NCBI GenBank assembly: GCA_024224995.1
Contig: JAAENB010000665.1
Location: forward strand, 1 to 41,181
DNA from: a bacterium
GTDB taxonomy: Bacteria; Spirochaetota; UBA4802; UBA5550
Length of the DNA: 41,181 nucleotides
Direction of reading: 5' to 3'
The translations under genes and the position numbers were made by a program. The notes under the pieces were generated by a model. The model did not search any database. It was not told the DNA's origin and saw only the letters and a program-made list of their open reading frames with translations. This document shows, piece by piece, positions 1 to 41,181 of this stretch; the stretch's first letter is position 1, and every line of letters starts with the position of its first letter.

Positions 1-302
1 AAATCTGCGTCATCATAATCCAATTCCATTGGCTTCTTTTCTTTTAAGAATCTTCTTCGTCTTTTAGCTTCTTCAAGTTTCTCAAGCTCCTTAAAATCAG
101 GCTGTAAGCATAAAAACATCCCCCCCATAAAATCACGCCCGAGACGTATCCCTCTTGTCTCAACGATTTTACTCAACAGGTTTTTCGGAGGAGTCTTTTC
201 TGTTTTTGATATGGAAGTTCCATAAATTGTTTTGAGGGTGATAAAACTCATGCCAAACAACAATAGTAAAAAAACGATCTTAATAGCAAGCCACTTCTTC
301 AT
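1..302 (-). CDS. Hypothetical membrane-anchored protein (C-terminus cut off)
   Basis: I do not recognise this gene. Read from the ATG at 302 towards base 1 it stays open for 100 codons without a stop, so its 3' end lies outside the window. The product starts MKKWLAIKIVFLLLLFGMSF, a short positive N-terminus followed by a strongly hydrophobic stretch, which is a signal peptide or single membrane anchor. After it come a basic and then a mixed charged region (EKLEEAKRRRRFLKEKK) and an acidic tail, suggesting a soluble helical part outside the cytoplasm. An AGAAAGG sequence lies just before the ATG. The length, lack of stops and sensible N-terminus support a real gene; its function cannot be said. 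Confidence 0.6.
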   Translation of the reverse strand, partial: MKKWLAIKIVFLLLLFGMSFITLKTIYGTSISKTEKTPPKNLLSKIVETRGIRLGRDFMGGMFLCLQPDFKELEKLEEAKRRRRFLKEKKPMELDYDDAD

Positions 303-354
303 ACCTTTCTGTAGTTTGATATCCGGTTATTTGTAAAGTACTTTGTTAAAAAAG

Positions 355-378
355 TGTAGGGACAAATTTGTACCTACA
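355..378. repeat. Imperfect palindrome after a stop codon
   Basis: Two 12-base arms (355-366 and 367-378) are inverted copies with one mismatch, centred on ACAAATTTGT. The element sits 19 bases downstream of the end of the minus-strand membrane protein gene (397-957). It resembles the palindrome at 1899-1918 (shared GTGTRGGGACARATTTGT reading), so it may belong to a small dispersed repeat family. It could also act as a weak terminator. Confidence 0.5.
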
Positions 379-396
379 TGGATCTCATCAAATGGC

Positions 397-957
397 TCAC
401 CGCTCACTATCTCCCGGTATATTTGTTTCACGATTATATGATGTTCCGGCTGTTTTATGAAGAGCGGTTATACTGATAATAAGAGTAATAATATTGTATG
501 GAAAAGACAGGAGCACAATGAACCATCCTCCTGCCAAACCATTTTTCGCTCCCCATCGTATATCTTCCCAAAACCTGTCTCCTGTTGGAAACCAGCCTGC
601 CTGCATATCATGGATCTTCCATAGGATTCCTCCTGGTATCCCGGCAATTAATACCGTTATAATAATCGCTCCCAGGATTGAGAGCGGGCGTTTCCACCCC
701 AAGGAATTTCCCCATTTATCAATCCAGATACTGCCAACAATGCTAAATGTTATTGAGGCAACTGCAATATATTGATAGGGATGAGAATTATGATACAAAA
801 ACATCCTGTATACGGAACCAAATACCCGGATACCGATGATGTTATTCAGTATAAAATAAAAAAAAGAATATAAGCTAAATGTAATGAAAAACAACAAGAG
901 TATGTTAGCTGAATATTTTAGAAAAGTTCGCCCAAGATATCCATTTTCGAGTTTCAT
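397..957 (-). CDS. Small integral membrane protein, unknown function
   Basis: The 186-residue product has four hydrophobic stretches long enough to span the membrane, at roughly residues 16-40, 62-80, 90-110 and 142-165. A polar loop with many Trp and Asp residues (about 112-138) lies between the last two. A GAGG sequence lies upstream of the ATG at 957, with rather long spacing. No enzyme or transporter motif was recognised. The C-terminal 20 residues are polar and probably cytoplasmic. It is transcribed in the same direction as the methyltransferase gene upstream (31 bases apart), so the two may share a transcript. That does not reveal a function. Confidence 0.6.
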   Translation of the reverse strand: MKLENGYLGRTFLKYSANILLLFFITFSLYSFFYFILNNIIGIRVFGSVYRMFLYHNSHPYQYIAVASITFSIVGSIWIDKWGNSLGWKRPLSILGAIIITVLIAGIPGGILWKIHDMQAGWFPTGDRFWEDIRWGAKNGLAGGWFIVLLSFPYNIITLIISITALHKTAGTSYNRETNIPGDSER

Positions 958-988
958 AAATTACTTTTCCTCAGCGCCCATATTTTTG

Positions 989-1831
989 TTAAACTATCTT
1001 CTTCGCAACCAGGGCCATTTCCGGCGATCCCGGATCAAAAGCGGCTCCAGCCACATTGGAATAATGCTCCACAACACGAAAGCCGTTCTCTTCAAGTTCT
1101 TTAGTTATGGATTCAAGGCTATAATATTGCAGCCAGTTATACACTTCCCTGGTACGGGTCTCTTCAATGATGGTGTATTTATCCAGCACCACTTTTTCTT
1201 TGTCATATTTCCAGGTATTCAGAAAGCAGTAATAATCTTCCGAAGTCCAGAAGCCGTCCATGAACAAATGCCCGCAGGCAGCTGCTTCGGTTCTTTCTTC
1301 GAATGCCTGAAGTGAAAAAACATCAAGAAAAACGGAGCCGTCATCATTTAAATAATTATAAAACTTTTTAAGAAGGGTCTTTCTCTGCTCCGGGCTTAAG
1401 GGACAAATATCACAGTAGATCATGGTAATTAAATCGAACTGTTTATTTGTTGTAAACTCAAGATAATTTTGCAGAACATACTCAATTTCAAGGCCTTTTT
1501 GTTCCGCAGCTTTTTTCGCGTGCCCAATAGAACGCTCGGAAATATCAACGCCCGTGACTTCGGCTCCCTTTTCCGCGAATTGCGTGGTATAAAGGCCGGG
1601 TCCGCATCCGAAATCGCATAATGTTGTTCCCGGGGCAAGATTAAAACGAGAGGAGATCCACTCTACGGAGCTGTCGATTAACTTTTTATTCCTGGACGCG
1701 GGCTCGCTTGTTTCATCCAGGTGAAATTCGAGCATTTTTTTTGATATATGCTCATCGTTCCAGAGAATTTCCGCGGTGTAGAACTCAAATGGTTTTGGCT
1801 GCAGGTTAATTTTTTTTAATTGTTCATACAT
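989..1831 (-). CDS. Class I SAM-dependent methyltransferase
   Basis: The 280-residue protein carries the Rossmann-fold SAM-binding signature at about residues 70-100: LCDFGCGPG (motif I) followed by VTGVDIS, the acidic residue that contacts the ribose. Next come an aromatic/acidic region (DLITMIYCDICPLSP) in the motif-IV position and LLKKFYNYLNDDGSVFLDVF as the following strand, all in the usual order for class I methyltransferases. The N-terminal 60 residues and the C-terminal beta-rich part probably form a substrate lid. The substrate is unknown; close relatives are mostly annotated only as class I SAM-dependent methyltransferases. A good ribosome site (GGAGG, 8 bases before ATG 1831) supports the start. 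Confidence 0.85.
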   Translation of the reverse strand: MYEQLKKINLQPKPFEFYTAEILWNDEHISKKMLEFHLDETSEPASRNKKLIDSSVEWISSRFNLAPGTTLCDFGCGPGLYTTQFAEKGAEVTGVDISERSIGHAKKAAEQKGLEIEYVLQNYLEFTTNKQFDLITMIYCDICPLSPEQRKTLLKKFYNYLNDDGSVFLDVFSLQAFEERTEAAACGHLFMDGFWTSEDYYCFLNTWKYDKEKVVLDKYTIIEETRTREVYNWLQYYSLESITKELEENGFRVVEHYSNVAGAAFDPGSPEMALVAKKIV

Positions 1832-1898
1832 ATCATTTCCTCCATTGTTTTATAAGCATAAATCTATAGAAATATTTTCTTCGGTCAAGAGAAAAACA

Positions 1899-1928
1899 TG
1901 GGGACAAATCTGTCCCCACACTTTTTTT
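1899..1928 (+). terminator. Palindrome with T-run, possible terminator or repeat
   Basis: TGGGGACA (1899-1906) pairs perfectly with TGTCCCCA (1911-1918) around a 4-base loop and is followed by a run of seven T. It has the form of a plus-strand intrinsic terminator. However, it lies between the divergently transcribed methyltransferase and glycosyltransferase genes, where a terminator has no obvious job. Its likeness to the palindrome at 355-378 makes a dispersed repeat equally plausible. Confidence 0.4.
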
Positions 1929-2015
1929 AAAAAATAGTATACGCCACATCGCAATTAAATGGAATAGACTTTGATACAAATCCCCCAAAAAAACTCTAAT
2001 ATGGCAGGTATGATT

Positions 2016-2948
2016 ATGCTCAGTATAATAACAATTAATTACAGATCATCGCGTGATATTTCACAATGCCTGGAATCAATCACAAAATATGAACCGAATT
2101 ACAAGGATTATGAATTCATAATTGTCGATAATAATTCGGATGATCCCGGTCTTGAAAAGCTGGCAAAAGATTACCCTTTTGTGAAAATTGTATATTCTTC
2201 AGTAAACGGCGGTTTCGCTCATGGGAATAATATTGGAATAAAACAGGCCTCCGGGGATACACTGTTTCTCCTGAATCCCGATACCTATTTAAAAGACAAT
2301 GCCATTGAAAAATTATACAGCAGGATAAAAGATGACCCTGATGTTGATATTATTGGCCCCTACCTCACTTTTACCGACGGCAGCAACCAGTCTTCAGGTT
2401 TGCCAAAATCATATTTAACCGTTTGGAAATTATTCTGTGAACAATTTTGCCTGTACTGGGCGTTTCGCCGGTCAAAAATTTTTAATTCATATTACCGTTC
2501 CTATATGGACTATGAGCAGGAGTGTTTTGTTGAACAGGTTCATGGCTCTGCCATGATGTTTAAGCGAAAACTGCTTGAGCAAATAGGATACCTGGATGAA
2601 GAATATTTTATGTATTATGAAGAATCCGATTTCTGTTTACAGGCCCTGAAAAACGGTTCAAAGCTTTTATATTATCCCGGCAGTACAATAATTCACATTG
2701 GCGGGTTTATGTCGGAATCATTCTGGGAGAAAGGGGGGGGATATATGGTAGATTCCCTCAAGTACTATTTTAGAAAAAACTTCAGTTTTGCATCGTACGC
2801 GTCCGCAATGGGGATATATTTCTTTGGTACTTTGCTGCGGCTTATTGGATTAAAAATAAAAAATCATACAAAACATATATACTATTTTTACCAGTTAAAA
2901 TCTTTATTCTCAAACAAGACCGGCAGGAGCCCGGCGAAAAGAGCTTAA
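2016..2948 (+). CDS. Family 2 glycosyltransferase (rhamnosyltransferase-like)
   Basis: This is a GT-A fold, family-2 glycosyltransferase. The protein opens with the typical first strand (MLSIITINYRSS), then IIVDNNSDD for nucleotide binding, NGGFAHGNNIG, and LNPDTYL in the metal-binding DxD position. The acceptor-side motif GYLDEEYFMYYEESDFCLQA holds the ED catalytic-base region. The C-terminal part has a hydrophobic, basic segment that probably lies on the membrane. This layout matches WbbL-type rhamnosyltransferases that build O-antigen or other surface glycans; the true sugar is unknown. The frame is open from a TTG at 1971, with ATGs at 2001, 2010 and 2016. I prefer 2016 because AGG lies 7 bases upstream and the protein then begins at the conserved strand. 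Its last 4 bases overlap the end of the convergent gene. Confidence 0.88.
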   Translation: MLSIITINYRSSRDISQCLESITKYEPNYKDYEFIIVDNNSDDPGLEKLAKDYPFVKIVYSSVNGGFAHGNNIGIKQASGDTLFLLNPDTYLKDNAIEKLYSRIKDDPDVDIIGPYLTFTDGSNQSSGLPKSYLTVWKLFCEQFCLYWAFRRSKIFNSYYRSYMDYEQECFVEQVHGSAMMFKRKLLEQIGYLDEEYFMYYEESDFCLQALKNGSKLLYYPGSTIIHIGGFMSESFWEKGGGYMVDSLKYYFRKNFSFASYASAMGIYFFGTLLRLIGLKIKNHTKHIYYFYQLKSLFSNKTGRSPAKRA

Positions 2949-3481
2949 TCAAGTTCAAGCAGCCGGAAGCCCGGTTCCGCTTTCCGCGGCTCCTCTTGAA
3001 CATTTTCAATTGGATAATTTCTTTTTTTAAGCTCTTCAATTAAATTTTCTGTTTCTATGGCGGATAAATCGGCGGCAGAAGTATGGGCATGTGCTTTTTC
3101 CGCATTTCCCATCCTCTTCATATTCCTGGCGAGGAAGTGTTCTTCATATTCAACCTGGAAATCAAATTCCAGACCCGGTACTGATTGGCCACGATTGTAT
3201 CGTTCTGCTATTTCCTGAATCTTCACTAAAACATTCGCTGCTTCACCGGTAAGTTCAGGTTCATTAAGCGGATCAACGGGATTAAAGGGAGCGTTAAAAA
3301 TCAGGATCTTTATTGAGTTTCTATGGGACGATTTTTCAACTTCTTCGTAAAATTCCAGGTTAAGTGAATTATCATATACCCGTGCCAGGTGTATATCGTG
3401 TTTAATATATTTAGCTATTTCCTTGACTGTAATATTTCTTGTTTCGAAATATATTTTTTGACCCGGGTGAAATTGTTCCAT
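2945..3481 (-). CDS. Hypothetical soluble protein
   Basis: I do not recognise this protein. With the start chosen here it has 178 residues, no signal peptide and no membrane segment. The middle (about 15-100) looks like a mixed alpha/beta domain that opens with HPGQKIYFETRNITVKEI; the C-terminal third is helical and highly charged. The frame is open upstream to 3565 (206 residues). I prefer the ATG at 3481 because GAGGG sits 6 bases upstream and the first 28 residues of the longer form look like non-coding sequence. It is convergent with the glycosyltransferase gene, overlapping it by 4 bases. No role can be inferred. Confidence 0.6.
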   Translation of the reverse strand: MEQFHPGQKIYFETRNITVKEIAKYIKHDIHLARVYDNSLNLEFYEEVEKSSHRNSIKILIFNAPFNPVDPLNEPELTGEAANVLVKIQEIAERYNRGQSVPGLEFDFQVEYEEHFLARNMKRMGNAEKAHAHTSAADLSAIETENLIEELKKRNYPIENVQEEPRKAEPGFRLLELD

Positions 3482-3592
3482 AGCGTCCCTCTTCATCGCG
3501 ATAATAATATCGGAATAGTATAAAAATCCGTAAATTATGTCAACACTAATACGGTAAGTCATCAATTTAGCTATTGACGGGTCTTTATTTAC

Positions 3593-4303
3593 ATGGTAGT
3601 ATTCCCCATGAACACGCTGAAAAAAATGTTATACTTCGATGAAAAGGTTATTTTTTCTTATTACGCGGTAATGATAATTACTCTTGCCTTTCATTTTCCT
3701 GAGTTTAAACTCAACCAGGAGGCCCTGGATAAACTCGATATTTCGGAGCTGGTGTGGAATTTAATAGGTTCTTTTGTTCTGTTGTTACCCTTTTTTGCTG
3801 GTCTGTATTACAGCATCAAACACATATTTTCACATAAAGAAAAAACGAATTGGGAAGTCAACTATATGGCTATTTCCACGGGGCTGCTTTTAATGCTCGT
3901 AGGAACAATTGTTTTTTTTATGGAGCTTGGACAAATTGTTGAAGGACATTGGAATGGTCTCAGCCTCATCATGCAGTTACTGGCAATTGCCTTCCTGTTT
4001 ACCGCGGCATATGACGCAACGTGCGGTTTTTTACTCTGGTTTTTAACAGCTGTCTGGTCCAACAGCAGTGGTGATGGTGAAGGAACCGAAGAGTTTACCA
4101 ATCCTTTCTTTGATTATAGGGTAGATATGAGCAATTTTGAAGTGATCCAAACACTAATGATTATCGGCCTTTTTACGGGACTCCTCAAGCACTATACAAA
4201 CCTGGGACCGCTCGACATTATGGATATAACTCTTTTTTACTGCCTCACCCTGCACCGGTTTGTGCTCCGGATATTTTTCCGGGTTGAGAATTCGTTGAAA
4301 TAA
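3593..4303 (+). CDS. Multi-pass membrane protein, unknown function
   Basis: The product (236 residues from the first ATG, 231 if the ATG at 3608 is used) has about five hydrophobic helices, at roughly residues 20-36, 54-74, 92-112, 122-150 and 184-202. An acidic serine-rich loop (SSGDGEGTEE) precedes the last third. No clear ribosome site is visible before either ATG, so the exact start is uncertain. I recognise no conserved transporter or enzyme motif. It is flanked by a divergent gene on the left and a separately promoted lipoprotein on the right, so it is probably monocistronic. Confidence 0.6.
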   Translation: MVVFPMNTLKKMLYFDEKVIFSYYAVMIITLAFHFPEFKLNQEALDKLDISELVWNLIGSFVLLLPFFAGLYYSIKHIFSHKEKTNWEVNYMAISTGLLLMLVGTIVFFMELGQIVEGHWNGLSLIMQLLAIAFLFTAAYDATCGFLLWFLTAVWSNSSGDGEGTEEFTNPFFDYRVDMSNFEVIQTLMIIGLFTGLLKHYTNLGPLDIMDITLFYCLTLHRFVLRIFFRVENSLK

Positions 4304-4373
4304 GTTCGATCCAGGCATAATCAAAAAAAAACTGTTGTTCATTCCCCCTCACCTAGCGCTCATTCCCATTCCC

Positions 4374-4402
4374 TTGCCAAACCTGCTTTTTTTGCGTATA
4401 TT
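4374..4402 (+). promoter_or_regulatory. Sigma-70-type promoter for the S74 lipoprotein
   Basis: TTGCCA at 4374-4379 and TATATT at 4397-4402 are separated by exactly 17 bases, close to the housekeeping consensus. The expected transcript start would be near 4409, giving a leader of about 40 bases that contains the AGGAG ribosome site before the ATG at 4450. Confidence 0.55.
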
Positions 4403-4449
4403 ATAAGAGTTTTCAAACCCAATAATCCAAATTTGTTAGGAGTTCCTTC

Positions 4450-5733
4450 ATGAAAAAAATATTCTACTTCTGCCTCATAAGCATGACAATGACAGCAACA
4501 CTCGCTTTTTCCGGTTGTGAAGCCGGGCTCAGCAGCGGTGATGACTCAAATAGCTCGTCAGAAGATGGCGATTTCAGCTTCTCTGATATGTATAGCAATA
4601 TTAATCAATTAAAAGAACAAATAAACAGTTTATCCGGGACTGTTGACACCCATGAAGGAGAAATCAACCTGCTAACGGGAAATGTTCAGTCTACTTCGGA
4701 CGCTAAAAACATTTTCTCCGGCATGGTGGGTATTGGAACCGCGAATCCTACTTCTACATTGCATGTAATGGGTAATGCCAGTGTTGTTACCGATGCCCCC
4801 AATGAAGATGGGATGTCAATAACGAATACAAGCAGTCATGCAAAGATGGCTCTAAGCTCTCCTGCCGGGTTCGACAATATGTTCAGGTTCTTAACTGACA
4901 ATACTTGTATATGGAAATTTTACCAGGCAAGCAGTCTTGATTCCTTTATTTTTCAGCGATATGATAAAAATCTCAATATAATGACTTTTGATCCCGATGG
5001 CAATGTAGGCATTGGTATCACGACTCCGAAAGCACCTCTCGACGTTGCAGGCGGCGTTCTTGTTGAGTCTCTTTCTATTAGAAATTCAGCAACAGGATTA
5101 GCGTATAATGAAACCTGGATTGGCATGGCTAACACATTAGGTGATGGGAAAGAATGGCTTCATATTGGTGGTATTATTGATAACAGCGATGGTATACGAC
5201 GATCAGCCTATTGGGCCGACCGGCATAGCTTCAACGGACAAGTTGGCATTGGTACCCTAACCCCTTCAACCACGCTGCAGGTTGTCGGTACGGTTACCGC
5301 CACACTCTTTGCCCAGAGCTCCGACGTCCGTTTCAAAAAAGATATCACTCCGCTCACGGGCTCACTGCACAAGCTCCTTGCCCTTCAGGGAGTCAGCTAC
5401 AACTGGCGAACCGATGAGTTCAAGGATAGAAAATTCTCCACTAAAAACGATATCGGTTTTATTGCCCAGGATGTGGAAAAGATTCTTCCCCAGGTGGTTA
5501 ATACCGGTTCCGACGGGTATAAAGCCGTGGCTTACGGTAAAGTAACCGCCCTGCTTGTGGAAGCAGTTAAAGAGATGAAGCTGGAGAGCGATTCCAAAAT
5601 CGTTGCTCTTGAAAACGAAAATAAACAACTCAAAAAGCAGGTTGCTTCCCTTGAGACGATGAACAAAAGAATTCTCGCGCTGGAAAAGCAGTTAAACCGG
5701 AACGCCGGGAAACTTGCCTATCACGCTCAATAA
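4450..5733 (+). CDS. Surface lipoprotein with C-terminal S74 chaperone domain
   Basis: The 427-residue protein starts with a lipoprotein signal (hydrophobic core ending LAFSGC; Cys at about 22), then a Ser/Asp-rich linker, then FSFSDMYSNINQLKEQINSL, a short coiled coil. The body holds three copies of a VGIG-TxxPxxxLxVxG pattern (near residues 95, 190 and 272), seen in fibre-like surface proteins. The end (about 290-400) is an intramolecular chaperone of the peptidase S74 family, with the SSDVRFKKDI signature and the GFIAQDVEKILPQVV motif, followed by a coiled-coil tail. In known members this domain guides trimer folding and then cuts itself off; here that is inference. The first 60 mature residues match those of the lipoprotein at 17024-17842. 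AGGAG lies 8 bases before the ATG and a strong terminator follows. Confidence 0.85.
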   Translation: MKKIFYFCLISMTMTATLAFSGCEAGLSSGDDSNSSSEDGDFSFSDMYSNINQLKEQINSLSGTVDTHEGEINLLTGNVQSTSDAKNIFSGMVGIGTANPTSTLHVMGNASVVTDAPNEDGMSITNTSSHAKMALSSPAGFDNMFRFLTDNTCIWKFYQASSLDSFIFQRYDKNLNIMTFDPDGNVGIGITTPKAPLDVAGGVLVESLSIRNSATGLAYNETWIGMANTLGDGKEWLHIGGIIDNSDGIRRSAYWADRHSFNGQVGIGTLTPSTTLQVVGTVTATLFAQSSDVRFKKDITPLTGSLHKLLALQGVSYNWRTDEFKDRKFSTKNDIGFIAQDVEKILPQVVNTGSDGYKAVAYGKVTALLVEAVKEMKLESDSKIVALENENKQLKKQVASLETMNKRILALEKQLNRNAGKLAYHAQ

Positions 5734-5744
5734 CCCGGATAAAT

Positions 5745-5776
5745 AAAAGCACGGTTCAAAAACCGTGCTTTTATTT
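5745..5776. terminator. Strong intrinsic terminator
   Basis: A perfect 12-base stem (AAAAGCACGGTT at 5745-5756, its complement at 5761-5772) closes a 4-base CAAA loop and runs into TTTTATTTTT. The A-run on the left makes it bidirectional, so it can end both the plus-strand lipoprotein gene and the minus-strand HEAT-like gene that converge here. Confidence 0.9.
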
Positions 5777-5820
5777 TTACATAACACTCAACTTACCATC
5801 GCCATCAGGAAGGGACTTTA

Positions 5821-6822
5821 CTATTCTTCTGCAAAAACAGTAAATGTTTCTATTATTTTATTTCGAAATTTCAGGTCTGTGGATTTTTGAAAAAGCCCCG
5901 TAAGAACCGGAATGCTTGCTTTGTAATTTTTTTCTTTCAGTATTTCCACAATATCTACATCTAAGTCAAAATTTTTATACGCCGCTGAGTCCAATAACAT
6001 CACCAGGTGTCTCAGTCCTTCATTACCAAGGTTCTTCGCTGCCTCAACCTGCACTTCATAGGAAATATCATTTTTCATTATTGAAAGAAGGAACTGCCTG
6101 GTTTCATCATCCACCTCTTTATGAACAGAAGGAAATGCCGAAAGAAGTGACCGGATTCCAACAATCCGCGCGCCGGGGACTGTTTCCAGAGTAATATTTT
6201 CAAGGAGCTTTTCCTTAATATTTTTCCTCTTTCTCAGTTCCTTACTCACTGCTATCATTGATTGAATATATTCAATTAAGGATTCAGCATCGAAAAAATA
6301 CGATTTATTCACGCAACAACTAATTTCTGTCGCAGAAATTTCAAAATCACGTGCCGAGTCGGCCATTCCGATAATTTTATCTCTTATTGAATTTTTTAAA
6401 AACGCGGCTCTATGACACGGATTCATTCCCACAACTTCTATTTTACTGTCGAAATCATTGTCCCCGGTAATTTCATTGCCCTCAAAAAGGGATTTTCTTA
6501 CCCCGCCGCTTTCCGATCGTTTTTTTATTTCAATAGACCCTTCTACTGAAGAACCTGCTACGACACTGAAGTATAATAATTCATTATTATCTTCAGCAAA
6601 ATGACTATTTTGAATCGTTACATTATGATCTTCAAGAGTTCCGTAAATTTTGGGAAAATGGAAAAGACTTCCCCGCATAAATCGCAAATTCAAGGCTCCC
6701 GCTGCCTCCGAAAAAATTAGATTAAATTCCGGAAGTCTTCTGCGGCTTTTCATAAACCTGATCAAAGCAACAGTAATGACCAAAAGCGCGATAGATATAA
6801 TTATTATAACATTTTCATTCAT
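5821..6822 (-). CDS. Membrane-anchored protein with HEAT-like repeats
   Basis: The 333-residue product has one N-terminal membrane helix (about residues 5-22), then a basic stop-transfer patch (KSRRRLP). It therefore most likely sits in the inner membrane with its body in the cytoplasm. Residues about 30-190 form a domain I cannot place, with a Cys-Cys pair (EISCCVNK). The last 130 residues look like HEAT-type helical pairs (ARIVGIRSLLSAF; YEVQVEAAKNLGNEGLRHLV; KASIPVLTGLFQ), usually a protein-binding scaffold. The frame is open to a TTG at 6834. I prefer the ATG at 6822 because TGGA lies 8 bases before it and the start then leads directly into the helix. The partner and role are unknown. Confidence 0.65.
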   Translation of the reverse strand: MNENVIIIISIALLVITVALIRFMKSRRRLPEFNLIFSEAAGALNLRFMRGSLFHFPKIYGTLEDHNVTIQNSHFAEDNNELLYFSVVAGSSVEGSIEIKKRSESGGVRKSLFEGNEITGDNDFDSKIEVVGMNPCHRAAFLKNSIRDKIIGMADSARDFEISATEISCCVNKSYFFDAESLIEYIQSMIAVSKELRKRKNIKEKLLENITLETVPGARIVGIRSLLSAFPSVHKEVDDETRQFLLSIMKNDISYEVQVEAAKNLGNEGLRHLVMLLDSAAYKNFDLDVDIVEILKEKNYKASIPVLTGLFQKSTDLKFRNKIIETFTVFAEE

Positions 6823-6910
6823 AATATCGTCCAATAAAAATAATCACGCAATTCTGTAAACCTTTTTAAAAAAAAAGAACTGGTATAAATATATAACAGT
6901 TTTATTTTCT

Positions 6911-7153
6911 TTACATCTTTATCGATTTAACTATTTTTTTAAATTCATTCGTCTTTTGCAGCCCTTTCAGGTCGGGATCTGTTTTAACGCGGTACCGGTC
7001 CCTGTATCCTTTTTTCACGGCCTTTTTAAGCCATTGCAATGCCTGCTTTTTTTTGCCCTGAACAGCACTGGCACAGGCTAGATTATAATAAGGCAGCGGG
7101 TTGTTTTCTTGCAGTAGAACCAGCAGGCCTCTATGGCATACCTGGCGGATCAT
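6911..7153 (-). CDS. TPR mini-protein coupled to the sensor kinase
   Basis: The 80-residue protein contains one recognisable tetratricopeptide unit (YYNLACASAVQGKKKQALQW followed by LKKAVKKGY) and then a DPDLKGLQKTNEFKKIVK tail. This is the common ending of TPR proteins in which the last helix pair contains F-K-K-I. It begins with an ATG that overlaps the TGA of the kinase gene (ATGA at 7150-7153), so it is translated by coupling to the kinase. A lone TPR of this length is unusual. It may be a free adaptor for the kinase or the detached end of a longer TPR protein. I cannot see another TPR gene next to it. Confidence 0.65.
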   Translation of the reverse strand: MIRQVCHRGLLVLLQENNPLPYYNLACASAVQGKKKQALQWLKKAVKKGYRDRYRVKTDPDLKGLQKTNEFKKIVKSIKM

Positions 7154-9888
7154 TTAAGTTTTTCTACCTTCTCTACTATGGCGGGAAAAGAGGCCAATGT
7201 TTTGGGAATTTTTTCCATATCAAAAACCTCTACTTGCTCCTTCAGCTCACTCCCCCATTGAATAAGCATATTCACCTGGTATTCTTCTCCCAGCCCTATT
7301 ATCTTCTTCGCGAAATCTTCCGCGTCATTGATAATAAGCCCTTTGTTTAATCTTTCCCAGCTTAGTGTTATCCCACTCTTGAGAATATTTAAAAGTTCAG
7401 GAATTCTCGCGCTTATTTCAGGAGAAAGCGCTTCCATGGGAAGCGCTTTTTCTTCCCTGGCATCTTGCTTTACTTCGGAACCATCTATGGAATAAGGAAG
7501 AAAACGGATGAGCTCGGAAAAAAATTCTTTTTTGGAAACCGGTTTTCTCAGGTATCCGTTACACCCCAGTTCTATTATCCGGTGCTCCTGCTCTCTCAGA
7601 GCGGATGCGGTAAAAGCAATGATGGGTATTGACCGCAAGTCATTATCTTCTTTTAATATTTTTATGGCTTCATAGCCATTCATTACAGGCATTTTCATAT
7701 CCATCAGAACCAGGTCGGGTTTATAAAGACGCATAAAATCGATTGCTTCCTTGCCGTTTTTCGCTTCAATAACATCAAGATCTTGATGCTCCAGGAGTCC
7801 TTTTACCAGCTCCCTGTTACTTTCAATATCATCAGTCACAAGAATGAGGCCCTTTTTGAATGATATAAAATTTACCGCTATATCATTCTCTTCAGCTTGT
7901 TTTGCAATGGATGTTATTTCAATATTTTTTAAAATCACGGTAAACGTACTGCCTTTGCCCGGCTCACTCTCTACGGTGATCTCTCCTTCCATCATTTCAA
8001 TAAGACGTTTGGTAATCGCCAGTCCTAGACCGGTACCGCCATATTGAGCCATATTCTGTCCTGTTTGTTGTTTAAAAGCGTTAAAAATAAGATCTTTCTG
8101 GTCTTCCGCTATACCAATGCCGGAGTCCTCAACAGTCAAAATAAGATCCATTTTTTTTTGGCCCTCATATGTATTAAGTGTACGAGCAGAGAGTTTTACA
8201 AACCCTTCGTTAGTAAATTTTACGGCATTTCCAAGAAGATTAAACAAGATCTGCCGCAACCGAAGTTCATCCAACAGTAAGGCTTCCGGCAGAAAGGGGC
8301 CTGGCTCAATTTGAAGATCCAGCCCTTTTTCTTCTATTTTTAATAAGAATACCAACTCCAGTTCAGTAAAAATCGAACTGATACTTACGGGATTGAGTTT
8401 AATTTCAAGTTTTCCCGATTCTATCTTGGAAAGATCAAGAATGTCGTTGATTAAGCGGAGAAGACTTTTCCCGCCTGTTGAAATAGCGGACAGGTATTGT
8501 TTTTGCTGCCCCTCCTCTACCTGTTCTTCCAACAACTCGGCAAATCCCAGTACCGCGTTCATGGGAGTTCGTATTTCGTGGCTCATATTTGCCAGGAATT
8601 CACTCTTTGCCCTGTTAGCCGCTTCTGCCGCGTCCCGGTCAATTTTCAACTGCACCACCTGTTTTTTCTCTGTTATATCCGACAGCATCCCTTCAAAATA
8701 ACGAGTATTATCATCAGCCTGAACAATATGCGAGTCAACAGACACCTCTATAATACTTCCATCCTTACAAAGGGCCTTAAATTCAAAACCCTTTGCAAAG
8801 CCATTCTTCTGTATTATATTCGCAAATTCATCCCGTTTTGAGGATTCCACAAATATTTGCTCCCCAATATTATGTATATTATTTAACAGGTCCGCCGGAG
8901 AATCATATCCTAAAATATACGACAGGGCGGGATTAACGGTTAAAAACTCACCCTCCAGAGTAGTCTGGTAGAGGCCAACTATTATATTTTCAAAAAAATT
9001 CCGGTGTTTTTTCTCCGATTTTTCAAGTTTTTCTCTGCTTGTTTTGAGGTGGCCAAGCATGTTGTTGAATTCCTGCGATATATATCCTATTTCATCATTA
9101 GATCGTATGGGGATCTGGTACTCTAAATTTCCATTGCTAATCTGGTTAATACCGAATAGCATTTTTTTTAACGGTTTTGTAAGGCTGATATATACCATAA
9201 TAAACAGGATGATCATTGCCGCTGCAGCGGTTATACCATTGTATATGGTTGTTGTTATTGTAATCTCTTTCCTGGAATCGATAATATCCTGGGTATACAC
9301 TCCGGATGAAACGATCCAGTCCCAGGGCCAGAAATACTTTGAATAAATCGTCTGTGGTTCAAATATCGTAGGGCTATATTTCGACTGCCAGAGAAAACTC
9401 GTAAATGTCTCTCCGTCCCGTTGAGCGTTTATGACTATTTCTTTGAAAAGGTATAACCCTTCCGGGTCTGTTACCTTAAGCATATTCTTCCCTTCAAGAT
9501 CTTCTTTGAGAGGATGCATAACCATATTACCATCGCAATCGAGTATAAAGAAGTATTCATTTTTATCATAACGCATTTTATGCAGGTTTTTTATTATTAC
9601 ATTCTTTGCTTCTTCGATGGTTTTGGGCATTGAAGGATCGTTTTTCCAGGCTTCCTCCCTTAAAGATATTTCATAGTAATCCATGAGGGAAACTACAGAA
9701 TTGACAACTGCCCGGAGCTTTCCTTTCCGTTCTTTAAGTTTTTCTTCTTCCAGGAGGGGGAGTATCATTAAATAGAGAATCATGGCGAAGGTTAAAACGA
9801 TTAAGACTCCAATAGAGTTAATCTTCCATCGAAGCGGGACATCCCGTAATTTTGCTATCAGCCTGATATTTTTTTTATTTTTTTCCAT
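7150..9888 (-). CDS. Hybrid sensor histidine kinase (Cache-HAMP-PAS-HisKA-HATPase-REC)
   Basis: This 912-residue protein is an inner-membrane two-component sensor. Order of parts: membrane helix about 25-46; periplasmic Cache-type sensor about 50-200 (NEYFFILDCDGNMVMHP, WPWDWIVSSGVY, as in Cache_2 small-molecule sensors); second helix about 212-235; HAMP about 236-290; PAS about 295-410; HisKA with SHEIRTPMN, His near 437; HATPase with NLLGNAVKFTN (N box), DSGIGI and GGTGLGL; receiver domain about 680-795 with the acidic pair in VTDD and the phosphate-accepting Asp near 730 in LMDMKMP. The last 110 residues resemble the place of an HPt domain but contain no His, so they cannot relay phosphate in the usual way. 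No separate response regulator is nearby. It overlaps the TPR gene downstream by 4 bases. Confidence 0.93.
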   Translation of the reverse strand: MEKNKKNIRLIAKLRDVPLRWKINSIGVLIVLTFAMILYLMILPLLEEEKLKERKGKLRAVVNSVVSLMDYYEISLREEAWKNDPSMPKTIEEAKNVIIKNLHKMRYDKNEYFFILDCDGNMVMHPLKEDLEGKNMLKVTDPEGLYLFKEIVINAQRDGETFTSFLWQSKYSPTIFEPQTIYSKYFWPWDWIVSSGVYTQDIIDSRKEITITTTIYNGITAAAAMIILFIMVYISLTKPLKKMLFGINQISNGNLEYQIPIRSNDEIGYISQEFNNMLGHLKTSREKLEKSEKKHRNFFENIIVGLYQTTLEGEFLTVNPALSYILGYDSPADLLNNIHNIGEQIFVESSKRDEFANIIQKNGFAKGFEFKALCKDGSIIEVSVDSHIVQADDNTRYFEGMLSDITEKKQVVQLKIDRDAAEAANRAKSEFLANMSHEIRTPMNAVLGFAELLEEQVEEGQQKQYLSAISTGGKSLLRLINDILDLSKIESGKLEIKLNPVSISSIFTELELVFLLKIEEKGLDLQIEPGPFLPEALLLDELRLRQILFNLLGNAVKFTNEGFVKLSARTLNTYEGQKKMDLILTVEDSGIGIAEDQKDLIFNAFKQQTGQNMAQYGGTGLGLAITKRLIEMMEGEITVESEPGKGSTFTVILKNIEITSIAKQAEENDIAVNFISFKKGLILVTDDIESNRELVKGLLEHQDLDVIEAKNGKEAIDFMRLYKPDLVLMDMKMPVMNGYEAIKILKEDNDLRSIPIIAFTASALREQEHRIIELGCNGYLRKPVSKKEFFSELIRFLPYSIDGSEVKQDAREEKALPMEALSPEISARIPELLNILKSGITLSWERLNKGLIINDAEDFAKKIIGLGEEYQVNMLIQWGSELKEQVEVFDMEKIPKTLASFPAIVEKVEKLK

Positions 9889-9897
9889 GTAGTCTAT

Positions 9898-9926
9898 AGT
9901 ATAACTACAAAGACTTAGGAAGTCAA
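9898..9926 (-). promoter_or_regulatory. Sigma-70-type promoter giving an almost leaderless kinase mRNA
   Basis: Read on the minus strand, TTGACT (9926-9921) and TATACT (9903-9898) are separated by 17 bases. The predicted first base falls near 9890-9892, only a few bases before the kinase ATG at 9888. This matches the absence of any ribosome-binding sequence in front of that ATG. Confidence 0.6.
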
Positions 9927-10071
9927 AACTTTTTTACCGTTCCTGAATATTACCAGCGTACTATAATAAAGTTAAATTTTTTTAAAAAATTTAAAAAAAA
10001 ATTCAGCAGTTTCCGGCTTCAAAAAAGACTATACTACTATATCATATCATTCAATAAACATAGGAGGTTTT

Positions 10072-11250
10072 ATGAAACACATTCTGGCTTTTATAACAAT
10101 TCTCTGTCTTGGTTTCACGCTCAATTCCCGGGAAATCCAGGCAAAAAAAATACCCGGATTAGAGAAAGGACTCTTTGAATATACATTGGTAAAAGAGATC
10201 CCCTTACCCAATCTGAATGGTATTCCGGGATATCGAAATCTTAAAATCCCTGTTTTTAAAAGTTCCGGCACGAAAGGCCCGGGCATTCTTCTTATTCACG
10301 GCAACTCTTCTTCGAGCCGCTCATATGTATTCCAGGTATTCAGCAGGCTGGGACGCAAATACAAGATCTTCTTACTTGATCTTCCAGGGTTTGGCCGGTC
10401 GGAAAAGATCCCTGCCCATGAAGAGCTGCCGGTTGTGAATGGTATTCCTGCCGGTTTTCCCGAATACCAGGTTGGACTTCTTGAAGCGGTTTACGCTGTT
10501 GCGAACGACCCGGATATCAATCCTGAAATTTTTGTTGGCTGGAGTCTCGCTGGTGATATTCTGCTCCTGGCGCAGGGTGCCGGTATGCTGCCGAACGCCA
10601 AAGGAATCTTTATTTTTGGAACCGCTCCCGCGGGTGCTGCTCCGCCTACTACTGAAGCTCCTTTCCTGGAACCGAATATTCCCGGGATGGGTCTGTCGAT
10701 CCTTACTTCATTCGGCTTTTCTTTTCAAGCTGACCCCGGCTCAGCTCTCGGGTTTAATTTTAACGCAACCTTTAGTGATCCTGTTCCTGAGTACGCGCCC
10801 GAGCCTATCTCAGACGCTTCAAATATTGGTGAGGCGTACATGGGTGCTTTTTTTAAGGAATTCAGAAGAAATTCTGGCATTATTCCGGGATTCTTTTGGG
10901 AAGACGGTTTTGACCGGTCAGACCCCAGGGCACGGGCCTCTATTGGAGTGCTGGTTTTTGGACTTCTTCAGGGCGGCGGGCTGCCTGATGAGTTAGATGT
11001 CCTCCAGGGACTGGATGGAGATCCGCAAAATCCTGATGATGATATTCCTATTGCGGTCCTGGTTGGTGAAGAGGATGCCTTTGTGAATAAGCAATACCTG
11101 GAAGACCTGGCTTCAAGCGGGTATATTCCCACATTATGGCGGAATGAAATTATAGAGGTTAAAGGTGCCGGGCACGCCATTCAGTTTGAACGGCCTTTCA
11201 AGTTCAACCGCCTTTTGAAAAAGTTTGTTAGTGATGTGACTGAAAAATAG
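10072..11250 (+). CDS. Secreted alpha/beta-hydrolase
   Basis: The 392-residue protein has a classical signal peptide (MKHILAFITILCLGFTLN, likely cut near residue 24) and an alpha/beta-hydrolase fold. Visible landmarks are the oxyanion strand GILLIHGNSSSS, the LLDLPGFGRSEK loop, the nucleophile elbow VGWSLAGD (catalytic Ser), an acidic residue in VGEEDAFVNK, and the catalytic His in VKGAGHAIQFERP. All three residues of the triad can thus be placed. About 120 residues between the Ser and the Asp form a large Pro/Gly-rich lid, bigger than in simple esterases. The substrate is unknown; lipid or ester cleavage in the periplasm is plausible. AGGAGG lies 6 bases before the ATG. No partner gene is close by. 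Confidence 0.85.
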   Translation: MKHILAFITILCLGFTLNSREIQAKKIPGLEKGLFEYTLVKEIPLPNLNGIPGYRNLKIPVFKSSGTKGPGILLIHGNSSSSRSYVFQVFSRLGRKYKIFLLDLPGFGRSEKIPAHEELPVVNGIPAGFPEYQVGLLEAVYAVANDPDINPEIFVGWSLAGDILLLAQGAGMLPNAKGIFIFGTAPAGAAPPTTEAPFLEPNIPGMGLSILTSFGFSFQADPGSALGFNFNATFSDPVPEYAPEPISDASNIGEAYMGAFFKEFRRNSGIIPGFFWEDGFDRSDPRARASIGVLVFGLLQGGGLPDELDVLQGLDGDPQNPDDDIPIAVLVGEEDAFVNKQYLEDLASSGYIPTLWRNEIIEVKGAGHAIQFERPFKFNRLLKKFVSDVTEK

Positions 11251-11301
11251 GGGACTGCCTCTCTCAAGGAACTCTTTTTAAACAGGGCTTGTTTCCGGGA
11301 A

Positions 11302-11328
11302 GAGAGACGTTGCACTGCAACGTCTCTC
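11302..11328. repeat. Perfect 13-bp palindrome GAGAGACGTTGCA
   Basis: GAGAGACGTTGCA (11302-11314) is followed after a single C by its exact inverse (11316-11328). It lies about 50 bases after the hydrolase stop codon. The same core (GACGTTGCATGCAACG) recurs at 41005-41020 next to the end of another gene. Similar sequences are a known dispersed repeat type in several bacterial genomes. There is no T-run, so it is not a standard terminator. Confidence 0.7.
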
Positions 11329-11856
11329 AGAACCAAACCCTTTCCCGGAGCATCTTCGTAAAATAGACCCCGGTTCAACCGCCGTTTCTTTCGTATTTTT
11401 TCCCCGCTATACAGGGTCGGTCGTGTCTTAATCGTAATCGGAATGTAAACCATGCCCGGAGTGATATACCTTATACTAAGATGCGACCACGGGGTCCGCA
11501 CTCTTAAGAAACTAGATTTGAAACAGGGGCTTCCTTCATCATAACGAGGGGCTGGAAGCCCCACGCTATGAGAAATACCAATCTCCCTGGAAAACTAATT
11601 TAGAAACAGAGCCTGTTCCCGGAAGATGTTATCCGGGGTTATGCTCTGCGGCCCTATGGGGTTAAAACCCCGGGCTGATATGGGCTCATTTCCAATAACT
11701 CTTTCGCCCCCTCTGGGGGCGGGGGGCCGATGAAAACAGCCCCCAGTATCACCGCAGTTTCTTCCGTATTTTTCCCCGTTCGACGGGGTTCGCACTCTCA
11801 AGAAACTCTTTTTAAACAGGGTCTTTTTCGGAGGATCTTACCCGGAACCTGCACCT

Positions 11857-11886
11857 TGAAAGCGACGTGACGTCACGTCGCTTTCA
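11857..11886. repeat. Perfect 30-base palindrome
   Basis: TGAAAGCGACGTGAC (11857-11871) is followed without a gap by its exact inverse (11872-11886). It sits about 60 bases beyond the stop codon of the minus-strand FG-GAP gene, the same kind of position as the other perfect palindromes in the window. It could form a 13- to 14-base hairpin in RNA or a cruciform in DNA. Confidence 0.75.
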
Positions 11887-11946
11887 GAAAGAATCTTCGG
11901 CTGATTCTCTCCGGAACCTGCACAGAAAAAGCCCGTCCCTGTTTTT

Positions 11947-13758
11947 TTACCGGTAAAAGAGGTATACCGAACCATAATTACCGGTATTATTTAAATTTAA
12001 AGCGCCGACAACAATAGTACTTCCATCCGATGATAGTCCTAAACACCATCCAAATGCATCCCCGGCAGCATTATCATCAGGAATGAGTTTCGTTTCATTC
12101 CAGGCACCATCTATCCGGCGGTAGATATAAGCACTTCCTGAAGTATCCCCATTATCTTTGTCACAGTGAGCACCACTAACAATAGTACTACCGTCAGAGG
12201 ATATTCCTACACTAAATCCAAATGCATCCCCGGCAGCACCATCATCAGCTGTGAGTTTCGTTTCATTCCAGGCACTACCTGTCCAGCTGTATACATAGGC
12301 ACTGCCGGTAATATCATCATCGGAAGAAGCCCCAACAACTATAGTACTACCGTCAGAGGTTATTCCTACATTCTGTCCAAACATATCCCCTTCAGCACCA
12401 TCGTCAGCAGTAAGTTTTTTAGTTTGATTCCAATCACCATCTATCCAGCGGTAAACATAAACACTACCGGAATGAACCCCATTATTATTGTCGGAAGGAG
12501 CACCAATAACAACAGTACTGGCATCAGAGGATATTCCTACACTTTTTCCAAAGTTTTGCCAGCTAGCACCACCATCTGCAGTGAGTTTTTTCGTTTGAAT
12601 CCAGGCACCTTCTATCCAGCGGTAGACATCGGCACTCCCGAAAGTATGAGCACCAACAACGATAGTACTTCCGTCAGAGGATATACCCACACTATATCCA
12701 AAGTGATCTAATTTAGCACCATCATCTGCCATGAGTTTTTTCGTTTGAATCCAGGCACCTTCTATCCAGCGGTAAACATAAACACTCCCTAAATAATCCC
12801 CATTACCACCGCCTACATCAGCACCAACAGCAATAGTACTACCGTCAGAGGAAATGGCCACACTACTGCCGAAATCATCATAATCAGCACTATCGTCTGC
12901 TGTCAGTTTCGTTTCATTCCAGTCACTACCTGTCCATTGGTGTACGTATACATTCCCGGAATGATTCGCATTATAAGGAGCACCAATAACAATAGTACTC
13001 CCCTCAGCGGATACTGCCACACTCCGTCCAAATCCTTCAGCACCATCGGAGGGACTAAAAAACAATTTCGCGTTTACAGACCATTCACACCTGGTAACCT
13101 CAGTAGTCGCATCCTGCCACACACCCAATTTCTTCCCAATAACCAGAAGAGTATGCTTTCCAACACTCAGTCCGCCGACCGTTAACGCTATGGATGCATC
13201 TATACCGTCGAAACCCCCTACCCAGCCGCTATCATCAAGATTATATTTATAATGAGTAATCCCATTCCCGTAAACAGAAACATTCAACTCTGTTTTATCG
13301 GTCATAACAGAAGGAGCGCCCCATAGCATAGCCAGTGGAGTACCTTTGTCCACATTGATAACAACACTGGCAGTAGAAGTATTATCCCATAAATCCGTAG
13401 CTTTAGCCGTAATAGTATGTATACCGTCAGCTAAAACGCTGGTATCGACAGAAGATATCCAATCCAGTTTAGTAGCACTTGTAGAAAACCCCTGTTTGGC
13501 TTCGGAATAAGCCCCATTATTAACACAGGTTTCAACCTTTGTAACTCTTAAATCATCCCCGGCGCTGCCCTGAATAATAATAGTACCGGAGCCGTAGGTA
13601 TTAACAACAGCGGGATTGGCAATTTCAATGCTGATAGTGGGAGGCGTGGAATCGGGAGTTGCGGCTTTAGTAACAATATCACCGCCCGGCTCAAAACCGC
13701 ATCCATACAAAGCAATTGAAAGCAAAATTACGGATAAAATAAATTGAAATTTTTTCAT
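11947..13758 (-). CDS. FG-GAP repeat (beta-propeller) lipoprotein
   Basis: The 603-residue protein has a lipoprotein signal ending IALYGC (Cys about 20). Residues about 35-140 form an immunoglobulin-like domain (TPPTISIEI to VINVDKGTP). After a linker, about 235-600 holds seven repeats of roughly 50 residues, each with the pattern FGxSVGISSDGSTIVVGA, then GSxYVYRW, then WNQTKKLTADDGA. This is the FG-GAP type, expected to close as a seven-bladed propeller on the outer surface. The repeats are close to one another also at DNA level (for example the recurring ATCCAGCGGTA and GTACTACCGTCAGAGG), so the array probably grew by recent duplication. It is the last gene of the sigma/anti-sigma/CsgG-like operon, 18 bases after the previous stop, and is probably the surface product that this system controls. 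The ligand is unknown. Confidence 0.88.
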   Translation of the reverse strand: MKKFQFILSVILLSIALYGCGFEPGGDIVTKAATPDSTPPTISIEIANPAVVNTYGSGTIIIQGSAGDDLRVTKVETCVNNGAYSEAKQGFSTSATKLDWISSVDTSVLADGIHTITAKATDLWDNTSTASVVINVDKGTPLAMLWGAPSVMTDKTELNVSVYGNGITHYKYNLDDSGWVGGFDGIDASIALTVGGLSVGKHTLLVIGKKLGVWQDATTEVTRCEWSVNAKLFFSPSDGAEGFGRSVAVSAEGSTIVIGAPYNANHSGNVYVHQWTGSDWNETKLTADDSADYDDFGSSVAISSDGSTIAVGADVGGGNGDYLGSVYVYRWIEGAWIQTKKLMADDGAKLDHFGYSVGISSDGSTIVVGAHTFGSADVYRWIEGAWIQTKKLTADGGASWQNFGKSVGISSDASTVVIGAPSDNNNGVHSGSVYVYRWIDGDWNQTKKLTADDGAEGDMFGQNVGITSDGSTIVVGASSDDDITGSAYVYSWTGSAWNETKLTADDGAAGDAFGFSVGISSDGSTIVSGAHCDKDNGDTSGSAYIYRRIDGAWNETKLIPDDNAAGDAFGWCLGLSSDGSTIVVGALNLNNTGNYGSVYLFYR

Positions 13759-13776
13759 TTACTGCCCTCCAAAAGG

Positions 13777-14751
13777 CTATAATTTAATTTTAACACCTAA
13801 ACAAATATTAACAAAGTCGAGACTTGTTTGTTCTAAAATTGAGGTAAAAAACGCGTCCAGAATAATCGTAGTAGATTCAGAAAGAGCCCAACCCGATTGA
13901 AAACCGGTTTTAAAACCTTTTTCCAGGGAACTTTTTTGAGAGTTCTCCGGAATATTGAGCCCCTTACCGCTGCCATGACTGATGACAATAAAATCGGCAC
14001 CAAAGCCAAGAACAGGAGTAATTGAGAATGTATCAAAGAACCGGAACATATACCCGGCACAAAGAAAAAGCGGAATATGAAAAATCGTATCATGGGAGTT
14101 CACCAGGTAGGTAAACCGGTAATACCCGGATTCAACGGCCAGGGAAAGGTTATTTATAAAACAGTTGTTTATGCCAATAGTGAGGGAAATACCAAAACCG
14201 GGATGCACAATATCGGCATAATTGCCAACGGGTTGTAAATAAGCAATAGTTGTACAGATATAATAGTAATGATCCAGGTAAATATCACCTTTAAAAATAG
14301 TATCCGATATTTTGTTAATAGCCTGTTCAGAGTCAACCAGGGAATTGAACTGTTCCGATTCAACAAAAAGCGCCTTCCTGGTTTTAACGTCTAAAAGACG
14401 GGCCGTAAGGGAATACTCACTGTTCTCTTTTTTGAAAGTTAAAATAAGCAGCAAATCACTGTCAAGGAAACTGCCAATTTCAAACGCGTCATTGTCCGAG
14501 ACTTTTTTAATGTTAAGGGTTTTCTTCAGCTCCTTAACTCTCCCGGTTTCAATACGCTCAAGATTTTGCTGCTTATAGATCTTTGCCTTAAACAATTCCT
14601 CAATGATTTTTGTTTCTTTTTTTGAAACATTAATCATATTCGGATCAAAGAGAATAATTCTTTGAGCGGTTTTCCCCGGGACCGAATAAAGGATCACCAG
14701 GATAAACGCGAACAGGAGTTTTATACCAGAAGGTAATTTATTTTTTTTCAC
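13777..14751 (-). CDS. CsgG-like exported protein with outer-membrane barrel-type C-terminus
   Basis: The product (324 residues from the GTG at 14751) has a signal peptide (hydrophobic core IKLLFAFILVILYSV). The domain about 30-150 starts RIILFDPNMINVSKKE, reaches SDLLLILTFKKENSEYSLTA and ends RLLDVKTRKALF. That is the alpha/beta pattern of CsgG/LpoB-type proteins, which sense or build envelope structures. Residues about 160-324 are a series of alternating beta strands rich in aromatic residues, ending in IKL, as in small outer-membrane barrels. The frame is also open from a TTG at 14760; I prefer the GTG because it gives a normal basic signal-peptide start. It overlaps the end of the anti-sigma-like gene by 14 bases (23 from the TTG). 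It probably links the membrane regulator to the surface FG-GAP protein; that is inference. Confidence 0.7.
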   Translation of the reverse strand: MKKNKLPSGIKLLFAFILVILYSVPGKTAQRIILFDPNMINVSKKETKIIEELFKAKIYKQQNLERIETGRVKELKKTLNIKKVSDNDAFEIGSFLDSDLLLILTFKKENSEYSLTARLLDVKTRKALFVESEQFNSLVDSEQAINKISDTIFKGDIYLDHYYYICTTIAYLQPVGNYADIVHPGFGISLTIGINNCFINNLSLAVESGYYRFTYLVNSHDTIFHIPLFLCAGYMFRFFDTFSITPVLGFGADFIVISHGSGKGLNIPENSQKSSLEKGFKTGFQSGWALSESTTIILDAFFTSILEQTSLDFVNICLGVKIKL

Positions 14752-15460
14752 GGATTGCAATCTCTTTTAAACTTTCTTGAGACATCTTTAAAAGCACAGG
14801 AAAAATGTCATTATTTTTTTTCATCATTTTATTGTTCGCGTAAATTTCCGTACGGACCTTAAGATTAGTAATATCCTGAACAGCCAGGCTTACTAAAACC
14901 GAATCGTTCCCAATTTCCGAGACTTCCCCGTTTACCCAGTACCTTTTTTTAGTTTGCCCAATATTCCGTGAGAAGAACTTTTCCAGTTTTTGTTTCACAG
15001 GGGCCAGGATGGTTTTGTTTATCCCATCCCCCTTTACGGTGATATGTAATTTTGCCTGGTTTTTGGGTTTAGCCTTTACCGGACCGGGCTTGTCCGGAAT
15101 AACCGGCGTAACAGCTTCGGCATGAACCACGTTTTCCATCAGCGGTTCATCTGTTGAAGCATATTGTATAACAGCATAGGTACCGGAAGAAACACTGCCG
15201 GCCAGGACAATAGAAACAACACCAAGAAGAACAGCGCTCTGGACAACTGAAACTTTAATCCCCAGACCGGTCATAAAATGAAAGACATATAAGATAACCC
15301 CATACAAAGGCCGATAGCGTCCGGCTTTTTTTAAAACGGCAATGTGCATTTTTCTGGCACTTTTCCTGGAAAATTCCCGTTCATTGGGGGGAATAGGTTT
15401 TTTTAACCTGGTTTTAGTAAGAAGCTCATCAAAGATTTCGTTTTCATTAGTAGTATTCAT
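14738..15460 (-). CDS. Single-pass membrane protein, probable anti-sigma factor
   Basis: The 240-residue product has a polar N-terminal part (about 1-65), one membrane helix (about 70-93, VVQSAVLLGVVSIVLAGSV) and a C-terminal part outside the cytoplasm. The latter has a Pro/Lys linker (PDKPGPVKAKPKNQAK) and a compact domain (about 140-240). Gene order (directly after a sigma-factor gene, sharing the TAATG overlap) and the one-helix topology are those of anti-sigma factors that hold an ECF sigma at the membrane. The N-terminus has no zinc-type His/Cys motif of the ZAS class, and I did not recognise a known anti-sigma family by sequence. The assignment therefore rests on context. The extracytoplasmic domain is the likely signal input, perhaps from the CsgG-like protein encoded next. 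Confidence 0.6.
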   Translation of the reverse strand: MNTTNENEIFDELLTKTRLKKPIPPNEREFSRKSARKMHIAVLKKAGRYRPLYGVILYVFHFMTGLGIKVSVVQSAVLLGVVSIVLAGSVSSGTYAVIQYASTDEPLMENVVHAEAVTPVIPDKPGPVKAKPKNQAKLHITVKGDGINKTILAPVKQKLEKFFSRNIGQTKKRYWVNGEVSEIGNDSVLVSLAVQDITNLKVRTEIYANNKMMKKNNDIFPVLLKMSQESLKEIAIREKK

Positions 15461-16023
15461 TATAAAAGGTCTCCCAGTTCATCAATATTTTTTTCTTTTT
15501 TTAAATAATCCAATATGGTTTTAACAATTTTATCATAGCGGTATTGAACCCCCGTTTTAGACATCCCAATCTCTCTGCCGGCATCCCGGTAAGAATAGTT
15601 ATGAACAGCAATAAGGTCAAATATCGTTAAATCGAGATCGTCTGAAATATTTTCATCTAAGGCTTCGGTAATAATAATGCGCGCGTCCTTGAAACCGTTT
15701 ATAAAGGTCAGCTCAACAGCACCGGAAGCCTCATCCATAGCAACATCTTTTGGCATCTTTTTTACGTCCTGAAAATAATCGTATAGTTTATTCCTGGTAG
15801 TGGCAAGGAGCCACTGTCGAACGTTTTCAATTGTATCATTTTTTTCCTCATTGGAAATATGCAAAAGAAATGCTAAAAACACTTCCTGGGTTAAATCCTG
15901 GGTTGTTTCGGTATTCCCAATTTTCGTATAAATCGCGCCATTAATTATAGCCCGGTATTCTTTGAACTGTTCTGAAAAATATGTATTTCTCTTATCCAGA
16001 ACAGCAATATTTGAAGATGTCAT
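15460..16023 (-). CDS. ECF-type RNA polymerase sigma factor
   Basis: The 187-residue protein has the two-domain ECF layout. Region 2 is at about 22-90, with QDLTQEVFLAFLLHI (core-polymerase contact helix) and NVRQWLLATTRNKLYDYFQD (minus-10 recognition). Region 4 is at about 128-180, where NYSYRDAGREIGMSKTGVQY followed by RYDKIV is the helix-turn-helix for the minus-35 element. Region 3 is absent, as expected. AGGAG lies 7 bases before the ATG. The gene leads an operon with the anti-sigma-like, CsgG-like and FG-GAP genes, and a duplicated promoter motif precedes both it and the divergent operon. It therefore most likely drives its own transcription and both arms of the island. The exact ECF subgroup was not determined. 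Confidence 0.85.
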   Translation of the reverse strand: MTSSNIAVLDKRNTYFSEQFKEYRAIINGAIYTKIGNTETTQDLTQEVFLAFLLHISNEEKNDTIENVRQWLLATTRNKLYDYFQDVKKMPKDVAMDEASGAVELTFINGFKDARIIITEALDENISDDLDLTIFDLIAVHNYSYRDAGREIGMSKTGVQYRYDKIVKTILDYLKKEKNIDELGDLL

Positions 16024-16073
16024 ATTTAGACTCCTGAATTATATGTGCCAGAGTTAAACTCTTATACATATAT

Positions 16074-16204
16074 AGTCTGATTTTACCCCGATATCGTACG
16101 GAACTTTTTTTCAAATTCTAATTTTTTTTTCATTTTTACCTAAAAAATCTTTTTTTAACAAAATCCAAAAAAAGTTCCGTACGATTTGGCCCTAAAATCA
16201 GACT
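16074..16204. promoter_or_regulatory. Mirror-image divergent promoter pair, probable ECF sigma target
   Basis: Two 38-base arms (16074-16111 and 16167-16204) are inverted copies. Each reads outward as A7-GTTCCGTACGAT, then 7 bases that differ, then TAAAATCAGACT. The 19-base and 12-base blocks match exactly between arms while the 7 bases between them do not, which is what two kept promoter boxes look like. Taking TTCCGT as minus-35 and TCAGAC as minus-10 gives a 17-base spacing. It predicts starts near 16067 (sigma operon) and 16211 (STAS operon), with leaders of about 45 and 60 bases, each holding a good ribosome site. Alternatively the element binds a dimeric regulator. The 55 bases between the arms are almost all A/T. 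Confidence 0.65.
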
Positions 16205-16269
16205 TATATTATAAACAGGTTAATATTAAGCAATTACTATACCAAGCGGGGGCACAGAGGAGAAGCCTG

Positions 16270-16605
16270 ATGAAAACAGAGCAATACAAAAGCGGGGTAC
16301 TAATATTGCATACCGGGAAAGAATGCAATTACAGAACAGGCGGGGCAATGGAGACGATCCTGGAGGACTATTCCGGGGAAGAGCTCAAGGTAATAGGGGT
16401 CAATGGAGAGGGCATGACCTTTATTGATTCAATAGGCGTGGGCGGGCTCATAAGGGTGGCCCGGTACAGCAAAGAGAATGGCATTACGTTCGTGGTTTAC
16501 GGATTAAGCGCGGTTATGGAGGAGCTCTTTAAAAAGAACCAGTGGGACAAAATTTTTAAGCTCGTAAGCAAACAGAAATTTGAACAAACATATTCAGGAG
16601 ATTAA
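16270..16605 (+). CDS. STAS-domain protein (anti-anti-sigma type)
   Basis: The 111-residue protein is a single STAS domain: VLILHTGKECN as first strand, LKVIGVNGEG, then MTFIDSIGVGGLIRVARY, with Ser54 directly after Asp53. That is the position phosphorylated in SpoIIAA/RsbV-type switches. It ends with GITFVVYGLSAVMEELF and a helix. In known systems the unphosphorylated form binds an anti-sigma/kinase and frees a sigma factor. No serine kinase (RsbW-type) or PP2C phosphatase is encoded nearby. I chose the ATG at 16270 because GAGGAG lies 7 bases upstream; the frame is open further but has no better start. It is the first gene of the arm divergent from the sigma factor and shares its promoter element. 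Confidence 0.8.
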   Translation: MKTEQYKSGVLILHTGKECNYRTGGAMETILEDYSGEELKVIGVNGEGMTFIDSIGVGGLIRVARYSKENGITFVVYGLSAVMEELFKKNQWDKIFKLVSKQKFEQTYSGD

Positions 16606-16612
16606 AAACATC

Positions 16613-16921
16613 ATGGAAGGGAGAACGGATTTAAATTACCGGCAAAGAGAAGGGAAAAAAGGCGAAGCAGTTTTTTATCTTTTAGACAGCATAATGGATT
16701 TCGACAGGGCGTTGTTGCTGGGAGGAGTGCTTGATACATTTATTGAGAACAATACCCGGAATATTATTGTTGATATGCCTGAAGTAAAGGACGCGGACCC
16801 GGTAATATGGTCGGTCCTTAGTGTGGCAAAGATGAATCAGAACAATAAAGGGAACACACTACAGGTAATAAACTTTGATTTGCCGGACCAGGTAAAAGAG
16901 GAATGGGAGATCAATGATTAG
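16613..16921 (+). CDS. Degenerate STAS-like protein
   Basis: The 102-residue product follows the same strand-helix order as the STAS protein before it: AVFYLLDSIMDFDRALLLGG, then NIIVDMPEVKDADPVIWSVL, then GNTLQVINFDLPDQV. In the place of the D-S-x-G phosphorylation loop it has D60-A-D-P, so the phospho-acceptor Ser is missing and an acidic residue stands near it. It would be a fixed, non-switching partner or a dimer mate for the upstream STAS protein. The start at 16613 has AGGAG 12 bases upstream; the longer frame from a TTG at 16580 would overlap the upstream gene by 26 bases and is less likely. The STAS call rests on pattern, not on a strong signature. Confidence 0.55.
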   Translation: MEGRTDLNYRQREGKKGEAVFYLLDSIMDFDRALLLGGVLDTFIENNTRNIIVDMPEVKDADPVIWSVLSVAKMNQNNKGNTLQVINFDLPDQVKEEWEIND

Positions 16922-17023
16922 CGGACTCGTCGCGGGATGCGCGGTGGGGCTTCTTGCGGCCCTTATTACACACATTATATTTTACTCAAATTACAAAAAC
17001 TAATAATTAAGGAGATTAAAACC

Positions 17024-17842
17024 ATGAGAACAAATATTTTAAAACAGCTTTCCGGGTTTATAATTATATCTGCCCTGATATTTTCCGGGTGTGAAGAGGG
17101 GCTAACCAGTAATGATTCGGGAGAAAATTTCAGCTTTTCCGATATCTATACCCGGGTAGATGAAATGCGGAAAGAGATTGAAAGTTTAAAACAGGCAGTA
17201 TCATCAAATTCCGGAAGCGGTAGTGAGCCCGGTACCGGGGAAACCTCCCACCTGGGCGAGGTTTTTTCCGGCGTATCCAGAACCGGGGATACAATAATTT
17301 TTAGCGGGGTGAATGTACAAATAGTGAACGGAACCGGGTCAACCGCCGGAGAGGTGAATGGTCTGGGCAACCTGTTTCTCGGTTATAATGAGCAGCGTAC
17401 GTATGGAAACGAGCGGACCGGATCGCATAATATTGTGGTTGGTCAGTTGAATAATTTTTCATCTTACGGCGGAATTGTAACGGGGTATTATAATTCTATT
17501 AGCGGGTGGTATTCCTGCGTAAGCGGCGGGAGTTATAACAGGGCAGCGGGTCATTTTTCCGGTGTAGGCGGCGGGAGTTATAATCTTGCCGGAGGCAATA
17601 GTTCAAGTGTTTCCGGGGGCATGGAAAATACCGCAAGCGGCATGCATTCAAGCGTAAGCGGGGGAAGCAGGAACACTGCCGGTAATTTGCATTCCAGTGT
17701 AAGCGGCGGAGTTTATAATATTGCTGCCGGAGAGAGCTCCAGTGTTACGGGGGGAATGGATAATTCCGCGAACGGCTTATCTTCTACGATTAGCGGAGGC
17801 AGGTCGAATATTGTTGATGGTGAATATTCTGCTGCGCCTTAA
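17024..17842 (+). CDS. Lipoprotein with YadA-type head repeats, probably truncated
   Basis: The 272-residue product has a lipoprotein signal ending LIFSGC, then FSFSDIYTRVDEMRKEIESL, a short coiled coil. This start matches that of the S74 lipoprotein at 4450-5733. From about 90 it turns into repeats of roughly 14-16 residues (SVSGGMENTASGMHS, SVSGGSRNTAGNLHS, SVSGGVYNIAAGESS, SVTGGMDNSANGLSS), the left-handed beta-roll type of YadA/Hep-Hag adhesin heads. It ends abruptly after the last repeat with GEYSAAP and stop. There is no coiled stalk, barrel or S74 chaperone, so it may have lost its C-terminus. Two perfect hairpins follow at once. AAGGAG lies before the ATG at 17024. It is the third gene after the two STAS genes and so probably under the same control. 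Confidence 0.75.
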   Translation: MRTNILKQLSGFIIISALIFSGCEEGLTSNDSGENFSFSDIYTRVDEMRKEIESLKQAVSSNSGSGSEPGTGETSHLGEVFSGVSRTGDTIIFSGVNVQIVNGTGSTAGEVNGLGNLFLGYNEQRTYGNERTGSHNIVVGQLNNFSSYGGIVTGYYNSISGWYSCVSGGSYNRAAGHFSGVGGGSYNLAGGNSSSVSGGMENTASGMHSSVSGGSRNTAGNLHSSVSGGVYNIAAGESSSVTGGMDNSANGLSSTISGGRSNIVDGEYSAAP

Positions 17843-17851
17843 ATGGGAGTT

Positions 17852-17888
17852 GGCACCTCAGAGCTCTTATAAAGAGCTCTGAGGTGCC
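17852..17888. repeat. Perfect 17-bp hairpin, 3-base loop
   Basis: GGCACCTCAGAGCTCTT (17852-17868), loop ATA, and the exact inverse (17872-17888). It starts 10 bases after the stop of the YadA-head lipoprotein. No T-run follows, so it is not a standard intrinsic terminator, although so strong a stem could still stop polymerase or protect the mRNA end. Confidence 0.85.
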
Positions 17889-17891
17889 GGA

Positions 17892-17927
17892 CACTATTTA
17901 TGTGAGTTAAAACTCACATAAATAGTG
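17892..17927. repeat. Second perfect 17-bp hairpin, 2-base loop
   Basis: CACTATTTATGTGAGTT (17892-17908), loop AA, exact inverse at 17911-17927. It directly follows the hairpin at 17852-17888, 3 bases apart, but its sequence is unrelated, so the two did not arise by duplication. Confidence 0.85.
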
Positions 17928-18306
17928 CAAATTGTGAAAAAAAACCACATAATCCGGGAAAATACTTGTCAAATGTCAACAAATACATATACTTTGCGGA
18001 TTATAATTCAGGTCTGAAGTATGTTCATCAGGGGCGCTAAGAATTGACAGGTAGTATTTCTCAATTTTTAGCATGCAGAGCCACTGGTACAAGCATACTG
18101 CGGCAAAAGGAGGTTTAATAAAGTCTCTTCTATATAAGAAGGATTTTTTTTAGGGATCACACCGAACCAAAATTTAACTAAAAAACATTGTATACCAAAC
18201 AATACAAAGTTATTGATAAATTTACGTACGGCCAGATCCAAATAACCAAATAATAATAATTATAATACAATCATCTAATAAAATTTAAATATTATGAGAG
18301 GGTGCT
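17928..18306 (+). other. Gene-free leader region of the ferredoxin oxidoreductase operon
   Basis: No gene of credible length is seen in these 379 bases. Short open frames (the longest from ATG 17974, 14 codons) lack ribosome sites. An AAAAGGAGGTTTAATAA sequence near 18105 looks like a ribosome site but is followed only by a short frame without ATG. The part from 18170 to 18295 is very AT-rich and probably holds the promoter of the operon; I cannot choose one box pair with confidence. Confidence 0.35.
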
Positions 18307-18552
18307 ATGCCAGAACTTTATGCTGACACGGCCAAAAACAAGGTACTTTTTGGCCAATGGTTTCGCTGTACCGGATGTAATTATTGCCTTGAGGTATGTC
18401 CTAAAGACGTACTTATCAGTGCAGCGGTTCGAAATGTAAAATTAGCGTATCCGCCACAACTCAAAGAGGAGACTGCTTGCTCTTTTTGCAGAAATTGCGA
18501 GCTTGTTTGTCCTCATCACGCGATTTATGTAGTGGAGGCCGCTAATGGATAA
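18307..18552 (+). CDS. korD: 2-oxoacid:ferredoxin oxidoreductase, delta (ferredoxin) subunit
   Basis: The 81-residue protein has two 4Fe-4S clusters: CTGCNYCLEVCPKDVL (C-x2-C-x2-C-x3-CP) and CSFCRNCELVCPHHAI. It is the electron-carrying small subunit of the four-part oxidoreductase encoded here and passes electrons from the catalytic subunits to soluble ferredoxin in the cytoplasm. The short length and lack of extra domains match KorD/VorD. A GAGAGGGTG sequence lies before the ATG. Its end overlaps the start of the alpha-subunit gene by 8 bases, so the genes are co-translated. The order D-A-B-C is the usual order for 2-oxoglutarate or branched-chain 2-oxoacid enzymes; motifs do not separate the two. 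Confidence 0.88.
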   Translation: MPELYADTAKNKVLFGQWFRCTGCNYCLEVCPKDVLISAAVRNVKLAYPPQLKEETACSFCRNCELVCPHHAIYVVEAANG

Positions 18553-19711
18553 AAGATTATCACCAGGAACACATGTATTAATGGCAAACGAGGCTATGGC
18601 CGAAGGTGCTATTGCCGCGGGATGCCGGTTTTTTGCCGGGTATCCTATTACTCCGCAAAACGAAGTCCCCGAGACCATGAGTAAAAAGCTTCCACTGGTT
18701 GGCGGTACGTTTATTCAAATGGAAGATGAGATGGCTTCCATTGGCGCGTGCTACGGTGCTGCCATGACGGGAGAAAAAGTTATGACCTCAACTTCGGGCG
18801 CGGGCTTCTGTCTTATGCAGGAATTTATTAGCCTTGCCGCTTACAATGAAGTGCCAATGGTCATTGGGAACGTGGGACGGGTTTCTCCGGGCTCGGGAAT
18901 CGTGAGTCTTCCTCATATGGGTGAAGTTAACCAGGCCAGGTGGGGCGGAAACGGCGATTATGAAATTATTGCCCTTGCTCCTGCTACTGCCCAGGAATCA
19001 TTCGACTTCGCTATTGAAGCGTTTAACCTTGCAGAAAAATGGCGGACTCCGGTAGTCATCCTGAGTGACGCTTTTCACGGCCATATAAGAGAAAAAGTTG
19101 TTGTCCCTACGGATGAAGAGCTGGCCGAAAGGATCGTGGTAAGAAAAGAAGCTACGGAAGAAGACATTACCCGTAATATTTATTACTCATGCAAAGTGGG
19201 CGACGAAATATTCACTCCGCCATTACCTAAGATTGGAAGCGATTACTTCCCAGCCTGGTCTACCACTATTTCCCATAACAACACTGGTTTTCCCAACTTT
19301 GATGCCGGCATTCACCTTGCCGATACACAAACTATTTGCGACAAATTGACCAAAAACAACGAAGAAATTTGCCGGGTCGATTCATATTATATGGACGATG
19401 CTGAGGTTGCTGTTATCGCTTACGGGCTCCCTTTCCGTACCGCTCTTCGAGCAGTAAGGGAACTTCGCAGTGAAGGAGTAAAAGCCGGTCTGCTTCGTCT
19501 TATTACGGTTTGGCCATTTGCCGAAACAGCTGTTACTGAAGCAGCCAAACAGGTTAAGAACATTATTGTTCCCGAGATTAACCTGGGGCAGCTTTTTATT
19601 GAAGTAGAAAGAGCTGCGGCAAAAGAAGGTACTGCCTGTCATTTGATCCCACAAATTGGCAGGCTCCATGAACCAAAAGAAATTATCGCTAAAATAAAGG
19701 AGGTGATATAA
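18545..19711 (+). CDS. korA: 2-oxoacid:ferredoxin oxidoreductase, alpha subunit
   Basis: The 388-residue protein carries the pyrimidine-binding domain of the TPP enzyme. Landmarks are GCRFFAGYPITPQNEVPETM near the start, FIQMEDEMASIGACYGAAM with the catalytic Glu that activates TPP, and TSTSGAGFCLMQEFISLA. The middle holds WRTPVVILSDAFHGH, and the C-terminal transketolase-like domain includes VAVIAYGLPFRTALRAVREL. Together with the beta subunit it decarboxylates a 2-oxoacid (probably 2-oxoglutarate) and forms the acyl-CoA, or works in reverse to fix CO2. The length is normal for KorA. The stop overlaps the beta-subunit ATG by one base. Confidence 0.92.
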   Translation: MDKRLSPGTHVLMANEAMAEGAIAAGCRFFAGYPITPQNEVPETMSKKLPLVGGTFIQMEDEMASIGACYGAAMTGEKVMTSTSGAGFCLMQEFISLAAYNEVPMVIGNVGRVSPGSGIVSLPHMGEVNQARWGGNGDYEIIALAPATAQESFDFAIEAFNLAEKWRTPVVILSDAFHGHIREKVVVPTDEELAERIVVRKEATEEDITRNIYYSCKVGDEIFTPPLPKIGSDYFPAWSTTISHNNTGFPNFDAGIHLADTQTICDKLTKNNEEICRVDSYYMDDAEVAVIAYGLPFRTALRAVRELRSEGVKAGLLRLITVWPFAETAVTEAAKQVKNIIVPEINLGQLFIEVERAAAKEGTACHLIPQIGRLHEPKEIIAKIKEVI

Positions 19712-20646
19712 TGTCTCCAAACACAAAAGAAATAAAAGACGAATCCCTTAGTGATGATGTTCGCGGTGAAGCCGCCAAGGCCGCATTAGTGGCGGAACGG
19801 TCGGAAAAACCGGAACATCCTTTGACACAAAATACATTATTAGGGTCCATAATCGGTTCTCCTCATAACATTTTATGCCCCGGATGCGGGTACGGCGCTA
19901 TCGCCTTTGCCATTACCAGAGTCCTCACGGAACTTGATATGCCGGTAAAGAATTTCCCCATTGTTACGGGAATCGGGTGTTACACCGGTCTTCCCACGAT
20001 TTTGCCGCCTCGGCAGGCAATTAACGCTCTTCACGGCAGAGCCCTGCCCCTTGCTACGGGTATTAAACTTTCAGCTCCTCACATGAAGCCCATTGTATTA
20101 ACGGGCGACGGCGACTGTCTTGCTATTGGCGGCGCTCACTTTATTAATACCTGCCGCAGGAACCTGGATGCTGTTGTTATTATGCTTCACAACAATGTCT
20201 ATGGCATGACCGGCGGACAGCTGGCTCCCACCATGAAAAAAGGAGAAAAAGCGACAACTGCTCCTTACGGATTCCAGGAAGAATCCTTTAACGCGGTTGA
20301 TATCGCTATTGCTTCAGGGGCCACGCATGTTGCCCGGTGGACCTCGGTTCATATTAGAGAGTTTCAGCGCACCCTTAAAAAGGCTATTGCTCACAAAGGT
20401 CTCTCGTTTATTGAAATGATCTCTACCTGCCCTACCAATTACGGGCGCAGGAACGGGCTTCCCACTCCTCTTGATACTTTCAGATGGGTCCGGGACAGTT
20501 CCGTTAGTATTAAAGACGCGGAAAAACTGAGCGACGAAGAAAAAGAGAATAAATTTGTTATTGGCGAGTTCAAGGACGTACAGCGTCCGGAGCTCAGTGA
20601 AAACTATCAGCATCTTATTAGAACAGCCAGGGGGGAAAACGTATGA
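19711..20646 (+). CDS. korB: 2-oxoacid:ferredoxin oxidoreductase, beta (TPP-binding) subunit
   Basis: The 311-residue protein binds thiamine diphosphate: CPGCGYGAIAFAI near residue 50 and the motif GDGDCLAIGGAHFINTCRRN, followed by HNNVYGMTGGQLAPT, the Mg-diphosphate site typical of this family. A slightly long, charged N-terminal tail of about 45 residues (KDESLSDDVRGEAAKAALVA) precedes the fold; such a tail is not part of the usual core. AAGGAGG lies 7 bases before the ATG, the strongest ribosome site of the operon. It overlaps the gamma gene by 4 bases (ATGA). Confidence 0.93.
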   Translation: MSPNTKEIKDESLSDDVRGEAAKAALVAERSEKPEHPLTQNTLLGSIIGSPHNILCPGCGYGAIAFAITRVLTELDMPVKNFPIVTGIGCYTGLPTILPPRQAINALHGRALPLATGIKLSAPHMKPIVLTGDGDCLAIGGAHFINTCRRNLDAVVIMLHNNVYGMTGGQLAPTMKKGEKATTAPYGFQEESFNAVDIAIASGATHVARWTSVHIREFQRTLKKAIAHKGLSFIEMISTCPTNYGRRNGLPTPLDTFRWVRDSSVSIKDAEKLSDEEKENKFVIGEFKDVQRPELSENYQHLIRTARGENV

Positions 20647-21197
20647 GAACTGAAATAAAAGTTGCCGGTTTTGGCGGCCAGGGAGTTGTTACCTTAAGCA
20701 TGCTCTTTGTAACTGCCATCAACCTTTACACAAACAAGGCTGCCTCGCAAACAGACGCCTACGGTCCACAGGCCCGGGGCGGTGACTGCTGGGCTGAAGT
20801 GGTTATTGATGATGACGATATCGATTTTCCCAAGACTATCGCGCCCGATTACAGTATTTTTCTGTCCCAGGTGGCGTTCCGCTCTTTTGCCAATGACGCA
20901 AAAGACGGGGGGATGATAATCCTTGACCCTTCACTGGTTACTGTTCCCGAGGACTTTGAAAAAAGCGTAAGCATCCTTGAACTCCCGGTGCAGGATATTG
21001 CTCTTGATGAGTTCGAGAATAGTCTTGTGGCAAACATCATTCTTTTTGCCGCTTTTGTGGGCACCAATGATCTCATTCCTCTTGACGCTGCCCGTCTGGC
21101 AGTAGAGAAAATCGTTCCGCCTAAGGCTCTGGAAGAGAATATGAAAGCGTTTGAACGTGGATTGGAGCTGGCTGAGACGATAAAGCAGGCTGCTTAA
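20643..21197 (+). CDS. korC: 2-oxoacid:ferredoxin oxidoreductase, gamma subunit
   Basis: The 184-residue protein has the gamma-subunit fold, which binds the CoA part: VAGFGGQGVVTLSMLF at the start, then SQTDAYGPQARGGDCWAEVV, then the Rossmann-like remainder. These two motifs are characteristic of KorC/VorC/PorC. It completes the set of four subunits in order D-A-B-C, all overlapping, so the complex is made in equal amounts from one transcript. A strong terminator follows 26 bases after the stop. Confidence 0.92.
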   Translation: MRTEIKVAGFGGQGVVTLSMLFVTAINLYTNKAASQTDAYGPQARGGDCWAEVVIDDDDIDFPKTIAPDYSIFLSQVAFRSFANDAKDGGMIILDPSLVTVPEDFEKSVSILELPVQDIALDEFENSLVANIILFAAFVGTNDLIPLDAARLAVEKIVPPKALEENMKAFERGLELAETIKQAA

Positions 21198-21222
21198 ATT
21201 CATAAAGAGTTTCATAAATAAG

Positions 21223-21263
21223 AAACCCTCTAAGCCGGGTCTGCCGGTTTAGAGGGTTTTTTT
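21223..21263. terminator. Intrinsic terminator of the kor operon
   Basis: AAACCCTCTAAGCCGG (21223-21238) pairs with CCGGTTTAGAGGGTTT (21244-21259), 16 pairs with one G-T pair, around a 5-base loop. It runs into seven T. It also lies within the last codons of the minus-strand small gene at 21230-21385. Confidence 0.92.
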
Positions 21264-21385
21264 ATCAAACTTTTACTTTTTCTTCTAACCTCACTCCAGG
21301 GGATACTTGATTGAGGGTTCTCTTTATATTCATTATATCTTTGCTGTAGAAGCCGCATTTCTTCTGAATTGATTTCACTATCCAT
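21230..21385 (-). CDS. Small addiction-module (antitoxin-like) protein, orphan
   Basis: A 51-codon frame starting MDSEINSEEMRLLQQRYNEY with AAAGGAG placed 6 bases before the ATG. The stretch YNEYKENPQSSIPWSEVRRK matches the C-terminal consensus of the putative addiction module component family (TIGR02574/Unstab_antitox), in which E-x-P-x-x-x-I-P-W-x-E-V is the hallmark. Family members are normally about 70-80 residues with an additional N-terminal helix, which is missing here. No RelE/ParE-type toxin gene is visible on either side. Its last codons lie inside the kor terminator. It is either a decayed antitoxin or a free-standing one that answers a toxin elsewhere. Confidence 0.6.
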   Translation of the reverse strand: MDSEINSEEMRLLQQRYNEYKENPQSSIPWSEVRRKSKSLIKKPSKPADPA

Positions 21386-21536
21386 CGGCTACTCCTTTAA
21401 TTTAAATAATAACCTATACATAATTCAAGCACAATGGGCGTTTTTATCAAGTCAAATACCTGCTCCAATTATCCCCATTATTTTGTTGATTTTTTCAGCC
21501 CCCCTGCTAATATATGTATAATTCCGGAGGATATGC

Positions 21537-23267
21537 ATGAAAAAAATCCCTTATGGCATAAGCGATTATGAGGACCTTATTCGAGAAAATTACTATTATG
21601 TAGATAAAACACAATACATAGAAAAGCTCGAAAATCTCTCTGCAAAATATCTCTTTTTCCTGCGTCCGCGTCGATTCGGCAAATCGCTTTTTATTTCAAT
21701 GCTGGAGAATTATTATGATATTAATAAAAAAGACGATTTTGATGCTCTTTTTGGGAACACCTATATTGGTAAAAATCCAACTCCTCTTCGGAACAGCTAT
21801 ACCATACTGAGGCTTAACTTTTCACAGGTTAAATCGAATGGTCCTTTAGATGAAATAGAAGAATCCTTCAGGCTTCATATACTTAGTTCAATTAGAATTT
21901 ACCTGGGAAAAAACAAAAATTTTAATAATGTCTCCAATATTGATTATGACGAGATAAAAAAAATAAAAAACGGAGGTGATATTTTAGAATATTTCATAGC
22001 AGAACTAAACACCAAAAATATAAAATATTTCCTGCTTATTGACGAATACGATAACTTTGCCAACAATATCCTTATGGAACTGGGCCAGGAGACCTACACA
22101 CGAGTAACACACAGTGGGGGATTCCTACGGACCTTTTTTGCCGTTATAAAAAGCGGTACGGAAACAGGAACCATTCACCGCCTCTTTGTCACGGGAGTAA
22201 GCCCCGTCGTTCTGGCTGATGTTACCAGCGGATTCAACATGGGGGATAATATTTCCAATAATGCTTTCACTAATGAAATGATCGGCTTTACCACAGAAGA
22301 AACAGAAACGATACTTGAGCATTATATACAAAGCGGACTCATCCCGGACAATGAAAGAGAAAAAATTACTCAAATAATGAAAGAATATTACAACAACTAC
22401 TGTTTTTGGGGGAAAACCCATAAGAAAGTTTACAATTCCGACATGGTGCTGTATTTTTTAAATAACTACCTGGAAAACAACGAAATTCCCGACAATCTAA
22501 TCGACGACAATGTCCGTACCGACTACGGCAAACTCCGCTATTTGATCCTCAGCGGTAAAAAGCTCAATGGGAATTTCAACATACTCACAACCATTCTCGA
22601 AACAGGAATCACTACCGGGGAACTGGTCACCAGTTTTGCTATTGGGGAAAGAATCGAGGAGACCAGGTTCAGATCCCTCCTCTACTACCTGGGACTCCTT
22701 ACCATAGACAAACACATCATTGCAAAGGACCATGATTTTATTGTCCCTAACAAGGTTATTGAGACACTGCTCTGGAATTATATACGAGAAGCGCTCAAGG
22801 ATTCATATGATCTAAAAATCAATATTGACCATTTGAAAAAGTGTTTTAGAGCTATAGCTCTAAATGGAGAATGGAAGGAGCTGTTTGAATATATTATTGA
22901 ACGGTTTTACGATGCCTGTTCAAACAGAGATTTTGTTTACCATGAAGAAGGGATCAAGATGTTTCTCCTGGCGTACCTAAGCCTCACCCCCTATCACCTG
23001 GTTCACAGCGAGCCGGAAATGAACGGAGGCTTTGCCGATATCTGGCTTTCAAAAAACAGCCTCATCACGGACCTTACAAAACATGAATATCTTATTGAGC
23101 TAAAATACATGAAGTCCGGGGAGAAGGATGTCGACACAGCTTTTGCCGGTGCCCAAGAGCAGCTTCTGCGTTACATGAAAGACAAAAAGATTTTCGGAGA
23201 TATAACTAAAATTGTTATTGTTGTAAATTCCCGGGAAATCCTGCGCATGGAAGAAATATTTCAATAA
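21537..23267 (+). CDS. AAA-ATPase-like protein with PD-(D/E)XK nuclease-fold C-terminus
   Basis: The 576-residue protein belongs to the AAA-ATPase_like/PDDEXK_9 family. It starts KKIPYGISDYEDLIRENYYY followed by VDKT, the family hallmark, then a Walker A variant RPRRFGKSLFISML (P-loop shortened to RRFGKS), and Walker B YFLLIDEYDNF at about residue 160. The C-terminal domain (about 470-576) has GFADIWL and IELKYMKSG, the D and ExK of a nuclease-type fold, then the AQEQLLRY helix. These proteins often occur in many copies per genome; a role in defence or mobile-element biology has been suggested but is not established. GGAGG precedes the ATG. It stands alone between two terminator or spacer regions. 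Confidence 0.88.
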   Translation: MKKIPYGISDYEDLIRENYYYVDKTQYIEKLENLSAKYLFFLRPRRFGKSLFISMLENYYDINKKDDFDALFGNTYIGKNPTPLRNSYTILRLNFSQVKSNGPLDEIEESFRLHILSSIRIYLGKNKNFNNVSNIDYDEIKKIKNGGDILEYFIAELNTKNIKYFLLIDEYDNFANNILMELGQETYTRVTHSGGFLRTFFAVIKSGTETGTIHRLFVTGVSPVVLADVTSGFNMGDNISNNAFTNEMIGFTTEETETILEHYIQSGLIPDNEREKITQIMKEYYNNYCFWGKTHKKVYNSDMVLYFLNNYLENNEIPDNLIDDNVRTDYGKLRYLILSGKKLNGNFNILTTILETGITTGELVTSFAIGERIEETRFRSLLYYLGLLTIDKHIIAKDHDFIVPNKVIETLLWNYIREALKDSYDLKINIDHLKKCFRAIALNGEWKELFEYIIERFYDACSNRDFVYHEEGIKMFLLAYLSLTPYHLVHSEPEMNGGFADIWLSKNSLITDLTKHEYLIELKYMKSGEKDVDTAFAGAQEQLLRYMKDKKIFGDITKIVIVVNSREILRMEEIFQ

Positions 23268-23546
23268 GTCCCTCCGGCAGCCGGCTCATCACTCCAACCA
23301 CCTAACACGCAACTATCGAAACAAAAGACAACTCCGTTATTTGCAGCATAACAACGAGCATTCCAAACACAACAATTGTTATGCCGAAAACCTGTGAAAC
23401 AAGTCACACCTTAACCCAATAGTATCGATGTTTTCCGCCCTCAAAAATACCATTATTGCTATCGTTTTGGCAGGAAAACTGCATACAAGTGCAACTCCCC
23501 ACTATAGAGTCACACTTGTAAATTATTTCACGGAAACTTAAGAATA

Positions 23547-24281
23547 CTAAGAGGTAAAATTCGGGTCTGTGGCGAGTCCTTTTTCGGCCTTTGCCAGGTC
23601 ATTGGGGTCATCAACCTCGTACCAGCCAAACCCGGAAAGATCGCATATCATGGGGGCAGTCGATTCATCTTCCGCCAGCACCTGGAGAATATTCTCAACC
23701 ACTGCCTTCTCACCAAAACGCTCCAGTGTTGCCGCTGCCGTTTCCCGGTACAGCTTTTCCATTGAAGCGTCAACATAGGTCATGCCAATATAGCCGCAGT
23801 CGAAATCGTTTAACTGTTTGCTAATAGCCGCGACCCGCTTCCCATCCTTTTGCAGTTTCACTTTCATGTCATCGGCTCCAAGCTGCCGGTCGAAATCGCA
23901 CATCCCCGTAATCCCGGAAAAAGATTCTTTCATTTTCGCAAACATCTTCCCGGGATAAATATGATCAACATTGGTAATAAGAAAGGACTCTCCGGAAAAC
24001 TCCCCCACCCCTCGAAGCATGGTAAAGATATTCCCCTTCAGATAGTCCGGATTCTCTATAACGCGCACATTCGAATATTGACCACTGTTCACGTGATCCC
24101 TGAGATCTTCATAATGGAATCCACCCACAATAATAATTTCGTCGAAAAGATCAATCTCAAAAAAATCAAGGAGGTAGTCTATCATTTTCTTTCCCTTCAC
24201 GGGAACCATCCCTTTTGTCCTGGCCTTTGTTACTTCGCCAAGCCTGCTTCCTGTTCCTGCCGCCAGTACTACTGCTTTCAT
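23547..24281 (-). CDS. Sugar/polyol-phosphate nucleotidyltransferase
   Basis: The 244-residue protein has the NTP-transferase fold: VVLAAGTGSRLGEVTKARTK followed by GMVPVKGKKMIDYLL (nucleotide-binding loop and catalytic Lys), ENPDYLKGNIFTMLRG, then LITNVDHIYPG with the metal-binding Asp and FDCGYIGM later. The D-H-I-Y pattern is reminiscent of inositol-1-phosphate and phosphocholine cytidylyltransferases more than of glucose-1-phosphate enzymes. I therefore suspect a CDP-activated head group for a lipid or glycan; this is inference. It overlaps the HAD phosphatase gene by 4 bases (24278-24281), so the two enzymes are probably sequential or complementary in one pathway. Confidence 0.78.
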   Translation of the reverse strand: MKAVVLAAGTGSRLGEVTKARTKGMVPVKGKKMIDYLLDFFEIDLFDEIIIVGGFHYEDLRDHVNSGQYSNVRVIENPDYLKGNIFTMLRGVGEFSGESFLITNVDHIYPGKMFAKMKESFSGITGMCDFDRQLGADDMKVKLQKDGKRVAAISKQLNDFDCGYIGMTYVDASMEKLYRETAAATLERFGEKAVVENILQVLAEDESTAPMICDLSGFGWYEVDDPNDLAKAEKGLATDPNFTS

Positions 24282-24910
24282 AATTCTAATAGCTCCTTCA
24301 TTGATTCTATTGTAACTATATCTTTTTCCACTTTTTGAAAATCTTCACGCCTGAAGGTTCCGCATATGCCCACGAATTTTATTCCGTAGCCGAAAGCTTT
24401 TTCCGCGTCCTTTAATGAATCGCCAACAAAGGTTAGATCTTCTTTGGTGAGTGAATACTTTTTCAGGACAAAATCGAAATGATCTTTTCCCTTTTCAAAT
24501 CCATCTCTAAAACCGAGCACAACGTCGAACTCCAGGTCATCTTTTGAGACAAACTCATCAATGAGTTCCTGGAAATTATTCGACGCCACTCCAATGACTG
24601 CTCCCCGTGAACGAAGCTCCCGAAGGGTATTTTTCACCTCTTCGGTAAACCGGGCATTCAAAAACCCCTCTATTTTAGTGCTTTCAAAAATCTCGGCCTT
24701 TTTTTTATTGGTGGGATCTCCGGGTACTATTATTTCCAGCTGCTGGAAAAAGGGCGCTCCCGACGTTTCCAGGTATTTGGCCCGTGCCTCATGAAAACTG
24801 ATATTTGGATGATATTCGTTTATTACTCGTGCCGCAATGTCGGCAAATCCGCCCATTGTGTCCACCAGGGTTCCGTCGAAATCAAATAGATACGCCTTTT
24901 GTCTTCCCAT
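24278..24910 (-). CDS. HAD-family phosphatase (phosphoglycolate phosphatase-like)
   Basis: The 210-residue protein shows all HAD motifs: LFDFDGTLVDT (motif I, nucleophile Asp), GVASNN (motif II), the Lys in GFEKGKDHFDF (motif III) and FVGDSLKDAEKA (motif IV). A helical cap domain lies at about 18-80, as in phosphoglycolate phosphatase and beta-phosphoglucomutase. The stop overlaps the nucleotidyltransferase ATG. In such pairs the phosphatase usually cleaves a phosphorylated sugar or polyol intermediate of the same pathway; which one is unknown. Confidence 0.85.
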   Translation of the reverse strand: MGRQKAYLFDFDGTLVDTMGGFADIAARVINEYHPNISFHEARAKYLETSGAPFFQQLEIIVPGDPTNKKKAEIFESTKIEGFLNARFTEEVKNTLRELRSRGAVIGVASNNFQELIDEFVSKDDLEFDVVLGFRDGFEKGKDHFDFVLKKYSLTKEDLTFVGDSLKDAEKAFGYGIKFVGICGTFRREDFQKVEKDIVTIESMKELLEL

Positions 24911-25121
24911 CCTGCTCCCTATTAAAGCCTTATTTTAGAAAAAAACTCCATATACTAATTATTATCTTCTATATAATAATACAAAACAATAAACTCAAGT
25001 CTATTTATATTATCTATTCTGTCAAAAATAATTTTGATTATTTCCCGGGAAAATTAGTATTCGCTATTAATCAGCTTACAAAAACCAAATTCAACAGCGT
25101 AAATTAAAACAGGCAAATTTT

Positions 25122-25220
25122 TTTTTAAAAAGTAGAGCAAACCCCTAAACATAGGGGAATTCCCCCAAAACCTGAAACTTAATTCACAGATCTCAAGGGA
25201 ATTCCCCTACTTTTTAAAAA
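25122..25220. repeat. Imperfect inverted repeat of about 100 bases
   Basis: The right arm (25197-25220, GGGAATTCCCCT then ACTTTTTAAAAA) is matched in inverse by TTTTTAAAAAGTAG (25122-25135) plus GGGAATTCCC (25155-25164). The two left pieces are separated by a 19-base insert. It could be a miniature mobile element or a decayed terminator of the minus-strand HAD side. Confidence 0.6.
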
Positions 25221-25244
25221 TAAAAATAAAAAAATGCGTAAAAA

Positions 25245-25275
25245 CATTGACAGTACAGGTGCACCTTCTCAATGT
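25245..25275. promoter_or_regulatory. Nested palindromes, candidate operator/promoter for the PKS operon
   Basis: ACATTGA (25245-25251) and TCAATGT (25269-25275) are inverted copies. Almost centred between them is the perfect 10-base palindrome AGGTGCACCT (25257-25266). The left arm contains TTGACA (25247-25252), with CAATGT 17 bases later as a poor minus-10. The arrangement is that expected for a dimeric regulator over a promoter, but no regulator gene lies in the cluster. Confidence 0.4.
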
Positions 25276-25722
25276 GACACAAACGGCCAGGTTAAACTTA
25301 CTTTGCCAGGGCAAAACATAAACACTATCAAATTAGTGCTTACTTAAACAGTGTTGTCGAACAATATTTGGTCTAAAGGAGACCGGGGAAAATGTTTCAG
25401 GAATCAACTGCTGCAAAAAGGCAGAAAAATTTCACCACAAAGCAGTGAATCATTTCACAGCTTTAAAACAGCACTCTCTTTTTTGCAAAAAAAAAGAAAA
25501 AATTTGCAAAAAAGTATTGACAACATCGGGTACATTTAAAAAATGTCCACACCGTAATCGGCGATAACTTTTAAGAATGCATAAAAAGTATCGATCAAGT
25601 TAAGGAGTTTCAAAGGAATTCTCCCGGCATTAAGGGATATGCAAAGGGAGGAATTAGAAATCTATCAAAACAATACCAAACCTAATTCCGGTTGTAAGAT
25701 AAGCCGGGAAGGGAGACAAAAC

Positions 25723-27114
25723 ATGAATAAAGGATTAAACGTACATGACACAACCGAAACTATGAGTGGAGTCGGCAGCTCAATTCTCGAGAGACCCTCT
25801 ATGCCGGAGAATGCATTACCAATGCAGAACAAAAGAGCTTTTTATTCACCTACGCAGAATAACAATAAATCTTACCTGTTCCTGTTCTCTGCCGACAATA
25901 AAGAGAAACTAAAAAGATACGCCGGGGGGATGATCTGTTTTTTAGAAACCAAATTCTTCGCGCAAATGGACGAACCCGCCGAACAGGTTCTTACCAACCT
26001 TTCCTATATTTTCCAAACCGGCTGCGACGCCAAAGACGAACGATTGGCTCTCATCGTTTCAAATGCCAATGAATTATTTGAAAAGTTAACCGCCTATTGC
26101 GAAGGAAAGACCGCGATAAAAAATCTTTACACGAACAATGTCGCGTCAAATGGTCTTTACACACAACTCCTCGTTGCCGGTCAATCCGGTACGGAATTCA
26201 TCAATTCCATCTTTAGACGCGGGGAATGCGATAAACTGGCCCTGCTCTGGACTTCGGGTGTTGAAATAGACTGGCACAAGCTATATACCGAGAATGATTT
26301 CAGTGAAATCAAATCTTCAAAAAATTCGCTTCCGGAAAACCCCTTCGATAAAAAAACTGAAAAAGTAATTCCGAAAATGAGTACGGCACGCGAAGCAACA
26401 GAAGAGAAACCTGAACCTGCTGTTTCAAACCGCGCAGAACCCATGAGCAACGATATTGTTCGTGATTTACAAAAGATCTACGCGGAAATATTCGCTACTG
26501 ATGTTGACGAGATTGTTATTGATGAAAGCTTCTTCGATATGGGCGGCACTTCAATGGACGCGGTTCAGCTCATCAATGAAATTGAAACTCTCTACGTTAC
26601 CATTACTATAGAAGAGCTGTTTATGTATCCTTCTGTTGCGTTAATGGCTGAATATATTGCCGATCGCTCTGGCATTATAACAATAACCACACAAGAAACA
26701 AAACAAGAAGAAGAAAAACAAAAAGAAGAAAGTCATGCCGATAATAACCTCGACAGAGAACTCACTAACAACACGACCAGTGATACCGTTCCGGAACTGC
26801 AAGAAATCTTCGCGGAAATATTCGCGATGGATGCCCATGAGATTGTCATTGATGAAAGCTTCTTCGACATGGGCGGTACCTCAATGGACGCGGTCCAACT
26901 CATCAATGAAATTGAAACACAGTATATTCCTTTCACCATAGAAGATCTGTTCCAGTACCCTTCTGTCGCGTTAATGGCTGAATACCTTGACGTACAGTTA
27001 AGCCATACTACAGTTACCAATACAGAACCAGGATTTGTTTCCGGTAAAGATATCTGGATCACAAACAATCTCCCTGCTGCTCACGAAAAACTCACCTCCC
27101 ATTTATCCTATTAA
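25723..27114 (+). CDS. PKS-derived protein: KS-flanking remnant plus two carrier domains
   Basis: The protein (463 residues from this start) has no catalytic KS. Its part encoded at about 25870-26280 (YLFLFSADNKEKLKRYAGGM, then DERLALIVSNANELFEKLTA, ending LALLWTSGVEIDWHKLY) matches the linker that normally follows a ketosynthase in trans-AT polyketide synthases. After a charged spacer come two acyl/peptidyl carrier domains, each with SFFDMGGTSMDAVQLINEIE; the phosphopantetheine Ser codons are at 26551 and 26881. The two are nearly the same in DNA and lie 330 bases apart, so they arose by recent duplication. The frame is open to an ATG at 25639; I prefer 25723, which has GGGAG 7 bases upstream. 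It probably supplies the carrier sites that the next protein's KS module lacks. Confidence 0.8.
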   Translation: MNKGLNVHDTTETMSGVGSSILERPSMPENALPMQNKRAFYSPTQNNNKSYLFLFSADNKEKLKRYAGGMICFLETKFFAQMDEPAEQVLTNLSYIFQTGCDAKDERLALIVSNANELFEKLTAYCEGKTAIKNLYTNNVASNGLYTQLLVAGQSGTEFINSIFRRGECDKLALLWTSGVEIDWHKLYTENDFSEIKSSKNSLPENPFDKKTEKVIPKMSTAREATEEKPEPAVSNRAEPMSNDIVRDLQKIYAEIFATDVDEIVIDESFFDMGGTSMDAVQLINEIETLYVTITIEELFMYPSVALMAEYIADRSGIITITTQETKQEEEKQKEESHADNNLDRELTNNTTSDTVPELQEIFAEIFAMDAHEIVIDESFFDMGGTSMDAVQLINEIETQYIPFTIEDLFQYPSVALMAEYLDVQLSHTTVTNTEPGFVSGKDIWITNNLPAAHEKLTSHLSY

Positions 27115-27116
27115 AA

Positions 27117-27152
27117 GCCTGTGGGATAGGGAGAATTCCCGTTTCTACAGGC
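27117..27152 (+). other. Hairpin-containing spacer between the two PKS/NRPS genes
   Basis: GCCTGT (27117-27122) and ACAGGC (27147-27152) close a loop that contains GGGAGAATTCCC, just 2 bases after the stop of the carrier protein gene. There is no T-run, so it may be a weak pause or mRNA-processing site. The rest of the 262-base spacer holds an AAGGAGG-like sequence near 27310 with no ATG after it. The megasynthase ATG at 27377 itself has no clear ribosome site. Confidence 0.35.
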
Positions 27153-27376
27153 AAACAAATCAACATGGTACGTTCCTTTTAGTGTGACGCCTTACCGCTC
27201 CGGATGACTCTCCGGGTGGTCCGCGCGCTGGGATGCATATAATGTGCCTAAAAAACAAGACAAAATTTTTAAAAAATGAAGGTGAATTTCTTCTTGAAAT
27301 AAATCCAAGAAGGAGGATAATAAAAGGATCCACTATAGCTTTAATACTATAAATAATATAAAGAGATGTATCTATC

Positions 27377-30300
27377 ATGAAAAAAGATAGTGAACAAAAA
27401 CCAAATCAGTATAACGCGGATAGTTCCGATATCGCGATTATCGGCATATCATGCCGGGTTCCCGGCGCTGAGAACTACTCCGAGTTCTGGCAAAACCTGG
27501 ATAAGGGCATCAATTCTATTTCCGAAATTGATGAATCTCGGATGAAGCTCGATTCGTTCTTTTCCCCTGACTATTCAGATCCAAACAAATCTCATTCCAA
27601 ATGGGGCGGATTTCTGAAAAACATTGACGCCTTTGATAATAAATTCTTTCAAATATCCCCGGCTGAGGCCAAGAACATGGACCCACAGCAGAGAATACTT
27701 CTGGAAGAGACCTGGAAGTGTATTGAAGACGCGGGCATTTCTCAAAACAGCTTATCCGCTTCCAGAACAGATGTCTATATCGGTTTTATGGCTACTGATT
27801 ATAAACAGTTGTCGGTTGACGATTCATTTGAGGTCAATCAATATTCTTGCTCCGGCAGCTATTCCAGTATTCTGGCCAACAGGATATCCTTCTATTTTGG
27901 GCTCACCGGCTTCAGCAAAGCAATTGACACCGCCTGTTCCGCATCCATGGCCGCAATATATGACGCGGTAAACACGCTGCAAACACAAAATAGTGATTAC
28001 GCGTTTGTCGGCGGCGTTAACATGATATTGCATCCTTATAAATATATTTCATTTTCTAAAGCACGCATGTTAAGTCCCGACGGACAATGCAAAACCTTTG
28101 ATAAAGACGCGAACGGATATGTCCCCGGAGAAGGAGTCGCGGTTATCCTGCTGCAGCCGCTTAAAAAGGCATTGGATGAAAAAAACAACATTTATGGAGT
28201 TATTAAAGGATCGGCCGTCAACCATGTGGGTAGAGCCAGACACCTGAGCGCTCCTACTGTCAAATCCCAAAAAGAGCTTCTTTTGTCTGCCTTTAACAAC
28301 GCGAATATTGATCCCGGCAAGCTGAGTTATATTGAAGCTCATGGCACCGGAACCTCCCTGGGAGACCCTATAGAAATTGAAGCTTTAAGCACGGCATTCA
28401 GGGAACATACGGAAAAAAAACAATTTTGCAAGATTGGTTCCGCTAAAAGCAACATCGGTCACCTGGAAGGTGCCGCTGGAATTGCCGGTGTAATAAAAGT
28501 TTTAATGATGATGAAGAACCGGCACATACCCGCCAGTTTAAACATTAGCAATTATAACCCACTGATTAACTGGGAGAGTACCCCCTTCGTTATTGCAACT
28601 GAAGGAGCTGATTGGACTTCGGATGAACCACTTCTTGCGGGTGTGAGCTCTTTCGGATTTGGCGGCGTAAATGGACATGTTGTATTGGAAAGTTTTCAAT
28701 ACCCGGTTGAAACTGAAGAGACAAACGGGATAAGCTTACCGTTTATTTTATCCGCGAAGTCAGCTTTTAGTCTTGAACAGGTGATAAAAAGATGGAAAGC
28801 CTTTGTTAACTCCGATGAATTTAGCCGGATGAAATTGAAAGATATTTGCGGCACCCTGACTCATGGAAGAACTCCTCTGAAATTCCGTATTGCCGGAGTG
28901 GTGAGTTCAAAAGAAGACATAAAGAGTATTTTACATGAAACTGACTTGCCGGTTCAAGGTTCCACTCTTAAAAAAACAGCACTTTTAATAGGTCAATATA
29001 CAGACCGTGACATTTCTGTTTCTTCATTATGCAGCCGGTTCCCGTTTTTAAATGATTATATCACCCCTATCCTGGATGTCATTGAGAAGCACACAGGGAA
29101 GCGGGAGATCTGTAACACAAACGATTCTCTTAATGAATTTATCGGACTATATATTACATCACAACTGCTTTTATCTCCCGGATTAGAGCCAGACCTGGTT
29201 GCGGGCCATGGGACCGGGGCTCTCGTGAGTTATGCCCTGTCCGGTGCTTTACCTGTTGAACAGGTTGTCGATTCTTTCTTTAATAAAGAACCAGGTTCGT
29301 CCCTGGAACCGGTTCGGCCGCTTGTGCCCCTGTTAAACCCTATAACAGGAGAGATTGAATATCCGCATAAATTTGATGCTGAGTATGTTGAATCATTGAT
29401 TTCAGAATCGAAGGTCGATGCCGCTACATACGAGGAATACTTTAAAAAAGCAAGAACCCTATTTGAAAGCCAGTTTACATTTAAAAATTACCTGCTCAAG
29501 TGGAATAGAGCTCTTCAGCAGGTTGATCTCTCTGCTGAAAAATTGTTCCGGGAAAACGGTAATGAGAACAAGAGTGCCTATAAACTCCTTTTAATGGTTA
29601 TGATTTTCTCCGCGCTGCGCCTTCTCTATGAAAAGTGGGATTTGGAAGAACATTTTCCTGAAAATAAAACACCCTTTTATGATCTTGTGAATCTTATTGT
29701 GGATGAAGTCATAACGAACGATGAATTTGTTGCTGTGCTGGCGGCAAGGGTGCCGGACTATGGAAAAATAGCCGGATCAATGAACACAAGACAAAAAAAA
29801 ATAAAGCACCCATACCAGGCTCCTGACAGGCTAAATAAATTGGGCTCCATCAATAACGCTGGACGTTGGATTGACGTCAACCCCGAATTGCTGAAATCAT
29901 ATACTGTAATACAGACAGGTAGTACTAATCCCGGTATACAAAATAGTGTACAGATAGAGATCGATGAAAATATAAATCCCGGTTTATTAAAGAGCATGGT
30001 GAATCTCTGGCTTCTTGGAGCTGATATTCAGTGGGATAAAATTATCAGTGACGGTTCTTTTTATAAAAAGCCTCTGCCTGTGTATCAGTTTAACAGGGGG
30101 GCTTTCTGGCTTGAAAAAGCAAAAAATTTGGAGGGCAAAAAAAACATGGAAAAAATCACCGATTCAAATGAAATAGATGAGATGAAAAAAATGAATAATC
30201 ATGGAGAAACACAAGATATGAAAATCGAACTTATAAAAGAACTCAAAAGCGAAATCATTGCAGAGCTTAAAGCAGAGCTTAAAGCGGGACTTAAAGAAAA

Positions 30301-33300
30301 TATAAAAGAAGATTCAATAGAAATTAAAACAGAGATAACAAGACAAAATGAAGCAGAAGCAGAAACAACAATAGAATGTCATCCCTTATCCGCAGGGCAG
30401 AAAGACCTCTGGATGATTTATAAAATCTCCCCTGAAAATTATGCTTATAATGTTTCAAATATTTTCCGTGTTAATGACAAACTCAATATAGAAGCACTAA
30501 GAAAAGCATACAAACAGTTAATTCTTCGTCATCCTGTCCTCAGAACCAGGTTCATAGAGTTAAACAATACGCCAGTTCAAGAAATCAATCCAGAAGCGAA
30601 ATTATTTTTTCAACACAAAGAAATTGCAACAAAAACGGAAGACGACCTGATTGATTTTCTCAAGCCACTTGCACGGGAACCGTTTAACCTTGAGGAAGGT
30701 CCTTTGGTTCGTCTTCATGTATTTACTGACTCATCTCTTCCAAACAGTTCGAATATTATTTTAATAACATTCCACCATATCATTTATGATGGAACATCAA
30801 TACTTACTCTGGTTGAGGACATGCGAAGCTATTATCTGGCGGAAGTACGGGGAAAAACGCCCCCCTTACCACCTCTGGAAACCACTTATGAAGATTTTGT
30901 CACTTGGCAGGAAGATATGTTAAGCAGTGCTGAAGGCAAAAAACACAAAGATTACTGGCTTAATAAACTATCCGGAGAATTGCCGGTACTGGAGCTTCCA
31001 ACTGATAATCCGGCATCAAAGGCCCGTGATTACATAGGAGAAACCTTCATAAGCGAAATTTCCGAAGAGGAAACAAACCAGCTAAAGAAACTGGCCTGGA
31101 GTGAAAAGGTATTTCTATATCCCCTTATGTTGAGCGCCTATACAATTCTCCTCCATAGATATTCCGGACAAGATGATATACTTGTTGGTTCCCCAGTCTC
31201 CGGTCGACCAGGGAAAAAATTCAATAAACTCATGGGATTCTTTGTAAACATGGTAGTTCTACGAATGAATTGCAATGACAATATGACTTTCAGAGAATTT
31301 CTACGCCAGGTTCAGAATACGGTTTCGGAAGCTCTGACCCATGGAGATTACCCTCTTCATGAACTTACAAAGGATTTAAAAGGTAGCCGTGATAGTGGAC
31401 TATTATTTGACGCGGCATTTTTATTCCAGAATTACATTACAGGCAGCAACATAGAAAAATCAGGTATTGAACTGGACTTTAGACTTCACCAAAACGGTTA
31501 TTTTAATTTTAACCTGGAAATAATTGAGCACGACAACAAATGTTTACTATTTTTTAAATATAACTCTGACCTTTATGGTCAAGAGACCATTGCAAGAATA
31601 TCTGACCAGTATAAAGAGATCCTTAACTCAATAAAATTAAATGTGGAACAAAAAATTTCAGAAATCAATTTAATTCCCGCTTCAGAAAAAGAAAAATTAC
31701 TATTTCACTTTAATAATAACAGCCTAACATATCCTAAGAACAAAACTATGAATGAGTTATTCCAAGAACAGGCAGAAAAAACTCCTACAAATACAGCATT
31801 AGTATATGAAAATACACAATTATCCTACCGGGAACTTAATGAAAAGGCAAACCAGGCGGGTCATGAATTAAGGAACAGGGGAGTAAAAGCGGATACTGTA
31901 GTTGGCATTATGCTGGACCGTTCTGTGGAAATGATAACAGGAATTTTATCAATTATAAAGGCTGGTGGCGCATACCTTCCAATCCCCGTAGATTACCCCG
32001 AAGACAGAATCAGTTATTTAGTTGAAAACAGTGGACTTTCCATAATTCTTTCCAATGGAAATATTAAAAATATGCTGGATGCGAGTCTAAGGAATGAAAA
32101 GGTTGATATAATTGATATTAAAGATCCATCACTATATCAAAACCCAAAAACAAATCCTGAAATTGTTACTATGCCCGAAAACCTTGCCTATGTTATTTAC
32201 ACTTCAGGGTCAACAGGAAAGCCTAAGGGAGTAATGGTAGAGCAACAGAATGTTGTTAACCTGGTCTTTGGATTACATGAGAGGATATATAAGAAGTACC
32301 ATGAAAATTTAAACGTCGCACTGGTAGCACCTTACTTTTTTGATCCATCAGTACAACAGATTTTTGCCGCTTTATTATTAGGACATGCTTTACATGTTGT
32401 ACCGGAAGAGAGCAGGATAGAGGGAGATTCTTTATTGCGATATCTAAAAAAGCACAAAATAGAAATTTCAGATGGCACTCCAATTCACATACAACTTCTC
32501 CAGGAAAGTATGACCAGGAGCAATACCACCTGCAATGTAAAACATTTCATAATCGGTGGAGAGGCTCTACATCGAGATGTGGTTGAACGTTTTTTTAACA
32601 ATTACCAAGAAAATAATCCCGTAATTACTAATATATATGGCCCAACCGAATGCTGTGTTGATTCAACATCGTATGAAGTTACGATAAATACCATTGATGA
32701 TTATAGCAATATTCCAATAGGCAAACCAATGCCGAATGAACAAGTCTATATCCTGGATAAAAATAAGCAACTCACACCACTTGGGGTTCCGGGAGAACTT
32801 CATATTAGTGGTGATGGCGTATCGAGAGGGTATCTTAACAAGCCGGAACTAACAAAAGCAAGTTTTATAGATGATCCCTTTAATAAAGAAAGAAGGATGT
32901 ACAGTACCGGTGATCGCGTCCGATGGACCCCCGATGGAAATATTGAATTTCTTGAACGAATAGATCATCAAGTAAAGATTAGAGGATTCAGAATTGAACT
33001 GGGAGAGATAGAAAAAACACTTTACGATTTCGAAAGACATACAGATTATATGGATAATGTTGATCCCGAAATGCTCCCAACAAAACTTGCAAATCTAAAA
33101 CGTTGCACTAAATGCCTTATTTCAGAAAATTATCCTGGTGTAGAATTTGATGAAGATGGAGTATGTAATTTTTGTCATGAGTTTGAGGAGTACGAGACTC
33201 ACGCACAGGCTTATTTTCAAAATATTGATGACCTGAAGGCATTGATTGGTGGAGCCCAAAAAGCCAAGAAAAACGATTCGGAGTATGACTGCCTGCTACT

Positions 33301-35395
33301 TTTCAGTGGTGGAAAAGACAGTTCCTATGTACTATACCGACTGGTTGAACTTGGGCTAAAAGTACTGGCTTTTACCTTTGACAATGGGTACATTTCAGAT
33401 ATGGCTTTTGAAAATATTGAGAGAATTACTTCGAAACTTGGTGTTGATAGTGTTATTTCTGACGCAAAAAAAATGAATGATATTTTTGTGGAAAGTTTAA
33501 ATTTGGATCAAACAGTTTGCAACGGCTGTTTTAAAGCTCTTACAACAATCGGTATGGAAGTTGCTCTTGAAAAAAATATCAACATGATATTTACCGGATT
33601 ATCAAGAGGCCAAATTTTCGATACGAAGCTTCATGGATTACTCAAACAAAAAACTTATGATATTAAAGAGATAGAGGAGAAACTTCTTCTTTTTAGAAAA
33701 CTATACCACTCTACCGGTGATAGAATAGTTGAACTTTTGGATGTTGAGTTTGAAAATGACACTATGGACAATATTCATTTTATAGACTTTTTCAGATATG
33801 AAAATGTCTCGGTGAATGCAGTAAAAGAATACTTGAAAAAAACAGATGAATATTGGAACCAGCCATTAGATACCGGTTTTTGTTCAACAAACTGTATCAT
33901 CAATGATGTGGGAATCTATGTGCATTCAAGGGATCTCGAATACCACAATTACGAAGGACCGTTAAGCTGGGATATTCGTCTCGGTGTTAGTACACGAGAA
34001 GGGGTTATTGATGAAGTTGGTTTTCACAGCGAGATTGATAGGGTTGGCACTATTCTTGATGAAATAGGATACCTGACACCCCCGATTAAAGATGTTGTTG
34101 TAATCGACAGAGAGGACAATAACGGCAGCAAATCTCTTTGCGCGTATTTCACTTCAGATAAAGAAGTTACAACACTCAAACTCAGAGAATACTTATTGCA
34201 GAAGCTGCCCGACTATATGGTTCCAAACTATTTTGTACAAGTTGATACAATTCCTATGACTCAAAACGGAAAAGTAGACCGGAAAGCCTTACCCGACCCT
34301 AAAGATTTTGCAATAAATAAGGGATCCGAATATATTTCACCAAGAAATGAAACTGAAAAACAATTGGCCCATATATGGTCAGAAGTACTCGGTGTTGAAG
34401 GAATTGGAATTGATGATAATTTTTTTGAAATGGGTGGAGATTCCATCCTGGCTATTAAGGTCATACAAAAAATCAATAGCGGATTCAATATTGAAGTTCC
34501 AATTTCAGCGATAATGAGAAATTCTACTATCAGGGGGCTTGCTGAACTCAGTGACTTTGAAGGATCAGTTGTCCCCATAGTGGACACGGAACAGGATAAA
34601 AGTAGTAAGAAAGCTGAAATGGACAAGTATGAAATGATCCTTATAAAAAGAGGCGAAGGAGAAGGTGAGCCCAAAAATTGTTTCTTTATACATACGGGTT
34701 TTGGTAATGTTACCCCCTACCTGTTGCTCAGCGAAAAACTGGATCCGGAAATTACCTGTTGGGGATTTTTAGCAGACAAAGAATATATTGCGTATAATCG
34801 CATAATTTTTGAAAATATAGCAGAAACATATATAAAAAAAATTCGGGAAAAACAACCGAAAGGACCGTATAACATTAGCGGATACTGCCTTGCCGCGACT
34901 ATTGCATTTGAAATAGCACGACAACTGGAAGCGGCTGGGGAAGAGGTTAGTAACTTGGTGTTAATCAGCGCTGGGGCTCCACAGAAAGATTTTTGGTCTA
35001 CTCAGAACATTTTCGATAAAATGTCTTCTCTATTGAAAGATTTAAAAGCAGACAAAATTTCATTAGAATATGCGATAGAAAATATGCCATATTCAATTAC
35101 TGTTGGATTTCCAGATATTGAAAAAATAGACAAAGAAATTTTCATCAAAGAACTTATGTTTATTGAAAATATCCAGAATGGACGTGAGAACTATTTTCCA
35201 AAAACAAAGCTCAAAACCGAACCTTTTTATATCAAAGCAGAAGAAAGAGATTTCAATGAAAGTCATTGGCTGCACTTTTGCAAGAATGGAATTAAATTTC
35301 AATCTTTTGAGGGAAACCATGAAAGCATTTTCCAGGAACCAATTGTAGATAAAATCGCGTCAGTAGTTGGTCCTATGCTAACAGCAAAAAGTTAA
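27377..35395 (+). CDS. Hybrid PKS-NRPS megasynthase with interrupted adenylation domain
   Basis: The 2672-residue protein reads in order as follows. Ketosynthase, about 15-440, with complete triad C187 (DTACSAS), H322 (EAHGTGTS), H362 (NIGHLEG). KS linker and an acyltransferase-like remnant, about 530-700, with GHGTG in place of GHSxG. Linker ending PVYQFNRGAFWLEK. Charged helical segment, about 920-985. Condensation domain, about 990-1440, with HHIIYDG at 1133-1139. Adenylation domain from about 1470, with YTSGSTGKPKG at 1608 and RGFRIELGEIE at 1869-1879. An inserted zinc-ribbon/PP-loop domain, about 1889-2232. The adenylation C-terminus with LPDYMVP and NGKVDRKALP at about 2240-2310. Carrier domain with Ser2356 (GGDSI). 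Thioesterase, about 2420-2672, with Cys2504 (SGYCLAA) and His2648 (GNHES). It would add a polyketide unit, then one amino acid whose pocket resembles Gln/Glu, then release. No carrier lies between KS and C, so the upstream protein likely helps. The NRPS half is richer in A/T than the KS half. Confidence 0.92.
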   Translation: MKKDSEQKPNQYNADSSDIAIIGISCRVPGAENYSEFWQNLDKGINSISEIDESRMKLDSFFSPDYSDPNKSHSKWGGFLKNIDAFDNKFFQISPAEAKNMDPQQRILLEETWKCIEDAGISQNSLSASRTDVYIGFMATDYKQLSVDDSFEVNQYSCSGSYSSILANRISFYFGLTGFSKAIDTACSASMAAIYDAVNTLQTQNSDYAFVGGVNMILHPYKYISFSKARMLSPDGQCKTFDKDANGYVPGEGVAVILLQPLKKALDEKNNIYGVIKGSAVNHVGRARHLSAPTVKSQKELLLSAFNNANIDPGKLSYIEAHGTGTSLGDPIEIEALSTAFREHTEKKQFCKIGSAKSNIGHLEGAAGIAGVIKVLMMMKNRHIPASLNISNYNPLINWESTPFVIATEGADWTSDEPLLAGVSSFGFGGVNGHVVLESFQYPVETEETNGISLPFILSAKSAFSLEQVIKRWKAFVNSDEFSRMKLKDICGTLTHGRTPLKFRIAGVVSSKEDIKSILHETDLPVQGSTLKKTALLIGQYTDRDISVSSLCSRFPFLNDYITPILDVIEKHTGKREICNTNDSLNEFIGLYITSQLLLSPGLEPDLVAGHGTGALVSYALSGALPVEQVVDSFFNKEPGSSLEPVRPLVPLLNPITGEIEYPHKFDAEYVESLISESKVDAATYEEYFKKARTLFESQFTFKNYLLKWNRALQQVDLSAEKLFRENGNENKSAYKLLLMVMIFSALRLLYEKWDLEEHFPENKTPFYDLVNLIVDEVITNDEFVAVLAARVPDYGKIAGSMNTRQKKIKHPYQAPDRLNKLGSINNAGRWIDVNPELLKSYTVIQTGSTNPGIQNSVQIEIDENINPGLLKSMVNLWLLGADIQWDKIISDGSFYKKPLPVYQFNRGAFWLEKAKNLEGKKNMEKITDSNEIDEMKKMNNHGETQDMKIELIKELKSEIIAELKAELKAGLKENIKEDSIEIKTEITRQNEAEAETTIECHPLSAGQKDLWMIYKISPENYAYNVSNIFRVNDKLNIEALRKAYKQLILRHPVLRTRFIELNNTPVQEINPEAKLFFQHKEIATKTEDDLIDFLKPLAREPFNLEEGPLVRLHVFTDSSLPNSSNIILITFHHIIYDGTSILTLVEDMRSYYLAEVRGKTPPLPPLETTYEDFVTWQEDMLSSAEGKKHKDYWLNKLSGELPVLELPTDNPASKARDYIGETFISEISEEETNQLKKLAWSEKVFLYPLMLSAYTILLHRYSGQDDILVGSPVSGRPGKKFNKLMGFFVNMVVLRMNCNDNMTFREFLRQVQNTVSEALTHGDYPLHELTKDLKGSRDSGLLFDAAFLFQNYITGSNIEKSGIELDFRLHQNGYFNFNLEIIEHDNKCLLFFKYNSDLYGQETIARISDQYKEILNSIKLNVEQKISEINLIPASEKEKLLFHFNNNSLTYPKNKTMNELFQEQAEKTPTNTALVYENTQLSYRELNEKANQAGHELRNRGVKADTVVGIMLDRSVEMITGILSIIKAGGAYLPIPVDYPEDRISYLVENSGLSIILSNGNIKNMLDASLRNEKVDIIDIKDPSLYQNPKTNPEIVTMPENLAYVIYTSGSTGKPKGVMVEQQNVVNLVFGLHERIYKKYHENLNVALVAPYFFDPSVQQIFAALLLGHALHVVPEESRIEGDSLLRYLKKHKIEISDGTPIHIQLLQESMTRSNTTCNVKHFIIGGEALHRDVVERFFNNYQENNPVITNIYGPTECCVDSTSYEVTINTIDDYSNIPIGKPMPNEQVYILDKNKQLTPLGVPGELHISGDGVSRGYLNKPELTKASFIDDPFNKERRMYSTGDRVRWTPDGNIEFLERIDHQVKIRGFRIELGEIEKTLYDFERHTDYMDNVDPEMLPTKLANLKRCTKCLISENYPGVEFDEDGVCNFCHEFEEYETHAQAYFQNIDDLKALIGGAQKAKKNDSEYDCLLLFSGGKDSSYVLYRLVELGLKVLAFTFDNGYISDMAFENIERITSKLGVDSVISDAKKMNDIFVESLNLDQTVCNGCFKALTTIGMEVALEKNINMIFTGLSRGQIFDTKLHGLLKQKTYDIKEIEEKLLLFRKLYHSTGDRIVELLDVEFENDTMDNIHFIDFFRYENVSVNAVKEYLKKTDEYWNQPLDTGFCSTNCIINDVGIYVHSRDLEYHNYEGPLSWDIRLGVSTREGVIDEVGFHSEIDRVGTILDEIGYLTPPIKDVVVIDREDNNGSKSLCAYFTSDKEVTTLKLREYLLQKLPDYMVPNYFVQVDTIPMTQNGKVDRKALPDPKDFAINKGSEYISPRNETEKQLAHIWSEVLGVEGIGIDDNFFEMGGDSILAIKVIQKINSGFNIEVPISAIMRNSTIRGLAELSDFEGSVVPIVDTEQDKSSKKAEMDKYEMILIKRGEGEGEPKNCFFIHTGFGNVTPYLLLSEKLDPEITCWGFLADKEYIAYNRIIFENIAETYIKKIREKQPKGPYNISGYCLAATIAFEIARQLEAAGEEVSNLVLISAGAPQKDFWSTQNIFDKMSSLLKDLKADKISLEYAIENMPYSITVGFPDIEKIDKEIFIKELMFIENIQNGRENYFPKTKLKTEPFYIKAEERDFNESHWLHFCKNGIKFQSFEGNHESIFQEPIVDKIASVVGPMLTAKS
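28964..30115 (+). other. Catalytically dead acyltransferase remnant within the megasynthase
   Basis: Residues about 530-913 keep the shape of a PKS acyltransferase region: LLSPGLEPDLVAGHGTGALV followed by SYALSGALPVEQVVD, then a linker with the usual end PVYQFNRGAFWLEK. The nucleophile elbow reads G-H-G-T-G (Gly612), so the catalytic Ser is gone and much of the normal domain length between the motifs is missing. The KS must therefore rely on a separate acyltransferase (trans-AT) or accept a unit loaded in another way. Confidence 0.65.
33041..34072 (+). other. PP-loop/zinc-ribbon domain inserted in the adenylation domain
   Basis: About 345 residues lie between adenylation core motif A8 and the start of the C-terminal subdomain. 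They open with a Cys4 ribbon (RCTKCLIS at 1909-1916, VCNFC at 1929-1933, with FDEDGVCNFC between), as in N-acetyl-sugar amidotransferases. Next is the PP-loop LLLFSGGKDSSYVL (SGGKDS 1977-1982), which binds ATP and releases pyrophosphate. Further Cys pairs are CNGC (2048, 2051) and CSTNC (2169, 2173). Known PP-loop relatives activate a carbonyl with ATP and then add ammonia or sulfur. The frame is continuous through both joins. Confidence 0.85.
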
Positions 35396-35548
35396 GCTAT
35401 TCAACGGGAGCTGCTTGCCACAATAGGAAGCATGGTATACATGATGCAGCTTCTCATTAAAAGTTAGATTACATAATATCCCCCATTCCTGCGCTTAATA
35501 ATCCAGAAAGATGTAGGCAATGGGGGGAAACTGCATAGAGAACATTAT

Positions 35549-36928
35549 ATGGATAACAATAAAACCGGAAAAAACAACATCTTCGAAGGAAAAATCCTAC
35601 CAACAACAATGAAACTTGCCATGCCAATAGCAGCAAGCAACTTCCTCATGTTCCTCTATTTTATCGCCGATACGATCTTCATATCCCGGATAGACACCAC
35701 TTCTACTGCCATATTAAGCGGCGTAGGACTCATCTTCCCTATCTACATGATATTCCTGGCACTCCGGAACGGTATTACCTTTGGTGTAGGAACATTCGTT
35801 GCCCGGGGAATCGGGGAAAAAAACAGTTCTGCCATTAATAAAGCAGCAGATTCGGGCTTTGTTCTTTCTTTAATCCTTTCACTACTATTGGTATGCGGCG
35901 GTTATTTTTTTGGCCGGGACATGATCTCCCTGCTTGCGGGATCAAAATTATCGGGAGAAGCGGTGGAGCATGGTATTAATTATCTATATTATTACCTGCC
36001 GGGAATGGGAATTCTACTCCTGGAATCGGTACTGTTTGGCGTTCTTCAGGGAGAAGGCCTCATGAAGTATGCCGCCTGGGGATACGCCATTACGTTTATT
36101 CTGAATATTATCCTTGATCCTATTCTAATATTTACGTTTAATATGGGCGTAGCAGGGGCGTCACTGGCAACAACAATTTCAATCGCTATATCGGCCCTGT
36201 ACTTAATTTCGGTTATTTTTAGGAATAAATCATCCGTTAAAATAAACTGGAATATATTAAATGCGCAGAAAAAAATTGTTTATGAGATCACCCGGATTGG
36301 GCTATCCAACGCCGTTGGTTTCTTATGCATATCCGTTACAATTATATTTTTAAATAAAATAGTCAGTTCCATAGGAGAAGCGGAGATGAACGCCTGGATA
36401 ATCTGCCTCAGGGCAGACAACCTGCTCCTCCTTCCGTCCCAGACCATTTCAGCCGTAACAATGACCATGATCGGGCAAAATTACGGGAAGAAGAATTTAA
36501 AGCGGGTATGGGATATCTACCGGCGTCATATTCTCTATTGTGTCGTTGCGATATTTTTCCTTGCGGTTATATATATCACCCTGATTGCTCCCTTCTTGAT
36601 CAGCATATTGACAAATGTGCAGGCCGTTATAGACGGAGCGATGCTCCAGGTAAAGGTACTATCGTTTATGTATCTCACCAGCGCCTTTGTGTTTGTCTCG
36701 CTTTCGGCTTTCCTTGCAACGGGTCGGCCCATACCGCCGATTCTTATTAATGTAGCGAGAACGGCGCTTTTTATTGTGCCGCCGGCTTTTTTGCTTGTCT
36801 ATGTATTTAACATGGGCATGATTGGGGTCTTTGCAAGTCTTGGTTTTGGCAACCTCCTCTTAATGATTCTCTGCTGGTTCTGGACCAATCATCATTTGAA
36901 AAACCTGGAATATAAAGAGCTGGTGTAG
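35549..36928 (+). CDS. MATE-family multidrug/product exporter
   Basis: The 459-residue protein has twelve hydrophobic helices in two matching halves, as in MATE (MatE x2) cation-coupled exporters. Family features include the N-terminal PTTMKLAMPIAASNFLMFLY segment, ISRIDTTSTAILSGVGLIFP in helix 2, LLLPSQTISAVTMTMIGQNY at the start of the second half, and the long loop at mid-protein. It lies 153 bases after the megasynthase gene in the same direction and is the only transporter near it. It most likely exports the product of the PKS/NRPS proteins or gives self-resistance; that is inference from position. The ribosome site is weak (AGAGA). A palindrome of the CCCCCATT/AATGGGGG type (about 35480-35527) lies in the gap and may lower read-through. 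Confidence 0.88.
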   Translation: MDNNKTGKNNIFEGKILPTTMKLAMPIAASNFLMFLYFIADTIFISRIDTTSTAILSGVGLIFPIYMIFLALRNGITFGVGTFVARGIGEKNSSAINKAADSGFVLSLILSLLLVCGGYFFGRDMISLLAGSKLSGEAVEHGINYLYYYLPGMGILLLESVLFGVLQGEGLMKYAAWGYAITFILNIILDPILIFTFNMGVAGASLATTISIAISALYLISVIFRNKSSVKINWNILNAQKKIVYEITRIGLSNAVGFLCISVTIIFLNKIVSSIGEAEMNAWIICLRADNLLLLPSQTISAVTMTMIGQNYGKKNLKRVWDIYRRHILYCVVAIFFLAVIYITLIAPFLISILTNVQAVIDGAMLQVKVLSFMYLTSAFVFVSLSAFLATGRPIPPILINVARTALFIVPPAFLLVYVFNMGMIGVFASLGFGNLLLMILCWFWTNHHLKNLEYKELV

Positions 36929-36929
36929 C

Positions 36930-38096
36930 TTACCCAATTACTCCATTCTCTTTGAGAGCCTTTATCGCATCCGGCGAATACCCGTTTTGTTCCAGGATCT
37001 CATAATTATGATACCCCGCAGAAACACCTGCTGTTTCCGCGAAGTAATGACCCGACTCAAATTTGATAGGGTTCCCCAGCTGCCGGAGCGGCGAGCCTTT
37101 CATGGAATCAACAGTCACGATCATCTCGCGCTCCGAAAAAGGGGCGTTTTTAACAGCTTCCTCCAGGGTCCGCACCGGCTCAACGCAGGCATCGGTATTT
37201 GAAAAAAGGGCGTGCCACTCTTCCAGGGTTTTTGTTTCAATAACCGAAGCGATGCGCTTCTTAACACCGGAATTCCCAACTCCCTCTTCCGCCAGCTCGG
37301 GACAGCCGATTATATCACAGAAACGGTTAAAAAATTTTGGTTCAATTGGCCCTGCGGAAAGATATCTTCCATCGGCAGTACGGTAGTAATCATAAAGGGC
37401 TCCGCCATTCAAGAGTTCGGCCTCGGCTTCCGGCTCCTTGCCTCCTTCAAGAAAAGCGGCAGAGGAAAAAACAGTCATGGCAAAGGCAGCGTCTGTTATG
37501 GAGACGTCAATGTAATCACCAAGACCTGTATTCAAGCGCTTAATATAGGCAGCCTGCACGCCAATTACCAGGTTCTTGGACCCGCCGGCAATGTCGGCCA
37601 CCTGCAAGCCCGATAATGTTGGTCCGCTTGCGGTCCTGCCGGAATAGGAATCCAGGCCGGAAAGAGCCATATAATTAATATCATGCCCCGCCCGGGAAGC
37701 GTAGGAGCCAGTTTGACCGTAGCCCGTAAGTGAGCAATAGATAAGACTGGTGTTTATCTTTTTTAGCGTATTGTATCCAAGGCCAAATTTTTCCATTACA
37801 CCGGGGCGAAACTGTTCAATAACAATATCATATTCTTTAACCAGGCAGTAAATTATTTCCCGTGCTTCCTCGCGTTTCAGGTTTATGGTAAAAGATTTTT
37901 TTCCCCTGTTCACGTGAGCGTAAACCGCAGAAACATTGTCAACGAGAGGCGGAACAAAGCGCATCATGTCCTGTTGGGTTGAGTTTTCAACCTTGATGAT
38001 TTCCGCCCCCATATCGGCAAGGAGCATGGAGCCATAGGGGCCCGGCAGCAGGTAGGTAAAATCAAGTATTTTCATTCCATGCAGAGGCTTTTTCAT
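36930..38096 (-). CDS. CaiB/BaiF (type III) CoA-transferase or acyl-CoA racemase
   Basis: The 388-residue protein is of the family III CoA-transferases: MKILDFTYLLPGPYGSMLLADMGAEIIKVE at the start (given here in two parts: LLPGPYGSMLLADMGAEIIK), GKKSFTINLK, DIVIEQFRPGVMEKFGLGY, SLTGYGQTGSYASRAGHDIN with the catalytic-Asp region, and the GxYLSAGPIEPKFF segment. The length is typical of alpha-methylacyl-CoA racemase and of formyl-/carnitine-CoA transferases. These move CoA between acids or invert a methyl-branched acyl-CoA. The nearby beta-oxidation operon suggests it activates or epimerises acyl groups for that pathway. The TTGATTAATT-free gap to the convergent MATE gene is one base, so the two transcripts run into each other. 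GGAG lies 6 bases before the ATG. Confidence 0.88.
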   Translation of the reverse strand: MKKPLHGMKILDFTYLLPGPYGSMLLADMGAEIIKVENSTQQDMMRFVPPLVDNVSAVYAHVNRGKKSFTINLKREEAREIIYCLVKEYDIVIEQFRPGVMEKFGLGYNTLKKINTSLIYCSLTGYGQTGSYASRAGHDINYMALSGLDSYSGRTASGPTLSGLQVADIAGGSKNLVIGVQAAYIKRLNTGLGDYIDVSITDAAFAMTVFSSAAFLEGGKEPEAEAELLNGGALYDYYRTADGRYLSAGPIEPKFFNRFCDIIGCPELAEEGVGNSGVKKRIASVIETKTLEEWHALFSNTDACVEPVRTLEEAVKNAPFSEREMIVTVDSMKGSPLRQLGNPIKFESGHYFAETAGVSAGYHNYEILEQNGYSPDAIKALKENGVIG

Positions 38097-38182
38097 CTAT
38101 TTCTCCGGTTTCTTATTATTCAGTATAATTCCATACTTTATAGCACGCTGAAAATTGAGCAAGTAAAATCCGAACAAAATCT

Positions 38183-38211
38183 TTGACTTTGAGAAGTTCG
38201 ATTAATTTAAT
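38183..38211 (+). promoter_or_regulatory. Sigma-70-type promoter for the M23 lipoprotein
   Basis: TTGACT (38183-38188) and TTTAAT (38206-38211) are 17 bases apart. A start near 38218 would give a leader of about 50 bases with a GGGGG ribosome-like stretch before the ATG at 38269. Confidence 0.45.
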
Positions 38212-38268
38212 TGACAAAAAACCTTATTTCAAAACAGAATTGATTCATTTCATATTCGGGGGCATGCC

Positions 38269-38907
38269 ATGCGAAGGACTAGATTATTTGTTACGATTAT
38301 TATCATGCTGTACAGTATTTCATGCGATCCTGCTCAGCAAGAAGAAGAATTCATATACGAAAAGCCCATGATTCCTTCGGCGGGGCTCCTGGCACGCTGC
38401 CCGGTTTCAGACGGATTTGATTTCCCTGTTGGCCCCCCAAACGCAAAGGGCTATTACAATGCCCAGCGCTTTGGCAAAAACACGCACCTGGGTGAAGACT
38501 GGAACGGTGTAGGCGGCGGCAATACCGATCTTGGGGACCCGGTTTACGCTCCAGCCAACGGTATTGTTCTCTTTGCCCGGGACATAAAAATTGGCTGGGG
38601 GAATGTGGTTAGAATTATCCATAATGTGGGAAGTAAAAAAAAGCCGCGATATGTAGAATCTCTCTATGGTCACATGGAAAATCTCAGGATTAAAAAAAAT
38701 TCTATTGTAAGACGGGGCCAGCAGCTTGGAACAATCGGCAACCTGGACGGGTATTATGCGGCCCATCTCCATTTTGAGATCCGGGAAACCCCGGGGCTTC
38801 CCATTATGCTTGGGTATTCCACGCAAAACAAGGGGTTTGTCTCTCCTACACGGTTTATCAAGAAACACCGTCCCCGGAGGACGCGAACAAAAAAAGGCCG
38901 GAAGTAA
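38269..38907 (+). CDS. M23 (LytM-type) peptidase lipoprotein
   Basis: The 212-residue protein begins with a signal sequence ending MLYSISC, a plausible lipobox (Cys about 19). The M23 zinc-peptidase domain (about 65-185) shows THLGEDWNG (HxxxD, first two zinc ligands), DPVYAPANGIVLFA, the SLYGHM strand, VRRGQQLGTIGN, and AAHLHFEIRE (HxH: base and third ligand). All four key residues are present, so it should be active, unlike EnvC-type activators. It probably cuts peptidoglycan cross-links in the periplasm. The last 15 residues are strongly basic (KKHRPRRTRTKKGRK), perhaps for holding to the cell wall. The stop codon lies inside the loop of the hairpin that terminates the facing operon. Confidence 0.88.
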   Translation: MRRTRLFVTIIIMLYSISCDPAQQEEEFIYEKPMIPSAGLLARCPVSDGFDFPVGPPNAKGYYNAQRFGKNTHLGEDWNGVGGGNTDLGDPVYAPANGIVLFARDIKIGWGNVVRIIHNVGSKKKPRYVESLYGHMENLRIKKNSIVRRGQQLGTIGNLDGYYAAHLHFEIRETPGLPIMLGYSTQNKGFVSPTRFIKKHRPRRTRTKKGRK

Positions 38908-38919
38908 AAACTTCCGGCC
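38889..38919 (-). terminator. Terminator of the minus-strand beta-oxidation operon
   Basis: GGCCGGAAG (38896-38904) pairs with CTTCCGGCC (38911-38919) around a 6-base loop. Read on the minus strand, the stem runs into seven T (A-run at 38889-38895). It lies 36 bases after the enoyl-CoA hydratase stop and overlaps the end of the M23 gene. Confidence 0.8.
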
Positions 38920-38954
38920 ATGAGTCAAATAGCTTTATATATAGACAGAGAATT

Positions 38955-39725
38955 TTACTCGCCTTTAAATTCGGGATCTCTTTTCTGAGCAAAGGCAGTC
39001 ATCCCTTCCATCATATCCTTTGTAGAGAAAAGTTTTCCCAGCTCCTCACGCTCAGCTTTCAGATGCTGCTCAGGAGACATGCTCTCACTCATTGACATTA
39101 TTTTAAGCAATGCGCGAACAGAAAGAGGCGGCCGCTTGGAAAGCTGCCCGGCAAACTCAAGCGCTTCTCCCATAACAGCCCCTTCCTCACAGAGCCTGTT
39201 AACAAGGCCCATCTCCTCTGCTTCATCCGATTCGATCTGTTTTCCCAATACCATGTATTCAAGGGCCTTTGCCCTGCCGATTAACCTGGGCAGACGCAGC
39301 GTGCCGCCATATCCCGGCATTATTCCCAGGTTTGTTTCGGTTAAACCAATACGGGCTCCTTTCTTAAGAAACCTGAAATGACAGGCCATGGCAAGCTCAC
39401 ACCCGCCGCCCAGAGCATGACCGTTAAGCGCGGCAATTACGGGCTTGGGAAAATCTTCTATTTTGTTCCATACATCCTGGCCTCTTTTCAAGAAGTCCAC
39501 AGGACTAAAGTCTCCCATACCGCTCGACAGATCGGCACCGGCACAAAAAATCTTTTCACCGGAACCGGTAATAACTATTGCCCGGATCGAAGGATCCTTC
39601 TCACAGGAGTCCAGAATCTTTCGAAATCCCTCAATCACATCAGGACTCAATTGATTAGCTTTTGGTTTGTTTATTGTAATAATCCCTACATTTTCTTTTG
39701 TTTCAAATAAAATGGAATCAGACAT
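38955..39725 (-). CDS. Enoyl-CoA hydratase/isomerase (crotonase family)
   Basis: The 256-residue protein is of the usual crotonase length. GEKIFCAGADLSSGM gives the first oxyanion-hole strand. The catalytic region ALNGHALGGGCELAMACHFR continues into GARIGLTETNLGIMPGYGGT, which contains the Glu (E in LTETNLG) and GGT motif of active hydratases. It adds water to trans-2-enoyl-CoA (for example crotonyl-CoA) or works in reverse. AGGAGG precedes the ATG. It follows the 3-hydroxyacyl-CoA dehydrogenase gene by only 9 bases, so the two consecutive pathway enzymes are co-expressed. Confidence 0.92.
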   Translation of the reverse strand: MSDSILFETKENVGIITINKPKANQLSPDVIEGFRKILDSCEKDPSIRAIVITGSGEKIFCAGADLSSGMGDFSPVDFLKRGQDVWNKIEDFPKPVIAALNGHALGGGCELAMACHFRFLKKGARIGLTETNLGIMPGYGGTLRLPRLIGRAKALEYMVLGKQIESDEAEEMGLVNRLCEEGAVMGEALEFAGQLSKRPPLSVRALLKIMSMSESMSPEQHLKAEREELGKLFSTKDMMEGMTAFAQKRDPEFKGE

Positions 39726-39734
39726 ATACTCCTC

Positions 39735-40901
39735 CTACGCACCCATTGATTTAAATGAACCGTCTGTTATTTCCGGTTCCGGTTTTAGAAAATCCAGACC
39801 AAACCGTTCGGACAAATAGTTTAGTGAATCGGCTATTTGCTCTGGCTGCATACCGGAAGCCATTGCAAAAGGACCGGCAAAAGCATTCATTCCGTACTTA
39901 ACAGCACTATCGATATCAGCGACTGATTCGGCCAGCCCCTCTTTATAGACTTTGACCGCTTCATTGATCTGGACAGAAAGAAAGTGAACCGGAGTAATGT
40001 CGGTAGTTTCTTTCGAGGTATCAATTATCGCTTTGCCTTCGGCCCACTCATAAATCCCTTTCCCGGTCTTTTTCCCCAGCTCATTTTTTTCTATTTTACT
40101 GCTTAAATAGCTGCCGGCTTTGTACTGCGGTGACAGGGTTTCTGCGTAATAATCAAGAGTATGCGTAAAAACATCGAGCCCAACAAAATCGGCCACTTCA
40201 AAAGGCGCCATCTTTACGCCAACTTTTTTCATCACCGCGTCCAGTTCGGCCGGCTTAATCTTATCTTCATCTAAAATAGCGCTGAGAAGAGCCTGGTTGG
40301 GCGCGCTGATCCTGTTTACAATAAAGCCGGGACGGTCTTTAAGGACTTTTACGGGAATCTTATTATATTTTTTTGAAACCTCGCAGAGCAAGTCGGCTGT
40401 TTCATCACTGGTTTTATCGCCATAAATAATTTCTACCAGTTTCATTCTGTTTACGGGATTAAAAAAATGCATGCCCACAAAACGTGTTGGATCTTCAACA
40501 ACAGCACCAATTTCCGAAATACTCATGGTTGAGGTGTTAGTCGCCAGCAAGGCATCAGCCGGGGCTGCGTCGGAAATATTTTTAAAAACAGTTTTTTTCA
40601 AATCCATAATCTCAGGAACTGCTTCAATAACGATCTGGGCATCCTGTACAGCCTCTTTAAGATCGGTTGTTGTTGTAAGCAGGTTATTAAGGACATTATC
40701 CATATCGTCCTGGGTCATCTTTTCCTTACCCACCAGGAATTTCAGACTATCGGCAATCTTCCCAACGCCCTTGTCGAGAAACTCCTGCTTAATGTCATTC
40801 ATCACTACGGAAAATCCGGCAACCGCGCATACCTGGGCAATGCCATGCCCCATATCACCGGACCCAATAATGGCAATTTTTTTTACGTCATTGATGTTCA
40901 T
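39735..40901 (-). CDS. 3-hydroxyacyl-CoA dehydrogenase
   Basis: The 388-residue protein has the NAD-binding fold with IAIIGSGDMGHGIAQVCAVA (GxGxMGxG), ATNTSTMSISEI, the catalytic His in VGMHFFNPVNRMKLVE, and DRPGFIVNRI at the hinge to the helical domain. It is about 100 residues longer than the simple 3-hydroxybutyryl-CoA dehydrogenase (about 280). The extra part (about 295-388) is a second copy of the C-terminal helical domain, as in the dehydrogenase half of multifunctional FadB proteins; the hydratase half is separate here. AAGGAG lies 6 bases before the ATG. It oxidises 3-hydroxyacyl-CoA with NAD, the step after the neighbouring hydratase. Confidence 0.92.
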   Translation of the reverse strand: MNINDVKKIAIIGSGDMGHGIAQVCAVAGFSVVMNDIKQEFLDKGVGKIADSLKFLVGKEKMTQDDMDNVLNNLLTTTTDLKEAVQDAQIVIEAVPEIMDLKKTVFKNISDAAPADALLATNTSTMSISEIGAVVEDPTRFVGMHFFNPVNRMKLVEIIYGDKTSDETADLLCEVSKKYNKIPVKVLKDRPGFIVNRISAPNQALLSAILDEDKIKPAELDAVMKKVGVKMAPFEVADFVGLDVFTHTLDYYAETLSPQYKAGSYLSSKIEKNELGKKTGKGIYEWAEGKAIIDTSKETTDITPVHFLSVQINEAVKVYKEGLAESVADIDSAVKYGMNAFAGPFAMASGMQPEQIADSLNYLSERFGLDFLKPEPEITDGSFKSMGA

Positions 40902-41004
40902 AATAAACTCCTTCTATTTTATTTATTTATTTTAATCTCTTTATACGGCAAAATCTAAAACAGAAAACATGTTCAAGTTTTTTTGCCGCCGAGGCGGTTT
41001 TAAA

Positions 41005-41020
41005 GACGTTGCATGCAACG
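41005..41020. repeat. Perfect palindrome CGTTGCATGCAACG
   Basis: CGTTGCATGCAACG is perfect at 41007-41020, with GA before it at 41005-41006. It shares its core with the palindrome at 11302-11328 (GACGTTGCA/TGCAACG) and again lies just downstream of a gene end (the acyl-CoA dehydrogenase stop at 41043 on the minus strand). A CCGCC/GGCGG hairpin lies beside it at about 40986-40997. Confidence 0.7.
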
Positions 41021-41042
41021 CCTCTCCGGGCCACCGATTACC

Positions 41043-41181
41043 TTACTTAAGCTCTTTACTCGACATTTCAAGCACATTCCGCGCGACAATGAGGTGCTGA
41101 ATTTGTCCGGTCCCTTCAAAAATATCCATGATCTTGCTGTCGCGCATCCATTTTTCCGGTAAATGGTCCCGGGAAAAACCT
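41043..41181 (-). CDS. Acyl-CoA dehydrogenase, C-terminal fragment (runs off the window)
   Basis: Only the last 45 codons are inside the window. They read RDSKIMDIFEGTGQIQHLIV, ending ARNVLEMSSKELK, which matches the highly conserved end of FAD-dependent acyl-CoA dehydrogenases (usual consensus R-D-A-K-I-x-x-I-Y-E-G-T-x-x-I-Q). The E-G-T-G-Q motif contacts FAD, and the Glu is in the place used as catalytic base in short-chain enzymes. As the gene upstream of the hydroxyacyl-CoA dehydrogenase and hydratase on the same strand, it would supply the first step of the same cycle. The gap of about 140 bases with a palindrome leaves open whether all three share one mRNA. Confidence 0.85.
   Translation of the reverse strand, partial: GFSRDHLPEKWMRDSKIMDIFEGTGQIQHLIVARNVLEMSSKELK

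Follow-up and report, generated by a model that had tools for sequence, protein, structure and literature searches.

We found that an NRPS adenylation (A) domain with a glutamine-type specificity code is split by a PP-loop ATPase domain that, on alignment, is homologous to the AMDH domain of CysH, an enzyme of cystobactamid biosynthesis. The domain lies in a window of 41,181 nucleotides (contig JAAENB010000665.1, the whole stretch of DNA analysed) and, by the code of its host, is a member of a Gln-coded branch of the AMDH family. Residues of the insert change together with the code of the A domain that contains it. We consider it somewhat better than an even chance that the insert is a Gln-coded AMDH relative that dehydrates carrier-bound Gln to 2-amino-4-cyanobutanoyl, with participation of a [4Fe-4S] cluster.

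The host is a PKS-NRPS gene that forms a single unbroken ORF encoding 2672 amino acids, with Pfam matches to KS, KS linkers, C, AMP-binding, AMP-binding_C, PP-binding, thioesterase and QueC. The gene and its neighbours are laid out as follows.

25639..27114, + strand: ORF upstream of the host gene, with a pair of carrier domains and a stretch resembling a KS linker (Pfam)
27377..35395, + strand: PKS-NRPS gene; KS, linker and AT-like remnant, C, A split by the PP-loop domain, T, TE
27425..28546, + strand: ketosynthase (KS), residues 17-390 (Pfam PF00109 and PF02801)
29204..29218, + strand: GHGTG, residues 610-614, resembling acyltransferase (AT) GHSxG with Ser changed to Gly
30380..31702, + strand: condensation (C) domain, residues 1002-1442, HHIIYDG present (Pfam PF00668 and motif)
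31760..33034, + strand: adenylation core, residues 1462-1886, nine-residue code DPQDIGIVD (Gln-type)
33041..34072, + strand: inserted PP-loop domain, residues 1889-2232, 344 amino acids, AMDH (CysH) homologue
33104..33175, + strand: Cys4 zinc-ribbon-type motif, C1910, C1913, C1930 and C1933
33305..33322, + strand: PP-loop SGGKDS, residues 1977-1982
33512..33514, + strand: T2046, covarying with the A-domain code
33518..33529, + strand: CxxC, C2048 and C2051, proposed as two of three Fe-S ligands
33542..33544, + strand: T2056, covarying with the A-domain code
33893..33895, + strand: C2173, proposed third Fe-S ligand
34076..34294, + strand: C-terminal A subdomain with A9 and A10 (NGKVDRKALP) (Pfam and motif)
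34361..34549, + strand: carrier (T) domain, GGDSILAI (Pfam and motif)
34682..35350, + strand: thioesterase (TE), GYCLAA at the nucleophile position, Cys replacing Ser (Pfam and motif)
35549..36928, + strand: MATE exporter (Pfam/profile match)

The A core (1462-1820) and its C-terminal subdomain (2234-2299) are separate Pfam matches on either side of the insert, which sits between motifs A8 and A9. The sequence-only reading had described a PP-loop insert with a Cys4 ribbon and extra Cys pairs between RGFRIELGEIE (1869-1879) and LPDYMVP (2277-2283), and all of its motifs are present: CTKC (1910-1913) and the CNFC of FDEDGVCNFC (1924-1933), which make up the ribbon, the PP-loop, CNGC (2048-2051) and CSTNC (2169-2173). 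QueC is the only Pfam match of residues 1889-2232 at E ≤ 1e-3, and the structure prediction gave one confident domain (pLDDT 92.8, pTM 0.92).

The same arrangement is widespread. Residues 1885-2240 match 228 proteins at E ≤ 1e-3 among 2306 NRPS-size candidates. We analysed the 120 of these 228 that were listed, which form the part of the family nearest the window (first set); the PP-loop is located in an A domain in 120/120, which bears out the interrupted layout. Isolate genomes, such as those of Lacrimispora algidixylanolytica and Paenibacillus spp., show it as well. The layout is therefore no product of chance, and an assembly error joining two genes, a doubt raised by the sequence-only reading, is unlikely. 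A scan of GTDB genome contigs gave 125 relatives, and the 80 loci taken further come from Aminicenantes, Paenibacillus, Lacrimispora, Ruminiclostridium and Streptomyces, among others; roughly half of the 80 hold relatives that stand alone or are built differently. A second protein search, with a CysH-like query, gave 1708 matches at E ≤ 1e-3 among 7992 candidates scored; 120 of these contributed 117 new proteins, of which 116 were used (further set). Across 377 genomes of the phylum of genome G006, matches at E ≤ 1e-30 occurred in 11 genomes and none was stronger than 8e-39, so none there is of the CysH kind; the family of G376 (108 genomes) yielded a single match (2e-113). Among 72,556 plasmids, tblastn returned 16 records, of which three were about 41% identical over the entire query (H1-H3) and eleven carried the annotation N-acetyl sugar amidotransferase; the other two were a hypothetical protein and a protein called 7-cyano-7-deazaguanine synthase. 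Six proteins (P0006, P0010, P0039, P0059, P0076 and P0081) combine the PP-loop insert with B12-binding/radical SAM domains, which in P0006 lie within the same A domain as the insert.

The sequence-only reading had regarded the layout as lacking a described precedent. We dropped this view, because Gross et al. (2021; PMC7966384) describe it in CysH and AlbIV, and an already characterised architecture was among the findings that the sequence-only reading itself had named as refuting it. The sections of that paper drawn on here describe an SGGKD-bearing insertion of 38 kDa in CysH, named AMDH (aminomutase/amide dehydratase), and reconstitute its dehydration of carrier-bound Asn to beta-cyanoalanine; the domain also isomerises Asn to isoasparagine, mainly after hydroxylation by CysJ. 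The reported products carry nitriles or isoasparagine. AlbIV, from albicidin biosynthesis, has an AMDH of the same layout, 69% identical to that of CysH, and its product contains Asn-derived beta-cyanoalanine; its likeness to the window is taken from the description given there (PMC7966384). The AMDH homologues found by BLAST in that study are reported to lie in Asn-coded A domains, and its authors left the mechanism open in 2021.

The window insert is 41% identical over 332 residues (E 2e-90) to a protein of Cystobacter sp. Cbv34 (P0244), which we take to be CysH from its strain (that of PMC7966384), size and architecture. Both have the A-domain insertion, a size of about 38 kDa, SGGKDS, the Cys4 ribbon and CxxC...C. 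They differ in context, the Cbv34 protein being a stand-alone Asn-coded A-AMDH-T module (DLTKIGEVG), whereas the window domain is Gln-coded (DPQDIGIVD) and part of a KS-C-A-T-TE protein. They also differ at residue 2056 (Thr in the window, Tyr in the Cbv34 protein) and at C2169, which the Cbv34 protein lacks. Thus, the insert shares with AMDH the A8-A9 position, the size, SGGKD and homology to CysH, but its host A domain has a Gln-type code instead of the Asn specificity reported for the homologues, a correlate rather than part of the definition. In view of this code we class the insert as a Gln-coded variant related to AMDH, keeping AMDH in the strict sense for domains of Asn-coded hosts. In one genome a CysH-like module has beside it the genes that a cystobactamid-type cluster would be expected to contain: ADC synthase, ADC lyase, a B12-radical SAM enzyme, an O-methyltransferase, a TauD-type oxygenase and a two-module NRPS.

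Among the matches listed from the open-licence literature, PMC7966384 and its correction were the only papers to use 'AMDH domain', and PMC7966384 was the only one, from 2018 on, to use 'amide dehydratase'. Titles and abstract openings of the open-licence matches listed contained neither a Gln-directed AMDH nor an Fe-S proposal for AMDH. The layout is known. New, as far as this search extends, are the branch with Gln codes, the residues that covary with the code and the Fe-S-type Cys triad.

To assign substrates, the nine code positions were read by alignment to the window, with positions and amino-acid meanings as we take them to be in the specificity code. The 120 interrupted A domains comprise 69 Asn-type, 43 Gln-type (41 DAQD/DPQD-like and 2 DAWQ) and 8 other codes, one of these a gap row; these proportions describe the part of the family nearest the window, not the entire family. 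By contrast, 48 uninterrupted A domains of the same proteins include 2 Asn-type, 3 Asp-type, 43 others and no Gln-type. The enrichment of Asn and Gln codes in interrupted domains is strong (Fisher p 2e-30; 5e-25 after thinning at 70% identity), with common descent making these p values overstate independence. In a tree of A cores, built by a quick method and with many weak forks, interrupted domains fall in several lineages: Asn DLTK, Gln DAQD, Gln DAWQ, DAEH, DARH/DAKH and one Thr-type. The set nearest CysH differs, 107 of its 113 readable interrupted domains being Asn-coded and none Gln-coded; the rest of the 116 proteins used have other or gapped codes (six) or no readable A domain (three).

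Two residues of the insert, on either side of the CxxC, vary with the code. In the first set residue 2056 is Thr (42) or Ser (1) in the 43 Gln-coded inserts, and Asn (46), Tyr (20) or Leu (3) in the 69 Asn-coded ones; residue 2046 is Thr in 43/43 Gln-coded inserts and Asp, Asn, Gly or Ser in 69/69 Asn-coded ones. We then examined 11 loci outside the first set with a full Asn- or Gln-type code (3 Gln and 8 Asn, including four of Paenibacillus). The 2056 rule was kept in 11/11 and also fits the Asn-coded inserts of two rhodobacteral plasmids (L104 and L105), whereas the 2046 rule was kept in 9/11, L031 and L037 having Thr with Asn codes. In the further set Tyr occupies 2056 in 107/107 Asn-coded proteins, and one of the 107 breaks the 2046 rule; all of this set are near CysH and none is Gln-coded, so that it bears on the Asn side of the rule. 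Residue 2046 was consequently rejected as a marker equal to 2056. Asn-coded inserts form two main groups in a tree of inserts; Gln-coded P0085 falls in the CysH half of this tree, yet keeps both Thr residues. The Gln-type Thr at 2056 is also found in four inserts with DAEH codes. From the agreement between residue 2056 and the A-domain code we infer that the insert probably acts on the amino acid loaded by its own A domain and recognizes that side chain.

What might the insert do to a loaded glutamine? ATP-driven conversion of an amide to a nitrile via an AMP-imidate has been proposed for ArtA/NitB and QueC/ToyM (PMC13060819, in the sections used here). For the window, the simplest interpretation is that Gln undergoes this step while bound to the carrier. 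The A domain would load glutamine on the T domain of its own module, and the PP-loop domain would spend a second ATP to adenylate the side-chain carboxamide oxygen. Loss of AMP would give the nitrile, and the carrier would then hold 2-amino-4-cyanobutanoate before condensation or TE release. ArtA/NitB (auranthine; PDB 9lei, 9leh) is an ATP-dependent nitrile synthetase, argininosuccinate-synthetase-like according to the title of a reference cited in PMC13060819; the sections of that paper used here mention no zinc ribbon or Cys triad for it, whereas the window insert has both. The conserved CxxC...C cysteines of the insert would bind a [4Fe-4S] cluster through three Cys ligands within the active site, and the zinc ribbon would have a structural role.

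C2173 is present in 120/120 inserts of the first set, and the CxxC...C triad is common to Fe-S PP-loop enzymes and absent from four annotated sugar-amidine synthases. The sulfur transferases LarE, NcsA and TtuA/TtcA have the PP-loop, the CXXC-C motif after it and a similar core fold, but insert sulfur and act on tRNA or a nucleotide cofactor. C2173 would be equivalent to the third Cys of LarE/NcsA, placed by order only, as it lies at +196 in the insert versus +150 to +173 in the LarE-family and TtuA-like proteins compared. The triad may therefore hold an iron-sulfur cluster, which could explain the colour of CysH, described as dark brown in a study that looked for a certain kind of Fe-S motif and found none (PMC7966384, in the sections consulted). 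The match to sulfur-inserting enzymes also suggests that the Gln branch could be a thionase, in which a sulfide carried by the [4Fe-4S] cluster attacks the adenylated side-chain amide to give thioglutamine, in the way that LarE, NcsA and TtuA insert sulfur into theirs. The Foldseek ranking of structures raised our estimate for this reading slightly and lowered that for the nitrile reading by as little. We regard thionation as unlikely: CysH loses water and gains no sulfur, with products that carry nitriles or isoasparagine (PMC7966384, as far as consulted), and a partial scan of 18 window ORFs found no sulfur-carrier or desulfurase gene. Moreover, TtuA-like proteins have a second, C-terminal set of Cys pairs, and no Cys follows CSTNC in the insert, which thus lacks the C-terminal zinc ribbon of TtuA/NcsA. 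The four LarE-family proteins compared lack the N-terminal ribbon.

The insert resembles the NASAT WbuX (8wex; PMC10607449, in part) in whole-length fold, PP-loop and tetracysteine motif, a motif that binds zinc in LpNASAT (8WEX; PMC10607449, likewise). NASATs make amidines on sugars, and ammonia could similarly attack an adenylated Gln amide. This was our first choice from the WbuX match, dropped after the Cys-triad comparison and a scan for HisH/HisF-type genes; we now rate it improbable. TIGR03573 (N-acetyl sugar amidotransferase) is the best NCBIfam match of the insert (E 6e-34), but its score of 118.1 bits is under the curated cut-off of 203.2. The CxxC and the third Cys are missing from all four annotated NASATs compared, two of which have an incomplete tetracysteine motif themselves. 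By tblastn with the NASAT controls' own proteins as queries, HisH/HisF-type genes were not found in the window, and were found in 0/25 loci that we grouped as A-inserted (a list including L024, L038, L058 and two CysH-cluster stretches) and 0/20 actinobacterial-type loci, in 1/38 stand-alone loci, and in 3/4 NASAT controls, where HisH and HisF-type genes are adjacent; one control was thus also negative. A point in favour of amidine synthesis is that both rhodobacteral plasmid loci with an Asn-coded insert NRPS scored positive, with hisH 12-15 kb away in a polysaccharide locus. These plasmids (L104 and L105) share a block in which the insert-bearing NRPS lies near that locus, which has hisH and hisF. 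Of the sequence-only reading, the view that the PP-loop domain works in cis on an amino acid attached to the carrier is supported. Amidation is less likely, as motifs of the four annotated NASATs are missing from the insert and HisH/HisF-type genes were not found in the window or in the 25 A-inserted loci. Thionation has the match of the Cys triad in its favour, but the reaction measured for CysH is loss of water.

The isomerization of Asn by CysH (PMC7966384, in part) raises another alternative to nitrile formation, that the insert isomerizes the carrier-bound residue, or acts only after other tailoring, with no nitrile in the final product. No CysJ-like (TauD/SyrP-type) oxygenase was found among the 18 window ORFs scanned, and the alpha,beta shift described for Asn would have no direct Gln counterpart; this, too, appears improbable. 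Finally, it is very improbable that the insert is a relic without catalytic activity and serves solely as a scaffold for the A domain, given that its PP-loop, ribbon and triad are undamaged and its substrate-linked residues obey the Gln rule. The degenerate AT-like motif after the KS lends this idea some support, as decay may have affected at least one part of the protein.

That motif, GHGTG, has no Pfam AT match and would be an AT remnant. No carrier domain was matched by Pfam between KS and C, and the upstream ORF, which is probably in the same pathway, has two carrier domains similar to each other; the KS may thus use carriers in trans. The TE motif GYCLAA (residues 2502-2507, window 34880-34897) has Cys as the nucleophile residue. 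Cys-type NRPS thioesterases are known from strained-ring release, so the release step in the window may be unusual. The MATE exporter perhaps exports the product.

Relatives outside A domains also occur near adenylating enzymes. Stand-alone relatives with the CxxC...C triad adjoin Ser- and Gly-coded NRPS genes (L041 and L042), and others lie near free adenylating enzymes (L043, L060 and L071), showing that the family is wider than the inserted domains. An actinobacterial version (L011-L015, L017, L018, L021-L023, L026-L029, L033-L036, L040 and L103) has an asparagine synthase, an A-T didomain, a fusion of an AMDH-like domain with half a condensation domain, and an Asp/Glu racemase; the full gene order was seen in L103 (annotation) and L014 (Pfam). 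In some of these loci A-domain remnants surround the fusion, and an A ORF with the code DARHxxLMT was read in 14 of the 19 other than L103 (L014 counted).

More broadly, and with a probability we place somewhat below even, we propose a second, Gln-directed AMDH branch in several phyla: an Fe-S-dependent PP-loop enzyme that would build 2-amino-4-cyanobutanoate (or thioglutamine) on the carrier, with residue 2056, and more weakly 2046, reading the same side chain as the A domain. The Cys triad and its absence from sugar-amidine relatives offer a direct hypothesis for the mechanism of AMDH and the colour of CysH; if true, AMDH would be the first amide dehydratase for which a cluster of this kind has been proposed. 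Residue 2056 could help to predict which substrate these modules use. With the Gln branch, nitrile formation would extend to a second residue, and the branch flags clusters with a possibly rare functional group in their product.
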